Origin: Mesoterricola sediminis
Lineage (GTDB): Bacteria > Acidobacteriota > Holophagae > Holophagales > Holophagaceae
Assembly: GCF_030295425.1 (NCBI RefSeq)
Contig: NZ_AP027081.1
Location: 1,736,001 to 1,800,000 of the forward strand
DNA length: 64,000 nucleotides
Reading direction: 5' to 3'
Of the stretch, positions 1 through 64,000 are shown piece after piece. Each line of letters starts with the position of its first letter. Within the stretch, counting starts at the first letter, position 1. A model generated the notes under the pieces. The model was not told the DNA's origin. It saw only the letters and a program-made list of their open reading frames with translations, and ran no database searches. A program made the position numbers and the translations under genes.

Positions 1-2
1 GG

Positions 3-506
3 GACTACCACGGGGGCCTGGGGGCCCTCCTCGTGCCGGGCATCAAGCGGGGGGAGGGCGGCTGGCGGCGGGCCCTCCTGGCCCGGGCGGGCCGGATGCC
101 GCTCCCCCCCTGGGCGGCCGAGGCCGATTGGGTCTGCGCCTCTCCCACCGGGCGCCTGCGTCGCCTGCTCAGGGGCTTCGACCTGGCCGAGGAGGCGGGG
201 GCGCTGGTGGCCTCCCGGCTGGGGCGGCCCTTCCGGGCCCTCCTGCGGAAGCCCTGGTTCGCGCCCCGCCAGGCCGCCCTCACGGAGGGCGAACGGCGCC
301 GGTCGAAGGTGCCCGTGACCCTGGCGGACCCGGCGGGGGTGGCGGGCGCCTTCGTGCTCCTGGTGGACGACGTCTGGACGACGGGGGCCACCCTCCGGCG
401 GTGCGCCGGGGCCCTGGCGGCGGCCGGGGCGCGGGAGGTGGCGGTGCTGGCCCTGTTCCGGGCCGGAAGGAAGGGTGGCTCCCGGGCGGGGGGCGGGGTA
501 TCCTGA
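3..506 (+). CDS. comF: ComF family phosphoribosyltransferase, 3' part
   Basis: The reading frame is open from the window edge, so the N-terminal part (normally including a zinc ribbon) lies outside. The visible part carries the ComF landmarks: a YHGGLG...KRG segment right at the edge, a central K-rich region, and the PRPP-binding loop VLLVDDVWTTGATL near the C-terminus. ComF proteins are type I phosphoribosyltransferase relatives tied to DNA uptake in naturally transformable bacteria. Their exact substrate is unsettled. The type IV pilus operon lies 6 kb downstream but is not in the same transcription unit. The gene ends 53 nt before the next start, on the same strand. Confidence 0.85.
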   Translation, partial: DYHGGLGALLVPGIKRGEGGWRRALLARAGRMPLPPWAAEADWVCASPTGRLRRLLRGFDLAEEAGALVASRLGRPFRALLRKPWFAPRQAALTEGERRRSKVPVTLADPAGVAGAFVLLVDDVWTTGATLRRCAGALAAAGAREVAVLALFRAGRKGGSRAGGGVS

Positions 507-559
507 TGTCTTGGCCCGAACGGTCTCCCGGGGTGGCCTGCCTTCGCACGGAGTCAACC

Positions 560-1552
560 ATGTCGACGAAAGCCGCCTTCGCCCCGGGTCCCGTGGGTTC
601 CTTCATCAAGCACCACTACCGCCACTTCAACGCGGCGGCCCTCATGGACGCCACGGAGGGATACCGGGTCCACCTGGAGCAGGGGGGCAAGATGATGATC
701 AGCATGGCCGGTGCCATGAGCACGGCCGAGCTGGGCCTGAGCCTGGCCGAGATGATCCGCCAGGACAAGGTGCACCTCATCACCTGCACGGGCGCCAACC
801 TGGAGGAGGACATCTTCAACCTGGTGGCCCACGATTTCTACGAGCGGGTGCCCCACTACCGGGACCTCACCCCCGCGGACGAGCAGGCCCTGCTGGACCG
901 CCACATGAACCGGGTCACCGACACCTGCATCCCCGAGATGGAGGCCATGCGCCGCATCGAGAAGGCGATCCTCAAGGAGTGGATGGAGGCCGACCAGAAG
1001 GGCGAGCGCTACTTCCCCCATGAGTTCTTCTACCGGCTCCTGCGCTCGGGCGTCCTGGAGGAGCACTTCCAGATCGACGTGAAGAACAGCTGGATGATCG
1101 CCGCCTGCGAGAAGAACCTGCCCATCGTCGTCCCCGGCTGGGAGGACAGCACCCTGGGCAACATGTTCGCCGCCGCCGTCATCCGCGGGGACGTGAAGAA
1201 CGTCCACACCGTGCGCACGGGCATCGAGTACATGACCTGGCTGGCGAAGTTCTACCAGGAGATCACCCACGACGCGAGCCTGGGCATGTTCCAGATCGGC
1301 GGCGGCATCGCCGGCGACTTCCCCATCTGCGTGGTGCCCATGCTGCACCAGGACCTGGAGCTGGAGGCCCCCCTCTGGGGCTACTTCTGCCAGATCAGCG
1401 ATTCGACGACGAGCTATGGGTCCTACTCCGGCGCCGTTCCCAACGAGAAGATCACCTGGGGCAAGCTCGGCGAGAAGACGCCCAAGTTCATCGTGGAAAG
1501 CGACGCCACCATCGTGGCGCCCCTCATGTTCGCGTATCTGCTGGGCTGGTAG
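560..1552 (+). CDS. Deoxyhypusine synthase-like protein
   Basis: A 330-aa protein of the deoxyhypusine synthase (DHS) family. The ATG at 560 is preceded by GGAG at a normal distance; longer versions of the frame run back into comF. The catalytic Lys that forms the enzyme-spermidine imine in eukaryotic DHS is present in the C-terminal motif ITWGKL (Lys302), as are the NAD-fold glycine-rich stretch MFQIGGGIAGD and the SYSGA loop. Bacteria have no eIF5A, so true deoxyhypusine formation is not expected. Bacterial members are usually assigned to polyamine chemistry such as homospermidine synthesis, or left without a function. Substrate here is inferred only. It stands alone between comF and a cytochrome gene. 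Confidence 0.85.
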   Translation: MSTKAAFAPGPVGSFIKHHYRHFNAAALMDATEGYRVHLEQGGKMMISMAGAMSTAELGLSLAEMIRQDKVHLITCTGANLEEDIFNLVAHDFYERVPHYRDLTPADEQALLDRHMNRVTDTCIPEMEAMRRIEKAILKEWMEADQKGERYFPHEFFYRLLRSGVLEEHFQIDVKNSWMIAACEKNLPIVVPGWEDSTLGNMFAAAVIRGDVKNVHTVRTGIEYMTWLAKFYQEITHDASLGMFQIGGGIAGDFPICVVPMLHQDLELEAPLWGYFCQISDSTTSYGSYSGAVPNEKITWGKLGEKTPKFIVESDATIVAPLMFAYLLGW

Positions 1553-1653
1553 TCGCCCGTCTGGCTGGGGTGGCAATTAAAGATAAATGCATCCTCTTCT
1601 CTTGCCCCCTGGTCCGCCCGAAGTTAGACTTTGAACACCTTCAGGAGGAACAC

Positions 1654-1842
1654 ATGAAGCGTTTCGCGCTCTCTCTCGTCGTCATCCTGGCCGCCGCCTC
1701 CTTCGCGTCCGCCACCGTCAAGATCCAGGCCGAAGCCAAGGCCAAGGATCCCAAGGTCACCTGCAAGACCTGCCACACCGGCATGCCCTGCACCAAGGCC
1801 AACCTGACCGACGAAGGCAAGAAGTGGCTCCCCAAGAAGTAG
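1654..1842 (+). CDS. Very small secreted monohaem c-type cytochrome
   Basis: A 62-aa protein whose ATG follows an AGGAGG ribosome-binding site (1644-1649). Residues 1-20 form a clear Sec signal peptide ending ASFASA. The mature part of about 42 residues is lysine-rich and holds one CXXCH haem site, CKTCH at 37-41, plus a further Cys at 46. No other domain fits in the length. A mature chain this short is far below classic cytochrome c size (80-100 aa), so it may be a minimal electron shuttle or a haem-binding fragment of a larger system. A 12-bp hairpin follows the stop. Function beyond covalent haem binding is inferred. Confidence 0.75.
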   Translation: MKRFALSLVVILAAASFASATVKIQAEAKAKDPKVTCKTCHTGMPCTKANLTDEGKKWLPKK

Positions 1843-1862
1843 CCGCGAGCCGATGACATGAA

Positions 1863-1890
1863 GAAGCGCCCGCCTTCCGGCGGGCGCTTC
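1863..1890. terminator. Hairpin shared by convergent genes
   Basis: A perfect 12-bp stem (GAAGCGCCCGCC with its complement) and a TTCC loop sit between the convergent cytochrome gene and the E2 gene. There is no long T run on either side, so it is a strong structure but not a textbook intrinsic terminator. Confidence 0.6.
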
Positions 1891-1907
1891 CGCGTCAAGG
1901 GCCCGGT

Positions 1908-3209
1908 TCAGGAGAGGCCGAAGTCCGAGGTCTCCAGCTCCTTCTTCACGGCGGACATGAAGAGGTCGGCGGTGGCGCCGTCGATGATGCGGTGATCGAA
2001 GGTGAGGCCGCTGAACATGGTCTCCCGGATGGCGATGGCGTCCTGTCCGTCCGCGTCGGTCACGACCACGGCCCGCTTCTTCACGGCGCCCATGCCCATG
2101 ATGGCCACCTGCGGCTGGTTGATGATGGGCAGGCCGAAGGTCTCGCCGAAGCCGCCGGGGTTGGTGATGGTGAAGGTGCCGCCCTGGATCTCCTCGGGCT
2201 TGAGCTGGCGGCTCCGGGCGCGTCCGGCGAGGTCGTTCATGGCGCGGGCGAGGCCGCCCAGGTTCAGCTGGTCGGCGTTGCGGACCACGGGGACGATGAG
2301 GCCCCAGTCCAGGGAAACCGCGATGCCCAGGTTCACGTCCTGCTTGTAGACGATGGTGTCCCCGTCCACGGAGGCGTTGACGATGGGGAAGGCCTGGAGG
2401 GCCTTGACGGCGGCGGCCATGACGAAGGGCATGAAGCTCAGCTTGGTGCCGTAGGCCTCCTCGAAGGCCTTCCGGTGCTTGGCGCGCAGGCGGGACACGT
2501 GGGACATGTCCATTTCGAAGACGGTGTAGACGTGGGCGCTCGTGTGCTTGGAGAAGACCATGTTGTCGCTGATGATCTTGCGCATGCGGCTCATGGGCTC
2601 GACGCGGACCCGCTCGCCGGGGGCGAAGGCGGGGATGGCCAGGGCGGGGGCCTTGGGCGCGGCGGCGGGCGCCGGCTGGGCAGGCGCGGGCTGGGCGGGC
2701 GCCGGCGCCGCGGCGGGGGCGGCGCCCCGGGCGGCCAGATGGGCCTCCATGTCCTGCTTGGTCACCCGGCCCATCATGCCGCTGCCCTTGACCTGGGTCA
2801 GATCGACGCCGTTGTCGGCGGCCATGCGGCGGACGAGGGGGCTCGACTTGGTCCGGAGGCGGCCCTCCAGGCTGTCCTCCTCGGCGACGGGCGGGGGTGG
2901 GGCGACGGGGGCCTCCGGCGCGGGGGCGGGGGTGATCTCGGCCCGGGCGGGGGCCGGGGCCGGCTTCTCGCCGGCGGCGCCGAGGCGGGCCACGATGGTG
3001 CCCACGGGGACGGTGGCGTTGACGTCCACCAGGATCTCCAGGACGGTGCCGGCGATGGGGGCCGGGATCTCGGCGTCCACCTTGTCGGTGGAGATCTCGT
3101 AGAGGGTTTCGTCCTTGCCGATGGTCTCTCCGACCTTCCGGTGCCACTTCAGGATGGTGGCTTCGGCGATGGATTCACCCATCTGGGGCATGACGACATC
3201 AAAGGCCAT
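1908..3209 (-). CDS. 2-oxoacid dehydrogenase complex E2 (dihydrolipoamide acyltransferase)
   Basis: A 433-aa E2 subunit with the standard order of parts. First comes an N-terminal lipoyl domain (about 1-78) with the lipoylation motif STDKVDAEIPAP, then an Ala/Pro/Glu-rich linker. Next is a peripheral-subunit (E3) binding domain (about 120-157, SPLVRRMAADNGVDL), another Ala/Pro linker, and the catalytic acyltransferase core (about 200-433). The core contains the FTITNPGGFGE strand and the active-site HRIIDGA. It transfers the acyl group from lipoamide to CoA in the cytoplasm. The sequence does not settle whether the complex uses pyruvate, 2-oxoglutarate or branched-chain oxoacids, and no E1 or E3 gene is next to it. 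gatA lies just upstream on the same strand. Confidence 0.9.
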   Translation of the reverse strand: MAFDVVMPQMGESIAEATILKWHRKVGETIGKDETLYEISTDKVDAEIPAPIAGTVLEILVDVNATVPVGTIVARLGAAGEKPAPAPARAEITPAPAPEAPVAPPPPVAEEDSLEGRLRTKSSPLVRRMAADNGVDLTQVKGSGMMGRVTKQDMEAHLAARGAAPAAAPAPAQPAPAQPAPAAAPKAPALAIPAFAPGERVRVEPMSRMRKIISDNMVFSKHTSAHVYTVFEMDMSHVSRLRAKHRKAFEEAYGTKLSFMPFVMAAAVKALQAFPIVNASVDGDTIVYKQDVNLGIAVSLDWGLIVPVVRNADQLNLGGLARAMNDLAGRARSRQLKPEEIQGGTFTITNPGGFGETFGLPIINQPQVAIMGMGAVKKRAVVVTDADGQDAIAIRETMFSGLTFDHRIIDGATADLFMSAVKKELETSDFGLS

Positions 3210-3218
3210 GATTCGCTC

Positions 3219-4673
3219 CTAACAGGGGAGGGGGGGCGCCTGACGGTGGTGCCCCGTGGAAAGCTGGAAGGCATGGGCCGCCTCCAGCAGGTTCACGTCG
3301 GAGAGTGCGGGACCGATGAGCTGGAGGCCCACCGGGAGGCCTCCGGAGAAGCCCGCGGGGAGGGCGAGGGCCGGAAGGCCCGCCAGGGCGGGCGTGACGG
3401 TGAAGACGTCCGTGAGGTACATCGCCAGGGGATCGCTGGTGCGGTCCCCCAGGGGGAAGGCCGGCGTCGGGCACACGGGGGCCGCCAGCAGGTCCACCTC
3501 CCGGAAGGCCGCCTCGAAGTCGCCGGCGATGAGGGTCCGCGCCTTCTGGGCCCGGACGTAGAAGGCCTCCACGTAGCCGCGGGAGAGGCAGAAGGCCCCC
3601 AGGAGGATGCGCCGCTTGGCCTCCGTGCCGAACCCGGCCTCCCGGGTGGCGGCGAGGGTCTCGTCCAGCCCGCCGGCCTCGACCCGGGCCCCGTAGCGCA
3701 CGCCGTCGAAGCGGGCGAGGTTGCTGGAGACCTCGGCCGTGTTCAGGAGGACGTAGGTGTCGATGGCCCAGGGCGTGTGGGGGAGGGACACCGGCACGAG
3801 GCGGGCGCCCAGGTCCCGGAGGACGGCCAGGGCCCCTTCGACGGCCTCCCGGACGCCGGCTTCGAGGCCCTCCCCGAAGCATTCGGCGGGGAGGCCGATG
3901 CGGAGGCCCCGCAGATCGGCGGGCTGGAGATCCGCGAGTCGCCCGGTCCCCGGGAGGTCCCGGCTCGTGGCGTCCGCCGGATCCACGCCGGCCATGACGG
4001 CCAGGCCCGCGGCCAGGTCCCGGGCGGAGGCGGCGAGGGGGCCGACCTGGTCCAGGGAGGAGGCCATGGCGGTGACGCCGTAGCGGCTGAGGACCCCGTA
4101 CGTGGGCCGGAGGGCGGTGAGGTTGCAGAAACTGGCCGGGAGCCGCACGGAACCCCCCGTGTCGGAGCCCAGGGCGAAGGGGGCGTAGCCGGCGGCCACG
4201 GCCACGGCGGACCCGGAGCTGCTGCCGCCGGGGACCCGGGTGCGGTCCCAGGGGTTGCGGGCGGGGCCCTGGGCCGCGGTCTCCCCGCTGCTTCCCATGG
4301 CAAATTCATCCATCGCGGCCTTGGCGACGGGGACCGCCCCGGCCTGGAGGAGGCGGGCGACGACCGTGGCGTCATGGGGCGCGGTGTAGCCGCGGGTGAT
4401 GCGGGAGCCGTTGCCGGTGGGCGTGCCCGCCCAGGCCAGGTTGTCCTTCAGGACGACGGGAATCCCCAGGAGGGGGGTGCGTTCGCCCCGGGCGAGGCGC
4501 GCATCGGCCGCGCGCGCGGCGGCGAGGGTCAGGTCGGGATCCACATGGGCGACGGCGTTGAGGTCCGGATCCAAAACATTCATGCGGTCGAGGCAGCGGT
4601 GGGCGAGGAAGACCGCCGACAGGTCGCCCGCGTCCAATCCCTCCCGCCAATCCATCAAGGAATATGGGTCCAT
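3219..4673 (-). CDS. gatA: Asp/Glu-tRNA amidotransferase subunit A
   Basis: A 484-aa amidase-signature protein, the size usual for GatA. The Ser-cisSer-Lys catalytic set is visible: VVLKDN (Lys), GGSSSGSA (cis-Ser) and SDTGGSVRLPAS (nucleophile Ser). GatA releases ammonia from glutamine for transamidation of misacylated Glu-tRNA(Gln) or Asp-tRNA(Asn). I chose the ATG at 4673 (MDPYSL) because it has GGGAG upstream and matches the family N-terminus; a start at 4688 or 4757 is possible. The E2 gene begins 9 nt after its stop, so the two are probably co-transcribed. A generic amidase is the alternative, but motif spacing favours GatA. Confidence 0.85.
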   Translation of the reverse strand: MDPYSLMDWREGLDAGDLSAVFLAHRCLDRMNVLDPDLNAVAHVDPDLTLAAARAADARLARGERTPLLGIPVVLKDNLAWAGTPTGNGSRITRGYTAPHDATVVARLLQAGAVPVAKAAMDEFAMGSSGETAAQGPARNPWDRTRVPGGSSSGSAVAVAAGYAPFALGSDTGGSVRLPASFCNLTALRPTYGVLSRYGVTAMASSLDQVGPLAASARDLAAGLAVMAGVDPADATSRDLPGTGRLADLQPADLRGLRIGLPAECFGEGLEAGVREAVEGALAVLRDLGARLVPVSLPHTPWAIDTYVLLNTAEVSSNLARFDGVRYGARVEAGGLDETLAATREAGFGTEAKRRILLGAFCLSRGYVEAFYVRAQKARTLIAGDFEAAFREVDLLAAPVCPTPAFPLGDRTSDPLAMYLTDVFTVTPALAGLPALALPAGFSGGLPVGLQLIGPALSDVNLLEAAHAFQLSTGHHRQAPPLPC

Positions 4674-4783
4674 GCCCGTCTCCCGCATCTCTTCAAGTGT
4701 GCCACCAATGGGCCAATTGAGATAGATTCTCTTTGATTCTGGAGGCCACGGATGCACAGGAAGGGCCGTCCAGCGCTTGTCCG

Positions 4784-4799
4784 CATTCGGCTCCGAATG
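4784..4799. promoter_or_regulatory. Palindrome in the divergent gatA / J-domain intergenic region
   Basis: CATTCGG-CT-CCGAATG is a perfect 7+7 palindrome in the 226-nt gap between the divergent starts at 4673 and 4900. It looks like an operator for a dimeric regulator, but no regulator gene is adjacent and I could not place a convincing promoter beside it. Confidence 0.3.
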
Positions 4800-4899
4800 A
4801 TTGTCCCCTTTCTTTTTCCAAAGACTCCTGAGTTAATAGCAACAGACCCCCAGGCTCCAGACCCCCCGTCCCGCCTCCACCCGACCTCCCGGTAATCTG

Positions 4900-5652
4900 A
4901 TGAATCCATACGATGTTCTTGAAATTTCACCCGGCGCCAGGCCGGAGGAGGTCAAGGCGGCGTATCACCGGCTGGCGAAGCAGTGGCATCCGGACCGGTT
5001 CACGGGGGAGGCCAAGGCCGCGGCGGAGCAGCGTTTCCGGCTCCTGGCCGAGGCCTTCAACATGCTGAAGGACGCGACGCGCCGGGAGGAGCCCTCCAGG
5101 CCGCCCGAACCGGCGGTCCCCGAGCCGGAGCTCCGGGCCCCGGAACCCGCGCCCGCGCAGGCTTCCGTTCCCCCCGGGCCCGTCAAGACGCACCAGGACT
5201 GGTTCAAGGACGCCCTGGGGGCCTACGAGGGCAAGGCTTATGAAAGATCCCTGGCCCTGGTGACCTACGCCATCCGGCTGGACGGGGGCCAGGCCGAGTA
5301 CCACGCCCTCCTCGGGAAGCTCCTGGACCAGCTCCAGCAGGACCCCCGGGGCAAGGTGAAGGCCCTGGAGACCGCCATCCGCCTCAATCCGAAGGACGCG
5401 GAATCCACGATCCTCCTGGCCCAGTCCTTCCAGGCGCTGGGCATGCAGGCCCGGGCCACGCGGCTGTGGGAGACCGCCTTCGCGCTGGCGCCCCGGCATC
5501 CCGTGTTCCGCCAGGGCACCGACACGGGGAAGGGGAAGACGCAGCCCAGGGGCGCGCAGGGCAGGGATGCCCAGCCCAGCCTCGGCGAACAGTGGACGGC
5601 CCTCGTCGAGGGAACCAAGGACAAGCTGGGAAGGCTTTTCAAAAGGGGATGA
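4900..5652 (+). CDS. J-domain and TPR protein
   Basis: A 250-aa cytoplasmic protein. Residues 1-60 are a J domain with the HPD tripeptide that stimulates DnaK ATPase (KQWHPDRF). A Pro/Glu-rich linker (about 65-100) follows, then about three tetratricopeptide-like helical repeats (about 105-210) and a basic tail. There is no Gly/Phe region or zinc domain, so it is not DnaJ itself. It is more likely a dedicated co-chaperone or assembly factor. Its stop overlaps the start region of the PP2C gene, and pilMNOPQ follow. This suggests a role in pilus or signalling-complex assembly, which is inferred from position only. Confidence 0.8.
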   Translation: MNPYDVLEISPGARPEEVKAAYHRLAKQWHPDRFTGEAKAAAEQRFRLLAEAFNMLKDATRREEPSRPPEPAVPEPELRAPEPAPAQASVPPGPVKTHQDWFKDALGAYEGKAYERSLALVTYAIRLDGGQAEYHALLGKLLDQLQQDPRGKVKALETAIRLNPKDAESTILLAQSFQALGMQARATRLWETAFALAPRHPVFRQGTDTGKGKTQPRGAQGRDAQPSLGEQWTALVEGTKDKLGRLFKRG

Positions 5653-5654
5653 GC

Positions 5655-6422
5655 ATGCGGGTGGTCGCAGCGGGGCGGACGGAGGTCGGGTGTGTGCGCA
5701 AGCACAATGAAGACAACTTCCTCGTGGATCCCGAACTCGGCCTGTTCGTCGTCGCGGACGGCCTCGGCGGGCACGCCGCGGGCGAAGTCGCCAGCCGGAT
5801 CGTGGTCGACAAGGTGGGACAGTTCATCCAGCACACCGTGGAGCGGGACCACACGTGGCCGGTGGAGTACGACACGGCGCTGCCCTACGACGGCAACCGG
5901 CTCAAGGCCGCCCTGCTCCTGGCCGACCAGGGGATCCTCAACGACATCCGGTCGAACCCCGAGCGCGAGTCCATGGGGTCCACGGTGGTGGCCTGCCTCG
6001 TAAACGGCGAAACCGTGACGCTGGTCCACGTGGGCGACAGCAGGGCCTATCTGTTGAATAAAGATGGGATACAGCAGGTCACCCGGGACCACTCCTGGGT
6101 CGCGGAACAGGTCGCCAACGGCATCCTGACCCCCGAGGAGGCCCGGCGGCACCCCTTCCGGAACGTCATCACCCAGGCCCTCGGCAATGGGGGGGACCTG
6201 GATATTTCAGTCAGGGAGATCCAGGTCAAGGAACTGGACCGGATCTTGCTATGCTCCGACGGACTGTCAGGAATGGTGCTGGATGAGGAGATCTGGGATA
6301 TCGTCCAGAAATCCTCTGATATGGAAGAAGCCGCAGGAAACCTCGTTTCCAAGGCCATGGCCAATGGAGGGGAAGACAACATCACCGTCGTGATCGTGGC
6401 CTTCGGGCCCGATAACCCATGA
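5655..6422 (+). CDS. PP2C-family Ser/Thr protein phosphatase
   Basis: A 255-aa Stp1/PrpC-type metal-dependent phosphatase. All metal-binding and core motifs are present: NEDN near the N-terminus, VADGLGGHAAGE, GSTVV, HVGDSRAY, CSDGLSGMV and GGEDNITVV. It would dephosphorylate Ser/Thr residues set by Hanks-type kinases; no kinase lies in the window. The ATG at 5655 is preferred over 5649 because the AGGGGA site then has proper spacing; 5649 would give an ATGA overlap with the preceding gene. A second, longer PP2C gene lies at 12133. Confidence 0.88.
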   Translation: MRVVAAGRTEVGCVRKHNEDNFLVDPELGLFVVADGLGGHAAGEVASRIVVDKVGQFIQHTVERDHTWPVEYDTALPYDGNRLKAALLLADQGILNDIRSNPERESMGSTVVACLVNGETVTLVHVGDSRAYLLNKDGIQQVTRDHSWVAEQVANGILTPEEARRHPFRNVITQALGNGGDLDISVREIQVKELDRILLCSDGLSGMVLDEEIWDIVQKSSDMEEAAGNLVSKAMANGGEDNITVVIVAFGPDNP

Positions 6423-6439
6423 ACCGTGGCAACATTCGG

Positions 6440-6467
6440 TTGACCGCAGGGCCGTGAAGGTTAAACT
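6440..6467 (+). promoter_or_regulatory. Sigma70-type promoter of the pil operon
   Basis: TTGACC (6440-6445), a 16-nt spacer and TAAACT (6462-6467) lie 33 nt upstream of the pilM GTG. Five of six -35 bases and four of six -10 bases match consensus. Confidence 0.45.
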
Positions 6468-6499
6468 GAAACGCCAAATCTACTAAAGCGAGGCTCCAA

Positions 6500-7582
6500 G
6501 TGGGTCTTTTCGGTGGCAAAAAAAATCAGCTGGTGGGCCTGGATATCGGTTCCAGTTCCGTGAAGGTCTGTGAGCTGCAGGTGGTGGGGAAGGGCGGGGG
6601 CCAGCGCTATCGGCTCCAGAAGCTCGGCATCGCCCCGCTGCCCTTCGACGCGATCGTCGACGGCGACATCATGGACAGCAACGCGGTGGCCGCGGCCATC
6701 CGCCAGGTGCTCACGGAACAGAAGATCAAGTCCAGGGACGTGGCCATTTCCGTGGCGGGTCAGCAGGTGATGGTCAAGAAAGTGACCTTCCCCCTGATGA
6801 GCCCCACCGAGCTCGCCGAGTCGGTCCGGTGGGAGGCGGAGAGCTTCTTCCCGGCGGGGCAGGGGCTGGACGCCTACGCCCTCGACTTCGCGGTGCTCGA
6901 GGAACGGCCCCAGGAAGGCAACATGGACGTCGTCCTGGTGGCCTGCCGCAAGGACAAGATCGAGGCCTACATCGGCTGCGTGGCCATGGCGGGCGCCCGG
7001 TCCGTCCTGGTGGACGTGGACGTGTTCGCCCTCCAGAACGCCTACGAAGTCAATAATCCGCCAGGGGGCCGGGACGAGGTCATCGCCCTGGTCAACATCG
7101 GGGCCCAGTTCACCAACCTGACCATGCTCGTGGGCAGGAAGTCGCTCTTCTGGCGTGACATCGCCTGGGGCGGCCACCGCTTCACGGACAAGCTCATGGA
7201 GGACTGGGGGGTCAGCCGCGAGGCCGCGGAACTCCTCAAGGAGGGGATCAGCGCCGAGGGCCGGACGCCGGAGGAGGTCGAGCCCTCCCTGGCGGCCATC
7301 TCCGACAGTTTCGCCGACGAACTCGGGCGGACCATCGACTTCTTCCGGTCCAGCTTCAAGGTGGACCGGCTGGACCGCGTCCTCCTCTCCGGCGGCAGCG
7401 CCAAGGTGGACAAGCTCCCCGAGATCCTCGGGGATCGTCTGAGGGTGTCCGTGGACCGGCTCAACCCCTTCCAGCTCCTGGAGATGGATGAGCGCAGCCT
7501 GGATCCAGCCGTCATCAACGGAGTCGGCTGCACCGCCGCCGTCGCGGTCGGTTTGGCCTTGCGCCAGGTGGGGGACCGATGA
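6500..7582 (+). CDS. pilM: Type IV pilus assembly protein PilM
   Basis: A 360-aa actin-like cytoplasmic ATPase of the pilus alignment complex. The nucleotide-binding phosphate loop VGLDIGSSSVKV is at about 12-23 and the second phosphate/adenosine motif LLSGGSAKVDKLPE near 300. It starts at GTG. PilM polymers recruit the PilN cytoplasmic tail at the inner membrane; that tail (INLL motif) is encoded immediately downstream. The gene overlaps pilN by 4 nt, the usual coupling in pilMNOPQ operons. Confidence 0.95.
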   Translation: MGLFGGKKNQLVGLDIGSSSVKVCELQVVGKGGGQRYRLQKLGIAPLPFDAIVDGDIMDSNAVAAAIRQVLTEQKIKSRDVAISVAGQQVMVKKVTFPLMSPTELAESVRWEAESFFPAGQGLDAYALDFAVLEERPQEGNMDVVLVACRKDKIEAYIGCVAMAGARSVLVDVDVFALQNAYEVNNPPGGRDEVIALVNIGAQFTNLTMLVGRKSLFWRDIAWGGHRFTDKLMEDWGVSREAAELLKEGISAEGRTPEEVEPSLAAISDSFADELGRTIDFFRSSFKVDRLDRVLLSGGSAKVDKLPEILGDRLRVSVDRLNPFQLLEMDERSLDPAVINGVGCTAAVAVGLALRQVGDR

Positions 7583-8172
7583 TCAAGATCAACCTTCTGG
7601 GAGACACCCTCGCCCAGCCTGCCGTGAAGAAGGGTGAAAGGGCCGAGGCGGCGACCCCGGTCTTCGTCGAGACACCGGCCGCGGGGCGCCCCAGCCTTCC
7701 GATCGCCGGCGTGATCTTCGGCCTGGCCATCGCCTCCGTGGGCGGCGTCTACTACGTCTGGCTCAACAGCAAGATCCAGTATGAGGTCCGACAGAAGGCC
7801 GACCTGGAGGCCAAGAAGAAGGAGCTGGAGAAGTACATGGAGCTCGAACGGAAGTTCAGGGCCCAGAAGGACATGCTCCAGAAGAAAAAAGAAGTGATGA
7901 TGGGCCTCAAGTCCTTCCAGCAGCTGCCCGTGCACTTCATGGAGGAGCTCGCGAACGCCCTGCCCGACGACGTCTGGTTCAAGGAGATCAGCCAGAAGGG
8001 ACTGGCCATCAGCATCAAGGGCGAAGCCTCCAGCTTCGAGGCCATCAACCAGTTCCGGAACCGGCTCATCGAGAAGAGCAAGTGGTTCGGGAATGTGAAC
8101 TACCCCGCGGCCACCAAGAACGGACGCAATGTCGAATTCACCATCTCCTGCGATCTGAAGAATTCGGCCTGA
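7579..8172 (+). CDS. pilN: Type IV pilus inner-membrane protein PilN
   Basis: A 197-aa bitopic protein. The N-terminal MIKINLLGD is the conserved PilM-binding tail. One transmembrane helix (about 48-67) follows, then a lysine-rich coiled coil (about 70-105) and a periplasmic ferredoxin-like domain. It pairs with PilO to form the inner-membrane alignment complex. The start overlaps pilM (ATGA). Confidence 0.93.
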   Translation: MIKINLLGDTLAQPAVKKGERAEAATPVFVETPAAGRPSLPIAGVIFGLAIASVGGVYYVWLNSKIQYEVRQKADLEAKKKELEKYMELERKFRAQKDMLQKKKEVMMGLKSFQQLPVHFMEELANALPDDVWFKEISQKGLAISIKGEASSFEAINQFRNRLIEKSKWFGNVNYPAATKNGRNVEFTISCDLKNSA

Positions 8173-8180
8173 GGTAGCCT

Positions 8181-8792
8181 ATGAACTCCCAACTCCAGAA
8201 ACAGCTGTTGATCGGGGGCTTGGCCGGCCTGCTCCTCGCCATCCTCATCATCTTCTTCCTCCAGGGGATGCGGGACGAGCTCAAGGGCCTCCGCGTGACC
8301 AACGAAGGCCTCCGGGCCGAGGTGGCGAAGGGCTACGCCCTCAAGGCCAACTACGAGAAGCTCAAGGCGGAGGTGGCCGAGCAGGAGAAGGTCATCGACG
8401 AGCTCATCAAGATCATGCCCACCGACACGGACCGCGGCGAGCTGCCCTACCGCATCAAGAAGCTGGCCGACACCGCGGGCATCGAGCAGGTCGCCTTCAG
8501 CCTCCAGGGCCCCGTGGCCAAGGAGTACTACACCGAGTACCCCGTCGCCTTCACCTTCCGCGCGGGCTACCACACCCTGGGCCAGTTCGCCTCCCTCATC
8601 TCCGGTTACGAGAAGATCATCAATCTCAGCGACCTCACGATGAAGCGGGAGGGTGGGAGCGCCCTCTATCCGGTGGCCGTCACGTGCAAGGTGAGCGCCT
8701 TCGTCTACAACCCGAACTCCGGCCAGGCGCCAGCTCCCAAGCCCGGCGCCCCCCCGGCCCCCAAGCCCGCCAAGCATGAGACTGGAGACTGA
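8181..8792 (+). CDS. pilO: Type IV pilus inner-membrane protein PilO
   Basis: A 203-aa protein with a short cytoplasmic N-terminus, a transmembrane helix (about 8-28, LLIGGLAGLLLAILIIFFL), a coiled coil (about 33-72) and a C-terminal periplasmic alpha/beta domain. It ends in a Pro/Ala/Lys tail. It partners PilN and links to PilP/PilQ across the periplasm. It starts 8 nt after pilN. Confidence 0.93.
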   Translation: MNSQLQKQLLIGGLAGLLLAILIIFFLQGMRDELKGLRVTNEGLRAEVAKGYALKANYEKLKAEVAEQEKVIDELIKIMPTDTDRGELPYRIKKLADTAGIEQVAFSLQGPVAKEYYTEYPVAFTFRAGYHTLGQFASLISGYEKIINLSDLTMKREGGSALYPVAVTCKVSAFVYNPNSGQAPAPKPGAPPAPKPAKHETGD

Positions 8793-8795
8793 ACC

Positions 8796-9278
8796 ATGGC
8801 ACGGTTCGCTTGCTTCCTCCCCGTCCTGGCCCTGAGCCTCCAGCTTGGCGCCCAGGGCGCGCCCGAAGCGCCGGGGGCCAAGGGTCGCGCCGACGCGCCG
8901 CCCACGCCCGCCCTCAGCGCCAACCAGGGCATCAACCCCGAGGACCTCATCGCCGCCCGGGCGTACCCCTATCGCCCGGCCCTCCAGCGGGATCCCTTCG
9001 CCGCGCCCAGCGACGCGGAGCAGCGGAACCGGGGCGACCTGGTGGATGACATCGGCGTCAAGGGCATGGTCGTCAGCAATGGCAAACCCATGGCCGTCGT
9101 CACGGATGGCCGCGGCAATGTGCGCATGCTCCCCATCGGATACCGCTTCCGGGACGGGGAACTGGTGGCGGTGGGCGAGAAATCCGTCACGTTCCGCCAG
9201 TGGGATCCCAACACCACCAACACCAAAGTCTTCCGAACCGTCGTCAAGACGTTCAAACGTGAGGAGGGTAAACGATGA
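8796..9278 (+). CDS. pilP: Pilus assembly lipoprotein-type protein PilP
   Basis: A 160-aa protein with a signal peptide (about 1-20). The usual lipobox is not obvious: a single Cys at residue 5 lies before the hydrophobic core, so it may be secreted without lipidation. A disordered Ala/Pro segment is followed by RDPF and a beta-sandwich homology domain (about 75-155) typical of PilP, which binds PilN/PilO and the PilQ N0 domain. It overlaps pilQ by 4 nt. Confidence 0.88.
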   Translation: MARFACFLPVLALSLQLGAQGAPEAPGAKGRADAPPTPALSANQGINPEDLIAARAYPYRPALQRDPFAAPSDAEQRNRGDLVDDIGVKGMVVSNGKPMAVVTDGRGNVRMLPIGYRFRDGELVAVGEKSVTFRQWDPNTTNTKVFRTVVKTFKREEGKR

Positions 9279-11446
9279 ATGCTCGCCTGAGTTCCTTGCT
9301 GGTCGCAGGGGGCGTGGTTCTGGCGGGGATCCAGTCCGGATCTCTCAGCGGAGCCCTCCCTGAAGCCGGAGCGCCCGCCGCCGCCCCCACCCTGGAAGCC
9401 GCCAGCCTCCTGGCCGGACCCGACCAGGTCCTCAAGCTCACCATTCCCGGATTCGCGGGCGTGCCCCAGGTCCAGGTCCTTCCGAACCCCTCCCGGATCG
9501 TCGTCGACTTGCCGGGCGTCCTGCGCGGCACCAAGGTGACGAAGAAGGATGTCCAGGCCCTCACGGGCTCGCAGGTGGTGCGTTCCCGCATGGCCCAGTT
9601 CTCCCTGGCGCCCACGCCGGTCACGCGCCTGGTGCTGGAAGTGACCCCCGGGACCCAGGCCGACGTGGCCCATGACGGCACCGGCGTCAGCATCCGGCTG
9701 AACCCCGGCAAGGGCGCCATCCACGCCCAGCTCGGCAACGTGCCGGTCCCGGCCGCACCCGCCGCCCCGACCGTCGAGACCGAGGCCGTGACCGCCAAGG
9801 TCAACGCGCCGAACCTGGCCGTGGCCCTGCCGGTCCGCGAGGCCGCGCCGGTGGCGCAGCCCGCCGCCGTCCTCGCCGCCTCCACGGTCGCGCCGCTGCC
9901 AGAGCGCGCCTATGCGGTCGCCGAGGACGCCCCCGCCAAGGGGACCGAGCCGGCCCAGCCCTACGTGATCCGCCAGGAGGCCCCCCAGGTCGCCGCGACG
10001 CGGAAGCTCGACCCCCTGCCCAGCGTTCCGGGCGCGGGCGCGCCCTTCCAGGCCCTGCCCGTCCTGGCCGTTCAGTCCGCCCTGCCGACCGCCGTCGCCC
10101 AGGACCGGGCCCCGGCCCCCCGCACGGAAAGCCGGACCGGCCGCACCCTCGGCGACGCCGGCACCCGCTACACCGGCGCCAAGATGACCATCGACGTCGT
10201 CGGCACCGACCTGACCAGCTTCCTGCGCATCATCGCCGACACGGCCCACCTGAACCTGATCGTGGACCAGGATGTGGGCGGCATCTACACCTTCAAGTTC
10301 ACCGACACCCCCTGGGACCAGGTCCTCGACGTGATCCTCAAGCACGCCGGGCTGGGCAAGGAGATCAGCAACGGGATCATCCGCGTCGCCAAGATCGAGA
10401 AGCTCCAGAAGGAGGAGGAGGACCGCAAGCGGCTGGAGGACGCCAAGTCCCTGGCCGGCGAGACCCAGAGCATCACCCGCCCGCTCTCCTTCGCCAAGGC
10501 CGGCGAGGCGCGCGCGATCCTGGAGAAGATGCTCACCAAGCGCGGCAGCATCATCGTCGACGAGCGCACCAACACCCTGATCATCACCGACCTCCCCCGC
10601 AACCTCCCCGTGCTCGACGACCTCATCGCCCAGCTGGACGTCCAGATCCAGCAGGTGCAGATCGAGGCCCGGGTGGTCGAGGCCAACAAGAACTGGGAGA
10701 AGGACTTCGGCGTCAAGTGGCCGACGGCCAACACCTCCCAGGCCGCCATCACCAACTCCAGCGGCCAGGCCGCCACCTGGGGCAGCTACAACGGGCCCTC
10801 CTGGAACAGCGTCAACAACAAGGCCGACGGCACCGGCAACGCCGCCGCGGCCATGTTCTCGGGCGGCGCCACGGGCGTGACGGACATCTCCAGTCCCGCC
10901 GGCGAGTTCTGGGTCTCCTTCCTGAGCAACCGCGTGAGCGTGAACGTGATCCTCCAGGCCCTCGAGAAGCAGGGCGTGGTCAAGATCGTGTCCAGCCCCA
11001 AGGTCGTGACCCAGAACAACAAGAAGGCCCGGGTGCTGTCCGGCGCCAAGATCCCCTATCCCGCCCAGCAGACCGGCAGCACCGCGGGCGCGATCACGGT
11101 GGCCTTCGCGGACGCCAACCTCGAACTCGAGGTCACGCCCCAGATCACCAACGACGGCACCATCCTCATGGACATCAAGGTCGAGAAGGCCGACGCCGAC
11201 TTCGGCCGCCTCGTGGGCTCCACCCCCACCATCACCCGCAAGATGGTGGAGACCCAGGTGCTCGTGAAGGACGGCGGCACCGCCATCATGGGCGGCGTCT
11301 ACAAGACCAACAACACCCAGTCCACGACGGGCGTGCCCTTCCTCAAGGACATCCCGCTGATCGGGTTCCTCTTCCGGAACAAGATCAACCAGGACTCCAA
11401 CGACGAGCTGCTGGTGTTCATCACCCCGCGCGTCCTCAAGAACTAG
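9275..11446 (+). CDS. pilQ: Type IV pilus secretin PilQ
   Basis: A 723-aa outer-membrane secretin. Parts in order: signal peptide; an AMIN domain (about 45-150) that binds peptidoglycan; a long Ala/Pro/Val-rich linker (about 155-295); the N0/STN domain (about 303-375, starting KMTIDVVGTDL); an N1 domain (about 390-470); and the secretin pore domain (about 520-723). The pore domain ends with the signature GVPFLKDIPLIGFLF. Only one AMIN domain is evident. It is the last gene of the operon, followed by two strong hairpins. Confidence 0.95.
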   Translation: MNARLSSLLVAGGVVLAGIQSGSLSGALPEAGAPAAAPTLEAASLLAGPDQVLKLTIPGFAGVPQVQVLPNPSRIVVDLPGVLRGTKVTKKDVQALTGSQVVRSRMAQFSLAPTPVTRLVLEVTPGTQADVAHDGTGVSIRLNPGKGAIHAQLGNVPVPAAPAAPTVETEAVTAKVNAPNLAVALPVREAAPVAQPAAVLAASTVAPLPERAYAVAEDAPAKGTEPAQPYVIRQEAPQVAATRKLDPLPSVPGAGAPFQALPVLAVQSALPTAVAQDRAPAPRTESRTGRTLGDAGTRYTGAKMTIDVVGTDLTSFLRIIADTAHLNLIVDQDVGGIYTFKFTDTPWDQVLDVILKHAGLGKEISNGIIRVAKIEKLQKEEEDRKRLEDAKSLAGETQSITRPLSFAKAGEARAILEKMLTKRGSIIVDERTNTLIITDLPRNLPVLDDLIAQLDVQIQQVQIEARVVEANKNWEKDFGVKWPTANTSQAAITNSSGQAATWGSYNGPSWNSVNNKADGTGNAAAAMFSGGATGVTDISSPAGEFWVSFLSNRVSVNVILQALEKQGVVKIVSSPKVVTQNNKKARVLSGAKIPYPAQQTGSTAGAITVAFADANLELEVTPQITNDGTILMDIKVEKADADFGRLVGSTPTITRKMVETQVLVKDGGTAIMGGVYKTNNTQSTTGVPFLKDIPLIGFLFRNKINQDSNDELLVFITPRVLKN

Positions 11447-11506
11447 TCCGGCTTCCTGCTCGGTCGCACCCCGGTGGATCGCCTCGGCGGTCCCCGGGGT
11501 GCCGGC

Positions 11507-11523
11507 CGTACGGGGCCCGTACG
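11507..11523. terminator. Small hairpin after pilQ
   Basis: CGTACGGG-G-CCCGTACG is a perfect 8-bp inverted repeat. It lies just before the larger hairpin and probably contributes to 3'-end formation of the pil transcript. Confidence 0.35.
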
Positions 11524-11554
11524 CGCGAAGGGGCCCCCGGGGGGCCCCTTCGCG
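11524..11554. terminator. Large hairpin between convergent pilQ and a zinc-ribbon gene
   Basis: A perfect 14-bp stem, CGCGAAGGGGCCCC with its complement, around a 3-nt loop. There is no T run on either side. Its position between convergent genes suggests a bidirectional terminator. Confidence 0.55.
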
Positions 11555-11569
11555 TGACGCGGCGGCGCG

Positions 11570-11782
11570 CTACTTGCCGATGGGCAGGGTGCGGACGAGG
11601 CGCTTGCAGGTGTTGCAGAGGACCGTGTAGGTGTCCGGCTGCTCGAAGTGGTACTTGAAGCCGGGGCCTTCCATGGGGGCCTGGTCGACCTTTTCCAGGT
11701 GGCCGAAGTGGTACTCGGCGATCCGGACGCTCTGGGGGACGGTGAGATCGGCGCCGCAATTGGGGCAGGAGATGGCAGCCAT
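11570..11782 (-). CDS. Small zinc-ribbon-like protein
   Basis: A 70-aa protein with two CXXC pairs: CPNC at residues 6-9 and CNTC about 45 residues later. The spacing suits a zinc ribbon. The ATG follows AGGAG at 5-nt spacing. No catalytic motif is visible and the family is not recognised. It lies upstream of nothing obvious on its strand and converges on pilQ. Confidence 0.65.
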   Translation of the reverse strand: MAAISCPNCGADLTVPQSVRIAEYHFGHLEKVDQAPMEGPGFKYHFEQPDTYTVLCNTCKRLVRTLPIGK

Positions 11783-11815
11783 GCTTGCTCCTCGGGAAGG
11801 GATGGGGAAGAAAAT

Positions 11816-12010
11816 CTACCTCAGGAAAAGGTACCAGATGCCGTAGCCCGCGAGGCCGAGAAAAAGCAGGCCGGCCACCACGCGCAGGATCACCTTTCCG
11901 ATTCTATAGGCAACCCAGAGCACGAACAAAACCAGCACGAGGCCCACGACCAGCTGGACGGGGGACCCAGAGCCGGCTTCCGGGGGCAGGGCGGGGGGAT
12001 GAGGACTCAC
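11816..12010 (-). CDS. Small two-helix membrane protein
   Basis: A 64-aa protein: a Pro-rich cytoplasmic or periplasmic N-terminus and two closely spaced hydrophobic helices (about 18-37 and 43-62). The start is a GTG with GGAG 7 nt upstream. It precedes the zinc-ribbon gene by 33 nt on the same strand, so the pair may form a small operon. No homologous family is recognised; function unknown. Confidence 0.55.
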   Translation of the reverse strand: MSPHPPALPPEAGSGSPVQLVVGLVLVLFVLWVAYRIGKVILRVVAGLLFLGLAGYGIWYLFLR

Positions 12011-12132
12011 AGGGTATCTCCAAGGATGGGGAAGGCGGCGGGAAGGCCCCGGTTCCGGTTACCATGGAGCATCTCCGGAACCGGAAGGCCACTCGGGTGC
12101 CCCAGGTCGCCCCCAGCAGGAACGCTTTCTTC

Positions 12133-13083
12133 ATGCTCATCGATTATGCTGCCATCACCCATGTGGGTCGGGTGCGGAAAAACAACGAGGACGCCTACCT
12201 GGTGAGCGCCCTCGACGGCGATGAGCCATTAGTCAATGGCCTGGCGCCCATGCCCAGCACCTGCCGCGCCGGCATCCTGGCCGCGGTGGCCGACGGCATG
12301 GGCGGGGCCGCCGCCGGAGAGATCGCGAGCCGGGAGGGCCTGGCCTCCGTGGCCGTCAACCTGTTCAGCCATTGGGGGCGGATCCCCGCGGAGGAGGCCA
12401 CCGAACCCGGCCTCGTCCAGGCGCTCCGCCATTCCGTGGAGGAGGCGTCCAGCGCCGTCCTGCGCTACGCGGCCTCGTACCGGGCCAGCCGGGGCATGGG
12501 CTCGACCCTCACCGCGGCGGTCATCTGGAAGGGCCACGCCTACCTCGCCCAGGTGGGCGACAGCCGCGCCTACGTCTTCCGGGGGGGGGCCCTGGTCCAG
12601 GCGACGCGGGACCAGACCCTCGTGAACGACATGGTCGCCCAGGGCACCCTCACGCCCGAGGAAGCCCGCGTGCACCCCCAGCGGAACATGATCACCCAGG
12701 CCCTGGGGGCGCCCATCCCCATCCGGGCCGTCCTGGGCCGCGTCCCGCTCCGCCGGGGCGACCGCGTCCTGCTCTGCACCGACGGCCTCCACGGCGAGGT
12801 GCCGGACGCCGTCATCGCGCAGCTCCTCGGCGAGCACCTGCCCAGCGGGGAGGCCCTGTCGGCCCTGGCCGAGGAGGCGCTGCGCCGCGGCGGCCGCGAC
12901 AACCTGACCGGCCTCCTCCTGTCCCTGGACGACCCCGGTCTCCCCGCCCCGGCCCCCGGGGAGGGGATCCGCATCGAACGGCTCGCCATCCCCAAGCCCG
13001 CCGGGGATCCGGACGTCTCGTCCACCCAGCCCCTGACGCCCATCATCGACCGTCTCGGCCGAATCATTCGAGGGAAAGCATGA
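12133..13083 (+). CDS. PP2C-family Ser/Thr protein phosphatase
   Basis: A 316-aa phosphatase with every PP2C motif: NNEDAY, ADGMGGAAAGEIAS, GMGSTLTAAV, QVGDSRAYVF, CTDGLHGEV and GGRDNLTGLL. Compared with the copy at 5655 it has an insertion near residues 25-40 and a 50-residue C-terminal extension ending at the RdgC-like gene. The extension is Pro-rich and may be a docking tail. I chose ATG 12133; the frame is open further upstream without a better site. It overlaps the next gene by ATGA, so it is probably translated with the RdgC-like protein. Confidence 0.87.
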   Translation: MLIDYAAITHVGRVRKNNEDAYLVSALDGDEPLVNGLAPMPSTCRAGILAAVADGMGGAAAGEIASREGLASVAVNLFSHWGRIPAEEATEPGLVQALRHSVEEASSAVLRYAASYRASRGMGSTLTAAVIWKGHAYLAQVGDSRAYVFRGGALVQATRDQTLVNDMVAQGTLTPEEARVHPQRNMITQALGAPIPIRAVLGRVPLRRGDRVLLCTDGLHGEVPDAVIAQLLGEHLPSGEALSALAEEALRRGGRDNLTGLLLSLDDPGLPAPAPGEGIRIERLAIPKPAGDPDVSSTQPLTPIIDRLGRIIRGKA

Positions 13084-13691
13084 GTCTGCTCCAAGGAACC
13101 CTATCCCTTCGGCGCTTCCTGGTCCTCGGGCCCGTGCCCAGCGAGGACAACCTCCTGGAGGGCCTCGAACAGGACGCCTTCCGCCCCTTCGAGGACGGCC
13201 TGGAGGAGGAGCGCGTCGGCTGGTGCGATTGGCGCAACCTCCTCATGACTCCGCCCGAGCGGACCTGGGTCATGCAGGAGCGCTTCGCGGTGTTCGGCCT
13301 GCGCATGGACGTGCGGCGGGTGCCCCCCGTCCTCCTCAAGGCCCAGGTGGACATGCGCCTCCAGTCCCTGATGAAGGAGAAGGACCTCGCCTTCGTCGGC
13401 AAGGAGGCCCGCATCTCCCTGCAGGACGAGGTGAAGGCCGACCTCCTCCAGAAGGTGCTGCCGGTCCCCAAGGTCTTCGAGGTGGCCTGGGACCTCAAGG
13501 GCGGCATGCTCTGGACGACCGCCGCCTCGTCCAAGGCCCAGAGCGCCCTGGTGGGCCTCTTCATCAAGTCCTTCGGGCTGGAGCTGCAGCCCCTGGCGCC
13601 GCTGCTCCTGGCGGGCCGGATGCTGCCCCATGTCCCGGTGGAATCCCTCATGGCCCTCGATCCCCTCGACCTGACGCTGGAGCACGCATGA
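13080..13691 (+). CDS. Short RdgC-like protein
   Basis: A 203-aa protein resembling the N-terminal and central part of the recombination-associated protein RdgC. The diagnostic stretch is SLQDEVKADLLQKVLPVP followed by a beta strand with LKGGMLWTTAASS, which matches the E. coli RdgC order. Enterobacterial RdgC is about 300 aa and forms a ring around DNA that limits RecA. Here the C-terminal third is missing, so ring closure would have to differ. It starts and ends with 4-nt ATGA overlaps with the phosphatase and with the unknown gene at 13688. RdgC-like function is inferred from similarity. Confidence 0.7.
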   Translation: MSLLQGTLSLRRFLVLGPVPSEDNLLEGLEQDAFRPFEDGLEEERVGWCDWRNLLMTPPERTWVMQERFAVFGLRMDVRRVPPVLLKAQVDMRLQSLMKEKDLAFVGKEARISLQDEVKADLLQKVLPVPKVFEVAWDLKGGMLWTTAASSKAQSALVGLFIKSFGLELQPLAPLLLAGRMLPHVPVESLMALDPLDLTLEHA

Positions 13692-14224
13692 AGCCCATGG
13701 AACTCATTGAACAGGGACGCTTCCTCGGCGAGGAGTTCCTGCTGTGGCTGTGGTGGCGGGGCCTCACCGAGGGCGGCACGAGCGGCCTCGACGGGGACCA
13801 GTCGGCCTGTTTCGTGGACGACGCCATGCAGCTCGTCACGGAGCGGGGGGACGTGAAGGAGCTGAGCCTCCGCAAGGGCAATCCCGCCGAGAGCCGGGAG
13901 GCCTTCGAGGCCCTCTCCCGGGGCATGCGCCCCGCCAAGGCCAAGGTGCGGCTCCTCTCCGGCGACATGGAGTGGACCTTCACCCTCGGCGCCGCCGGGC
14001 TGGAGATCAGCACCCTCAAGCTGCCCCCGACCCAGGCCAAGGATCCCCAGGGCCGGGTGGCGGACCGGATCTTCCTGCTGGAGGAGGGCACGGCCCACCT
14101 CGAGCGCCGCTTCCAGGCGTTCCTGGAGGTTCGCGCCCAGGATCCGGACGCCATGGAGGAGGCGCTCCGGGCCTGGGTCCGCCAGGGCCTGACGGCCGGC
14201 GAAGAGGCGCCATGGGAGGACTGA
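13688..14224 (+). CDS. Unknown partner of the RdgC-like protein
   Basis: A 178-aa soluble acidic protein with no recognised motif. It has a Trp-rich start (LLWLWWRG) and alternating beta-strand and helical segments, then a helical C-terminus. No signal or membrane segment is present. It shares ATGA overlaps with the RdgC-like gene before it and overlaps the amidase start by 13 nt, so translation is tightly coupled. An obligatory partner that supplies what the short RdgC-like protein lacks is a reasonable guess, but nothing in the sequence proves it. Confidence 0.65.
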   Translation: MKPMELIEQGRFLGEEFLLWLWWRGLTEGGTSGLDGDQSACFVDDAMQLVTERGDVKELSLRKGNPAESREAFEALSRGMRPAKAKVRLLSGDMEWTFTLGAAGLEISTLKLPPTQAKDPQGRVADRIFLLEEGTAHLERRFQAFLEVRAQDPDAMEEALRAWVRQGLTAGEEAPWED

Positions 14225-15870
14225 GGGGACTCGCCTTCGCGGCCGCGGCGGCCTGGGTCCTCCAGGCCGCGCCCGCGACGGCCGACCTCCGGGCCAAGCT
14301 CCCGGGGGGCGGCCACGCCCGCATCCAGCTCGTGTTCCGCCAGGGCGTGCAGGTGGAGTCGGCCCGGCTTCCGCGGCGCTTCCTGGCGGCCCGGAGCGGC
14401 CCCTGGGCCGCCTTCCAGGACCTGACCCCGGAGGGCCGCCTCTGGGCCCTCAAGGCCCTCTTCCCCGAGGACCGATGGCTGGCCGGCGAGGTGCGCCACC
14501 GGGTGCGCTGGCCCGAGCTGGAATCCGTCTGGCTCATGTCCGCCCTCTTCGTGGGCCACGGGCAGCACTACGACAAGCTCCAGGCCGCCAACCCCGCCCT
14601 GCCCGAGAAGCTGCGGGCCGGCGACGTGTGGATCATCCCCCGCGCCCTGCTCGCCAAGGAGCTGGGCGGGGCGGGGCAGGCCCGCATGGACCGCAGCCAG
14701 CCCGAGGACGACCTGGACGACGAGGCCCGGGTGGCCGCGTACCGGGCCCTCCTCACCTTCGGGGAGGACGCCCAGGGCCGCTACGCCGCCTACCCCATGC
14801 GCAAGGGCGAGGCCCTCTACACCAGCGTGGTCATGCGCTACACGGACCGGGTGGACCCCAAGGGCGTGAACGACCTGGCCCTGCTCATCGCCCGCCGGAG
14901 CGGCATCGACGACGTGCGCAGCATCCAGCCCGGCCAGATCATCCGCATCCCGGTGGAGTACCTGGCCGACCCCTTCCAGACCGAAGGTTCCACGGCCCTC
15001 GCCGAGGAGCGCGAGGTCCGCGCGGAGGTCCGCCGCACCCCCAAGGTCGACGCGGGTCCGAAGCTCAAGGGGCTCCGGATCGTCCTGGACGCGGGCCACG
15101 GCGGGGTCGACCGCGGCGCCTCCGCCAACGGCGTCTGGGAATCCGATTTCGTCTACGACATCGCCATGCGGGTGCGGCGCCTCCTGGAGCAGGAGACGGA
15201 GGCCGTCGTCTCCAGCACCATCCGCTACCCCGGGCTGGGCTTCAACGTCCGGGAGACCATCAAGGCCCCGTCCTCCCGGGCGGAGATCCTCACGACGCCG
15301 CCCTTCGCCAACGACGGGGAGAGCCCCAACGCGGTCAGCGTCCACCTCCGGTGGGTGCTGGCCAACGACCTCTTCGCGTCCTTCAGCCGCACCGGCGACC
15401 CCAGGAAGACCCTGTTCATCAGCTTCCACGCCGACAGCCTCCACCCCACCGCCCGCGGGACGATGGTCTACGTGCCGGGGGCCTCCGGAGTCCCGGCGTC
15501 CTTCGCGCTGGGGGACCGCCGCGCCGCCCGCGTCAAGGAGATGCGGGACGGGTCGCGGGTCCGCTTCACCCCCAAGGAGCGGCTCCAGAGCGAGGCCCGG
15601 AGCCGCCTGTTCTCGGAGACGCTGCTCAAGGCCCTGCGCACCGACGAGGTGCCCATCCACGCCAACCGCCCCATCCGGAACGTGATCCAGCGCGGCGGCC
15701 GGAGCTTCGTGCCCGCCGTGATCCGGTACAACGCCGCCGCGGCCAAGGTTCTCGTGGAGGTGGCGAACCTGACCAACGAGGACGACGTCCTCAACCTCAA
15801 GGACCCGGAGTTCCGCGAGCGGTACGCCGGGGCCGTCGTCAAGGCGATCCGGGCCTACTTCAGGAGCTGA
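14212..15870 (+). CDS. N-acetylmuramoyl-L-alanine amidase (amidase_3)
   Basis: A 552-aa exported amidase. A signal peptide covers about residues 1-25. Two LysM-like segments follow (about 105-145, ending GDVWIIP, and about 200-245, ending GQIIRIP). The zinc-dependent amidase_3 domain (about 285-550) contains DAGHGG (His ligand), a Glu ligand in VWESDF, SFHADS (second His ligand) and the catalytic Glu in VEVANL. It would cleave the amide between MurNAc and the stem peptide in the periplasm. It begins inside the preceding gene. The domain order binds glycan first and cuts second, like AmiC-type division amidases without an AMIN domain. Confidence 0.88.
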   Translation: MGGLRGLAFAAAAAWVLQAAPATADLRAKLPGGGHARIQLVFRQGVQVESARLPRRFLAARSGPWAAFQDLTPEGRLWALKALFPEDRWLAGEVRHRVRWPELESVWLMSALFVGHGQHYDKLQAANPALPEKLRAGDVWIIPRALLAKELGGAGQARMDRSQPEDDLDDEARVAAYRALLTFGEDAQGRYAAYPMRKGEALYTSVVMRYTDRVDPKGVNDLALLIARRSGIDDVRSIQPGQIIRIPVEYLADPFQTEGSTALAEEREVRAEVRRTPKVDAGPKLKGLRIVLDAGHGGVDRGASANGVWESDFVYDIAMRVRRLLEQETEAVVSSTIRYPGLGFNVRETIKAPSSRAEILTTPPFANDGESPNAVSVHLRWVLANDLFASFSRTGDPRKTLFISFHADSLHPTARGTMVYVPGASGVPASFALGDRRAARVKEMRDGSRVRFTPKERLQSEARSRLFSETLLKALRTDEVPIHANRPIRNVIQRGGRSFVPAVIRYNAAAAKVLVEVANLTNEDDVLNLKDPEFRERYAGAVVKAIRAYFRS

Positions 15871-15871
15871 G

Positions 15872-16102
15872 ATGAGGGTCTTCGCGCGGGTCAACCAGAT
15901 CGGCTGGGTCCACCTGTGGCCCACCCGGGAGGCGTACGAGGCCGGGGAGGCCTCCATCCACTTCTTCAACGGCCGCACCGATCCCCGGTGGGCGGAGGCC
16001 GGCCTGGAGCCCGCCCAGCGGGAGGCCCTGGGCCGGGGCGAGCTGGTCGAGCTCGAGGATCCCGGCTACCTGGAGGACCCCGGGGCGCCCTCCGGCGTGT
16101 AA
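15872..16102 (+). CDS. Small hypothetical protein
   Basis: A 76-aa acidic protein beginning 1 nt after the amidase stop, with AGGAG inside the end of the amidase gene as its ribosome-binding site. It contains a short beta-rich region with several Trp and Gly residues and no signal or membrane segment. No family recognised; it may belong to the amidase transcription unit. Confidence 0.5.
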   Translation: MRVFARVNQIGWVHLWPTREAYEAGEASIHFFNGRTDPRWAEAGLEPAQREALGRGELVELEDPGYLEDPGAPSGV

Positions 16103-16125
16103 CCTGGAGTTTTGACCGGACCCGA

Positions 16126-17085
16126 ATGGCAGCCGACCCGACCCTCACCGACAAGATCCAGGCCCTCGCTTTCGAGGTGGCGGAAGGCATCCTGAAGCGC
16201 ATGCCCTGGGAGACGCTCCAGACCCTGGGGCGGGGCGTCGGCCGGCTCTTCCACGCCGTGGACGCCCGGCACCGCCGGGTGGTCCGGGAGAACATCCGCG
16301 CCACCGACCTGGGCCTGTCCGAGGCCGAGGTCCGGGCCCTCTCCCGGGACTGCTTCGCCCATTTCGGGGCGCTCTTCCTGTCCGGCATCCGGCTCTTCAA
16401 CATGCCGGAGGAGGAATTGGAGCGGCGCGTCCGCATCCGGGGCCTCGAGCACTACGACGCGGCCCGGGCCACGGGCAAGGGCTTCATCGTGCTGACCGGC
16501 CACTACGGCAACTGGGAGGCCCTGGCCCTCGCCCTCAGCGCCAAGGGCCGGCACATCTCGGTCATCGGCCGGGCCCTCCCGAACCCCCTGCTGGACGCCA
16601 AGCTGCGCGCCTACCGGGGCCGCTTCGGGAACGAGGTCATCCTCAAGGCCGGCGCCTACCGCGGCGCGATCCAGGCCCTCCGCCGGGGCAAGGGCATCGG
16701 CTTCCTGCTGGACCAGGACGCGCTGGGCATGGGCGTCTTCGTGAGGTTCCTGGGCCGCTGGGCCTCCACCTTCTCATCGGCCGGCCTCCTGGCTGTCAAG
16801 TTCGACCTGCCCGTGGTCCAGCTCCGCAGCTGGCCCGAGCCGGACGGCACCATCACCGTGTCCGTGGAGCCGCCCTTCCGGGTGCCCCTCACCGGGGACG
16901 CGGAGCGGGACGCCTGGACCGCCACCCAGATGATGGCCAGCCGCCTGGACGCCGAGATCCGCCGGGACCCCCGCTGGTGGTTCTGGATGCACCGCCGCTT
17001 CAAGACCCAGCCCGGCCGCCCCGGCGCTCCCGCCCTCCCTCCCGCGGATTGGGTCGAGGCGAGCTTCCCCGGGCTCCTGCCGTGA
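16126..17085 (+). CDS. LpxL/HtrB-type lipid A acyltransferase
   Basis: A 319-aa membrane-associated acyltransferase. The catalytic HX4E motif is seen as GHYGNWEA (about residues 125-132), followed by VIGRAL, an FLLDQDA motif and a C-terminal WWFWMHRRFK, all features of the lysophospholipid/lipid A acyltransferase family. It would add a secondary acyl chain to a lipid A precursor at the inner membrane. ATG 16126 is chosen because the upstream frame only extends through the previous gene. The ribosome-binding site is weak (TGGAG at 16105). Confidence 0.85.
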   Translation: MAADPTLTDKIQALAFEVAEGILKRMPWETLQTLGRGVGRLFHAVDARHRRVVRENIRATDLGLSEAEVRALSRDCFAHFGALFLSGIRLFNMPEEELERRVRIRGLEHYDAARATGKGFIVLTGHYGNWEALALALSAKGRHISVIGRALPNPLLDAKLRAYRGRFGNEVILKAGAYRGAIQALRRGKGIGFLLDQDALGMGVFVRFLGRWASTFSSAGLLAVKFDLPVVQLRSWPEPDGTITVSVEPPFRVPLTGDAERDAWTATQMMASRLDAEIRRDPRWWFWMHRRFKTQPGRPGAPALPPADWVEASFPGLLP

Positions 17086-17205
17086 CGCCTCGGCATCCTG
17101 GGTCGGCCCCTCCTTGGGGTGGACGGCCCTGACCTCCCGGCAGCCCCTGGAACGGTCCGGCGGATGGTTGGAACCCCATCGCCAGGCTCTTTGGGAAGCA
17201 TGCTC

Positions 17206-18963
17206 CTAAAGGCCCAGCCGGCGGCCCAGGCGCTCGCGTTCGGCCTTGAAATCGGCGGCCGCCTGGGCCGCCTTGAGGGTGGCGGCGGCCTGGTCGGTGT
17301 GACCCAGCTTCAGCTGGCAGGTGGCGCGCATGAGGGCGACCCAGCCTCGGTTCGGGGCGCTGGGGTCGGCGGGGTACAGGGCCAGGGCCTCCTTCCACTG
17401 GCCCTCCCGGGCCCGGCGGTCAGCGGCCAGGAGGACGAGGGGCTCCCGCGCCTCCCCCTTCTCCGGGGCCCGGGCCAGCCAGCCCTCGACTTCCTTGGCC
17501 CGCGCCTCCGGCTTCTCATCCTGGGCCAGGGGCCGGGTGAGGTAGAGGAGGAGGGCCTGGACGCGCTCGGGGCCGGGGCGCGCCCGGCCCAGGGCGGCCC
17601 GGGCCTCGGCCCACTGGCGGAGGCTGACGGCGGCCTGGGCCCGGAGGAGGCTCTCCTGGGGGCCCTGGCCCTTGGCTGGCAGGAGGGCGAGGGTCCCCTC
17701 CGGGGCGGCGCCGGGGGCCACGGTGCCCAGGCCGGCCTTGATGAGGCCCGGCTGTTCCTTGGCGGGCGAGGCCTGGGCCAGGGCCCGGACGGCCTCGGGC
17801 AGGCCCTTGGCGCCCAGGGCCCGCGCCAGGTCCAGGCGCTGGGCGGGGGTGAGGGCCTGGAGGGTCTCGGCGTCCAGGAAGGGCAGCAGCTGCGCGATCT
17901 CCTTCTTGTCCAGGGCCTCCTGGACGAAGCCGCGGCTGGCCTCGGCCCGGAGCTCGGTGACCGGCTTGGCCTCGCCGGGGGTGGGATGGGCCGCCCGGAA
18001 CTGGGCCGCGGCCTCCAGGGCGGCGACCCAGTGCTTCTCCTTGAGGGCGATGCGCAGGTTCACCATCAGGGCCTTGCGGGTGGACTCCTCCTTGGTGCCC
18101 GTCTTCTTCACCCGGGCCAGGAGGGCCTGGGCGTCGGGGTAGCCCTCCGCGTCCTTGGGGGGGAGGCTCCCGTCGGAGAGCAGGGTGGCCAGGGCCATGC
18201 GGGCCTCGTCCGCCTCGGGGGTGTTGGGCTTGTCCTGGATGAGCTTCTGGAAGACCTTGGCCGCGCCCTTGGGATCGCCCGTGCTGCCAAGCAAGCGTGC
18301 CCAGCCCAGGTTCATGCGGGGCAGGTAGGTGCCCTTGGGGTAGAGCTTCCGGTAGTCGGCCAGGGTGCCCTCGGCCTCGGCCCGCTGCCCCTGGGCGCAG
18401 AGGGCCTCCATGATCCCGACGAGGCCCCGTTCGGAGGGCTTGGCGGTGCCCAGGGGCTTGAGGGCCTTCACGGTGGCAGCCCCTTCGGCGGCCCGGCCCT
18501 GGTCGGCCAGGCACCAGAGGAGCAGTTCCTGGGCCCGCCGCACCGATTCGGCGGGCAATTCGGCGGCCAGGGCCTTGGTGAGGCGGCTCTCGGCCTCCTT
18601 GTGCCGCCCGTGGTCCAGGGCGGCCTGGGCCATGACGATCTGGGCCTCGGGCAGGAAGGGGGAGCCGGGCCAGCCCGTCTCGAGCTTGTGGAAGGTCACC
18701 GCGGCCCGGGCCAGGTCGCCCATGCGGTCCTGGAGCATGCCCTGGGCGAAGAGCACCACTTCCCGCTGGCGGGCCAGGGTGCTCTTGAAGTGGTAGCCCT
18801 GGAGCCGCGTCAGCGCGCTCCGCTGGAACTCGGGATCCGCGGAGGCCATCGCCTCCTTCGCCAGGGCCTCGGCCTGGTCGTCGGTCATGCGGCCTTTCAC
18901 CTCCCCGCTGACCACCCCGGCGGCCAGGGCCGCGCCCAGGAGGACGGCGAGGGCGCGTTTCAT
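17206..18963 (-). CDS. Secreted TPR-repeat protein
   Basis: A 585-aa protein with a signal peptide (about 1-20, ending GVVSG) and then almost wholly helical Ala/Leu-rich repeats. Several pairs match TPR spacing (for example AQIVMAQAALDHGRHKEAE and AEGTLADYRKLYPKGTYLP). No enzymatic motif. Its start overlaps the CheY-like gene (ATGA), making it the last gene of the flagellar export transcription unit. A periplasmic scaffold for motility or envelope assembly is possible; the function is not known. Confidence 0.75.
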   Translation of the reverse strand: MKRALAVLLGAALAAGVVSGEVKGRMTDDQAEALAKEAMASADPEFQRSALTRLQGYHFKSTLARQREVVLFAQGMLQDRMGDLARAAVTFHKLETGWPGSPFLPEAQIVMAQAALDHGRHKEAESRLTKALAAELPAESVRRAQELLLWCLADQGRAAEGAATVKALKPLGTAKPSERGLVGIMEALCAQGQRAEAEGTLADYRKLYPKGTYLPRMNLGWARLLGSTGDPKGAAKVFQKLIQDKPNTPEADEARMALATLLSDGSLPPKDAEGYPDAQALLARVKKTGTKEESTRKALMVNLRIALKEKHWVAALEAAAQFRAAHPTPGEAKPVTELRAEASRGFVQEALDKKEIAQLLPFLDAETLQALTPAQRLDLARALGAKGLPEAVRALAQASPAKEQPGLIKAGLGTVAPGAAPEGTLALLPAKGQGPQESLLRAQAAVSLRQWAEARAALGRARPGPERVQALLLYLTRPLAQDEKPEARAKEVEGWLARAPEKGEAREPLVLLAADRRAREGQWKEALALYPADPSAPNRGWVALMRATCQLKLGHTDQAAATLKAAQAAADFKAERERLGRRLGL

Positions 18964-19598
18964 GGGAGCCCCGCCAGGAGGGCCTTCCGCGCCGACTCGA
19001 AGTGGGCCTCGTCCAGGATGCCGCGGGCCCGGAGGGCCTTGAGCACCTGGAGGTGCCCGGCCTCGGGGGTGTTGGGCCCCATGCGTTGGGCCAGCATCTC
19101 CATGCGGCCCTGGATGGCCTCGAGGCGGCCGATGCGCTCCTCCAGCTCGGCGACCCGGATCCGCAGCTGGTCCCGCTCCCGCATGAGGTGGGTGCGCTCC
19201 ACGATGCGCCGCAGGGTCTGCCGGAAGGCCTCGAGCTGCAGGGGCTTGTTCACCATGCCGTAGGCGCCGCGGTCCATGGCCTCGGTGGCCTCGCGGACGG
19301 TGCCGTAGCCGCTGAGGACCAGCACCGTGCAGCTGGGATTGTGGGCGAGGGCGGCGTTCAGCACGTCCATGCCGGTGCGCCCGGGCATGACCAGGTCGGT
19401 CAGGACCAGGTCGAAGGGGGGCTGCGCCTCCCGGATGAGCTCATCGGCCTCCTCCCCGCTGGAGACGGCCGTCACCTCGAACCCCTCGGCCGAGAGCAGC
19501 TCCTGCAGCGTCTCGAGGAGGACGAGGTCGTCGTCCACGAGGAGGAGGCGCTGGGGGGGCAGGTGGGGGGCGATGATGGGCGGAGGCACGGGGATCAC
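18960..19598 (-). CDS. CheY-like response regulator with coiled-coil tail
   Basis: A receiver domain occupies about residues 12-128, with the acidic pair in LLLVDDD, the phospho-acceptor Asp in VLTDLVMPG, the Ser switch in LVLSGY and the Lys in NKPL. It is followed by a coiled coil (about 132-170) and a short helical C-terminus (LKALRARGILDEAHFESA) that resembles an SHOCT-type oligomerisation segment. No DNA-binding domain. The start is uncertain: GTG 19598 or 19589, because no ATG exists between the flhB stop and the receiver. It follows flhB by 73 nt, pointing to a motility role. Confidence 0.75.
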   Translation of the reverse strand: MIPVPPPIIAPHLPPQRLLLVDDDLVLLETLQELLSAEGFEVTAVSSGEEADELIREAQPPFDLVLTDLVMPGRTGMDVLNAALAHNPSCTVLVLSGYGTVREATEAMDRGAYGMVNKPLQLEAFRQTLRRIVERTHLMRERDQLRIRVAELEERIGRLEAIQGRMEMLAQRMGPNTPEAGHLQVLKALRARGILDEAHFESARKALLAGLP

Positions 19599-19671
19599 CA
19601 GGGGGCTAGGTACCGTTTCGGCCGGAGATGGACATTTCCCAAGTCTTTTCGTGGGCGCAGGCCTCTTTTTA

Positions 19672-20727
19672 TCACGCCGCCCCCCGCAGGCGGTAGACAT
19701 AGGCCAGGACCTGGGCGACGGCCTGGTAGAGTTCGGCGGGAATGGGCCGGTCCAGGTCCACGTTGTGGTAGATGGCCCGGGCGAGCGGAGGGTTCTCCAC
19801 GATGGGGACGCCGGATTCCTTGGCCCGCTCCCGGATCTTGAAGGCCAGGTGGTCCACGCCCTTGGCGACGAGGACGGGCGCGGAGGAGCCGGGCTCGTAC
19901 TGGAGGGCCACCGCGAAGTGGGTGGGGTTGGTGATGACCACGGAGGCCTTGGGCACCTTGGCCAGGATCCGGCGCATGGCCGAACTGAGGAGGAGGGAGC
20001 GCTGGCGCCCCTTGATCTCGGGATTGCCCTCGGCATCCTTCTGCTCGTCCTTCACTTCCTGCTTGGTCATGCGGATGCCCTTCTCGTACTCGTGGCGCTG
20101 GTAGAGGTAGTCCGCCCCGGCCAGGGCCAGCATGACCAGCATGATGTCGCGGTACAGGAGGAAGACCGTCTGCCGGAAGAACTCCAGGGCCTGGCTCATG
20201 GGGTAGTTGAGGGTGGCCAGGATCGCGGGGATGCGGGGACGGACCACGAGCCAGGCGACCACCGCCACCACCGTGAATTTCAGGACGCTCTTGAGCAGGT
20301 TGACGGCGCTCTGGGGCGAGAACAGCTTCTTGAAGCCCGCGGCCGGGTTCAGCTTGCCGAACTTGGGGACCAGCAGTTCCGGGTGGATCTCCAGGCCGTG
20401 CTGGGCCAGCTGGTTGCCGAGGGCCAGCAGGAAGTTGGCGGCGAGGAAGGGCCCCAGGACCTTCAGGATCATGGTCAGGAGCTCCACCGCCAGGGCGTGG
20501 AGGCTGCCCTCGGCCACGAGGCCGGGCTGCCCCGACTTGCGGAGGATGAAGGCCATGACGGAGGAGAGCCCGCTCATGGTGCTCGCGCCGAGGGCCAGGA
20601 GCAGGAAGAAGTTGGACCAGAGCATCACCGTGGCGTCGAGGTCCTGCACCCGGAGGATGGAACCCTCCTTCCGGGCCTTCTGCCTTCGTTTGGGTGTGGC
20701 CTTCTCGGTGCGGGAGGGATCAGCCAT
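19672..20727 (-). CDS. flhB: Flagellar export protein FlhB
   Basis: A 351-aa inner-membrane component of the flagellar type III export gate. A basic N-terminus (EKATPKRRQKARKEG) precedes four transmembrane helices. The cytoplasmic domain has the autocleavage site NPTH (VITNPTHFAVAL), where the chain splits between Asn and Pro to switch substrate specificity from rod/hook to filament. It overlaps fliR by 8 nt. Confidence 0.95.
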   Translation of the reverse strand: MADPSRTEKATPKRRQKARKEGSILRVQDLDATVMLWSNFFLLLALGASTMSGLSSVMAFILRKSGQPGLVAEGSLHALAVELLTMILKVLGPFLAANFLLALGNQLAQHGLEIHPELLVPKFGKLNPAAGFKKLFSPQSAVNLLKSVLKFTVVAVVAWLVVRPRIPAILATLNYPMSQALEFFRQTVFLLYRDIMLVMLALAGADYLYQRHEYEKGIRMTKQEVKDEQKDAEGNPEIKGRQRSLLLSSAMRRILAKVPKASVVITNPTHFAVALQYEPGSSAPVLVAKGVDHLAFKIRERAKESGVPIVENPPLARAIYHNVDLDRPIPAELYQAVAQVLAYVYRLRGAA

Positions 20728-21511
20728 GTCTCACCAGCAGCCGCAGCGCCTCGCGGGGGGCGGCCTCCAGGAAGGGCCCCAGCCAGGGACCGAACTCCCG
20801 GAGCAGGACGCCGAGGATCGCGAGGCCGACGGCGATCTTGAGGGGGAAGGTCAGGGTGATCAGCTGGAGCTGGGGCATGAACTTGCCCGAGATGCCCGCC
20901 ACGAAGTCGATGATGAAGAGGGCGAAGAGGACGGGGAAGGCCAGCTGGAAGCCCCGGACGAGGATCATGCCCATCCGGGCGATCACCAGCTGGGGATCCA
21001 CCGGCACGGCCAGGCCCACCGGGAGGATGCGGTAGCTCTCCACGAAGGCGCGGATCATCTGGTGATGCAGGCCGGCGACGAGGAGCAGGACCAGGGTCAG
21101 CTGGGTGAGCAGCGAGCCCGAGATGGAGGCGGGCCGCGCGGTGACGGGGTCCATGAACTGCACGAAGGAGAAGCCCATCTGGGTGTCCATGAGCTGGCCC
21201 GCGAAGGCGGCCATGTCCACGATCCACGCCACGGAGAGGCCCATGATGAGGCCCGCGGCGAGCTCGGTCACCATGACCCCGGTGAGGGACCACATGCCGT
21301 CCACGTCCGCGGGGGGGCGGGGCACGACGGGGGCGAGGACGAGGGCGAGGAGGACCACCAGCGTGACGCGGACCTGCAGGGGGAGGCGGCCCTGCCCGAA
21401 GCCGGGGAGGGTGGCCATGAGGCCCGTGAGCCGCACGAGGACGAGCATGAAGGCCAGGATCCGGGCCTGGGAGAAGGCCCAGAAGGCGGGGCTGGCCAGG
21501 ACCCCGTCCAT
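20720..21511 (-). CDS. fliR: Flagellar export protein FliR
   Basis: A 263-aa polytopic protein with about six hydrophobic helices, the FliR length and pattern (GMILVRGFQLAFPVLFALF). With FliP and FliQ it builds the helical export gate in the centre of the MS ring. ATG 21511 overlaps the fliQ stop (TGATG). Confidence 0.94.
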   Translation of the reverse strand: MDGVLASPAFWAFSQARILAFMLVLVRLTGLMATLPGFGQGRLPLQVRVTLVVLLALVLAPVVPRPPADVDGMWSLTGVMVTELAAGLIMGLSVAWIVDMAAFAGQLMDTQMGFSFVQFMDPVTARPASISGSLLTQLTLVLLLVAGLHHQMIRAFVESYRILPVGLAVPVDPQLVIARMGMILVRGFQLAFPVLFALFIIDFVAGISGKFMPQLQLITLTFPLKIAVGLAILGVLLREFGPWLGPFLEAAPREALRLLVRHG

Positions 21512-21789
21512 CAGTTGAGCGCCTTCACCACGTGGTTGAAGTCGGTGAACATCCGGGCGGTGAATCCGACCAGGAGCCGCATCATCCAGGGGAAGCAGAG
21601 GACCACGGTGGCCATCACGGCGACCACCTTGGGGACGAAGGCCACGGTCTGGTCCTGGAGGCTGGTGACCACCTGGAAGATGGAGATGGTGAGGCCCACG
21701 ACCATGGAGACCACGAGGGCGGGGCCCGCCACCAGGAGGGCCGTGCGAAGGGCGTCCTTCGCGATATCGACGATGACGAGCTCGTTCAA
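21511..21789 (-). CDS. fliQ: Flagellar export protein FliQ
   Basis: A 92-aa protein with two long hydrophobic helices, the family size being about 89. The start is a TTG (LNELVIVD) preceded by GAGGAGGGAAAGG. The ATG at 21822 would add a non-conserved 11-residue tail and reach into fliP. It contains the FVPK motif between the helices. Confidence 0.9.
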   Translation of the reverse strand: MNELVIVDIAKDALRTALLVAGPALVVSMVVGLTISIFQVVTSLQDQTVAFVPKVVAVMATVVLCFPWMMRLLVGFTARMFTDFNHVVKALN

Positions 21790-21802
21790 GGCCTTTCCCT
21801 CC

Positions 21803-22552
21803 TCACGCGAAGCCGCGCACAAGGCTGCCCACGATCAGGTACCAGCCGTCGACCAGCACGAAGAGCAGGATCTTGAACGGCAGCGAGATGACCACGGGCG
21901 GAAGCATCATCATGCCCATCGACAGGAGGATCGAGGCCACCACCATGTCCACGATCAGGAAGGGCAGGAAGATCATGAAGCCGATCTCGAAGGCGGTCTT
22001 GAGCTCGCTGATCAGGAAGGCCGGCACCAGGACTTCCATCGGCACGTCGGCCTTGGTCTTCGGCGTGGGGGCCTTGGCGATGCCCAGGAACAGCCCGATG
22101 TCCTTCTTGCGGGTGTGCTTGAGCATGAAGACCTTGAGGGGGGCCGCGGTGCGGTCCAGGGCCTGGTCCACGGTGAGCTCGTTGCGGTTCAGGGGCTGGA
22201 GGACGGTCTGGTTGATCTCGCGCCCCACGGGGGCCATCACGAAGAAGGTCAGCACGAGGGCCAGGCTGATCAGCACCTGGTTGCTGGGCGTGTTGGAGGT
22301 GCCCATGCCCTGGCGCATGAAGCCCAGGACGATGATCATGCGCACGAAGCACGTCATGGTCATGAGGATGGTGGGGGCCAGCGTCAGGACGGTGAGGAGC
22401 AGGACGGCCTGGAGCGTCGCGCTGAGGGCGGGGCCCTGGGGCGTCTTGCCGAAGTCCACCGTCACGCTGGGCAGGGCCGCGGGGGCCTGCTGGGCGTGGA
22501 GGGCGGCGCCCGCCAGGAGCACCAGGAGGAGGACGATCCAGCCCCGCCTCAT
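21803..22552 (-). CDS. fliP: Flagellar export protein FliP
   Basis: A 249-aa protein with a cleavable signal peptide (about 1-20), as usual for FliP, and four transmembrane helices. Conserved stretches are VRMIIVLGFMRQG and FLPFLIVDMVVAS. It forms the five-fold core of the export gate. Its ATG overlaps the fliO stop. Confidence 0.95.
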   Translation of the reverse strand: MRRGWIVLLLVLLAGAALHAQQAPAALPSVTVDFGKTPQGPALSATLQAVLLLTVLTLAPTILMTMTCFVRMIIVLGFMRQGMGTSNTPSNQVLISLALVLTFFVMAPVGREINQTVLQPLNRNELTVDQALDRTAAPLKVFMLKHTRKKDIGLFLGIAKAPTPKTKADVPMEVLVPAFLISELKTAFEIGFMIFLPFLIVDMVVASILLSMGMMMLPPVVISLPFKILLFVLVDGWYLIVGSLVRGFA

Positions 22553-23061
22553 GGCCGTTCCCCGCGCATGAGGGCCTCCATGTCCCGCACGGGCATGGGG
22601 GTGGTGATCTCGGCCTCCCGGGCCAGGGCCTGGCCGAAGTCGGCGGGGCCGCCGGCCTCCACGCTGTCCAGGCGCGCAAGCAGGGTGACGCCCTGGGGGC
22701 CCAGGGCGATCAGGAACTTCTCGTCATCGGCCCGGAGGATGGAGACGTAGCGCCGGTCGCCCAGGGCCAGGGTCTCCTCCACGTTCAGGCGGGAGCCGCC
22801 GCTGCCGGGCAGGCGCTTGGCGCCCCAGCGGCGGAAGGCCCACAGGCCGCCCCCGGCCAGGCCGAGGACGAGGAGCATGGAGCCCAGGGCGCGCCAGCCG
22901 GAGGGCGGGGCCTCGGCGCGGCCCTGCGTCGGTTTACCGTCATCGGGGACGTAAGCCTCCTTGAGGGCCTGCTCGGAACTCCCCGGCGGCGGGGCCTGGG
23001 CGGTGGCCGCCAGCCCTGACGCCAGCAGGATTCCAAGGATGAACAGCTTGATCACGCGCAC
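22549..23061 (-). CDS. fliO: Flagellar biosynthesis protein FliO
   Basis: A 170-aa protein starting at GTG (MRVIKLF) with GGGAG 6 nt upstream. An N-terminal hydrophobic segment, a short linker, a second transmembrane helix (about 58-75, LGSMLLVLGLAGGGLWAF) and a cytoplasmic beta-rich FliO domain (LALGDRRYVSILRADDEKFLIAL) follow. FliO chaperones FliP assembly. It is the first gene of the export operon; a terminator separates it from the upstream gene. Confidence 0.9.
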   Translation of the reverse strand: MRVIKLFILGILLASGLAATAQAPPPGSSEQALKEAYVPDDGKPTQGRAEAPPSGWRALGSMLLVLGLAGGGLWAFRRWGAKRLPGSGGSRLNVEETLALGDRRYVSILRADDEKFLIALGPQGVTLLARLDSVEAGGPADFGQALAREAEITTPMPVRDMEALMRGERP

Positions 23062-23115
23062 GACGGACTCCCGACACCGGAGGGGACAGGTGCGACGGGC
23101 GTGCCAGAAACGGAA

Positions 23116-23139
23116 AGGAGGCCTCCGGGGAGGCCTCCT
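23116..23139 (-). terminator. Intrinsic terminator upstream of fliO
   Basis: AGGAGGCCTCC pairs with GGAGGCCTCCT around a GG loop, an 11-bp stem followed on the minus strand by TTT. It would end the transcript of the NTF2-like gene and insulate the flagellar operon. Confidence 0.65.
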
Positions 23140-23162
23140 GCGTCCGGGGGGGCCGGGGGCCC

Positions 23163-24047
23163 CTACTTCTTGGGCTGGAGGGGCAGGCCTTCGACCTCCA
23201 CGGCCAGCTTCCAGGCGTTGCCGACCTTGCGCCAGACGTGCACGAAGTGGGCCTGGGTGACCTTGGCGTTGGGCTTGCCGGGGTTCTCGGTGCGGGTGAG
23301 GAGGCCGCGGGTCATGCCCAGGTCGCCGCTGCTGGCGATGTACGAGCCCTCGACCTTGAAGGAGACGGGCCAAGGATCCAGGTACCGGGGCAGGCTCTTG
23401 ACGCCTTCCTGGGGGAAGCGGCCCGCGTGGTAGAGGCGGGAGCCCTCGTCCACGTACTTGGTATAGGCGGAGGTGATGTTGCTGGCGGCGGCGCTGCTGA
23501 AGGCGGCCTCGAGGCTCTCCAGCTCGGGGGAGGCCTTGGGGGTGCCGGTGGCGGCGGGGGCGGCGGCCTTGGGGTTGGGGAGGGCCACGGGCTGGACGGG
23601 GAGGTCCTTGGGGTCGGGGGTGCTGATGCCGATGTCCAGCAGGACCTTCCAGGGGCCGCCGTTGTCGCGCCCCCACACGCTGATGTACCAGCCGAAGGCG
23701 GAGGGCTCCGTGCCCTTCTCGTTCTTGTTCAGCTTGAAGGTCCAGGGGCCGGTGGTGTAGCCCAGGTCACCGGCGGAGGAGACCTCGGCCTTGGTGGGGG
23801 CCCAGGCGAGGAGCGTGTCGAACTCCAGCTGGGTCTTGAAGTAGGCCACACCATTGACGGGCCGGGGGATGTAGTAGAGGCCGTCCTGGTGGTAGTTGGC
23901 CAGGAAGGCCGCCCGGGTGCCGTCCTGCGCGGCCTTGGCCGCGAAGGCGTACTCGGTGGTCACGAGGCCGGCCGCCGGGGGGCTGAGCGGCTGCTGAGGT
24001 TCGGCCGCCACGGCGGCCAGGGCGAGGGTGAGGGGCAGGGCGAACAT
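23163..24047 (-). CDS. Secreted protein with two NTF2/SnoaL-like domains
   Basis: A 294-aa protein with a signal peptide (about 1-16). Two cone-shaped NTF2-like domains of the DUF4440 type follow (about 28-130 and 175-290), joined by a Pro/Ala-rich linker. The halves share the same run: a start like AAFxxxxxxx, a YxxxG...YxxR segment and a strand ending VxGxSYIAxxGDLGMTRG versus SSAGDLGYTTG. No catalytic residues can be named. ATG 24047 has GGAG 6 nt upstream. It stands alone between two transcription units. Confidence 0.7.
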   Translation of the reverse strand: MFALPLTLALAAVAAEPQQPLSPPAAGLVTTEYAFAAKAAQDGTRAAFLANYHQDGLYYIPRPVNGVAYFKTQLEFDTLLAWAPTKAEVSSAGDLGYTTGPWTFKLNKNEKGTEPSAFGWYISVWGRDNGGPWKVLLDIGISTPDPKDLPVQPVALPNPKAAAPAATGTPKASPELESLEAAFSSAAASNITSAYTKYVDEGSRLYHAGRFPQEGVKSLPRYLDPWPVSFKVEGSYIASSGDLGMTRGLLTRTENPGKPNAKVTQAHFVHVWRKVGNAWKLAVEVEGLPLQPKK

Positions 24048-24127
24048 CAAGGTCTCCGCATAAGTTCCTGGAGGGATGATAACTCCAAGGCACTATGCTG
24101 TTCATCGCAACTTTCCCGGGGTGTCCC

Positions 24128-24586
24128 ATGGCCTCCCTCCGCCTCACCATCAACGGCCGGACCCAGGTGGTCCAGGCCGGGCCGGACACCCCGCTGCTCT
24201 GGGTGCTCCGGGACCGGCTGCGCCTCACGGGCACCAAGTTCGGCTGCGGCGTGGGCGTCTGCGGGGCCTGCACGGTCCTCCAGGACGGCAAGCCCGTGCG
24301 CAGCTGCCAGGTCACCGCGGCGGCGGCCCAGGGCAAGGCCATCGTCACGGTGGAGGGGCTGGCCTCTGAGCACGCGCACCTGCAGCAGGCCTGGCTGGAG
24401 GAGGACGTGGCCCAGTGCGGCTATTGTCAGCCCGCCATGCTCATCACCGCCGCCGGCCTGCTCCGGGAACACCCGGCGCCCACGGATCAGGAAATCGATA
24501 AAGCCTTTGAAGGCGTCATTTGCCGCTGCGGTACCTATGGCAGGATCCGGAAGGCCGTTCATCGCGCGGCCAAGGGAGGGAAATGA
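24128..24586 (+). CDS. 2Fe-2S subunit of a molybdenum hydroxylase
   Basis: A 152-aa small subunit of a xanthine-oxidase-type enzyme, closest in layout to isoquinoline 1-oxidoreductase subunit A. The plant-ferredoxin-like cluster is CGVGVCGAC plus a downstream Cys (about residues 39-60). The second, helical cluster is formed by CGYC and CRC (about 99-136). It passes electrons from the molybdopterin subunit to an outer acceptor. It overlaps the large-subunit gene (ATGA). No FAD subunit gene is present, as in the isoquinoline/aldehyde oxidoreductase two-subunit group. Confidence 0.9.
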   Translation: MASLRLTINGRTQVVQAGPDTPLLWVLRDRLRLTGTKFGCGVGVCGACTVLQDGKPVRSCQVTAAAAQGKAIVTVEGLASEHAHLQQAWLEEDVAQCGYCQPAMLITAAGLLREHPAPTDQEIDKAFEGVICRCGTYGRIRKAVHRAAKGGK

Positions 24587-26694
24587 CCATGGCCACCACG
24601 CGCCGGGACTTCCTGAAAGTGGCATCGGTCACAGGTCTGGCCCTGGGCCTCCGCCTGGACGCCGGGGAGGGCGCCCCGGCCGCCCTCGCGCCCAACGCCT
24701 GGATCCGGGTGGGCCGGGATGGCCGGGTGCGCGTCACCGTCGGCAAATCCGAAATGGGGCAGGGGGTGCGCACCGCCCTCCCCATGATCGTCGCCGACGA
24801 GCTGGGGGTGGACTGGGAGCGGGTGGACCTGGCCCAGGCCGAGCCCGGCCCGGACTTCCGGCACCTGGGCACCGGGGGGAGCATGAGCATCCAGGCCTCG
24901 TGGATGCCCCTGCGCCGGGCCGCCGCGGCGGCCCGGGAGATGCTCGTCCAAGCTGCCGCCCAGGCCTGGGGGGTGGCGCCAGCCACCTGCCGGGTGGAGC
25001 GGGGCGAGGTCCTGCATCCGCCCACCGGCCGGCGGACCGGATTCGGCCGCCTCGTCCAGGCCGCGGCGCGGCTGCCGGTGCCCCGGGAGCCCCGCCTGGC
25101 GGAGACCCGCACCCTCATCGGCCGTCCCACCCGCCGCGTCGATGGCCCGCGCATCGTGGACGGCCGCGCCGTCTATGGCCTGGACGTGGCCCTGCCCGGC
25201 ATGCGCCACGCGGCCGTGGCCCGCTGCCCGGTGCCGGGCGGCAAGGCGCTGCGCTGGGACGAGGCCGCGGTCCGCGCCCTGCCCGGGGTCCAGGCCGTGA
25301 TCCCCATCGATTCCGGCGTGGCCGTGGTGGCCGACGGCACCCACGCGGCCCTGGCGGCCGCCGCCGCCCTGCGGGCCACCTGGGATCCGGGGCCCCATGC
25401 CGGCTTCTCCTCCGAGGCCTTCCGGGCCGTCCTGGCGGACCGGGTGGCCCGTCCGGGCGTCCCCGCGCGGCGCGCGGGGGACGCCGACGCCGCCCTGGCC
25501 CGGGCCGCCCGCCGGCTCACGGCCGAGTACGAATTCCCCTGGCAGGCCCACGCCACCCTGGAGCCCCCGAACTGCGTGGCCCACGTGAAGGCCGGCGGCT
25601 GCGACCTCTGGACCGGGACCCAGTCCCCCAACGAGGTGCAGGCCCGGGCGGCCAAGCTGCTCGGCGTGGATCCCGCCCGGGTGCGGGTGCGGGTGCCCCT
25701 GCTGGGGGGCGGCTTCGGCCGCCGCCTGAGCTCCGAGTTCGCCCTCGAGGCCGTGCAGGTCTCCCGCGCCGCCGGAGGCCCCATCCAGCTGGTGTGGAGC
25801 CGGGAGGACGATCTCCGCCACGACCGGTTCCATCCCATGAGCCTCCACCGCCTGGAGGCCGCCCTGGACGGCGGAGGGCTCCAGGCCTGGGCCCACCGCA
25901 TCGCCGCCCCCAGCATCCTCCTGTCCTGGATGGAGGGGCGGCGCGGCGACGGCCTCGTGTCCGCCGAGACGAACGGCGCCGCCGACCTCCCCTACCGCAT
26001 CCCCCACATCCGCGTCGACTACGCCGAGGCCCCCTGCCACCTGCCCCTGGGCTGGTGGCGGGCCATCGAGGCCATGCCCAACGTCTTCGCCCGGGAGTGC
26101 TTCCTGGACGAGTGCGCGGCGGCCCTCGGCCGGGATCCCCTCGCCCTCCGCCGCGAACTGCTGGCCGGGGCGGAGACCCGCGACGTCGGCGGGGAGCGGG
26201 TGGACCTGGGGCGCCTGCGCGGCGTCCTGGACCTGGCGGCGGCCCGCGCCGGCTGGGCCTCCCCCCCGCCCCCGGGGCGCGCGCGGGGCCTGGCCTGCTC
26301 CGCCTACGACGCCCACACGTACTGCGCCCTGGTGGCCGAGGTGGCCACCGACGGCGCGGGCTGGAAGGTCGCGCGGATCGTGGCCGCCGTGGACTGCGGC
26401 ATCGTGGTGAACCCCCTGGGCCTGGCCGGCAACGTGGAGAGCGGCGTCCTCTGGGGCCTGTCGGCCCTGCGCACGGCCATCACCTTCAAGGCGGGCCAGG
26501 TGGAGCAGACCTCCCTCAGCGATCTGCCCATCGCCCAGATGGCGGACGCCCCGGCCATCGAGGTGCACCTGGTGCCCAGCCAGGCGCCGCCCACGGGCAT
26601 CGGCGAGCCGCCTGTGCCCCTGGTCATCCCGGCCGTCCTCAACGCCGTCCACGCGCTGACCGGAACCCGGATCCGCCGGCTGCCCCTGTCATGA
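24583..26694 (+). CDS. Molybdopterin-binding large subunit, Tat-exported
   Basis: A 703-aa IorB-like subunit with a twin-arginine signal, TTRRDFLKVASVTG, near the N-terminus, so the folded cofactor-loaded enzyme is probably exported to the periplasm. Molybdopterin-contact motifs include GGGFGRRLSSEF (about 395) and the C-terminal GIGEPPVPLVIPA, whose Glu is the catalytic base in this family. The substrate (heterocycle or aldehyde) cannot be read from sequence. Start 24583 overlaps the small-subunit stop; ATG 24589 has better spacing to the GGGAGGG site and is an alternative. Confidence 0.88.
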   Translation: MTMATTRRDFLKVASVTGLALGLRLDAGEGAPAALAPNAWIRVGRDGRVRVTVGKSEMGQGVRTALPMIVADELGVDWERVDLAQAEPGPDFRHLGTGGSMSIQASWMPLRRAAAAAREMLVQAAAQAWGVAPATCRVERGEVLHPPTGRRTGFGRLVQAAARLPVPREPRLAETRTLIGRPTRRVDGPRIVDGRAVYGLDVALPGMRHAAVARCPVPGGKALRWDEAAVRALPGVQAVIPIDSGVAVVADGTHAALAAAAALRATWDPGPHAGFSSEAFRAVLADRVARPGVPARRAGDADAALARAARRLTAEYEFPWQAHATLEPPNCVAHVKAGGCDLWTGTQSPNEVQARAAKLLGVDPARVRVRVPLLGGGFGRRLSSEFALEAVQVSRAAGGPIQLVWSREDDLRHDRFHPMSLHRLEAALDGGGLQAWAHRIAAPSILLSWMEGRRGDGLVSAETNGAADLPYRIPHIRVDYAEAPCHLPLGWWRAIEAMPNVFARECFLDECAAALGRDPLALRRELLAGAETRDVGGERVDLGRLRGVLDLAAARAGWASPPPPGRARGLACSAYDAHTYCALVAEVATDGAGWKVARIVAAVDCGIVVNPLGLAGNVESGVLWGLSALRTAITFKAGQVEQTSLSDLPIAQMADAPAIEVHLVPSQAPPTGIGEPPVPLVIPAVLNAVHALTGTRIRRLPLS

Positions 26695-27269
26695 TGCCGG
26701 CCATCATCCTCGCCGCCGGGGCCTCCCGGCGCCTGGGCGCCCCCAAGCAGCTCGCCCGGTGGCAGGGGGAGACCCTGCTCCGGCGTGCCGTCCGGGCGGC
26801 GGCGGCCTGCGCGCCGATCCTGGTGGTCACGGGCCACCGGGCCGACCTCATGGCCCAGGAGCTGGCGGGCCTCCCGGTCCAGCTCGTGCCCAACCCCGCC
26901 TGGGAGGAGGGCATGGCCGCCTCCCTCCGGGCGGGGGTCGCGGCCCTGCCGCCGGGCGCGCCCGGGGCCCTCTTCCTGGTGTGTGACCAGCCCGCCGTGG
27001 ACGCGGCCCTCGTCGACCGCCTCCTGGCCGCCTGGCACGGCGCGCCCGTGGCCTGCGCCTACGGCGGCACCCGCGGGGTGCCGGCCCTCCTCCCCGCCCG
27101 GGACTTCCCCGCGGTGCTCGCCCTGCGGGGCGACCGGGGCGCCCGCGCCCTCCTGGCCGCGCCGGACGTGGTGGAGGTGCCCTTCCCCGAGGGGACCTGG
27201 GACGTGGACCGGCCGGAGGACCTCCCCGGGGGCCCTTTCCCGACCCCCGCGATCGACCCCGATCGCTGA
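26691..27269 (+). CDS. MocA-type molybdenum cofactor cytidylyltransferase
   Basis: A 192-aa nucleotidyltransferase of the MobA/MocA family. The N-terminal ILAAGASRRLGAPKQLA is the nucleotide-binding signature; FLVCDQPAV holds the metal-binding Asp; DVDRPEDL closes the domain. MocA makes the cytosine-dinucleotide form of the cofactor used by xanthine-oxidase-family enzymes, which fits the two genes it overlaps. The start at 26691 overlaps the large-subunit stop; the next codon is also ATG. Confidence 0.85.
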   Translation: MMPAIILAAGASRRLGAPKQLARWQGETLLRRAVRAAAACAPILVVTGHRADLMAQELAGLPVQLVPNPAWEEGMAASLRAGVAALPPGAPGALFLVCDQPAVDAALVDRLLAAWHGAPVACAYGGTRGVPALLPARDFPAVLALRGDRGARALLAAPDVVEVPFPEGTWDVDRPEDLPGGPFPTPAIDPDR

Positions 27270-27322
27270 CAGGGATCCCTCCGCAGTCCGCACGAATGGC
27301 TTCGGCGGTCGCTGTCCAGATC

Positions 27323-27326
27323 CTAG
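27323..27326. repeat. CTAG target-site copy, left flank of IS
   Basis: CTAG directly outside the left terminal repeat is matched by CTAG outside the right one at 28694-28697, as expected for the short T-A-centred duplications made by IS5-family elements. Confidence 0.6.
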
Positions 27327-27439
27327 GGTGTGTTCGTAATCTAGGATAGTAATGGCTAATACCCATCCGTGCCGGAGCATGGAGGAGCTGGAATCGTGAG
27401 TCTGTGCTGCAGTGCCTGATGGCGCCGCGCATTCGCAGC

Positions 27440-27491
27440 ATCCTATTGGAACGCGGAGGCGCGGAGGATCTCGCTGAGGCTCGCGGAGAAA
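27440..27491 (-). repeat. 52-nt CTCCGCG-rich repeat, left (inverted) copy
   Basis: Read on the minus strand it matches the copy at 27766-27817 with only a few differences, sharing the core GCGAGATCCTCCGCGCCTC. Inside each copy the unit TCCGCG or TCTGCG recurs about every 10 nt. It marks the point where GxxExxY homology stops. Confidence 0.85.
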
Positions 27492-27714
27492 GGATCAAGC
27501 CCACAAGCCCCCTCCACTCGATATCCAGGAAAACCTCCCGCTTCACCTTATGGCCGGCCAGTCTCAGGGAGTGCGCCAGACAGACCTTGTAGGGATCTTC
27601 CAGGAGTCCGTGCCCCAGAGCCTTCTGGATCTCGATGGCCTCCCCGATGATGGCCTGGGTGATCTCCTTGTGCGGATGATCCTCCCCGTCGACCTCTCCC
27701 CAATGCCTTCCCAT
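27492..27714 (-). pseudogene. Truncated GxxExxY-family gene
   Basis: From an ATG at 27714 with GGGAGG four bases upstream, the frame encodes about 70 residues that match the N-terminal half of GxxExxY proteins. These include EITQAIIGEAIEIQKALG, the family signature GLLEDPY and the following CLAHSLRLAGHKV...REV strand. Homology stops at the DIEWRG strand where the left CTCCGCG repeat begins, so the conserved C-terminal part (DLLV/ELKA in the family) is missing. The biochemical role of the family is not established; a nuclease-like fold has been proposed. The base composition is lower in GC than the neighbours. Confidence 0.75.
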
Positions 27715-27765
27715 CACGCCTCCCGTTGGGACGTGTCATTGGGAGGTGGCAGGTTCCAGGAGCGC

Positions 27766-27817
27766 TTTCCTCCGCGACCCTCTGCGAGATCCTCCGCGCC
27801 TCCGCGTTTCATAGGAT
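27766..27817 (+). repeat. 52-nt CTCCGCG-rich repeat, right copy
   Basis: Partner of 27440-27491 in inverted orientation, ending CATAGGAT where the left copy ends CAATAGGAT. Together they bracket the GxxExxY fragment. Confidence 0.85.
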
Positions 27818-27850
27818 CAATGAGGATCCGGAACGCTTGTCACCCTCCGC

Positions 27851-28605
27851 TCATAGCCTCAGCCAGATCACGATGCAGGCCAAAGCCACCTGGGCTGAGA
27901 AACTTCGCGCCGTTTTGTCGAACCTGGTGGCCAGCGCCCTGAACTGTTTGAGCTTGGCGAACCCATGCTCGATGGCATGGCGGGCCTTGTATAGGTGTGA
28001 GTCCCAGGCCGCCGGATTCTTGCGCCGGGGATGAGGTGGGATGACGGCTGTCGCACCCATGGCCTCGATCGCCTTCCTTACCGGGTTCCCATCGTAGGCC
28101 CGATCTCCGGACACGTACTCTGCCTGCCAACCGCACAGCAATCCTTCAGCAGACCGGCTTTCATGGGCTTGCCCCGGAGTGACCAGGAAATCCAAAGGAT
28201 TACCGTGGGCATCGCAGATCAAATGGATCTTGGTCGAGCATCCACCCCGAGATCGTCCGAGCGCCTGGTTCCAGAGCCCCCCCTTTTGCCTGCTGAAGGT
28301 TGATGAGCGCGAAGGATGGTGCCATCCGGCATGACCCACTCCAGGTCGGCTTCCTTGCGCAGGAACTCCAGGATCCTTTGCCACACGCCGCGCTTGGTCC
28401 AGGCCTCAAATCGCGTGTACACGCTTGTCCAAGGTCCAAATTCCTCCGGCAGGTCCCTCCACGGCGCCCCAGTCCTGTGCCTCCACAGGATCGCCTCCAC
28501 CATGGGACGGTTGGGGTGATGGGATCGCCCCATCCCTCCACGCTCTGGCGGAAGGAGCGGTTCAAGCTTTGCCCACATGGCATCGGTCAGGGAACTTCTC
28601 GGCAT
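27851..28605 (-). CDS. IS5-family transposase, two frames joined by -1 frameshift
   Basis: Frame A runs from ATG 28605 and carries the DUF4096-type N-terminus (LTDAMWAKLEPLLPPERG) and the first catalytic Asp in MPDGTILRAH. Frame B, offset by -1, carries GRSRGGCSTKIHL, the second Asp in SGDRAYDG and the Glu in HAIEHGFAKLKQFRALATR. Joined in the AAAAGGGGGGG run the product is about 250 aa, the usual IS427-group size, with the DDE triad intact. The frames meet exactly where other IS427 members shift, so this looks like programmed frameshifting and not decay. Confidence 0.85.
28277..28287 (-). other. Probable -1 ribosomal frameshift site
   Basis: The minus-strand run A4G7 lies where the two transposase frames overlap. 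In the first frame it reads AAA AGG GGG GGC; slipping back one base enters the second frame. The last seven bases fit the X-XXY-YYZ pattern (G GGG GGC). Confidence 0.6.
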
Positions 28606-28696
28606 CGTTACCCCAGGAAAATTCGTGGTGTACGAGCCTTTACGTATGAGTACAAGTTAACTATTTATCTAATCTATAGATTCCGAACACAGCCTA

Positions 28697-28742
28697 GCCC
28701 TGCGTAACAGGGATGAACACCGATTGCCTGGATGAATGGGAT
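28697..28742 (+). repeat. Dispersed 46-nt repeat abutting the IS
   Basis: The segment containing AACAGGGATGAAC, GATTGCC and GGATGAATGGGAT is nearly the same as the right arm at 57150-57195. Its first base is the last base of the right-flank CTAG, so the IS inserted at its edge. Confidence 0.75.
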
Positions 28743-28998
28743 GAAGCACCCCATCCCCGGCGAAAGACCAGGATTGGGTTGCCCCTTCCTGGAGCACCAA
28801 GGCCAAGGCGTCAGGCGTGATCACCTGCGCCGCCCTGAAGGGTCTGGACGGCACCGTACCCTGCACGCCGTTCCGCTCCGCATCGACCCGGCCTGCCTGG
28901 AAGCCTGGGGCAGCCCTTGGTTTTAACCGAGCATGCCCGCCCTTTCGCCGCGGGGCGAGGGGGGATAGGATGATCGTCTCATCCATGGCGAGGCCGGC
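28743..28998. other. Non-coding stretch after the IS
   Basis: I see no convincing gene here. A 64-codon open frame (28732-28926) starts inside the dispersed repeat and has no family features. No promoter for the gene at 28999 stands out; GGGGATAGGATGATC lies 30 nt upstream of it. Confidence 0.4.
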
Positions 28999-29646
28999 AT
29001 GCGCGTGCTCATCGTATACGCCCACGAGGAACCCCTGTCCTTCAACGGGGCCATGCGGGACCTCGCCGTGCGCGAGCTGGAGGCCCTGGGCCACGCGGTG
29101 ACCGTCTCGGACCTCTACGCCATGGGGTGGAAGGCGGTGGCCGACGCCCAGGACTTCCTGGAGCGGCGGGACCGGCACGTCCTCAAGCGGCAGGCGGAGG
29201 AAGTGGCGGCCCTCGGCCTGGGGACCCTGGCCCACGACATCCTGGAGGAGCAGCGCAAGCTCCGGGAGGCCGACGTGGTGATCTTCCAGTTCCCCCTGTG
29301 GTGGTTCTCCCTGCCGGCGATCCTCAAGGGCTGGGTGGACCGGGTCATGACCATGGGCTTCGCCTACGGCGCGGGCATGCGCTACGCGACCGGCGGCCTC
29401 CGGGGGCGCCGGGCCCTGCTGGCCCTCACCACCGGCGGCGCCGAGGCCGCCTACGCGGGCGAGGGCGGCAACGGGTCGATGGACGCCGTCCTCTTCCCCA
29501 TCCAGCACGGTATCCTGTCCTTCTGCGGGTTCCAGACGCTGCCGCCCTTCGTGGCCTGGGCCCCGGCCCACCAGACCCCCGAGGCGCGGGAGGCGGTCCT
29601 GGAGGCCTGGCGCGCGCGCCTGCGGGGCCTGGAAGCCGAGGGGTAG
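28999..29646 (+). CDS. NAD(P)H-dependent flavodoxin-fold oxidoreductase
   Basis: A 215-aa FMN/FAD quinone-reductase-like protein (Flavodoxin_2, as in MdaB/NQO1). The phosphate loop region AHEEPLSFNGAM and the flavin-contacting FQFPLWWFSLPAILKGW are both clear, as is LALTTGG. It reduces quinones or similar acceptors by two electrons using NAD(P)H. It is a single gene, bounded by the IS remnant and a terminator. Confidence 0.88.
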   Translation: MRVLIVYAHEEPLSFNGAMRDLAVRELEALGHAVTVSDLYAMGWKAVADAQDFLERRDRHVLKRQAEEVAALGLGTLAHDILEEQRKLREADVVIFQFPLWWFSLPAILKGWVDRVMTMGFAYGAGMRYATGGLRGRRALLALTTGGAEAAYAGEGGNGSMDAVLFPIQHGILSFCGFQTLPPFVAWAPAHQTPEAREAVLEAWRARLRGLEAEG

Positions 29647-29657
29647 GTGTCCGGCAC

Positions 29658-29686
29658 GGAAAAGGGGGCCTCGCGGCCCCCTTTCC
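29658..29686. terminator. Hairpin between convergent genes
   Basis: AAAGGGGGCC-TCGC-GGCCCCCTTT, a perfect 10-bp stem with A-rich and T-rich feet on both strands, sits between the oxidoreductase and the TolC-like gene. The design suits bidirectional intrinsic termination. Confidence 0.75.
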
Positions 29687-29704
29687 GGATCCCGGGGAAC
29701 CGGG

Positions 29705-31180
29705 CTACTGGACCTTGAGGTTGCGGGCCTCGAGGAGGTTGCCGACGGCCTGCTCCAGGGCGGTCACGGCCTTGGCGTAGTTGATCTGGGCCTGCAGCTC
29801 GGCGCTGCGGGCGTTGTCCAGGTTCGTCATGACCTGCAGGACGACGAAGTTGGTGGACATGCCGTTCTCGAACTTCTTCTGCTCGGCCTCGAGGTTCTTC
29901 TGCTGGTAGTAGCGGGTCTTCTCGGCGGCCTTCACGGCCTTCTCCATGGCCTCCACGTTGCGGAGGTTCTGGCGGACCTGGAGGATGATGCTCAGCTCCT
30001 GGTCCTTCAGGCTCAGTTCGCTGCTGCGCAGGCCGGCGCGGGCGGCGGACAGGTTGCCCTTGGCGGTGTTGTTCTGGATGGGCATCGCGAACTTGACGCC
30101 CACGGTGTAGCCGGGGTACTTGAAGCCGGTCAGGTCGGAGTTCACGGTGCCGTAGGAGCCGCGCACGTCGCTCTGGCCGTTGTAGGTGGCGTAGGCCGAC
30201 AGGGAGGGCAGGAGCTTGTTCTCGTAGACCTTGGCGTTGATCTCCGCGTTCTCCTTGGCGATGCGGGCGGACTTGAGCTCGACGCGGCGGTCGAGGGCCA
30301 TCTTCACGGCGCCGGCCTCGTCCAGCTGGATGTGGCCGAGGGTCGGGGCGTCCGTGGTCTCCAGGGAGGCGGGGCGCTCGGCGTTGGGGAAGAGGCTGCG
30401 GACCAGGGCGTCCTTGGCGTTGGCCAGGGCGGCCTCGGCGCTGATGATGTCCTGCTCGGCCTGGGCGACCTGGGCCTCGGCGCTGGTCACGTCGATGGGC
30501 GCCATGGTGCCCACCTGCATGCGGATGGTGTTCTCACGGAGCTGCTTCTGGGCGAGCTCGAGGCTGGTCTTCTTGCTGGCCAGGAACCGCTCCGCGTAGA
30601 CCAGGTCCCAGTACTGGCTCTCGGTGGAGGCCACCAGGCTGATGATCGACTGCTGGAAGGTGTAGTCCGCGGCCTGCGCGCTCTTGCGGGCGATGATGAG
30701 CGGGGCCATCGTGATCTGGCGGCCGAAGCCCTGCAGCAGGGCCTGGCTGTAGGTGGCGCTCAGGGTGCCGCTCCAGGGATTGGTCGTGGTGTAGGGCGTG
30801 CCGTAGCTGGTCCCGTCGGTGCTGCTGTAGGCGGGGCCGTAGTTCACGCTGAAGTTGCCGCCCCACGTGAAGGCCTTCGCCAGGCCCACGTCGAAGGTGC
30901 GCTTCTTCGTGGTGCCGTCGGCGGGCGTCGTGGAGTTGCTGAAGTCCTGCTTGCCGATGGCGGCGTCGGCGGTGAGGCCCCAGTCGAAGGCGCCCAGGTT
31001 GGTCTGGATCCCGGAGACCGTGGATTCGCGGGCCTGGCGGGCGATGTCCACCTGCAGGTTGTTCTTGAGGGAGATCTGGATGGCCTCCTGGAGGCTGAGG
31101 CGCATGCCGGACGGAGCAGGGGTCTGGGCCGTCAGACCGCAGCAGACCAGGAACAGGGGGACCAGGGAGGCTCGAACCAT
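29705..31180 (-). CDS. TolC-like outer-membrane channel protein
   Basis: A 491-aa outer-membrane efflux protein with a signal peptide (about 1-20, ending GLTAQ). Two duplicated OEP halves follow, the first beginning LSLQEAIQISLKNN (about 30) and the second VKMALDRRVELKSARIAKENAE (about 285); both contain long coiled-coil helices. It would form the trimeric exit duct of an RND or type I export system. No inner-membrane pump or adaptor gene lies next to it. ATG 31180 is used because AAGGAG lies 5 nt upstream; two GTG codons precede it in frame. Confidence 0.85.
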   Translation of the reverse strand: MVRASLVPLFLVCCGLTAQTPAPSGMRLSLQEAIQISLKNNLQVDIARQARESTVSGIQTNLGAFDWGLTADAAIGKQDFSNSTTPADGTTKKRTFDVGLAKAFTWGGNFSVNYGPAYSSTDGTSYGTPYTTTNPWSGTLSATYSQALLQGFGRQITMAPLIIARKSAQAADYTFQQSIISLVASTESQYWDLVYAERFLASKKTSLELAQKQLRENTIRMQVGTMAPIDVTSAEAQVAQAEQDIISAEAALANAKDALVRSLFPNAERPASLETTDAPTLGHIQLDEAGAVKMALDRRVELKSARIAKENAEINAKVYENKLLPSLSAYATYNGQSDVRGSYGTVNSDLTGFKYPGYTVGVKFAMPIQNNTAKGNLSAARAGLRSSELSLKDQELSIILQVRQNLRNVEAMEKAVKAAEKTRYYQQKNLEAEQKKFENGMSTNFVVLQVMTNLDNARSAELQAQINYAKAVTALEQAVGNLLEARNLKVQ

Positions 31181-31350
31181 CACCACTCCTTAGGATGTCA
31201 ATGCGGGAACCGGAAACACGGAATCAATGGGCATACGCCACGCGGGGCTCATGGGTTTAGCCGCGGGCACTCCGCCAGCATGAACGCCTCGCAAGACGAT
31301 GGCAAGGGGAACCTCACCGGCGCGGCGGCGTCCAGGAAACAGACCCGGCC

Positions 31351-32493
31351 TCATGGCGCGGGGTTGAGGCTGGGCAGCAGCCTCTCCAGGCGCCGCACCG
31401 CCTCCCGGGAGCCCTCCCACATCATGAGGGCGCGCGCCTCGGCCGGGGAGCACCAGCGGTACTCGCTGTGCTCGTCCAGGGCGAGGCGGACCTCGCTGGC
31501 GGGATCCACCTCGACGTGGAAGCAGGTCTCCGTGTTGAAGCGGGGGGGGCCCGGGGGCAGGCCCAGGACGGCGGGGTCCATCCAGAAGCTGTGGGAGAAG
31601 TCGAGGGGGAGCAGGTTCCCGGAAAGGCCGGCCTCCTCCATGAGCTCCCGGCGCGCGGCCGCCTCGGGGGTCTCGCCCGGCTCGACCATGCCGGTGACGC
31701 TGGACCACCAGAGGCCGTGCCCCGGGGTCCGGAGCATCACGAGGACCTCGGGTCCGGAGGGGCCCCGGCGCCAGGTGAGGGCCGAGATGCTGGCGCTGTG
31801 GGCGGGCACGGGGAGCAGGTCCAGGCCCAGGCAGTCGCCCAGGTGGCGCTGGAGGCTGTCGGCGGCCTCGTCCCAGGTGGGGCAGGCGTCCCCCAGGAGG
31901 GACTTGAGGCTGCAGACGCCCTTGTCCGTGATGCCGCAGGGCGTGATCCACCGGAAGTGGGCCAGGTCGGGGGCCACGTTGAAGGCGATGCCGTGGGTGG
32001 TGATCCAGCGGTTGAGGTGGATGCCGAGGGCGCCCAGCTTCTCGAGCCCGCGGGGGGTGTCCACCCAGACCCCGGGGAAGCCCGGGAGGCGGTCCGCGGT
32101 CACGCCGAAGTCGGCGGCGCAGCGGATCATGGCCTCCTCGAGCCCCCGCACGAGCCGGCCCACGTCCTCGCGGCCGCCCTTGAGGTTGCACACGGGGTAG
32201 ACGACGATCTGGCCGGGGCCGTGGTAGGTGACCTGGCCGCCGCGGTCCGTCTCGAAGACCTCCACGCCCCGCGACTCCAGGAAGGCGTCCGTCACGTGGA
32301 TGTCGGAGCGGGTGGCGTTCCGGCCCAGGGTGAAGACCGGGTTGTGCTCGAGCACCAGGACCTGGTCAGGGCTGGAGCCGTCCTTCACGTACTCCGCCAT
32401 GCCCTTCTGCATGCGGAGGCCTGCGGCGTAGAGAACGTGGCCCAGCCTCCGCAGCTGGGCGGGCCGGGACTGGGTGAAGCCGATGTCCGTCAT
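31351..32493 (-). CDS. lipB: Octanoyltransferase LipB fused to a Nudix hydrolase
   Basis: A 380-aa fusion. Residues 1-225 are LipB: RGGQVTYHGPGQ (84-95), the Lys of KLGALG (Lys152) and the acyl-accepting Cys in ITPCGI (Cys186). LipB moves octanoate from acyl carrier protein to lipoyl domains such as that of the E2 encoded at 1908. Residues 235-375 are a Nudix domain with the full box GX5EX7REUXEEXGU (268-290, GMVEPGETPEAAARRELM...). The two halves are in one uninterrupted frame with a normal linker near 225-235. Nudix substrate unknown; a role in CoA or nucleotide clean-up is a guess. Confidence 0.9.
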   Translation of the reverse strand: MTDIGFTQSRPAQLRRLGHVLYAAGLRMQKGMAEYVKDGSSPDQVLVLEHNPVFTLGRNATRSDIHVTDAFLESRGVEVFETDRGGQVTYHGPGQIVVYPVCNLKGGREDVGRLVRGLEEAMIRCAADFGVTADRLPGFPGVWVDTPRGLEKLGALGIHLNRWITTHGIAFNVAPDLAHFRWITPCGITDKGVCSLKSLLGDACPTWDEAADSLQRHLGDCLGLDLLPVPAHSASISALTWRRGPSGPEVLVMLRTPGHGLWWSSVTGMVEPGETPEAAARRELMEEAGLSGNLLPLDFSHSFWMDPAVLGLPPGPPRFNTETCFHVEVDPASEVRLALDEHSEYRWCSPAEARALMMWEGSREAVRRLERLLPSLNPAP

Positions 32494-32508
32494 CCTTTGA
32501 GCCTACCA

Positions 32509-33009
32509 TCAGGCGGGCATGAGGTCGTCGTCCGCCAGGGCTTTCGCTGTCTGGGCGGCCCGGAACGCCAGGAGGCGCTCCCGCAGGGCCGGATCGCCGA
32601 GGGCCAGGATGGCCGCGGCCAGGAGGGCGGCGTTGACGGCCCCGGCCTTGCCGATGGCCAGGGTGCCGACCGGGATGCCCGAGGGCATCTGGACGGTGGA
32701 CAGGAGGGAATCCAGCCCATCAAGCGACCAGGCTTTCATGGGCACCCCCAGGACGGGCAGGTGGGTCTTCCCCGCGCAGAACCCCGCCAGGTGGGCCGCG
32801 CCGCCGGCCGCGGCGATGATCACCTTCAGGCCGCGGGCCTCGGCCGTCTCGCAGAACTGGACGACCTTGTCCGGGGTCCGGTGGGCCGAGGCGACGTGGG
32901 CCTCGCAGGGGATGCCCAGGGCCTCCAGGGTGCGGGCGGTCTCCTGCATCGTGCCCCAGTCGGACTTGGATCCCATCAGGATTCCGACGAGGGGTGATTC
33001 CTTTTTCAT
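32509..33009 (-). CDS. purE: N5-carboxyaminoimidazole ribonucleotide mutase
   Basis: A 166-aa class I PurE. Signatures are [10 protein letters not shown] (substrate phosphate loop), [19 protein letters not shown] and [16 protein letters not shown]. It converts N5-CAIR to CAIR in purine synthesis. ATG 33009 has GGAG about 8 nt upstream; a TTG at 33030 is less likely. It is divergent from the regulator at 33050, with 40 nt between, and lies 15 nt upstream of lipB. Confidence 0.93.
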
Positions 33010-33049
33010 GTCCGCGCTCCGGGTTTTCAAAGTCCACTATCATGGTGCC

Positions 33050-34348
33050 ATGGAATCCATGGGCGCCTCCCGGGGGAATGTTCCCCTGCGCACGATCCTC
33101 GTCGTCGACGACGACGCGGTGGTGCGGCGCTACCTGGAGGCCCAACTGGCCGGCATGGGCTGCCGCCTGGTCTTCGCGGCGGACGGGGCGGAGGCCCTGG
33201 CCCGGGTCGCCGAGGACCGGCCGGACCTGGTCCTGCTGGACATCCTGATGCCCGGCCTGGACGGGTTCGAGGTCTGCCGGCGCCTCAAGGACGCGCCGGC
33301 CACCCGGGACATCCCGGTGATCCACCTCACCGCCCTGGGCCAGGAGGCCAAGGACCGCAGCTTCGAGGCGGGGGCGGACGACTTCCTGAACAAGCCCGTG
33401 AACATCGTGGAGCTGCGCAGCCGCCTCCGGAGCCACCTGCTCATCCAGAGCCTCCAGGAGGAACTCCGGGCGGCGCAGGGCCTGCACCCGGGCTGGCGCT
33501 GGGAACCCCAGCCCCGGGCCCGGCTCCTCGTCGCCGGCTCCGCCGTGGACCTGCGGGAGTGGGTGGTGGACGAGTTGCGGGCCCAGGGCCATGACGTGCT
33601 GTGGGCGCCGGACCTGCGGGGCTGCCTGGAGCTCCTCGCCCAGGGCCTCCCCGACCTCCTGGTGCTGGATCACCAGCTGGACGACGGGGCCGCCGGCGCC
33701 TTCCTGGGCCACCTCCGCACCTTTGTGAAGAGCCGGGACTTGCCCGTGCTCCTGCTCTGCACCCGGGAGGCCATGGACCGCAAGCAGGTGGCCCCGGAGG
33801 CGGGCCCCGTGGACTACCTGGTGGTGCCCGCCCCCGGCGCCGAACTGCGCATCCGCGCCGAGGTGCTCCTCCGCGAGGGGCGGCTCCTCCAGGGCCGCAG
33901 CGCCGACCGCATCGGGGCGGGGCGGGACCTCCTGGCGGACCCCGCCACGGGCGCCTACTCCGAGGCCTTCCTGGAGGCCCACCTGGGCCTGGCCCAGGCC
34001 CGGCCCGGCGCGGCCGGCGCCACGCTGGCCCTGCTGGGCGCCGGCTCTTACCAGCGAGTGACCGGATGGCTGGAGGCGAAGGCCCTGGTCCTGCGCGCGG
34101 CCCGCACCCTGAACGGCGTCCTGCACGCCGGCGAGGCCCTCTGCCGGGTCGCGGACCGGACCTTCGTGCTGCTCCTGCCGGGCACGGACGCCCCAGGCCT
34201 GGAGGCCCGCATCCAGGAGGCCCGGCGGGCCGGCTTCGATGGGGTCCTGGCGGGCCTGACCGTCGCGCCCGGGGTCTCGCCGGGGATGACGCTCCGGACC
34301 CTGGCCCAGCGGCTGCGCGAGGCCGCCGCCGGCCCGGAGGCCCCCTGA
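33050..34348 (+). CDS. PleD-like regulator with degenerate GGDEF domain
   Basis: A 432-aa protein of three domains. REC1 (about 13-135) is intact: VVDDDA, phospho-acceptor Asp64 in LLDILMPG, HLTALG and NKPV. REC2 (about 155-275) keeps LLVLDHQLDD but has lost the N-terminal acidic pair, so it is a pseudo-receiver. The C-terminal region (about 290-425) has the GGDEF fold pattern (ending FVLLLPG), but the signature is replaced by VADRTF (about 367-372), so diguanylate cyclase activity is not expected. It could bind c-di-GMP or a partner only. Start 33050 is divergent from purE. Confidence 0.8.
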   Translation: MESMGASRGNVPLRTILVVDDDAVVRRYLEAQLAGMGCRLVFAADGAEALARVAEDRPDLVLLDILMPGLDGFEVCRRLKDAPATRDIPVIHLTALGQEAKDRSFEAGADDFLNKPVNIVELRSRLRSHLLIQSLQEELRAAQGLHPGWRWEPQPRARLLVAGSAVDLREWVVDELRAQGHDVLWAPDLRGCLELLAQGLPDLLVLDHQLDDGAAGAFLGHLRTFVKSRDLPVLLLCTREAMDRKQVAPEAGPVDYLVVPAPGAELRIRAEVLLREGRLLQGRSADRIGAGRDLLADPATGAYSEAFLEAHLGLAQARPGAAGATLALLGAGSYQRVTGWLEAKALVLRAARTLNGVLHAGEALCRVADRTFVLLLPGTDAPGLEARIQEARRAGFDGVLAGLTVAPGVSPGMTLRTLAQRLREAAAGPEAP

Positions 34349-35583
34349 ACGTCCTCGTCGCCGGGGGCGGCGCCGCGGGTCTGATCGCCGCCTGGCGCGC
34401 GGCGGGCCTGGGCCATGCGGTCACGCTCCTGGAGGCGAACCCCCGCCTGGGGATCAAGGTGCGCATCAGCGGCGGCGGCCGGTGCAACGTGACCCACGCC
34501 GGCGGCCCCGCCGAGGTGCTGGCCGCCTTTCCCAAGGCCCAGGCCCGCTTCCTGCGGCCGGCCCTGCACGCCTTCCCCGGCACCCGGTTGCTGGAGCTTC
34601 TGGCCGCGGAGGGCATCCGCACCGAGGCCCGGGAGAACGGACGGGTCTTTCCCGTGGACGGGCCGGGTTCGGCCCACCGGGTGGCGGACGCCCTGGAGCG
34701 GCTGGCCCGCGCGGCGGGGGTCCGGATCCGCACCGGCTGCCGGGTCCAGGGCCTGGACGGGACGCCGCCGCGGCTGCGCGCCCTGGTGCTGGAGGGCGGG
34801 GCGCGCCTGGTCGCCGATGTTTTCATCCTGGCCACGGGCGGGGCCAGCTACCCCCAGACCGGCACCCGGGGCGAGATGGCCGGCCTCCTGGCGGGCCTCG
34901 GCGTGCCCGTCGCCCCCTGGGCGCCGGCCCTGGCGCCCATCCCCCTGCGCGAACCCCGGCCCGCCTGGGAAGGGGTGGCCCTGCGCGGAGGGGTGCTCAG
35001 CCTGCGTCCGGCGGCGGGGCAGCGGCCCCTGGCCCGGTTCACCGGGGACCTCCTCTTCACCCGCACCGGGGTCTCCGGACCCGCCGCCCTGGAACTGAGC
35101 CGGGAGACGGAGGCCGCCCGCAGGGCGGGCGGAGCCTGGCTGGACGTCGCGCTGACGGCGTCCTCCGCGGAGGCCGTGGAGGCCGAGCTCCTGGGGCTCC
35201 AGACGGCCAACCCCCATCTGGGCGTGCGCACCTGGCTGGGGCGCCACCTGCCCGAGCGGCTCGCCGACCCGGCCCTGGCCGGCCTACCGGCGGACCAGCG
35301 CCTCAAGGACCTGCCCCGGGCCGGGCGGCGGGCCCTGGCGGGTCTGGTGACGGCCTTCCCCCTGGGCGCGCCCGGCCCCGTGGACCTGGCCAAGGGGGAG
35401 GTGGCGGCCGGGGGCGTGCGCCTCGCCGCGGTGGATCCCGCCACCCTGGCCGTGCGTGGGTGGGAGAACCTGCGGGTATGCGGGGAGCTGCTGGACATCG
35501 ACGGCCCCGTGGGGGGCTACAACCTCCAGGCGGCCTTCAGCACCGGCTTCCTGGCGGGGAGCCTCAGCCCTGGTTCTTCTTGA
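34345..35583 (+). CDS. HI0933/BaiN-type FAD-dependent oxidoreductase
   Basis: A 412-aa flavoprotein. The dinucleotide-binding GGGAAGLIAA starts at about residue 7, GGGRCNVTH follows at about 47, and ATGGASYPQTG and a C-terminal DIDGPVGGYNLQAA complete the HI0933 pattern. No ATG, GTG or TTG exists in the relevant part of the frame. The only plausible start is CTG at 34345, which has GGAGG four bases upstream and a CTGA overlap with the regulator stop, mirroring ATGA coupling elsewhere. Substrate unknown. It converges on and overlaps the CheZ-like gene by 20 nt. Confidence 0.8.
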   Translation: MNVLVAGGGAAGLIAAWRAAGLGHAVTLLEANPRLGIKVRISGGGRCNVTHAGGPAEVLAAFPKAQARFLRPALHAFPGTRLLELLAAEGIRTEARENGRVFPVDGPGSAHRVADALERLARAAGVRIRTGCRVQGLDGTPPRLRALVLEGGARLVADVFILATGGASYPQTGTRGEMAGLLAGLGVPVAPWAPALAPIPLREPRPAWEGVALRGGVLSLRPAAGQRPLARFTGDLLFTRTGVSGPAALELSRETEAARRAGGAWLDVALTASSAEAVEAELLGLQTANPHLGVRTWLGRHLPERLADPALAGLPADQRLKDLPRAGRRALAGLVTAFPLGAPGPVDLAKGEVAAGGVRLAAVDPATLAVRGWENLRVCGELLDIDGPVGGYNLQAAFSTGFLAGSLSPGSS

Positions 35584-36559
35584 ACTGGGCGATGATGTCG
35601 TCGACGCTTTCCTTCTTGTCGTCGGCCTCCAGGGTCGTCTCGAAGATGCGCTCCTGGGTGGCGGTGCTGCGGCGCTCGAAGATGCCCTCGGGGGAGACCT
35701 GGCCCTCGAAGCCCTGGATGTTGAAGATCGCGAGCAGGCGGCCGAGGCCCTCCTTGAACTGCTTGAGGAGCAGGACGACCTTCTCGACCTTCTGGCGGGT
35801 GATGTCCTGGAATTGAAGGGTGTTCAGGATCTCGAAGGCCTCGTCGGAAATGGTGGCGAGGGGCTGGAGGCAGGCGTCCAGGTCCCCGGCGGGCGGCGGG
35901 GTCTTCATCTGGTGCTCGAAGACGAACTCCAGGATCTCCTGGGCCAGCTGGGCCGGATCGGCGCCCTGGGAGGCCTTCTGCATGAAGCCGTCCATCTGGG
36001 CGTGGAAGGCGGCCTGGGAGGCCTGGACGGCCTGGAGGACCTTCACGGACGCCTTGATGGTGGCCTGGGCCTCGTCGCTGGCGGCCATGAGCACGTCGAG
36101 GCGGTTCATGACGGTCTGGGTGGCCCGCTCCGTGTCGGCGGTGATGGCGTCGAGCTGGGCGGCGAGTTCGGGCACCTGGGTGCTCTGGTGCTTCACCGAG
36201 CTGTCCAGCTGCTGGAGGTTGAGCAGGGTGGAATTGATGCTCTGCACCAGGGCCCCGAGCTCGCCCTTGGCCTGGATGTCGATCTGCTGGAAGATCTTGC
36301 CGTTGGCCATGTCCTCCGCGGCCTTGGCCAGGCGCTGGAGCTCGGTCTGGCTCTCCAGGCGGATCTCGCTCCGGATGGTCTGGACCAGGTCGAGGAGGGT
36401 GTTGAGGCGGGTGTCCAGGGCCTCGTTGCGGGCGCGGAATTCCTTCAGCAGCCCTTCGGGCTGGATGTCCTCCGCCGGCTCGACGATGGGCTCGGCAGGG
36501 GGCTCGGGGGCGGGTTCGGGGGCGGGTTCGGGGGCGTTGAGAGCTTCCTGGTTGTCCAT
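35564..36559 (-). CDS. CheZ-like phosphatase with HAMP-like segment
   Basis: A 331-aa soluble protein. After a Pro/Glu/Ala-rich tail (1-35) comes a helical region whose segment at about 71-121 (LAKAAEDMANGKI...ELGALVQSINSTL) resembles a HAMP domain without membrane helices. Residues 205-280 match the CheZ four-helix bundle: LQFQDITRQKVEKVV (249-263) carries the catalytic Gln251 in the position of the CheZ FQDLTGQ motif. The C-terminus SVDDIIAQF (318-326) resembles the CheZ peptide that binds phospho-CheY. It would dephosphorylate a CheY. It lies next to a DUF4388 gene on the same strand. Confidence 0.8.
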   Translation of the reverse strand: MDNQEALNAPEPAPEPAPEPPAEPIVEPAEDIQPEGLLKEFRARNEALDTRLNTLLDLVQTIRSEIRLESQTELQRLAKAAEDMANGKIFQQIDIQAKGELGALVQSINSTLLNLQQLDSSVKHQSTQVPELAAQLDAITADTERATQTVMNRLDVLMAASDEAQATIKASVKVLQAVQASQAAFHAQMDGFMQKASQGADPAQLAQEILEFVFEHQMKTPPPAGDLDACLQPLATISDEAFEILNTLQFQDITRQKVEKVVLLLKQFKEGLGRLLAIFNIQGFEGQVSPEGIFERRSTATQERIFETTLEADDKKESVDDIIAQFKKNQG

Positions 36560-36584
36560 GGGAGGGTCCCTCGGGTGGCCGGTT

Positions 36585-37400
36585 TCAGGGGGCGGGCCGG
36601 ACCGTTACGTCCATTCGTTCGGGCAGACCCCACAATTGCATAAGTTCTTTTGGAATGCCAATGCTGCGATCGTCCATGTCCCGGACGAAGCGCACCTGCT
36701 CCACCGCCGGCCCCTCGGGCCAGAGGATGCGGACCCGGGCGATGGCGCCGTAGGGCCCCAGGGTCTTCCACCGGGCCTCGTGGGAGGCGGCCAGTTCCAC
36801 ATGATCGGACCTGCGGAAGATGCCGCCCTTGAGGGCCGTCGCCCGCAGGGCCGCGTCGGGCTCGAGGAGCTTGAGGCGTCCCGCCTGCTTGAGCTGGGCG
36901 CAGGCCTGGAGCACGCTCACCTCGCTCTGCTCGGAGACGGCGATGACCTCCTGGAAGGTGCGGTAGCCGTCCAGGAAGGGGAGGCAGCGCCGGTCCTCCT
37001 GGAAGATCCGCAGGCCCTCGGTGAGCCGGGGCTCCTGGAGGGTGGGCCAGGGCACGACGTTCAGGCTCGGGAAGATCGCCCGGAGGTGCCGGCGGGAATC
37101 CGAGGTGCGGGCCGCCTCCATGAGCAGGTCGGGCACGCTGCGGTGGATGGTGTTCGGCGCCTTGAACTTGGTGCTCACGAACTCGAACTCGCCCCGGTCC
37201 CACTCCAGGATCTCGAAGGCGGCGGACTCGCCGCGGGCCTCGGGGGATTCGGCGTGGACGACGTCGCCGTTCAGCACGTAGAGGGTGCCCGTGGCCGCGC
37301 CCTGGGTGACCAGCAGCTTCCCGGTCTTGCGGTTGGCGCCGAGGAGCTGCACGACGTCCATCAGGGAAATGCTCTGCAGGCTGCCGCGGAGGGTGCTCAT
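36585..37400 (-). CDS. DUF4388 (PATAN-type) domain protein
   Basis: A 271-aa cytoplasmic protein. The N-terminal DUF4388 domain (about 1-100: LRGSLQSISLMDVVQLLGANRKTGKLLV) is typical of regulators in gliding and twitching bacteria. The rest is helical with a short winged segment (about 150-185), then a C-terminal beta-rich part. No enzyme motif. It sits 25 nt upstream of the CheZ-like gene, so both probably act in one motility-signalling pathway. Confidence 0.78.
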   Translation of the reverse strand: MSTLRGSLQSISLMDVVQLLGANRKTGKLLVTQGAATGTLYVLNGDVVHAESPEARGESAAFEILEWDRGEFEFVSTKFKAPNTIHRSVPDLLMEAARTSDSRRHLRAIFPSLNVVPWPTLQEPRLTEGLRIFQEDRRCLPFLDGYRTFQEVIAVSEQSEVSVLQACAQLKQAGRLKLLEPDAALRATALKGGIFRRSDHVELAASHEARWKTLGPYGAIARVRILWPEGPAVEQVRFVRDMDDRSIGIPKELMQLWGLPERMDVTVRPAP

Positions 37401-37437
37401 CGCGGGCCTCCCGGGCCTCCGGCGCGGCGCGGCGCGG

Positions 37438-38166
37438 TCACAGCCCGCCTTCGTTGACGGCCTCGACCATCTCCCGCACGGCCCTGTCCAGACCCACGAG
37501 GATGGCCCTGCCGATGATGGCGTGGCCGATGTTGAGCTCCTCGACCTCGGGGATCGCGGCCACGGGGCCCACGTTCTGGAGGCTGAGGCCGTGGCCGGCG
37601 AGGACCTTCAGGCCCAGCTTCGCGGCGAGGCGGCTGGCCTCCCGCAGGCGGGCCAGCTCGGGGGCGGGATCCGCGCCCGGCGTGATGTCGGCGTAGATGC
37701 CGGTGTTGAATTCGACGGCCTCGGCCTCGAGCTTGGCGGCCATCTTCACCTGCTCCTGGACGGGGTCGATGAAGAGGCTCACCCGGATCTCGGAGGCGTG
37801 GAGCTCCCGGATGATGGAGCGCAGGTGCGCGTGGAGGAAGAGGGCATCCAGGCCCCCCTGGGTGGTCAGCTCCTCCCGGGTCTCGGGGACGAGGGTGACC
37901 CACGCGGGCTTGATGGGGATGACGGCCTCCATGGCCTCGGCGGTGGCCGCGCACTCCACGTTGAGGGGCACCGCCAGCACCTCGCGGAGGATCCTCACGT
38001 CCCGCTCCTGGATGTGGCGCCGGTCGGCGCGCAGGTGCACGGTGATGCCGTGGGCGCCCGCGCTCTGCGCCAGCAGGGCCGCGGCGACAGGTTCGGGCTC
38101 GCGCCCGGCCCGCGCCTGGCGGATGGTCGCGACATGATCGATGTTGACACCAAGGCGTACGGCCAC
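37438..38166 (-). CDS. pdxJ: Pyridoxine 5'-phosphate synthase
   Basis: A 242-aa TIM-barrel protein. Characteristic segments are LGVNIDHVATIRQAR (N-terminus), GITVHLRADRRHI, FIDPVQEQVKMAA and the C-terminal ELNIGHAIIGRA. It condenses 1-deoxyxylulose-5-phosphate and 3-amino-2-oxopropyl phosphate into PNP in the DXP-dependent B6 pathway. It follows glmM by 30 nt on the same strand, a common arrangement. Confidence 0.95.
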   Translation of the reverse strand: MAVRLGVNIDHVATIRQARAGREPEPVAAALLAQSAGAHGITVHLRADRRHIQERDVRILREVLAVPLNVECAATAEAMEAVIPIKPAWVTLVPETREELTTQGGLDALFLHAHLRSIIRELHASEIRVSLFIDPVQEQVKMAAKLEAEAVEFNTGIYADITPGADPAPELARLREASRLAAKLGLKVLAGHGLSLQNVGPVAAIPEVEELNIGHAIIGRAILVGLDRAVREMVEAVNEGGL

Positions 38167-38196
38167 TTCCGACTCCGGGACAGGGGGTGGGACTTC

Positions 38197-39528
38197 CTAA
38201 AGCCTAGCAGAGTCCGCGATCCCCGCGAGGTCGGCCCGGGCGGCGGCCTCGAGGTCCGCGATGGCGGATTCCATGAGGGCCTGGGTGCGGGCTTCCACCA
38301 TGAGGCGGAGCTTGGGCTCGGTGCCCGACCACCTTACGACGAGGCGCAGGTCCGCGCCGTGGGCCGCCTCCAGCGCGGCCATGGCCTCCTGGAGGGCCGG
38401 GCAGTCCTCCACGGGCCGGCGGTCCCGGGCGACGATGTTCACGAGGCGGAGGGGCCAGGGCTCGAACCGCCAGGACCAGCGGTCGGCGGCGGGGCGGCGG
38501 AGAAGGGCCCGCAGGACCGCCAGGGCCGTGGCGAGGCCGTCGCCGGAGGGGCCCACGTGCTTCTGGATCAGGTGCCCGGAGGCCTCCGCGGCCAGGTCCC
38601 AGCCGCGACGGCCGAGTTCCCGGAGCATGAACTTGTCGCCCACCGGGGTGCGCACGAAGGGGATGGACAGGCCCTGCAGGGCCGCCTCGAGGCCCGCGTT
38701 GGTCATCACGGTCCCGACGACGCCCTGGGGGGGGCGGCCCTGGGCGTGCAGGTCCCGGGCCAGGAGCCACAGCAGCTGGTCGCCGTCCACGACCTCGCCC
38801 TGGGCGTCGACCATGAGGCAGCGGTCCCCGTCGCCGTCGAAGGCGATCCCGAGGGCGGCGCCGGCGGCGCGCACCTCGGCGGCCAGGGCGTCCAGGTGGG
38901 TCGAGCCCACGCCGACGTTGATGCGCGCGCCGTCCTCGGGGACGCCGATCCAGCGCACGTCGCCGCCCAGGATCACCCGGGGGGCCCAGGGGGCCGTGGC
39001 GCCGTGGGCGCAGTCGACGACGACGCGGAACCCCTCGGGCAGTTCCAGGGGCTCCAGGTGGCGGATGTAGGCCAGGGGGAGGGCGGTCTCGAGGTGCAGG
39101 GGGATCTCGGCGGCCTGCATCGGGGGCAGGGCGTCGAAGGCCTCCTCCACGGCCTCCTCGTCCTCCTCCGAGAGCTTCTCGCCCTTGCCGTCGAAGCCCT
39201 TGATGCCGTTGTCCTCGGGGGGGTTGTGGCTGGCGGAGATCATCAGGCCCCAGGCCCGGTCCCGGGCGAGGGCGGCGTACGCCACCGCGGGCGTGGGCAC
39301 GAGGCCGAGGACGCAGGCCCGGAGGGCGTCCCCCATGCCCGAGACGAAGGCCTCGGCCAGGGGCCGGGAGCTGAGCCGCGAATCCCAGCCCAGCACCATC
39401 TCCTCGATGCCCCGTTCCTGGGCCACCCGGGCCCACGCGGCGCCCCAGCGGGCCGCCTCGTCCAGGGTGAGGGGGCTCTCGTAGGCGAGACCACGGACAC
39501 CGTCGGTTCCGAAATAGTTCAGGGGCAT
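38197..39528 (-). CDS. glmM: Phosphoglucosamine mutase
   Basis: A 443-aa phosphohexomutase of GlmM length. The catalytic phosphoserine is in MISASHNP (about 98-105), the metal loop is DGDGDR (about 231-236) and the phosphate-binding loop RWSGTEPKLR is near the C-terminus. It makes glucosamine-1-phosphate for UDP-GlcNAc and so for peptidoglycan and LPS. It lies between folP and pdxJ, as in many bacteria. Confidence 0.94.
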   Translation of the reverse strand: MPLNYFGTDGVRGLAYESPLTLDEAARWGAAWARVAQERGIEEMVLGWDSRLSSRPLAEAFVSGMGDALRACVLGLVPTPAVAYAALARDRAWGLMISASHNPPEDNGIKGFDGKGEKLSEEDEEAVEEAFDALPPMQAAEIPLHLETALPLAYIRHLEPLELPEGFRVVVDCAHGATAPWAPRVILGGDVRWIGVPEDGARINVGVGSTHLDALAAEVRAAGAALGIAFDGDGDRCLMVDAQGEVVDGDQLLWLLARDLHAQGRPPQGVVGTVMTNAGLEAALQGLSIPFVRTPVGDKFMLRELGRRGWDLAAEASGHLIQKHVGPSGDGLATALAVLRALLRRPAADRWSWRFEPWPLRLVNIVARDRRPVEDCPALQEAMAALEAAHGADLRLVVRWSGTEPKLRLMVEARTQALMESAIADLEAAARADLAGIADSARL

Positions 39529-39565
39529 GGCAATCCTTGTCCAGGTCAGGCGACTTCCTTGGATT

Positions 39566-40920
39566 CTACAACTCAGGGAGCGGCGGTTCCAGGGCGAGGC
39601 GGTAGGCTACCTCGCGCAGGGCGATCCCGTCCATCCACGCGTTGCGGGGCTGCCCCCAGGGGCGCCAGCCGTTCACTTCATAAAACCTGCGGGCATGGCC
39701 GTTGCGCTCCAGGACCCACAGGGCGGCCTCCCGGAACCCGTCCGCCCGGAGGGCCTCCGTGGCCCGGTCGAGGAGGGCCTTGCCCAGGCCCTGGCCCCAG
39801 GCCTCGGGCAGCAGGTAGATGGCGTGGACCTCCCCCAGGCGCGCGGGGTCGACGCCGGGCTCCCGGCAGGGGCCCGCCACGGCGAAGCCCTGGACGGCGC
39901 CGCGGGCCTCCAGGACCCAGAACCGGTGGGCGGGAGGGGCGGAGGCCATGGCTTCCAGGAACGCGGCCTCGCGGCCCGGCTCGGAAAGGGCCTCCAGGAT
40001 CGGGTTGGGGAGGATGCCGCGGTACGTGGCGCGCCACGAGGCCACCTGCACGTGGGCGAGGGCGGGGGCGTCCTCCGGCAGGGCCGGGCGGATGCGGGGC
40101 ACGGTCACCGCGTGGGTGCGGAAGACCCGGTAGCCCAGGCCCTCGGCCTCGCGGTGGAGCCGCGCCGCCAGCGGATCCCGCTCCAGGACCGGCATGGCCG
40201 GGACCCCGGCCTTCCAGGACAGGAAGCGCTTGCGGGAGATGCCGATGCAGAAGCCCGCGGCGGGCCAGTCCAGGGCCTCCGGCAGCTGCGGGAGGGCGTT
40301 CCAGAGCGCCAGGTCCTCCAGGAAGGTGGTGCCGAAGCCGAAGCCCGGGTCCAGGAGGATCCGGTCCGGGGCCACGCCGGCCGCGAGGACCCGGTCCCGG
40401 ACCTCGACCAGCTCGGCGATGGCCGCGGCGGCGTCCCGGTGCTCCCCGCCGCCGTAGGGGGGCATGACGAGCGCGTCCCCCTCCAGGCGGCTGCGCATGG
40501 CGATGAGGCCGCAGCCCCCGTTGACGGCCACGTGCAGGAGGGCCGGATCCCGGAAGCCCGTCACGTCGTTGATGACGGCCACGCCGGCCCGCAGGCCCCG
40601 GGCCGCCACCTCCGGATGGCGGGTGTCGAGGCTGACCGGGAGCTCCGGCAGGTGCGTCCGGAGCAGGGCCAGGACCGGCTCGAGGCGGGCCCACTCCTCG
40701 GCGGGGCCCACGGGCCGCGCCCCGGGGCGGGTGCTCTCCGCGCCCACGTCCAGCATGCGCGCGCCCTGGTCCGCCAGGCTCCGGGCCTGGGCCAGGGCGG
40801 CCCCGGGATCCTGGAAACGCCCCCCGTCGCTGAAGGAGTCGGGGGTCACGTTGAGGATCCCCATGGGAAAGGGGCCGGCCAGATCGATCCGGCCGGCCCC
40901 CGTCAGCCAGGTCCCCGGGG

Positions 40921-40924
<4 letters not shown>
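39566..40924 (-). CDS. folP: Dihydropteroate synthase fused to a GNAT acetyltransferase
   Basis: A 452-aa fusion. Residues 1-270 are dihydropteroate synthase: [15 protein letters not shown] (21-35), [26 protein letters not shown] and GISRKRFL (about 247). This is the sulfonamide target of folate synthesis. Residues 277-445 form a GNAT domain starting [16 protein letters not shown], with acetyl-CoA loop [11 protein letters not shown] and the C-terminal RFYEVNGW. One continuous frame joins them. The start is TTG 40924, overlapping the ftsH stop (TTGA); no ATG fits because the first internal ATG would remove a folate-site strand. The GNAT substrate is not known. Confidence 0.9.
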
Positions 40925-42837
<1,913 letters not shown>

Positions 42838-42932
42838 GGTGCCTCCAGGGGGGTAGCCCCGCCAGGCTACAGTCTAGCGCGTCCGGCCCGGCGGAACCTG
42901 CTCTTTGGATGCCGCTCGGCCGGCAGAAGTTC

Positions 42933-43913
42933 TCAGGGATGTTGCAGACGCCAGGACAGGGGGTCCGGCGGCGGCCCGGCCAGGGGCTCCAGCCGGAAGC
43001 CCCCCCAGGCCCCCGGCCGGCGGGACCGGCGCATGAGCCGGGGCCGGAGCCAAGCGGCCAGGGCGCGGAGCAGGTCCGCCTCCCGGGGCCAGTCCAGCTC
43101 CCGGAAGGCCGCCTCGAGGGCGAAGCGGAGGTCGGGTTCGGTCCAGACGGGGGCGAGGCGCACCTCCCCCCCCAGGGCGTCCCACCGGGTCCCCCGCCAG
43201 GCGGCCACCTGGCGGTCCCGGAAGGCGGCCAGTTCCGCCACCTGGAGGTGGGTCTCCCAGAGGTGGGCGTCCAGGGCGGGGGCCTCCGCCCGGAGGGGCC
43301 CCAGGAGGGCCCGCCAGCGGTTGCGGGGGGTGAAGGGCTCGGCGTTGCTGGCGTCCTCCGCCCATGCGAGGCCCCGCCGCCGCAGGTAGGCGCGCAGGTC
43401 CTCCCGGCGCGCCTCCACCAGGGGGCTCCAGCGGAGGCCTTGCCGGGCCGCGAGGGGGGTGAGGCAGCCCGAGCCGCCGCCCCGGGCGAGGCGGAGCAGC
43501 ACGGTCTCGGTGTGGTCGTCCAGGGTGTGGCCCGTGGCGACGGCCGCGGCCCCCGAGGACGCGGCCTCGGCCCGGAGCCAGGACCAGCGGAGCTCCCGCG
43601 CCGCGGTCTCCAGCCCCTGGCCGGTGGCGGCCGCGTGGGCCCGCACGTCGAACCGGGCCTCGGCCAGGTCCAGGTCCGCGTTGCGGCAGACCCGGCGGAC
43701 CAGGTCGGCCTCCGCGTCCGCCTCGGGCCGGAGCCCGTGGTGGGCGTGGGCCACGGCGAGCTCGAGGCCGAGGCTCTTCCGGACCGCCCACAGGAAGGCC
43801 AGGAGCGCCAGGGAATCGCCGCCTCCGGAGCAGGCCACCAGGACCCGGCAGTCCCGGATCCCGTCGTCCCGCCGGAGGACCTGGTCCAGCCAGCGCGCCT
43901 CGGCGCGATTCAA
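42933..43913 (-). CDS. tilS: tRNA(Ile)-lysidine synthetase
   Basis: A 326-aa TilS of the short type. The PP-loop SGGGDSLAL (about 28-36) binds ATP, and the HHGLRPEAD and TGHTLDDHTETV motifs are present. It lysidinylates C34 of tRNA(Ile)CAU so that AUA is read. The start appears to be TTG 43913, overlapping the bshB1 stop as TTGA; no ATG occurs between that stop and the PP-loop. The frame is open further upstream only as a shadow of bshB1. Confidence 0.88.
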   Translation of the reverse strand: MNRAEARWLDQVLRRDDGIRDCRVLVACSGGGDSLALLAFLWAVRKSLGLELAVAHAHHGLRPEADAEADLVRRVCRNADLDLAEARFDVRAHAAATGQGLETAARELRWSWLRAEAASSGAAAVATGHTLDDHTETVLLRLARGGGSGCLTPLAARQGLRWSPLVEARREDLRAYLRRRGLAWAEDASNAEPFTPRNRWRALLGPLRAEAPALDAHLWETHLQVAELAAFRDRQVAAWRGTRWDALGGEVRLAPVWTEPDLRFALEAAFRELDWPREADLLRALAAWLRPRLMRRSRRPGAWGGFRLEPLAGPPPDPLSWRLQHP

Positions 43914-44617
43914 GCGAGCCGGCCCAGCAGGGCCGCGAGGGCGGGGGGCACGGGCCGTTCCGTCCAGAGGGCCTCCGCCCAGGGGACGCGGATCAGGGAG
44001 CCCCAGTGCATGGCCCGGCCCTCGACGCCGCGCCGGAAGGCGGGGTCGGAGATGCGCGTCGGAGGCTGGGCGGGGTCGGCCTGGAACTGGCTTCCGAAGG
44101 CGTCGAAGGCCGCCATCCGGCGGGCCCAGACGGCGGACACGTCCACCAGGAGGTCCGGGCGGCCAGGGTTCTCGCCGCCCACCCACGCCACGGCCTGGGG
44201 CCGCCAGGGCTCGCCGGGGATGGGCAGGTTCCGCAGGCCCGCATAATAGGCGGCTTCCCGGACGAGCCGGTGGGCCCGGCGGTGATCGGGGTGCCGGTCC
44301 TCGGGATCGGGGAGGACGACCACGGCGGGCCGGAGCTCCCGCAGCTGGACCGCGACCTGGGCGCGGCTGGCCTCGCTCTCGTCGAAGCGCGCGTCGGGCA
44401 GGTCCAGGATCCGGCGCGCCACCCCCAGGATCCGGGCCGCCTCCATGGCCTCGGCGTGGCGGGTGGCGGCGTCGCCGCGGGTGCCCATCTCGCCCCGGGT
44501 CAGGTCCAGGATGCCGGCCTCCAGGCCCCGGTCCGCGGCCAGGGCGAGGATCCCGCCCACATGGACCTCGGCGTCGTCGGGGTGGGCGCCCACCACCAGG
44601 AGATCGAGACCGCTCAT
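43910..44617 (-). CDS. bshB1: Bacillithiol deacetylase BshB1-like
   Basis: A 235-aa zinc-dependent LmbE/PIG-L family deacetylase. The metal-binding AHPDDAE is at about 11-17, and HPDHRRAH carries the third ligand. It removes acetyl from GlcNAc-malate to give GlcN-malate in bacillithiol synthesis; related enzymes act on other GlcNAc conjugates. Adjacency to a BshC-like gene (4-nt overlap) supports the bacillithiol assignment. Confidence 0.85.
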   Translation of the reverse strand: MSGLDLLVVGAHPDDAEVHVGGILALAADRGLEAGILDLTRGEMGTRGDAATRHAEAMEAARILGVARRILDLPDARFDESEASRAQVAVQLRELRPAVVVLPDPEDRHPDHRRAHRLVREAAYYAGLRNLPIPGEPWRPQAVAWVGGENPGRPDLLVDVSAVWARRMAAFDAFGSQFQADPAQPPTRISDPAFRRGVEGRAMHWGSLIRVPWAEALWTERPVPPALAALLGRLA

Positions 44618-45792
44618 GGTTCCTCCAGCAGCACGAGGGGGCTCCGCCCCTCCAGGGCCGACAGCATACGGTCCAGGAGGTCCTCCCGCCTCAGCCAGGG
44701 CAGGCCGGGCAGGACCCGCTCCTGGGGGTGGCCCAGGGGGAAGAGGTGCTGGCGCAGGTGCTCCGGATCCATGCCCAGGGTCTGGGCGGCGGCTTCGCGC
44801 GCGAGGCGCCGGTCCAGGCGAACGAGACGGGCGCGTGTGCGGTCCAGTTCCCGGGTGAAGCGCTCGGCCACCTGGGGGCTCCAGGCGGGGTCGGGCGCCA
44901 GGCCCAGCGCCTCGGTGGGGCGGGGGACCCCCTCCCGCCAGAAGGCCTCCCACCGGCCTTCCCGGAGGGGTTCCAGCAGGTAGGGCGGCAGGCGGAGCCC
45001 CCGGGGGAGCACATAGACGGAAGGGCGGGCGATGATGCGCGGGGGCCGGATGTCCGCCTTGTCCCAGCAGGGTTCGGTCAGTTGCCAGTAGGCGCGCTCC
45101 CCGGGGCCCAGGACCACGGCCTCCAGGCCCGGGATGAGCAGGCTCTGCATGAGGGGGCGCAGGGCCGCGCCGGGGCTCAGCCAGTGGCCGCGGTCGCAGG
45201 TCTCGCCGGCCTCCAGCCGCCTCCGGCGGCCGGTCCGGGGATCCAGGCAAAACCAGGCGGCCTGGGTGCGGGGGTCCAGGGGCAGGCTCCGGCCCTCGGC
45301 CAGGAGGCGTTCCGCCTGCTTGTACAGCAGGCGTTCCAGGCCCAGGGCCCGGATCCGGGCCAGCTCCTCCTGGATGGCGGGCCGGGCCTCGGCGCGGGTG
45401 GGGGAGAAGGGGCGGAGGCCGCGCCGCCAGAGGGGGGCGCCCAGGGCGCGCACATGGCCGGCGAGGGTGTCGTCCTCCGCGGCCGGCACCTCCCCCCAGA
45501 GGGCCTCGGCCTGGCGCTGGTGCTCGGACGTCCAGGCGAGCCAGCCGGTGGCGGTGCCCGGGGGGGCGGCGAAGGCGAAGCGGTGGCGGACGAGGCGGTT
45601 CCCGTCGAAGCCGACCGTCGTGGCGACCTCCAGCTGATCGTGGTCCTCGTCGGCCATCCAGTAGACCGCCTCGCCGCCGAGGCGGCGGGCTTCGGCGAGG
45701 GCAGCCAGGGCTTTGACGACGGACAAAGCCGGCGTCCAGCCGACGCCGATCTGCTGGCCGGTGGCCACCCGGGGACAGGTTGGCAATGTCAT
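44614..45792 (-). CDS. bshC: BshC-like cysteine-adding enzyme, N-terminally short
   Basis: A 392-aa protein matching BshC from the Rossmann core onward: VATGQQIGVG (about 9-18), WMADEDHD (about 45-52) and a C-terminal helical region (about 320-375) ending LFPLGHPQERVLPGL, which matches the usual LFP-QER motif. Typical BshC is about 520-540 aa; about 80 N-terminal residues are absent and the frame upstream of ATG 45792 lacks similarity. BshC adds Cys to GlcN-malate. It is first in the run bshC-bshB1-tilS-ftsH and divergent from the gene at 45820. A bshA gene is not in the window. Confidence 0.75.
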   Translation of the reverse strand: MTLPTCPRVATGQQIGVGWTPALSVVKALAALAEARRLGGEAVYWMADEDHDQLEVATTVGFDGNRLVRHRFAFAAPPGTATGWLAWTSEHQRQAEALWGEVPAAEDDTLAGHVRALGAPLWRRGLRPFSPTRAEARPAIQEELARIRALGLERLLYKQAERLLAEGRSLPLDPRTQAAWFCLDPRTGRRRRLEAGETCDRGHWLSPGAALRPLMQSLLIPGLEAVVLGPGERAYWQLTEPCWDKADIRPPRIIARPSVYVLPRGLRLPPYLLEPLREGRWEAFWREGVPRPTEALGLAPDPAWSPQVAERFTRELDRTRARLVRLDRRLAREAAAQTLGMDPEHLRQHLFPLGHPQERVLPGLPWLRREDLLDRMLSALEGRSPLVLLEEP

Positions 45793-45807
45793 GGGAATAA
45801 GCCTACC

Positions 45808-45813
45808 TATAAT
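45808..45813 (+). promoter_or_regulatory. Consensus -10 box seven bases before an ATG
   Basis: A perfect TATAAT ends seven bases before the ATG at 45820, so transcription would begin at or within one or two bases of the start codon and leave no leader. No clear -35 is seen at 17 nt; TTGGCA at 45780 is too far (22 nt). Confidence 0.55.
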
Positions 45814-45819
45814 CGGGCT

Positions 45820-46296
45820 ATGAAAGGAATCTTCCTTGAACCCTGGATCCCGCCTGGCAGCCCGGATCCCTTCCGCCTGGCCTTGGAGGCCGCCGACGCG
45901 GCCGGCCTGGCCCGGTGCGATGCCTGGCCCCGGTTCGAGCGGGGGGGCGTGACCTTCGGCGGCCTGCCCCCCTTCCTCACCTGGCGGGTGCGCGCCGGCG
46001 ACGCGACCCACCTCATCCTCGTGCAGGCGCGGGAGGTGGGCGCCCTGGTGCCCGGGGCCCGCCGGGACCCCCTCCCCGACCGCTGGCTGGAGGACCTGGA
46101 CCTGGACGCCCTGGCCCGCCCCCTGGCGATCCACCCGGCCTTCCCTGGCGGGGCGTCCGTCCACGTGGTGCAGGTGCTGGCCCCGGGCCGGGCCCGGGTC
46201 CGGTCCCATGGGGACGCGCCGGGCCCCGCCATCGGGGCCGTGCTGGCCCGCCTCAGCGGGCTTCCGGATTGGGACGCAGGGCCAGCAGGAACTTGA
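45820..46296 (+). CDS. Hypothetical protein, likely leaderless transcript
   Basis: A 158-aa soluble protein without signal peptide or recognised motif; a beta-rich middle (GDATHLILVQAREVGAL) and several Pro/Trp residues. The ATG has no ribosome-binding site and follows TATAAT by seven bases. The gene is divergent from bshC (27 nt between starts) and its last 44 nt overlap the end of the convergent membrane-protein gene at 46253. Confidence 0.6.
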   Translation: MKGIFLEPWIPPGSPDPFRLALEAADAAGLARCDAWPRFERGGVTFGGLPPFLTWRVRAGDATHLILVQAREVGALVPGARRDPLPDRWLEDLDLDALARPLAIHPAFPGGASVHVVQVLAPGRARVRSHGDAPGPAIGAVLARLSGLPDWDAGPAGT

Positions 46297-47266
46297 TCCC
46301 CTGGACCAGGGCGCCGAGGGCGCCCCCCAGGACCATCGAGGCCAGCATGAGGGCCAGCACCTGGTCGAAGACGATCCCGAGGGTCGGGCCTTCGGGAAGG
46401 CCCCGGCCGAGGCGGGCCAGCAGGTGGAACCGGGCCTCCCAGGGGGTTCCCGGGCCGGCGAGGACGGAGCCGGCGATGCCCGCGAGGGCGGCGCTGGACA
46501 GGGCGCCCCAGGCCAGGCGCAGGCGGGTCAGGTGCGGGCGGGCCAGGCAGAGGGCGGCCACGGAGAGGTTGGCCAGGGCCAGGGCCAGGATGGGCAGGAA
46601 CCAGGGCCCGCGCAGGTCCGCCCACAGGGGCCCCGAGGGGGCGAGCGCGCCCAGGTGGGAGGACCCGGCCACGGGGATCCCGCTGCCCGCCTCCAGCCAC
46701 CAGCCCACGAACAGGAGCCCGAAGACGATCTCGGCCACGGATTCGGCCCGGGACACGGGCTTCAGGTTCCCGGGGCGGCGAAGGGGCGGGAGCTTCAGGG
46801 GATCCCAGCCCGCCCCGGCCTCCCGGGCCGCCTGGGCCCGGCCCACGGCCCAGAAGACCAGGGTCACGCAGCCCAGGGCGGAGATCTCGGCCGACACGAA
46901 GGCCTGGAGGGCGGAGGCCACCCCGGACAGGGGATGGGCCGAGAGGAGGGCGGCGGGAATGGCGATCAGGCCGAAGACGGGGACGAGCACATAGAGGAGG
47001 ACGACCCGGAGGACGAACCGGAAGAGCATGGTCTGGGCCGGGTCCAGCCAGGGGCGCTGGGGCAGGATCTGGCCGGCCACCTGGAGGGGGCTGCCCAGGC
47101 GCTTCAGGAGGTCCCCGGTCTCGGCCTCGGTGAGCGGCCGGCCCAGCCCGGCTTCCGCCGCCTCCCGCTGGCTCCTCAGGTCCTCGGCCAGTTCCGCCGC
47201 CAGGTCCCCCTGGTCCGCCGGCAACCAGAAGCGCACTTGCTGCAGGTAGCGTTCGATGAGGTCCAT
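46253..47266 (-). CDS. HAAS-domain membrane protein
   Basis: A 337-aa protein. Residues 1-65 (YLQQVRFWLPADQGDLAAELAEDLRSQ) form a HAAS-type helical sensor segment that commonly follows PadR genes. About seven hydrophobic helices follow (for example FVLRVVLLYVLVPVFGLIAI at about 85-105). It starts 9 nt after the PadR regulator stop, so the two are one operon. HAAS proteins are thought to be targets of, or partners for, their PadR regulator. Transported or sensed ligand unknown. Confidence 0.75.
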   Translation of the reverse strand: MDLIERYLQQVRFWLPADQGDLAAELAEDLRSQREAAEAGLGRPLTEAETGDLLKRLGSPLQVAGQILPQRPWLDPAQTMLFRFVLRVVLLYVLVPVFGLIAIPAALLSAHPLSGVASALQAFVSAEISALGCVTLVFWAVGRAQAAREAGAGWDPLKLPPLRRPGNLKPVSRAESVAEIVFGLLFVGWWLEAGSGIPVAGSSHLGALAPSGPLWADLRGPWFLPILALALANLSVAALCLARPHLTRLRLAWGALSSAALAGIAGSVLAGPGTPWEARFHLLARLGRGLPEGPTLGIVFDQVLALMLASMVLGGALGALVQGIKFLLALRPNPEAR

Positions 47267-47275
47267 GGGGACTCC

Positions 47276-47599
47276 TTAAAGGATCTGGTCCAGGGAGCGG
47301 CCGATGCCGCGCCATTCGGCGGTGAGCTGGCCGAGCATGTCCTGGCCCTCCGGGGTGAGGCGGTAGTAGCGCTTGTTGCGCTTGTCCTCCTCCCGCCATT
47401 CGCTCTGGAGGAGCCCCTGGGCCTCCAGGCGCCGCAGGAGGGGGTAGAGGGTGCTTTCATCCATGGGCAGGCCGTGGTCTTCCAGGGCCTTGCGGAGGGT
47501 GTAGCCGTAGCGCTCCACCCGCAGTTCCGCCAGGACGGCGAGGATGAGGCTCCCCCGGCGGAGTTCCAGCCGCAGGTTCTCGAAGCGATCAGGGTTCAT
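47276..47599 (-). CDS. PadR-family transcriptional regulator
   Basis: A 107-aa PadR protein: RRGSLILAVLAEL, then the winged helix-turn-helix with YGYTLRKALEDHG and STLYPLLRRLEAQGLL, and the wing KRYYRLTPEG. ATG 47599. It probably represses its own operon through the palindrome 12 nt upstream of the start. The subclass with a short C-terminal helix is PadR-s1-like. Confidence 0.9.
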   Translation of the reverse strand: MNPDRFENLRLELRRGSLILAVLAELRVERYGYTLRKALEDHGLPMDESTLYPLLRRLEAQGLLQSEWREEDKRNKRYYRLTPEGQDMLGQLTAEWRGIGRSLDQIL

Positions 47600-47610
47600 G
47601 GACGACCCCA

Positions 47611-47633
47611 TGTGGCACATATCATGTGCTACA
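47611..47633 (-). promoter_or_regulatory. PadR operator-like palindrome
   Basis: TGTGGCACAT-ATC-ATGTGCTACA is a 10+10 inverted repeat with one mismatch and a 3-nt spacer, just upstream of the PadR start. A second short one, GTGTG-CGT-CACAC, lies at 47636-47648. Confidence 0.65.
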
Positions 47634-47656
47634 TAGTGTGCGTCACACAGTATCAT

Positions 47657-47662
47657 TGTCAA
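47657..47662 (-). promoter_or_regulatory. -35 box for the PadR operon
   Basis: A perfect TTGACA on the minus strand. With an 18-nt spacer the -10 would be CACTAT at 47633-47638, only moderately like consensus. The palindromes then lie between -10 and the start codon. Confidence 0.45.
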
Positions 47663-47690
47663 GGGCCGTTGAACCTCTCCTGCGCCGGGG

Positions 47691-48959
47691 TCAGGGCTTC
47701 CCGAGGACCTCCAGGGCCGCCAGGGCCAGGGTGAGGGCCCCGGTGCGGAGGGTCGGCTCCAGGGCCGGCACGAAGCGGGGAGAATGGAGGCTGGGCAGGG
47801 GGGTGCCGGCGGCCTGGGCGGCCTGGAGCCGGCCCGGATCGGCGGCCCCCAGGCGCAGCAGGACGGAGGGGATGCCCGCGGCGGTGCCGAAGGCGCCGAA
47901 GTCCTCGGAGACCATGTCGGGCTTGAGGCGGGCCACCTTGTCCGGGCCCAGCGCCCGGCCCAGGGCGGCGCCGAGGCGGTCGCAGAGGGCCGGGTCGTTC
48001 CAGACGGCCGGCAGGGTGTCGCCGTCCACCTCCACCAGGGGTTCCCGCGGGGCGCCGCTGGCGATGGCCTCGCCCCGGGCGATGCGGCGGATGGCGGCGA
48101 TGAGGCCGGCCTGCACCTTGGGGTCGAAGCTGCGGAGGGTGATCTGGAGGCGGACCTCGTCGGGGATGATGTTGTGCTTGGTGCCGCCGTGGATGGAGCC
48201 CACGGTGAGCACGGCGGGCTCCCGGGGGTCCTTCTCCCGGGAGACGGCGGTCTGGAGGGCCAGGACGGTCCGGGCGGCGAGGACCACGGGGTCCACCGTC
48301 TGGTCCGGCTTGGCGCCGTGGCCGCCGCGGCCGTAGAGGGTGATGTTCACCGAATCCACCGACGCCATGGCCCACCCGGAGGCGTAGCCGACGCTCCCGG
48401 CGGGAAGGTCCGCGGTGACGTGGACGGCCACGGCGAAATCAGGGCGCGGGAACCGGGTGAGGAGGCCGTCCTTGAGCATGGCCTGGGCGCCCTCCCCGAT
48501 CTCCTCGGCGGGCTGGGCGACCATGAGCACCGTGCCCCGCCACAGGTCCCGCCGGGCCGCGAGGGCGCGGGCCGCGCCGAGCCAGGACGCCATGTGGACG
48601 TCGTGGCCGCAGGCGTGCATGACGCCGGGGGCCTCGCTGGCCCAGGGCACCCCGGAGAGCTCCTGCACGGGCAGGGCGTCCAGTTCCGTGCGCAGGAGGA
48701 CCGTGGGGCCCCCGCCGTTGCGGAGCACGCCCACGACGCCGCCCCCGGCCCGGCCCACCTGGAAGCCCGCGCCCGCCAGGAGTTCCGCCATGCGGGCGGC
48801 GGTGCGGGCCTCCTTGAAGCTGAGTTCCGGGTGGCGGTGGAGCTCCTGATAGAGGGCCTCCAGCTCCGGGTAGGCCTTCCCCACCTCGGCGCGCACCGCA
48901 GGGGCGGGCTGGGCGGCCGCGCAGGTCGCGAGGACGAGGCCGAAGAGGGCTTTCCGCAT
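47691..48959 (-). CDS. Secreted M20-type amidohydrolase
   Basis: A 422-aa protein with a signal peptide (about 1-16) and the M20D fold. Metal-site motifs include HACGHDVHM, AQPAEEIGEGA (catalytic Glu), HVTADLP and the C-terminal SEDFG. The insertion domain starts near GYASGWAMASVDSV and has the dimer GRGGHGAKP motif. Members hydrolyse N-acyl or N-carbamoyl amino acids (hippurate-type); the true substrate is not known. It is isolated from the genes on either side. Confidence 0.87.
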   Translation of the reverse strand: MRKALFGLVLATCAAAQPAPAVRAEVGKAYPELEALYQELHRHPELSFKEARTAARMAELLAGAGFQVGRAGGGVVGVLRNGGGPTVLLRTELDALPVQELSGVPWASEAPGVMHACGHDVHMASWLGAARALAARRDLWRGTVLMVAQPAEEIGEGAQAMLKDGLLTRFPRPDFAVAVHVTADLPAGSVGYASGWAMASVDSVNITLYGRGGHGAKPDQTVDPVVLAARTVLALQTAVSREKDPREPAVLTVGSIHGGTKHNIIPDEVRLQITLRSFDPKVQAGLIAAIRRIARGEAIASGAPREPLVEVDGDTLPAVWNDPALCDRLGAALGRALGPDKVARLKPDMVSEDFGAFGTAAGIPSVLLRLGAADPGRLQAAQAAGTPLPSLHSPRFVPALEPTLRTGALTLALAALEVLGKP

Positions 48960-49018
48960 CAGGGGCTCCGGGGAGATGGCCCGATTGTAATCCCGGAAGG
49001 GGCCCGGAACCCGGGCGA

Positions 49019-50011
49019 TCAGATCCGGCCGACCAGCTCGCAGAGGCGGGCGGCGTAGGCGACCTCGTTGTCGTGCCAGCCGAAGACCTTGACCATGCGG
49101 CCCTGGACGACCCGGGTGAGGTCCAGGTCCATGACGACGCTCTCCTCCCGGCCCGTGAAGTCGCGGCTCACGAGCCGGTCCTCGGCCACGGCCAGGATCC
49201 CGTGGAGCCGCTTGCGCGCGGCGTCCTGGAAGGCGGCGTTGACCTCCTCGGCCGTCACGTCCCGGTCCAGGACCGCCGTGATGTCCACCAGGTTCACGTT
49301 CAGGCAGGGCACGCGCAGGGCCCACCCGTCGAAGCCGGGGGTCAGGCCCGGCAGGGCCGCGCGAAGGGCGCCGAAGGCGCTGCTCGTGGTGGGGATGATG
49401 CTCATGAAGGCGGCCCGGGCGCGCCGGACGTCCTTGTGGGGCAGGTCCAGGAGCCGCTGGTCGTTGGTGGCCACGTGCACGGTGCTCATGCCGGCCTCCG
49501 CGATCCCGAAGGCCCGTTCCAGCACGTCCAGCATGGGGGCCGTGGCGTGGGCCGTGCAGCTGGCGTTGGAGATCACCCGGTGGCGCGCGGTGTCCAGCAG
49601 GTGGCCGTTGAAGGGGTGGATGACCGTGAGGTCCGCGTCCGGGCTGGGCGCGGAGATGACGACGTGCTCCACGCCCGCCTTCAGGTGGCGGGCGGCGCCG
49701 GCCCGGGCCGTGAACCGGCCGGAGGCCTCGACGACGACGCGGGCGCCGGCGGGGAAGGGGATGGCGGCGGGATCGGTCTCGTGGAAGAGGGGATACTCCC
49801 GGCCCTCCATGACCAGGTAGTCCTGGCCGTCCCGGCGGGTCCCCAGGACCGGGGGCCGGTCGTCCCCGTGGATGGAGTCGAAGCGCAGGAGGTGGACGAC
49901 GGTGTCCAGGTCCGCGGGATCGTTCAGGGCGCAGAGGCGGTTGGGCCGCGCCAGGGCGAGGCGCCTCGCGGCGAGGCGGCCGATGCGTCCGAGTCCGTTG
50001 ATGGCGATCAT
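49019..50011 (-). CDS. Divergent GAPDH-like protein, catalytic pair kept
   Basis: A 330-aa glyceraldehyde-3-phosphate dehydrogenase family member. INGLGRIGR is the NAD fold start; Asp31 favours NAD; SNASCTAHATAP has catalytic Cys152, and STVHVATNDQ keeps His179. The normally TTN bases after Cys are replaced by TAH. LRVPCLNVNL keeps the phosphate-binding Arg. It overlaps the middle copy by 4 nt. It could prefer another phosphorylated aldehyde, such as erythrose-4-phosphate. Confidence 0.82.
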   Translation of the reverse strand: MIAINGLGRIGRLAARRLALARPNRLCALNDPADLDTVVHLLRFDSIHGDDRPPVLGTRRDGQDYLVMEGREYPLFHETDPAAIPFPAGARVVVEASGRFTARAGAARHLKAGVEHVVISAPSPDADLTVIHPFNGHLLDTARHRVISNASCTAHATAPMLDVLERAFGIAEAGMSTVHVATNDQRLLDLPHKDVRRARAAFMSIIPTTSSAFGALRAALPGLTPGFDGWALRVPCLNVNLVDITAVLDRDVTAEEVNAAFQDAARKRLHGILAVAEDRLVSRDFTGREESVVMDLDLTRVVQGRMVKVFGWHDNEVAYAARLCELVGRI

Positions 50012-50976
50012 CGGGAGGCCTCCCCGCACAGGTCCAGGAGGCGCGCGGCGTAGGCGGCCTCGTTGTCGTACCACCCGAACACCTTCACGAAGCGGGGGGA
50101 GAGGATGCGGGTGAGGTAGGGGTCCAGGATGCAGCTCGCCCTGCGCCCGCGCAGGTCGACGCTGACCAGGGGCGCCTCCAGGATCTCGAGGAGGCCGGGC
50201 CGGGCCGCGGCGCGGAACGCCTCCAGGACCGCGTCGGGCGTGGCCTCCCGGGCGAGCCGCACGCCCAGGTCCACGATGCTGACGTCGGGCGTGGGGACCC
50301 GCACCGCCAGGACCTCGAGGCGGTCCCGGGTCCAGGGGCGGGCCTGGGCGAGGCACGCCGCGGCCTCCGTGGGGGCGGGGATCATGCTCATGGCGGCGGC
50401 CCGGGCCATGCGGGGATCGGCGTGGGGCAGGTCCAGGATGCGCTGGTCGTTGCCGTAGCTCTCCACGGCCGTGGCCATGGCCGCCTCGACGCCAAAGCGG
50501 TCGTGCAGGACGTCCAGCAGGAGGGCCAGGGCGTGGGCGGAGGCGCAGCCCGCGCCGGCCACCGGGGGTGGGGGCGCCGCCGGCGCGAGGCCGGGCAGGA
50601 GCCCGGGGCCATTGCCGGCCAGGGGCGCGGACACGAGCACCCGCCGGACGCTTCCCCCCAGGTGCCGGGAGGCGGCGGCCAGGGACGTGTGGCGGCCGGT
50701 GCACTCCAGCACCACCTCGGCGCCCGCGTTCCGGAAGGCGCCGGGTTCAGGGTCGGCCGTCAGCTTGATGGGCCTGCCGTCCAGCACCAGGGCGCCATCC
50801 CGGCCCTCGGCCTGGAAGGCCGCGGGGCCATGCACGCTGTCGTACCTCGCCAGGTGGGCCAGGACCCCGGGGTCGCCCAGGTCGTTGAGGGCGGCCACCT
50901 CGACGTCGGGACGCTCGAGCGCTTGTCTTAGGACCTGGCGTCCCACCCGGCCGAGCCCGTTGATCGCGATGCGCAT
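50008..50976 (-). CDS. Divergent GAPDH-like protein lacking the catalytic His
   Basis: A 322-aa family member with the NAD fold start INGLGRVGR, Asp32 and the phosphate-site VRVPTPDVS. The nucleophile region is AGAGCASAHA (Cys144), but the position of the catalytic His is Glu172 (ATAVESYGNDQ). A Pro/Ala-rich insertion precedes the Cys. Classic oxidative phosphorylation is therefore unlikely. A regulatory, acylating or other moonlighting role is possible. It follows gapA after a terminator and overlaps the third copy. Confidence 0.8.
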   Translation of the reverse strand: MRIAINGLGRVGRQVLRQALERPDVEVAALNDLGDPGVLAHLARYDSVHGPAAFQAEGRDGALVLDGRPIKLTADPEPGAFRNAGAEVVLECTGRHTSLAAASRHLGGSVRRVLVSAPLAGNGPGLLPGLAPAAPPPPVAGAGCASAHALALLLDVLHDRFGVEAAMATAVESYGNDQRILDLPHADPRMARAAAMSMIPAPTEAAACLAQARPWTRDRLEVLAVRVPTPDVSIVDLGVRLAREATPDAVLEAFRAAARPGLLEILEAPLVSVDLRGRRASCILDPYLTRILSPRFVKVFGWYDNEAAYAARLLDLCGEASR

Positions 50977-50992
50977 GCCCTTCCTCCAAGCA

Positions 50993-51022
50993 AAGAGCCG
51001 GCAGGGTCACCTGCCGGCTCTT
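50993..51022 (-). terminator. Intrinsic terminator after gapA
   Basis: AAGAGCCGGCAG pairs with CTGCCGGCTCTT over a 6-nt loop, a 12-bp stem; on the minus strand it ends CTCTTTGCTT. It separates gapA from the two divergent copies, at least partly. Confidence 0.7.
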
Positions 51023-51041
51023 CCTCCGGTCCGGTCTTGTC

Positions 51042-52329
<1,288 letters not shown>

Positions 52330-52461
52330 CGGTCCGACTCCAACGGGTAGCCCAAAAAATTAGCACCGGGAAAGCCGCGTGGACAGACGAATTTGCGGCG
52401 ATCATGGGTTCCGGGCTGCGGAAAAACCTGTGGAATACTTGTGGAGAGCCAGGAGGTCGCC

Positions 52462-53883
52462 GTGCGCAAAACCAAGATTGTGATCACGATGGGACCCGCG
52501 CTCCTGGAAGGGGACCGGCTCGCCTCGGCCCTCGCCACGGCGGACGCGGTGCGCCTCAACGCGAGCCATGGCGACCTGGAGGGCCGCCTCGACGCCCTCA
52601 AGCGCGTCCGGGCGGTTTCGCTCCAGGTCGGCCGCCGCATCCCCGTCCTCCTGGACCTGCAGGGACCCAAGTGGCGGGTGGGCGCCTTCGACGGCATCCT
52701 CGACCTGGCCCAGGGCTCCGAGGGGGTCTTCGTTCCCCCCGGCGGCGAGGGCGGAGCGGGCGACGCCTGGACGGTGCCGCTGCCCCACCCCGAGCTCTTC
52801 GAGGGCGCGAGGGCCGGCCAGCGCTGGCTCCTGGACGACGGCAACCTGGAACTGGCCGTCACGGTGGCGGCGCCCGGCCGCGTCCGCGCGCGGGTCGTCA
52901 CCGGCGGGCCCCTGAAGCCCCGCAAGGGCGTGCACCCCATCGGCCTCGACGTGGCCTTCGATCCCCTCACCCCCAAGGACCTGGTGGACATCCGCTGGGG
53001 CGTGGAGCACGGCGTCGACTTCTTCGCCCAGAGCTTCGTCCGGCGCCCCGAGGACGTGCGGGCCCTCCAGTCGCTCATCCGCAAGGCGGGCGGCATGCAG
53101 CCCGTCATCGCCAAGATCGAGCACCCCGCCGCCCTGGACCACCTGCCCGAGATCCTGGATGCCTCGTGGGGCGTCATGGTGGCCCGCGGGGACCTGGGCG
53201 TGGAGCTGGGCGTGGAATGCGTCCCGAACCTCCAGAAGCGGATCATCGCCTCGGCGCGCAAGGCCCTCAAGCCGGTCATCACCGCGACCCAGATGCTGGA
53301 GAGCATGATCGAGAACGCCCAGCCGACGCGGGCCGAGGCCTCCGACGTGGCCAACGCCATCTGGGACGGCACCGACGCCGTGATGCTGAGCGCGGAGAGC
53401 GCCGTCGGCGCCCATCCGGTGGCCGCCATCGAGTGGCTGGCCCGGATCGCCGAGGACGCCGACCAGCACTACCGGCCCCGCGTCGGCCGGGCCGAGGAGG
53501 CCGTGGGAGGCCGGGTCTCCCACCGCACCGACGTCGCGGTGGCCTTCGCGGCCTGCCGCACCGCCGCCGAGATCGGCGCGCGCTTCATCGTGGTCTTCAC
53601 GGAAGGCGGGGGCGCCGCGCGGATGGTGTCCCGCCTCGCCGGGGACATCCCCGTGGTGGGCGTGACCATGGACCTGGGCAACGCGCGGCGCATGGGCGTC
53701 ATGCGGGGGGTGCAGGCCCTGCTTGTGGGCCATTCCGACACCGCGGACGAGGCCCTGGCCGTCGTGGAGACGGCCCTGGCCGGGACCTTCGGGGCCGAGC
53801 CCGGCGACAAGGCCGTGTTCACGCTGGGGCTGCCCCTCTACAAGGAGGGCTCCACCAACACCCTGAAGGTCGTCGTGATCTGA
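52462..53883 (+). CDS. pyk: Pyruvate kinase
   Basis: A 473-aa pyruvate kinase. The start is a GTG (MRKTKIVITMGPAL) preceded by AGGAGG. Motifs: RLNASHGD, VLLDLQGPKWRVG, a full B domain, KIEHPAALDHL (catalytic Lys), MVARGDLGVELG, ATQMLESM and SAESAVGAHP. The C-terminal allosteric domain (about 355-473) is present. It converts phosphoenolpyruvate and ADP to pyruvate and ATP. The usual MARGDLG is read here as VARGDLG. Confidence 0.93.
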   Translation: MRKTKIVITMGPALLEGDRLASALATADAVRLNASHGDLEGRLDALKRVRAVSLQVGRRIPVLLDLQGPKWRVGAFDGILDLAQGSEGVFVPPGGEGGAGDAWTVPLPHPELFEGARAGQRWLLDDGNLELAVTVAAPGRVRARVVTGGPLKPRKGVHPIGLDVAFDPLTPKDLVDIRWGVEHGVDFFAQSFVRRPEDVRALQSLIRKAGGMQPVIAKIEHPAALDHLPEILDASWGVMVARGDLGVELGVECVPNLQKRIIASARKALKPVITATQMLESMIENAQPTRAEASDVANAIWDGTDAVMLSAESAVGAHPVAAIEWLARIAEDADQHYRPRVGRAEEAVGGRVSHRTDVAVAFAACRTAAEIGARFIVVFTEGGGAARMVSRLAGDIPVVGVTMDLGNARRMGVMRGVQALLVGHSDTADEALAVVETALAGTFGAEPGDKAVFTLGLPLYKEGSTNTLKVVVI

Positions 53884-53890
53884 GGGCCGC

Positions 53891-55636
53891 TCAGCGGGGG
53901 CGGGTCTCCAGGGCGTCCAGGAGGCGCAGGGCGCCGGCCTGGTCCAGGCCCGCGATCCGGAGCCACCGGCCCCCGCCGCAGTCCGCGTAGAGGAGGCCGT
54001 CCGCGAACCAGCCCTTTCGGCCGTTGGATCCCTGGAGGAGCCGGGCGCCCGCGGCGGGGCCGGGCCGGGGCGCGGCCGCGGCGGGGTGGCCGTCCAGGGT
54101 CAGGCTCCCGTCCTTCAAGGCCCACCGCGGGCCCTGGGCCCGGAGGGCCAGGCCGGGGGCGAAGACCGTGTCGCCCTGGATCCGGACCTCGTCCCCCCAG
54201 CCGGAGACGGGAAGCCAGGCGCCGTCCTGGAAGGCCGCCGAGGCGTTGTCCCAGCCCACGCTGCCGAGGTCGGCCAGGGCCGACGTGCCCAGGCGGAGGC
54301 GGAAGGCGGAGGCGGGGGCCATGTCGAAGGTGGGGTCGATGGGGACCCAGTCGCCGCCGACCTTCACCTCCGCCCAGAAGTGGAGGCCGAGGGTCCCCTC
54401 CATGGCGATCCAGCCCACGGCGCCGCGGGCGGGGACGCCCAGGGCCCGGAGGAGGGCGACGGCCAGCACGCCGTGCTCCGTGCAGTCGCCCCGGGGATGG
54501 CGGGCGACCTCCTGCGCGGAGGCGAAGCCCACGGAGTAGTCCTTGTCCTGGATCCAGTCGTACACGAAGGCGGAGACCCGCTGGGCCAGCTCCCAGCGCG
54601 TGGCGCCCGCGGGCGCCCCCAGGCGCCGGACCAGGGCGGCCACGGCGGGGTCGCGGAACTGGACGAGGGGCGTGGCCTCCAGGTAGGGCGCGTCCTCCGC
54701 GGAGGGGGCGCCCGTGACCGGGCGTTCCGCGCGGGCGGGTCCCGCGGGCTCCGGGGCCCTGCGGAGCCGCCAGCGTCCGGGCCCCAGGCGGGTCTGGAGG
54801 CCGCCTTCGGGCAGATCCGGGGGCGTGGCGCCGGACCAGGCGACGTCGACCGTGTCCAGCCAGGGGAGGAAGGGATGGGGGGGGACCCGCTTCAGGGTCC
54901 GCGCGAAGAACCCCTCCGCCGGGGCCCCGGCGGCGGGGGCCGGGAGGGAGGCCCGCTGGACCAGGAGCGGGATCCCGCCGAAGGTCCCGGACTGGCGCAC
55001 CTCGGCCTCCCGGGGGCTGATCCACACCTCCACGTCCTGGGCCATGGGCCCGTCCTGGGCCTTCCCCCGGTAGCGGAGGGCGTCGGGGAAGCCGGGAAGG
55101 GGGTCGGGGCCCACGGGCTCCAGGTCGAGGGCCGTGGGCTGCTGGGTGGCGATGCTGTAGCCCTTGAGGTGCACGGGCCGCCGCTCCCGGGCCGCGGTCT
55201 TGAGGGCGTCGTCCTCGTCGCCGGGCCAGAGCACCGTCCCCTCGGGCAGATCCACCTCCCGGGGCGGCATGCCCTGGAAGGCGACCACCAGGCGGAGCGG
55301 CTTCGCCGGCGTCCACGTGGCCGTGCCCTTCAGGGGCTCCTGGGACAGGCGGAGCTCGAAGGTGAAGGAGAGGGCGCCGTCGTGCCGGCGCACCGCGCGG
55401 GTGGTCTGGTCCTGGGTGATGTCCACGCCCAGGCGCGAAATGCGGATCCAGTCCCGGACCTCGATGATCCGGCCCTCGGGGCCGCTCCAGGCCCGCTTGT
55501 CGGTGCCCCCGGCTTCCTCGCCGGCGATCCAGGAACGGTAGGCCCTGACGTCCTCCCGCGGCGCCTGGGCGGTCCAGGCGGGGACGAGCAGGGCGGTCAG
55601 GGCCAGGATGGGAAGGGGGCGGGGGACTGCGGCCAT
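53891..55636 (-). CDS. Secreted transglutaminase-like protein
   Basis: A 581-aa protein with a signal peptide (about 1-22). A long beta-rich N-terminal half (about 30-310) is followed by a transglutaminase-like core (about 340-455) with the Cys-His-Asp triad in RGDCTEHG, LGLHFWAEVK and PIDPTFD. The C-terminal 100 residues form another beta domain. It may cleave or cross-link peptides in the envelope. It converges on pyruvate kinase with 7 nt between stops. Confidence 0.82.
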   Translation of the reverse strand: MAAVPRPLPILALTALLVPAWTAQAPREDVRAYRSWIAGEEAGGTDKRAWSGPEGRIIEVRDWIRISRLGVDITQDQTTRAVRRHDGALSFTFELRLSQEPLKGTATWTPAKPLRLVVAFQGMPPREVDLPEGTVLWPGDEDDALKTAARERRPVHLKGYSIATQQPTALDLEPVGPDPLPGFPDALRYRGKAQDGPMAQDVEVWISPREAEVRQSGTFGGIPLLVQRASLPAPAAGAPAEGFFARTLKRVPPHPFLPWLDTVDVAWSGATPPDLPEGGLQTRLGPGRWRLRRAPEPAGPARAERPVTGAPSAEDAPYLEATPLVQFRDPAVAALVRRLGAPAGATRWELAQRVSAFVYDWIQDKDYSVGFASAQEVARHPRGDCTEHGVLAVALLRALGVPARGAVGWIAMEGTLGLHFWAEVKVGGDWVPIDPTFDMAPASAFRLRLGTSALADLGSVGWDNASAAFQDGAWLPVSGWGDEVRIQGDTVFAPGLALRAQGPRWALKDGSLTLDGHPAAAAPRPGPAAGARLLQGSNGRKGWFADGLLYADCGGGRWLRIAGLDQAGALRLLDALETRPR

Positions 55637-55661
55637 GGCGGGCTCCAGCCCCCACGATAAC

Positions 55662-56165
55662 CTACCTGGGGGCGGGGCCCATGCCCATGCCGGGGCCCAT
55701 GCCCGGGTGATGGCCGCGGCCCATGCCGCGACCGGCCATCATGCCCTCCATGACGCCGCGGAAGTGGGCGGCCTTCTCCCGCTGCTCGGGGGTGAGCAGG
55801 GCGCTGATCTCGTCCCGCTGGGCCCGGTGGTCCAGCATGGCCTCCATCTGCGCGTCGGAGGCGGCGCGGTGGAGCTTGCGCAGGTCCTCCACGGAGGCCG
55901 AACTGCCGCGGTAGGCGTCCATGAAGGCCTTGCGGGCGTCCATGGCGGCCTTCCGCCGGGCCTCGGCGCCCTCCTGGTGCTTCTGCCGGATGGCGGCGAT
56001 CTTCGTCTTCTGGTCTTCGGTCAGGCCCACGGCCTTGGCGAAGCGCTCCTCCATGCGGGGCCGCATGGCGTGGGCCTGCGCGTCGGGGCGGGGCCGGGGG
56101 GCGTCCTGGGCCGCCAGGGGCAGGGCGGCGATCGCGAGGGCGGTTGCGAGGGCGGAGCTTCTCAT
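55662..56165 (-). CDS. Spy/CpxP-like periplasmic protein
   Basis: A 167-aa protein with a signal peptide (about 1-20) and a helical LTXXQ-type domain: VGLTEDQKTKIAAIRQKHQ and a second LTPEQREKAAHF. The C-terminal tail is rich in Gly, Met and His (GMGRGHHPGMGPGMGMG), suggesting metal (copper or similar) binding. Spy-like proteins act as ATP-independent chaperones or metal-stress sensors. ATG 56165 has AGGAG upstream; TTG 56180 is an alternative. Confidence 0.8.
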   Translation of the reverse strand: MRSSALATALAIAALPLAAQDAPRPRPDAQAHAMRPRMEERFAKAVGLTEDQKTKIAAIRQKHQEGAEARRKAAMDARKAFMDAYRGSSASVEDLRKLHRAASDAQMEAMLDHRAQRDEISALLTPEQREKAAHFRGVMEGMMAGRGMGRGHHPGMGPGMGMGPAPR

Positions 56166-56243
56166 GGCCTTCTCCTTCAAGAGGCGGAATCCTCATCCAC
56201 CCAAGATGAGACTCCCCGCCTCCCCTCCGGGTTTAATGGAAGG

Positions 56244-56978
56244 GTGATCAGCACCCTCTCGGCCATCGTCCTGCGTCCGACCCCCTTCCAGGAGGGGGGA
56301 CTCGTGGTCTCCTTCCTCACGGAGCACGGGGAGCGGCAGGTGGGGGTGGTGAAGGGGGCCCGGAAGCCCTCGGCGAAGTGGGTCAGCGCCTTCGAGCCCC
56401 TGGGCCTCGTGCGGGTGAGCTTCTTCGGGAAGGAGCACGCGGAGCTCAAGCGGGTGACCCGCTGCGAGCTGGTGCACTCGCCCATGACCCTGGGCCACCT
56501 GGAATCCAGCCTCGTCGCCGCCTGCCTCGCCGACGTCTTCGACCGGGTCGCCCGGGAGGGGGTGGAGGACGACCGCCTCTACCGGCTCCTTTCGGCCTGC
56601 GGACGCTGTCTGAAGGCGGATCCGGGCCGCGCCCTGGCCGTCCTGGCCTACGCCGAGCACTGGCTCCTCCACTGCATGGGCCTCCTGCCCCATCCCCGCC
56701 TCTGCGGACGGTGCGGCGGGGGCGAGGCGCCCCTGGTCCTCTTCAGCGACGAGCACGGCTGGTGCTGCGCCGCCTGCACCCCCACCGACCCCCGCGAGGC
56801 CCTGCCGCCCGGGACCCGCGAGCACCTCCGGGCCCTGCGGACCCTGCCCGCCGCGGAAAGCCCCGACCCCGGCGGCAGCGACGCCGCGCGGGCCGTGACC
56901 CACCTCCTCCGGGACCGCCTGCGCCGGGAGCTGGGGAACCTGCGGAGCTACGAGGTGCTGGAAAAGCTCGTGGTCTAG
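56244..56978 (+). CDS. recO: DNA repair protein RecO
   Basis: A 244-aa RecO. The N-terminal OB-fold starts ISTLSAIVLRPTPFQEGG and FLTEHGERQVGVVKGARK is the family core. The C-terminal zinc site is formed by CGRCGG and CCAAC (about 151-183). It loads RecA onto SSB-coated DNA with RecR. GTG 56244 is the first sensible start. Confidence 0.9.
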   Translation: MISTLSAIVLRPTPFQEGGLVVSFLTEHGERQVGVVKGARKPSAKWVSAFEPLGLVRVSFFGKEHAELKRVTRCELVHSPMTLGHLESSLVAACLADVFDRVAREGVEDDRLYRLLSACGRCLKADPGRALAVLAYAEHWLLHCMGLLPHPRLCGRCGGGEAPLVLFSDEHGWCCAACTPTDPREALPPGTREHLRALRTLPAAESPDPGGSDAARAVTHLLRDRLRRELGNLRSYEVLEKLVV

Positions 56979-57044
56979 GAATACTGGGTCGCCCGGTCCC
57001 GTTTCGCTTGGGAGCCTGGATGTGATCTCAGGACCGTTTTCCTC

Positions 57045-57090
57045 ATCCCATTCATCCTGGCAATCCGATTCATCCCTGTCCTCGCAGGGC
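57045..57090 (-). repeat. Dispersed repeat, left arm
   Basis: Reads ATCCCATTCATCCTGGCAAT onward; the reverse complement of 57150-57195 apart from three bases. Same family as 28697-28742. Confidence 0.9.
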
Positions 57091-57149
57091 TGAAGCCGCA
57101 ATGGGTCGCTGCATGCAGGTCATGGACGCGCCGGCCCAATGCTTCGTTG

Positions 57150-57195
57150 GCCCTGTGAGAACAGGGATGAACCGGATTGCCAGGATGAATGGGAT
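57150..57195 (+). repeat. Dispersed repeat, right arm
   Basis: Forms a 46-nt imperfect inverted repeat with 57045-57090 across a 59-nt loop; a transcript could fold into a very long hairpin. Confidence 0.9.
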
Positions 57196-57282
57196 TCCGC
57201 CGCGGATTGGCACCCTTGCCGCCGTGCCTGGGATGGACGTCGGAGCATGTCGGGCCGGGACGGGCGGGGGATCCCCAGCCGG

Positions 57283-58656
57283 TCACTCGGCCTTGGCCTC
57301 CGATGGGGTGAGCTTGAGCGTTTGGCTACCAATGACTGCGCGGCCCTCATACCCCGCAATCAGGGTGGTGATCTCGACTTCAGGGAAGCTGAAGCCCACG
57401 AGGGTGCTGTTGGTCAGTTTGTGCCTATCCTCCAGGACGTTCAGGAGCCCCTCGAAATCGTCAACGGAGGTGCTGTCGGCATCCTTGAGCGTGGTGGGTA
57501 CCGGCCTGCCGATCACGTTCTTCGCATGCAGGCGAACGACTTGGACATCGGACTTGGTGAATTCATTTTTCTTCCAGGGCGTGGAGAGGGCGCCGGCCGA
57601 GACGAGGAGGATGGAATCCTTGGAATACGCCACCACCTTGGCGTCGCGCAGAAGGTAGGTTGTTCGCACTTGCAGGATGGACTCGACGACCTTCGAGGAT
57701 CCGGCCACATCGAAGGTCTGATCCGGGACGACGACTTCCTTGTCGCTGTTCGCAAGGGTGGTGAACACGATTCGAGGAAAGACGTAGCCTTCCAGGCTGC
57801 CGGCATTCCATCCGCCCTCCTTTTTGACTTCCGCCAGCAGGTCGTCGTAGTCGCGCAGCTTTTTCGTGGCCGACGCGCCCAGGTAGAGATCCGATTGCTT
57901 CTGGTCCCCGATCACCAGGGGAAGAAGCACCGTCTTGATTCCAGTCTGGGTGGGGGTCGTCTGATTCTTGTCGGTGGTGTATCCGACGCTGGCCGCTTCG
58001 AGGGTCAGGAAATCCTTGGATCCCTTGACCACCTTGGCCTGGTCGAGGATGTAGGTCCTGTTCGGGGCCAGGAGGCCGCTGTCCTTGGCATCCCGGTCTT
58101 CGAAATCCTCGTGGGGCGAGGAACTGGCGCATGCCCTGGTCGGGGTGCGTTGCGGCACGTGCAAGGTGAGGAGACCACAGGTGAAGCCCGAGCCGGAAGG
58201 CGAAGGGACGTTGGCGGTGATGTCCATCCACCAGAAAAGATAGTTCTTGAGGCTATTGCCCCTCAATCGGGCGCTGGCCGTGGAGGAACGGATCATTTCC
58301 AGGACCGACTTGAAGTCCTTCACTTGGGCTGAACGGTTGTCCGTCGTATACACCTGGATGCCGTCCCGGATGGACGCGCCGGAGATGCTCAGGACCAGGG
58401 GGACGGTATACGGCTTGTCATTCCCGAAGGTGCATTTTTCAGCCTGGATGGTGACGTTATTTCCCCCGTCATCCTCCAGCACCCTGGCCATGTGGAAGGT
58501 GTAGACGCCCCGGCTCGGGAAAACGAGATCCTTCAGGTGCTCCGTCTTTCCCGTGGACGAGCTCGCCTGCTCCTTGGGAGCGGGCTGGGCCAGGGCAACC
58601 CCAGCCCAGGCGAAGGTGAGACATGCGGCCAGCAGGCCGCGTCCAGCGCATTTCAT
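57283..58656 (-). CDS. Secreted protein of three tandem repeats
   Basis: A 457-aa protein with a signal peptide (about 1-23, ending GVALAQ). The rest looks like three copies of a ~120-residue unit (about 38-150, 190-305, 320-450). Each opens with a strand like SRGVYTFHMARV, NRTYILDQAKVV or RTTYLLRDAKVV and closes with a helix and strand like YDDLLAEVKKEGGW...YVFPRIVFTTL or FEGLLNVLEDRH...FSFPEVEITTL. Base composition is clearly lower in GC than neighbours and Lys/Asn/Thr are common, suggesting transfer. No enzyme motif. ATG 58656 has AGGAG upstream. Confidence 0.75.
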   Translation of the reverse strand: MKCAGRGLLAACLTFAWAGVALAQPAPKEQASSSTGKTEHLKDLVFPSRGVYTFHMARVLEDDGGNNVTIQAEKCTFGNDKPYTVPLVLSISGASIRDGIQVYTTDNRSAQVKDFKSVLEMIRSSTASARLRGNSLKNYLFWWMDITANVPSPSGSGFTCGLLTLHVPQRTPTRACASSSPHEDFEDRDAKDSGLLAPNRTYILDQAKVVKGSKDFLTLEAASVGYTTDKNQTTPTQTGIKTVLLPLVIGDQKQSDLYLGASATKKLRDYDDLLAEVKKEGGWNAGSLEGYVFPRIVFTTLANSDKEVVVPDQTFDVAGSSKVVESILQVRTTYLLRDAKVVAYSKDSILLVSAGALSTPWKKNEFTKSDVQVVRLHAKNVIGRPVPTTLKDADSTSVDDFEGLLNVLEDRHKLTNSTLVGFSFPEVEITTLIAGYEGRAVIGSQTLKLTPSEAKAE

Positions 58657-58687
58657 CCTTGAATCTCCTGAGGCACGGCCCCAGCAC

Positions 58688-58715
58688 AATATAATATTTA
58701 TAATTCGGCTGGCAA
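58688..58715 (-). promoter_or_regulatory. Strong sigma70-type promoter for the three-repeat protein
   Basis: TTGCCA (58710-58715), a 16-nt AT-rich spacer and TATATT (58688-58693) on the minus strand, five of six bases right in each box. Transcription would start near 58681, giving a leader of about 25 nt. Confidence 0.7.
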
Positions 58716-58871
58716 CCGGCTCCCCATCCGGGCCTGGAGGAAGGCCGCGCAACCCTGGCGACCCGCCCGGGCGCGGCGCTCCACAAACCCGTGACAGGAC
58801 GGGGGATCCGTGACGCATTCGTGGCATCCGGGGGCTGATCATCACCGCGCGGTAACTTTTCCCGGCCCGCC

Positions 58872-58900
58872 TTGACCAGCACGGGCGGGCGACCGATACC
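58872..58900 (+). promoter_or_regulatory. Possible promoter for the TonB-domain gene
   Basis: TTGACC (58872-58877), 17 nt, GATACC (58895-58900). The -10 is weak; the leader to ATG 59002 would be about 95 nt. Confidence 0.35.
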
Positions 58901-59001
58901 TTGGCAACACGATCTTTGCGGCAATCGGAAGCGGGCGCGGGCCAGGGGGTCCGCGCCCCGCGCCGTACCTGCCCGAGGATCCCCCGCTCCCAGGAGGTGC
59001 C

Positions 59002-59760
59002 ATGCTCCGCCCCAGCCCCGGGCCCGCCGAAGGCCTGCCCCCCACCCTCACCCCCTGCGCCGTGGCCCTGGCGGCGCCCCGGCCCGACCGGGTCAAGAGC
59101 CTCCTGGTGGCCTGCGCCATCTATGCCGCCCTGGGCGGCTGCGTCCTCGGCACTGCCCGGAAGATCAGCCACCGGCCCACGGTCGCGGGCAGCGGCCCGG
59201 TCGTCTGGGAAATGCCCCTCGAGCCGGAGGCGCGGCCCCGGCCCGAACCGGTGCGCACGACGGCGGGCGGACCCCGCCCCGCGGGCTTCACGGCGGTCCT
59301 GCCCCGGGCCGACGAGAACGTCGTGCCCGACCGGGTGACGGCCCTCACGGACATGAAGGACCGCTCCCACGAGGTGGCGGGGGACCCCGCGGCCCCCGTG
59401 GGCCCTCCGGTGATCGGGCTCCCGCCGGGGCCCGCGGTCCCGGAGCAGCCGCGGCCGGACCCGCAGCCCTCCGCGCCGGTGGAGATCTCCGCCTCGGCGG
59501 TGTCCGTGCTCAGCCGGGTGGACCCGGTCTACCCGAGCCTGGCGCGCCTGGTGAAGGCGCAGGGCCCGGTGGAGATGCGGATCATCATCGACGCCCAGGG
59601 CGTCCCCACCGACGTCCGCGTCGTGTCGGGCCCCCACCCCCTGCTCACGGCCGAGGCGGTGCGGGTGGCGCGCCTCTGGCGCTTCCGCCCCGCCACTTTC
59701 TCCGGGCAGGCCGTGCCGGGGACTTTCCTCCTCACCGTGACGTTCCGCCTCGAGAGGTGA
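59002..59760 (+). CDS. TonB-family protein
   Basis: A 252-aa protein with one transmembrane helix (about 32-52, SLLVACAIYAALGGCVLG), a Pro-rich periplasmic stretch (about 60-165) and a C-terminal TonB domain (about 170-252: VDPVYPSLARLVKAQGPVEM...VRVARLWRFRPATFSGQAVPG). It would energise outer-membrane receptors or act as a structural linker; no ExbB/ExbD genes are beside it. AGGAGG precedes ATG 59002. Confidence 0.82.
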   Translation: MLRPSPGPAEGLPPTLTPCAVALAAPRPDRVKSLLVACAIYAALGGCVLGTARKISHRPTVAGSGPVVWEMPLEPEARPRPEPVRTTAGGPRPAGFTAVLPRADENVVPDRVTALTDMKDRSHEVAGDPAAPVGPPVIGLPPGPAVPEQPRPDPQPSAPVEISASAVSVLSRVDPVYPSLARLVKAQGPVEMRIIIDAQGVPTDVRVVSGPHPLLTAEAVRVARLWRFRPATFSGQAVPGTFLLTVTFRLER

Positions 59761-59785
59761 GGTACCCTGGGGTTTTGGAGCCGGC

Positions 59786-61414
59786 TTGATCTCGTTCTCG
59801 GACGTCAGCAAACAGTACGGACGGCAGGTCCTCTTCATCGACGCCTCCTTCCAGTTGAACCCCGGCGAGAAGGCCGGCCTGGTCGGGCCGAACGGGGCGG
59901 GCAAGTCCACCCTCTTCCGCATGATCATGGGGGAGGAATCCCCGGACGAGGGGACCGTGTCCGTCCCGAAGAAGCTCTCGGTCGGCTGCTTCCGCCAGGA
60001 GGTCGACGAGATGGGCGGCCGCTCCGTGCTGGAGGAGGCCATCGCCGGCAGCGGCCGGCTCGGGGACCTCCACCACGAGCTGGCCGGCCTGGAGCGGGCG
60101 ATGGCCGACCCGGAGACGGAGGACCTGGAGGCCGTCATCGAGCGCTTCGGCCACGTGCAGGAGGAGTACCAGCACCTGGGGGGCTACGAGCTGGAGGCCC
60201 GGGCCCGGGCCTGCCTGGAAGGCCTGGGCTTCGCCCCGGACCAGGTCGACGGCGACGTGGGCGCCCTCTCCGGCGGCTGGAAGATGCGCGTGTCCATGGC
60301 CAAGGTCCTCCTGGGGCGCTTCGACGTGCTGCTCCTGGACGAGCCCACCAACCACCTGGACATCGAGTCCATCCTCTGGCTCGAGACCTACCTCAAGAAC
60401 GTGCAGGCCACCCTCCTGATGACCTCCCACGACAAGGACTTCATGAACCGCCTGGTCACCAAGATCGTGGAGATCGATGGCGGGGACATCGTGACCTACT
60501 CCGGGAACTACGATTTCTACGTCCGGGAGCGGGAGCAGCGGGAGGCCAACCAGGAAGCGGCCTACGCCCGGCAGCAGGCCAAGCTCGCCAAGGAGCAGCG
60601 CTTCATCGAACGCTTCAGCGCCCACGCCGCCAAGGCCGCCCAGGTCCAGAGCCGGGTGAAGGCGCTGGAGAAGATCGAGCGGGTGGAGCCCCCCCGGCGG
60701 CGGCGCGTCGTGAAGTGGGACTTCCGGATCCCGGCCCGCAGCGGCGAGGACGTCGTCATGCTGGAGGGCGTGGGCAAGGCCTACGGCAGCCGGGTCCTGT
60801 ACCGGGACTTCGATTTCCACGTCCGGCGCGGGGAGCGCTGGTGCGTGATGGGCCGCAACGGCGCGGGCAAGTCCACGCTCCTGAAGATGGTGGCGGGCGC
60901 CCTGGAGCCCGACGCAGGCACGGTCCGCCTCGGCGCCAGCCTCCGCCTGGGCTACTTCGCCCAGCAGTCGCTGGACCTCCTGGACCCCGACCTGACGGTC
61001 CTGGAGCAGATGATGAAGGACTTCCCCACCGAGGGCCTGGGGGTCCTGCGCAACCTCCTCGGGGCCTTCCAGTTCAGCGGGGACGACGTGGACAAGCGCG
61101 TCCGGAGCCTCTCCGGCGGCGAGAAATCCCGGCTCGTCATGGCCCGCATGCTGTTCAACCCGCCCAATTTCCTCGTGCTCGACGAGCCCACCAACCACCT
61201 GGACCTGGCCACCAAGGAGATGCTGGTGGAGGCCCTCCGGGGGTTCGAGGGCACCATGCTCTTCGTGTCCCACGACCGCACCTTCCTGCGGGGCCTGGCC
61301 AACCGGGTCCTGGAACTGGGCGGGGACGGCCACGACGGCCCCGTCCTCTACCCCGGGACCTACGCCGAATACGTGGAGGCCACCGGCCGCGAGGCCCCGG
61401 GCGTCCACGCCTGA
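59786..61414 (+). CDS. ABC-F family ATPase
   Basis: A 542-aa protein with two ABC cassettes and no membrane helices. Cassette 1: GPNGAGKST (about 33-41), LSGGWKMRV, LLLDEPTNHLD. Linker (about 240-300) is Arg/Lys-rich. Cassette 2: GRNGAGKST, LSGGEKSRL, LVLDEPTNHLD. ABC-F proteins act on the ribosomal E site to rescue stalled translation or give antibiotic protection. The start is TTG 59786 with GGAG 6 nt upstream. Its closest group (EttA, Uup or YbiT type) is not decided. Confidence 0.88.
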   Translation: MISFSDVSKQYGRQVLFIDASFQLNPGEKAGLVGPNGAGKSTLFRMIMGEESPDEGTVSVPKKLSVGCFRQEVDEMGGRSVLEEAIAGSGRLGDLHHELAGLERAMADPETEDLEAVIERFGHVQEEYQHLGGYELEARARACLEGLGFAPDQVDGDVGALSGGWKMRVSMAKVLLGRFDVLLLDEPTNHLDIESILWLETYLKNVQATLLMTSHDKDFMNRLVTKIVEIDGGDIVTYSGNYDFYVREREQREANQEAAYARQQAKLAKEQRFIERFSAHAAKAAQVQSRVKALEKIERVEPPRRRRVVKWDFRIPARSGEDVVMLEGVGKAYGSRVLYRDFDFHVRRGERWCVMGRNGAGKSTLLKMVAGALEPDAGTVRLGASLRLGYFAQQSLDLLDPDLTVLEQMMKDFPTEGLGVLRNLLGAFQFSGDDVDKRVRSLSGGEKSRLVMARMLFNPPNFLVLDEPTNHLDLATKEMLVEALRGFEGTMLFVSHDRTFLRGLANRVLELGGDGHDGPVLYPGTYAEYVEATGREAPGVHA

Positions 61415-61492
61415 CCAGGAGGGTGGCGGAGGAAGCGTCCGGGTCCCTGGCGCGCGAACCTCCGGGACACGTGCGCTCCCTTGGCCGGGCTC

Positions 61493-63238
61493 CTAGCGAC
61501 CCTCCTCGCGGGCGTCGATCACCTTCAGGCTCTCGATGCGGGTGCCCAGGTCCAGCTGGTCCAGGACGCGCAGGGCGGCGGCCAGGTCCTCCACCTCGCC
61601 CAGGCGGGTGTAGCGCCCGGTGAGGTGGGGGGTCGCGTTGGTGGTGATGAAGAACTGGCTCCCCCCGGTGTCCTTCCCGGAGAGGGCCATGCCGACGCTG
61701 CCGGGGCCGAAGGGCACCAGGCTGTCCTCGCAGCGGACGGTGTAGCCCGGCCCGCCGTCCATGGTGCCGGTGGGGCTGCCCATCTGGACGACGAAATCGG
61801 GGACCACCCGCGGCACGGGGAGGCCGTCGTAGAAGCCCTTGCGGGCCAGGAAGACCAGGTTGGCGACGTTGATGGGCGCCACGGTGGGGTCCAGGCGCAG
61901 GGTGACCCGGGCGCCCCCCTCGAAGGTCAGGGCCAGGCGCACCGGCCGCCCCAGGCTGGCCAGCCGGACCGCCTCGTCCCGGATGAGCTCCTCCGTGAAG
62001 GTGGGCTTGGGCGCCGCGGGCCAGGGCGTGGCGGGCGCCACCCGGGCGAGGAGGTTCCACGCGTCAAGGCGGGCGGTCCAGCATGGGTGGTCCAGGAAGC
62101 GCTTCAGGAGGGCGAGGCGCCGCTCCTCGGGCACCTTCCACCGCGCGAGGGCGGGCAGGAACACCTGGACGGCGTCGTAGTTGGCCAGGGTCCAGAGGCG
62201 CCGCACCAGCGGCTCCAGGTCGGCGGGGGGGGCGGGCATGTCGTCGATGGCGGCCGCGAGGCCGAGGGGGTCGTCCACGCCGAGCAGGAACTTGCCGTAG
62301 CGGTCGGCCTCGGCCGGCGCGTGCCGGCGGAGGACGCCCAGACAGGGCCCGCAGAGGGGGCCGGCGTAGGTGCGGAACGCCAGGTCCTTCACCTGGGCCA
62401 GGACCTCGGGCGCCACGGTGGGCAGCTTGGAAAGCCGCTCCAGCACCGCCAGCTTCACGAGGAGGAAGTCGGAGCCCAGGGCCTGGAGCTCCAGCGGGGC
62501 GAATTCGGCGCTGGCCTGGAGGGGCAGGCCCTCAATGAGCCGCTGGGCGGGGCCGGGGCTGAAGGGCCTGGCCAGGGCCCCCTTGAGGAGGGCGGTGTGG
62601 ACCTGGGCCCGGGCCTCCCAGGGGCCGCGGTTCCAGGCGTCCAGGTACCAGAGGCTGTTGGGGTCCGGCATGCGGGGATCCCCCTTCTCCAGGCCGGCGA
62701 GGACCAGGCGGATCCGGGCGGCCTCCGCGCGCACGGGATCGGTCTTGCCGGCCTTGCGGAGGGCCTCCAGGAAGGCGGCGCAGCCGGGTCCGGGGACGCA
62801 GCCGTTGATGCGCGCGGCTGCGACCTGCCCCTCCAGGTGGAGGGCGGCGGGCCAGGTGGCGGCCTCGCCGGGCTCCAGGCGCTCCAGGGCCTCGAGGGCG
62901 TGCCTGGATTTCAGGCGGTTGAGGACATGCAGGGCGGTGAAGCGGTCCTCGGGGGTCCGGGCGGTCCTGGCGCGGACCTCCCAGTCGGCGGCCTCAGGAT
63001 GGTCGAGCCAGGGCGGCAGGAGCGCGGGGGCCCCGGGGGCGCCGATGCGCTTCAGGGCGCGCTCGAGCCGGGCCCGGTCCGCGTCCGGGAGCTTGTCGGC
63101 GGCCACCGCGGGCGGCTTGCGGTTCCATTCCGCCCGGACCGCGTCCGCGGCCGTGAAGGAGGCCTGCTGGGCCGCGGCCTGGAGGGCCAGGGCCGCGGCC
63201 AGGGCTGATTTCTGGCAGAATGAGCGCGAGAGGTGCAT
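61493..63238 (-). CDS. Cyclophilin-type PPIase with a large helical N-terminus
   Basis: A 581-aa protein with a signal peptide (about 1-23). Residues 30-430 are Ala/Leu-rich helices resembling HEAT/TPR-like repeats. The C-terminal cyclophilin domain (about 440-575) carries VVPDFVVQMG, GSVGMALSGKDTGGSQFFI (residues for proline binding) and LTGRYTRLGEV. Loss of the usual active-site Arg cannot be judged without alignment. A periplasmic folding factor is likely. Divergent from the glycosyltransferase gene, 17 nt away. Confidence 0.8.
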   Translation of the reverse strand: MHLSRSFCQKSALAAALALQAAAQQASFTAADAVRAEWNRKPPAVAADKLPDADRARLERALKRIGAPGAPALLPPWLDHPEAADWEVRARTARTPEDRFTALHVLNRLKSRHALEALERLEPGEAATWPAALHLEGQVAAARINGCVPGPGCAAFLEALRKAGKTDPVRAEAARIRLVLAGLEKGDPRMPDPNSLWYLDAWNRGPWEARAQVHTALLKGALARPFSPGPAQRLIEGLPLQASAEFAPLELQALGSDFLLVKLAVLERLSKLPTVAPEVLAQVKDLAFRTYAGPLCGPCLGVLRRHAPAEADRYGKFLLGVDDPLGLAAAIDDMPAPPADLEPLVRRLWTLANYDAVQVFLPALARWKVPEERRLALLKRFLDHPCWTARLDAWNLLARVAPATPWPAAPKPTFTEELIRDEAVRLASLGRPVRLALTFEGGARVTLRLDPTVAPINVANLVFLARKGFYDGLPVPRVVPDFVVQMGSPTGTMDGGPGYTVRCEDSLVPFGPGSVGMALSGKDTGGSQFFITTNATPHLTGRYTRLGEVEDLAAALRVLDQLDLGTRIESLKVIDAREEGR

Positions 63239-63255
63239 TTCTTGATCCTTGATCC

Positions 63256-64000
63256 ATGGACCATCTTACGCGAGGACCGGGCGGCCGTCCCGGGACGGCC
63301 TTGAGCGGCGCGATCCCGGCCGGCGCGCACTGGGTCCGGGTGCCCCGGTTCTTCGGGGACGCCATGATGATCCACGCCGCCCTCGCGCCCCTCCGGGCCG
63401 CGGGCCTGCCCCTCGTGGCCTGGGGCCCGGGCTGGGTGGTGGACCTCTTCGACGGGAGCCCGGACTACGCGGCCGCCGTGCCCGAACCCGCGCGCAAGTA
63501 CAGTCCCTGGGAGGCGGCGCGCATGCTGCGCGAGCACCGCCCGGCTTCGCTGATCAACTTCCCCAAGAGCCACCGGCCCCTCCTGGCCGGGCTCCTGGCG
63601 CGGATCCCCCTGCGCCTGGGGTGCGGGGACGGGGGCGCCTTCCTGGGCTACACCCACAGCATCGCCTTCTACCGGCAGGACACCCCCTTCGTGGCGCGCT
63701 ACGCGGACGTGGTGGCCCGGGCCTTCCCCGACCTGGCCGCGCGGCCCGCGCCCTTCCGCCCCTTCCGTCCCCGGGCCGGGGCCCTGGCGGAGGCCGCGGC
63801 CCTGCGCGCGGAACTGGGGCTGGACGCCTACGCCGTGCTGGCGCCGGGGGCCAATTCCCCCAGCAAGCGCCTCTCCGTGGCCTGCCTCGCGGGCCTCGCG
63901 GGCCGGCTCGCGGACGCGGGCGTCGCCCCGGTCATCCTCGGGGCCGGCGACGGGGACCGCGCGCTGGCAGGGGCCATCCGGGACCTGGAGCCCCGGGCCC
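63256..64000 (+). CDS. Glycosyltransferase family 9 (heptosyltransferase-like), 5' part
   Basis: The frame runs to the window end. Translation gives an ADP-heptose:LPS heptosyltransferase-like N-terminal domain: HWVRVPRFFGDAMMI, the INFPKSHR strand and, entering the second domain, VLAPGANSPSKRL, where WaaF-type enzymes bind the nucleotide. It would add heptose or a related sugar to the LPS inner core. The start may be ATG 63256 or TTG 63301. Confidence 0.8.
   Translation, partial: MDHLTRGPGGRPGTALSGAIPAGAHWVRVPRFFGDAMMIHAALAPLRAAGLPLVAWGPGWVVDLFDGSPDYAAAVPEPARKYSPWEAARMLREHRPASLINFPKSHRPLLAGLLARIPLRLGCGDGGAFLGYTHSIAFYRQDTPFVARYADVVARAFPDLAARPAPFRPFRPRAGALAEAAALRAELGLDAYAVLAPGANSPSKRLSVACLAGLAGRLADAGVAPVILGAGDGDRALAGAIRDLEPRA

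Follow-up and report, generated by a model that had tools for sequence, protein, structure and literature searches.

The gene described here lies in a 64,000-nucleotide stretch of the Mesoterricola sediminis genome (the window), on the minus strand at positions 35564 to 36559, and starts with ATG to encode a protein of 331 aa, for which we use the name HAMP-CheZ after the two domains that it joins. The assignment rests on the open reading frame, its Pfam matches, its codon composition and 39 homologous loci. In a genome of 71% GC, the GC content at its three codon positions is 0.68, 0.36 and 0.96, which is typical of a coding frame and makes the overlapping plus-strand frame most likely spurious. 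Three genes follow one another on the same strand: pdxJ (37438–38166; Pfam PF03740, 309.5 bits), a conserved upstream neighbour that serves as a marker of the locus, then a DUF4388 gene (36585–37400; Pfam PF14332, 80.8 bits), and, 25 bases further on, the HAMP-CheZ gene. We take DUF4388 to be the PATAN domain; PATAN and the pilus motor are treated in the available part of a published study (PMC10519157). Two other minus-strand frames of the window also combine domains, namely a 380-aa frame with a lipoyl ligase A/B (LipB-like) and a NUDIX domain (31351–32493), and a 452-aa frame with a TTG start that has a pterin-binding (FolP-like) domain and a GNAT acetyltransferase (39566–40924).

Both domains of HAMP-CheZ were recognized by curated profiles. 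Residues 74–117 (36209–36340, minus strand) match HAMP (Pfam PF00672) with 26.7 bits against a cut-off of 25, and residues 100–282 match CheZ (Pfam PF04344) with 32.8 bits against a cut-off of 30.7, the core of the latter being a predicted helical hairpin of residues 118–281 (35717–36208, minus strand; AF2). In A1, an alignment of the 39 homologues and the window protein, CheZ was matched by 40/40 proteins and HAMP by 37/40 (E ≤ 0.01), and two of the rows (L040 and L041) are truncated ahead of HAMP by contig ends. An earlier note, made from the letters of the DNA, had proposed a merger of a CheZ-like phosphatase with a HAMP-like region, and searches with both models bear this out, the CheZ hit included. 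Its view that some 200 HAMP-like residues precede the phosphatase has to be revised, as Pfam confines HAMP to residues 74–117 and aligns residues from 100 onwards with CheZ. The score against the NCBIfam CheZ equivalog NF041271 is far under the cut-off (28.6 versus 350 bits); by its sequence, therefore, HAMP-CheZ is a member of the CheZ family but not the canonical equivalog.

The AF2 model (mean pLDDT 74, pTM 0.41) predicts helices at residues 34–85, 88–197, 202–218 and 228–278, followed by a low-confidence linker and a short helix at the C-terminus, and in this prediction the second HAMP helix is continuous with the first CheZ helix (88–197). A Foldseek search with the model gave zero matches at E ≤ 0.001, a comparison that long helices make uninformative, and the matches listed by VIA-align were generic helical hairpins, with CheZ not among them. 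A phmmer search of PDB sequences gave nothing under E 0.016, and its matches look like chance helical likeness. When the single E. coli CheZ sequence was compared with A1, the active-site motif was correctly aligned at a probability of only 1.3, and the comparison was dropped as evidence of homology. Two proteins from outside the family with Pfam CheZ matches under the cut-off (L056 and L063) had no active-site motif in the frames searched and were set aside. That a coiled-coil protein merely resembles the CheZ and HAMP models by chance seems scarcely credible: the coiled-coil families SMC and Syntaxin also score weakly, but only CheZ and HAMP exceed their curated cut-offs, the full active-site motif is invariant, and the A1 profile matches two paralogues inside a che cluster.

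This motif, FQDITRQ, occupies residues 250–256 (35792–35812, minus strand) and fits CheZ, as the earlier note had recognized. Its residues F250, Q251, D252, I253, T254, R255 and Q256 line up in numbering with F141, Q142, D143, L144, T145, G146 and Q147 of E. coli CheZ, which pairs D252 and Q256 with the catalytic D143 and Q147, and Q251 with Q142. All seven positions, Q251 and Q256 included, are invariant in 40/40 homologues. In the available text on Azorhizobium caulinodans CheZ, the phosphatase motif is DXXXQ (D165 and Q169), and the preceding Q164 is assigned to a separate AXXFQ motif (PMC7750401). The glutamine singled out in the earlier note, Gln251, is thus conserved in the homologues, and neither of the two outcomes by which the note would have been refuted occurred, but the catalytic glutamine is Q256 (E. 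coli Q147). At the other end of the protein, SVDDIIAQF (residues 318–326; 35582–35608, minus strand) lies in a conserved segment (mean conservation 0.86 over residues 317–329) and is by position and likeness the putative counterpart of the E. coli QVDDLLDSLGF end and a candidate CheY-binding peptide. We consider it highly improbable that the protein is a catalytically dead CheZ relative acting as a scaffold or buffer that binds CheY-P; the two other CheZ-type proteins of the genome, described below, could supply the activity in that case, but D252 and Q256 are invariant in 40/40 sequences.

Residues 34–73 of HAMP-CheZ (36341–36460, minus strand) form a predicted helix or coil before HAMP, on its input side (AF2). 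No sensor domain was found in the protein by a Pfam scan, and hydropathy gave no membrane helix, as Kyte-Doolittle means over 19 residues peak at 1.21, at residue 261 within the catalytic helix; a transmembrane helix ahead of HAMP, of the type found in histidine kinases and chemoreceptors, is likewise absent by hydropathy. The earlier remark that the protein has no membrane helix therefore holds, whereas its description as a sensor-gated CheZ finds no sensor to refer to. As there is neither a sensor nor a membrane part, the likeliest input to HAMP is a bound cytoplasmic partner.

Residues 40–197 are free of gaps in every row of A1 except the two that end at contig ends (L040 and L041), indicating that HAMP and CheZ are fused in a fixed register across their junction. 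Mean conservation, calculated over 37 rows (leaving out L040, L041 and the divergent L042), is 0.22 in the N-terminal tail, 0.68 in the coil before HAMP, 0.89 in HAMP, 0.94 in the HAMP-CheZ junction (118–158), 0.61 in the distal hairpin and 0.83 in the catalytic helix. HAMP and the junction are thus the most conserved stretches of the protein, which suggests that the HAMP relay and the junction are constrained at least as strongly as the active-site helix. We regard this as the main sequence argument for an action of HAMP on the CheZ bundle, the manner of which it does not indicate. It also bears on a serious rival, in which HAMP-CheZ is an ordinary third CheZ whose coil and HAMP form a module for dimerization, spacing or localization, with constitutive, ungated activity. 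The lack of an input domain in the Pfam and hydropathy analyses fits such a passive module, as does the account, in the available text of PMC7750401, of CheZ proteins that are localized via their own N-terminal or bundle regions. However, a spacer would be expected to drift, and here HAMP and the junction surpass the catalytic helix in conservation and contain no indels. A passive spacer or locator has a substantial chance of being right, somewhat short of an even one.

The distribution of the gene offers a guide to its function. The 39 loci came from scanning 84,980 species genomes for short peptide patterns, a method limited to close relatives, and most of their titles name Holophagaceae, Geothrix or Acidobacteria, other labels being few. 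Among 297 Acidobacteriota genomes, full-length HAMP-CheZ was found in 18, all of them in the window's family (18 of the 27 members drawn), and 23 others had partial matches only. Strong matches are present in 43/61 family genomes (G305 with an in-frame TAA, G310 partial), and FliM is present in 42/61. The two occur together in 41 genomes and are both missing from 17; the discordant genomes are G303 and G315 (71 and 64% complete), with HAMP-CheZ only, and G297 (89% complete), with FliM only. In Holophagaceae genomes that are at least 90% complete (n = 47), both are found in 33, neither in 14, and there is no discordant case. The Fisher values for this association (5e-12 and 3e-12) ignore kinship, and the counts are not phylogenetically independent, as the genomes without the genes belong to some three or four groups at the level of the genus. 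PilB-type ATPase matches were obtained in 61/61 family genomes (47 over the curated cut-off), and therefore pili do not explain the pattern.

The DUF4388 gene, for which the earlier note had suggested a check of co-occurrence, behaves differently. A physical link is evident, since the gene lies directly upstream of HAMP-CheZ in 34 of the 37 loci that have upstream sequence (L040 and L041, at contig ends, have none); at the remaining three (L036, L038 and L039), pdxJ was found upstream and DUF4388 was not matched. The link does not extend to co-occurrence. With a score of 248 bits or more required of the neighbour, by which 52/61 family genomes have it, 38 genomes contain both genes, 4 neither, 14 DUF4388 only and 5 HAMP-CheZ only (Fisher p 0.43); G317, whose HAMP-CheZ lies near a contig edge with a partial match (L119), is scored here as DUF4388-negative. 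An obligate partnership was rejected on these counts, and DUF4388 is a neighbour, not a strict partner, of HAMP-CheZ. It is flagella, not DUF4388, that predict the HAMP-CheZ gene, and as the gene follows flagella and neither pili nor DUF4388, its substrate is most likely the flagellar CheY. Other substrates are possible, given the 133 REC matches in the genome.

One such candidate lies in many of the homologous loci. A REC-type match was found between pdxJ and DUF4388 in 18/39 loci; in L016, the one case confirmed, it is a stand-alone receiver of 125 aa (Pfam, 90.4 bits; L016:4822-5199) that overlaps the start of DUF4388, and similar Geothrix loci probably likewise have a stand-alone receiver overlapping the DUF4388 start between pdxJ and DUF4388. 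HAMP-CheZ might then act as a phosphatase on another receiver instead of flagellar CheY, either on this stand-alone Geothrix REC or on one that belongs to a pathway of pili or of DUF4388. Consistent with that, all eight stretches examined from flagella-less Geothrix (genus g2) keep pdxJ and DUF4388 and lack both the receiver and HAMP-CheZ; in L146, the one stretch examined downstream, the next genes are the same as in L012. In six other FliM-negative stretches, however, HAMP-CheZ is missing from 6/6 and the receiver is kept in L155, L157, L158 and L159; REC stands without HAMP-CheZ in 4/5 stretches of another flagella-less genus. Furthermore, the best match to the Geothrix receiver in the window's genome, of 42% identity, is in a multi-domain protein and is no clear orthologue, and the HAMP-CheZ gene tracks FliM, not DUF4388 or PilB. 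We therefore judge a non-flagellar receiver to be an improbable target.

A profile search of the window's genome with A1 revealed two more CheZ-type places, both in one che cluster (L103, G000:C1:95000-110000). By Pfam, the order of its genes is PilZ, cheY, a 187-aa CheZ, a three-CheW protein, CheA and a 311-aa CheW-CheZ protein, and this order is identical in 23/23 fetched stretches, the window's genome included. The short CheZ (P0003; L103:5818-6381) directly follows cheY and carries the motif FQDITRQ. Its N-terminus, MDQSEIDALM in the window's genome and mostly MDQSEIDALL or MDQSEIDALM across the fetched stretches, is FliM-like, resembling the start of the genome's FliM, AKILSQEEVDALL (SQEEVDALL), and is presumably a CheY-binding peptide. 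Pfam CheZ was matched by 22/23 short CheZs (E ≤ 0.01), the copy of the window's genome being under the cut-off, and the profile-profile comparison with HAMP-CheZ gave a probability of 98.3 (E 1.9e-14). The CheW-CheZ fusion (P0004; L103:10029-10964), located at about 105 kb on G000:C1 and present in 23/23 fetched stretches, has CheW at residues 22–155 and a segment with YQDIARQ towards its C-terminus. The Pfam families listed for the 23 fusions (E ≤ 0.1) do not include CheZ, and the CheZ part hence rests on the profile-profile comparison with HAMP-CheZ (probability 96.3, E 1.5e-9), on the invariant D280 and Q284, and on a predicted helical hairpin (197–244 and 252–310). HAMP was not found by Pfam in the short CheZ or in the CheW-CheZ fusion. 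The latter could keep a phosphatase attached to the array of receptors, and three CheZ-type proteins in one genome suggest an unusual, layered control of the erasure of the swimming signal.

Further features were observed around these paralogues. The protein between cheZ and cheA is 502 aa long and consists of three CheW domains (L103:6385-7893), and a protein with FHA, GAF and adenylate/guanylate cyclase domains is encoded just upstream of the PilZ-che cluster (L103:3277-4893). In another Acidobacteriota family, L091 contains a CheZ-like 214-aa minus-strand frame that begins in the manner of FliM, with MDQSEIDALLSGG, and ends in VDDIIAQF.

Taken together, we propose that HAMP-CheZ is a soluble, probably dimeric phosphatase of flagellar CheY-P, in which HAMP most likely relays the state of a partner, and we would give this reading about an even chance. 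The domain identities, the conserved motif, the fixed register, the three paralogues and the co-occurrence with FliM are shown by the data, and the lack of HAMP-CheZ at the otherwise preserved locus of flagella-less Geothrix agrees with it. Counted against it are the lack of a sensor domain and membrane helix, the low equivalog score, the low probability with E. coli CheZ, the structure searches that did not list CheZ, the kinship behind the FliM counts, the many REC matches, and the position of the gene, which in the window's genome adjoins no che gene, another CheZ being the one that adjoins cheY. From the evidence above we infer catalysis, substrate, dimer and gating alike, and gating of CheZ by HAMP is plausible. 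In the proposed dimer, the four-helix bundle of HAMP would continue into that of CheZ, with the N-terminal coil and HAMP running in register into the first CheZ helix, much as HAMP feeds the helical bundle in histidine kinases and chemoreceptors. The SVDDIIAQF peptide may capture CheY-P, and Q256, assisted by D252, would orient a water molecule for attack on the phosphate, by analogy with E. coli CheZ, the source of the mechanism of a water-orienting Gln and an assisting Asp. The phosphatase would be adjusted in activity or position by the state of a cytoplasmic partner bound to it, relayed through HAMP. The CheW-CheZ fusion could sit in the receptor array, the short CheZ is encoded beside cheY, and HAMP-CheZ is the third CheZ-type protein of the cell. 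A bolder and rather unlikely extension is that the lifetime of CheY-P is itself an input, with a partner-sensing HAMP switching one CheZ, the CheW-CheZ fusion acting in the array, and the CheZ with the FliM-like peptide acting near the motor or free. If true, the phosphatase, and not only the kinase, would be a point of control in chemotaxis.

In its usual presentation, CheZ is one simple protein that ends the signal, and control is not exerted on its activity. A lineage with three CheZ-type proteins, one joined in register to HAMP and one to CheW, is a natural test of whether signal removal is regulated, and of whether a phosphatase bundle can be driven by HAMP in the way that kinases are. 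Neither HAMP-CheZ, nor CheW-CheZ fusions, nor a set of three CheZ-type proteins was described in the titles and abstract starts that searches of open-access papers listed.

Comparison with known systems helps to place the protein. The core of E. coli CheZ is helical. Like HAMP-CheZ, that protein (NP_416395.1; Pfam PF04344) has an FQDxTxQ motif and a C-terminal acidic-hydrophobic peptide, but it comprises 214 aa without a HAMP part and is encoded beside cheY, whereas HAMP-CheZ comprises 331 aa with HAMP ahead of the core, is one of three paralogues and is not encoded beside cheY. The AXXFQ plus DXXXQ layout is common to A. caulinodans CheZ and HAMP-CheZ; the first residue of AXXFQ is T247 in HAMP-CheZ, unlike in A. 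caulinodans, where the available text describes an N-terminal helix and a four-helix bundle and does not mention HAMP (PMC7750401). Within the same genome, the short CheZ and the CheW-CheZ fusion share the class of catalytic motif and the first-helix pattern of HAMP-CheZ, and differ from it in that the former has a FliM-like N-terminus and follows cheY and the latter carries CheW. As in HAMP-CheZ, a chemotaxis phosphatase is fused to another chemotaxis module in the CheA-CheC/CheX fusions of Leptospirae, but, as far as the available part of that source goes, CheC and CheX belong to another phosphatase family and are fused to the kinase (PMC10782961). CheZ and HAMP are each known, and it is their combination, together with three CheZ-type proteins that include a CheW fusion, that seems new against the open-access titles and abstract starts listed.
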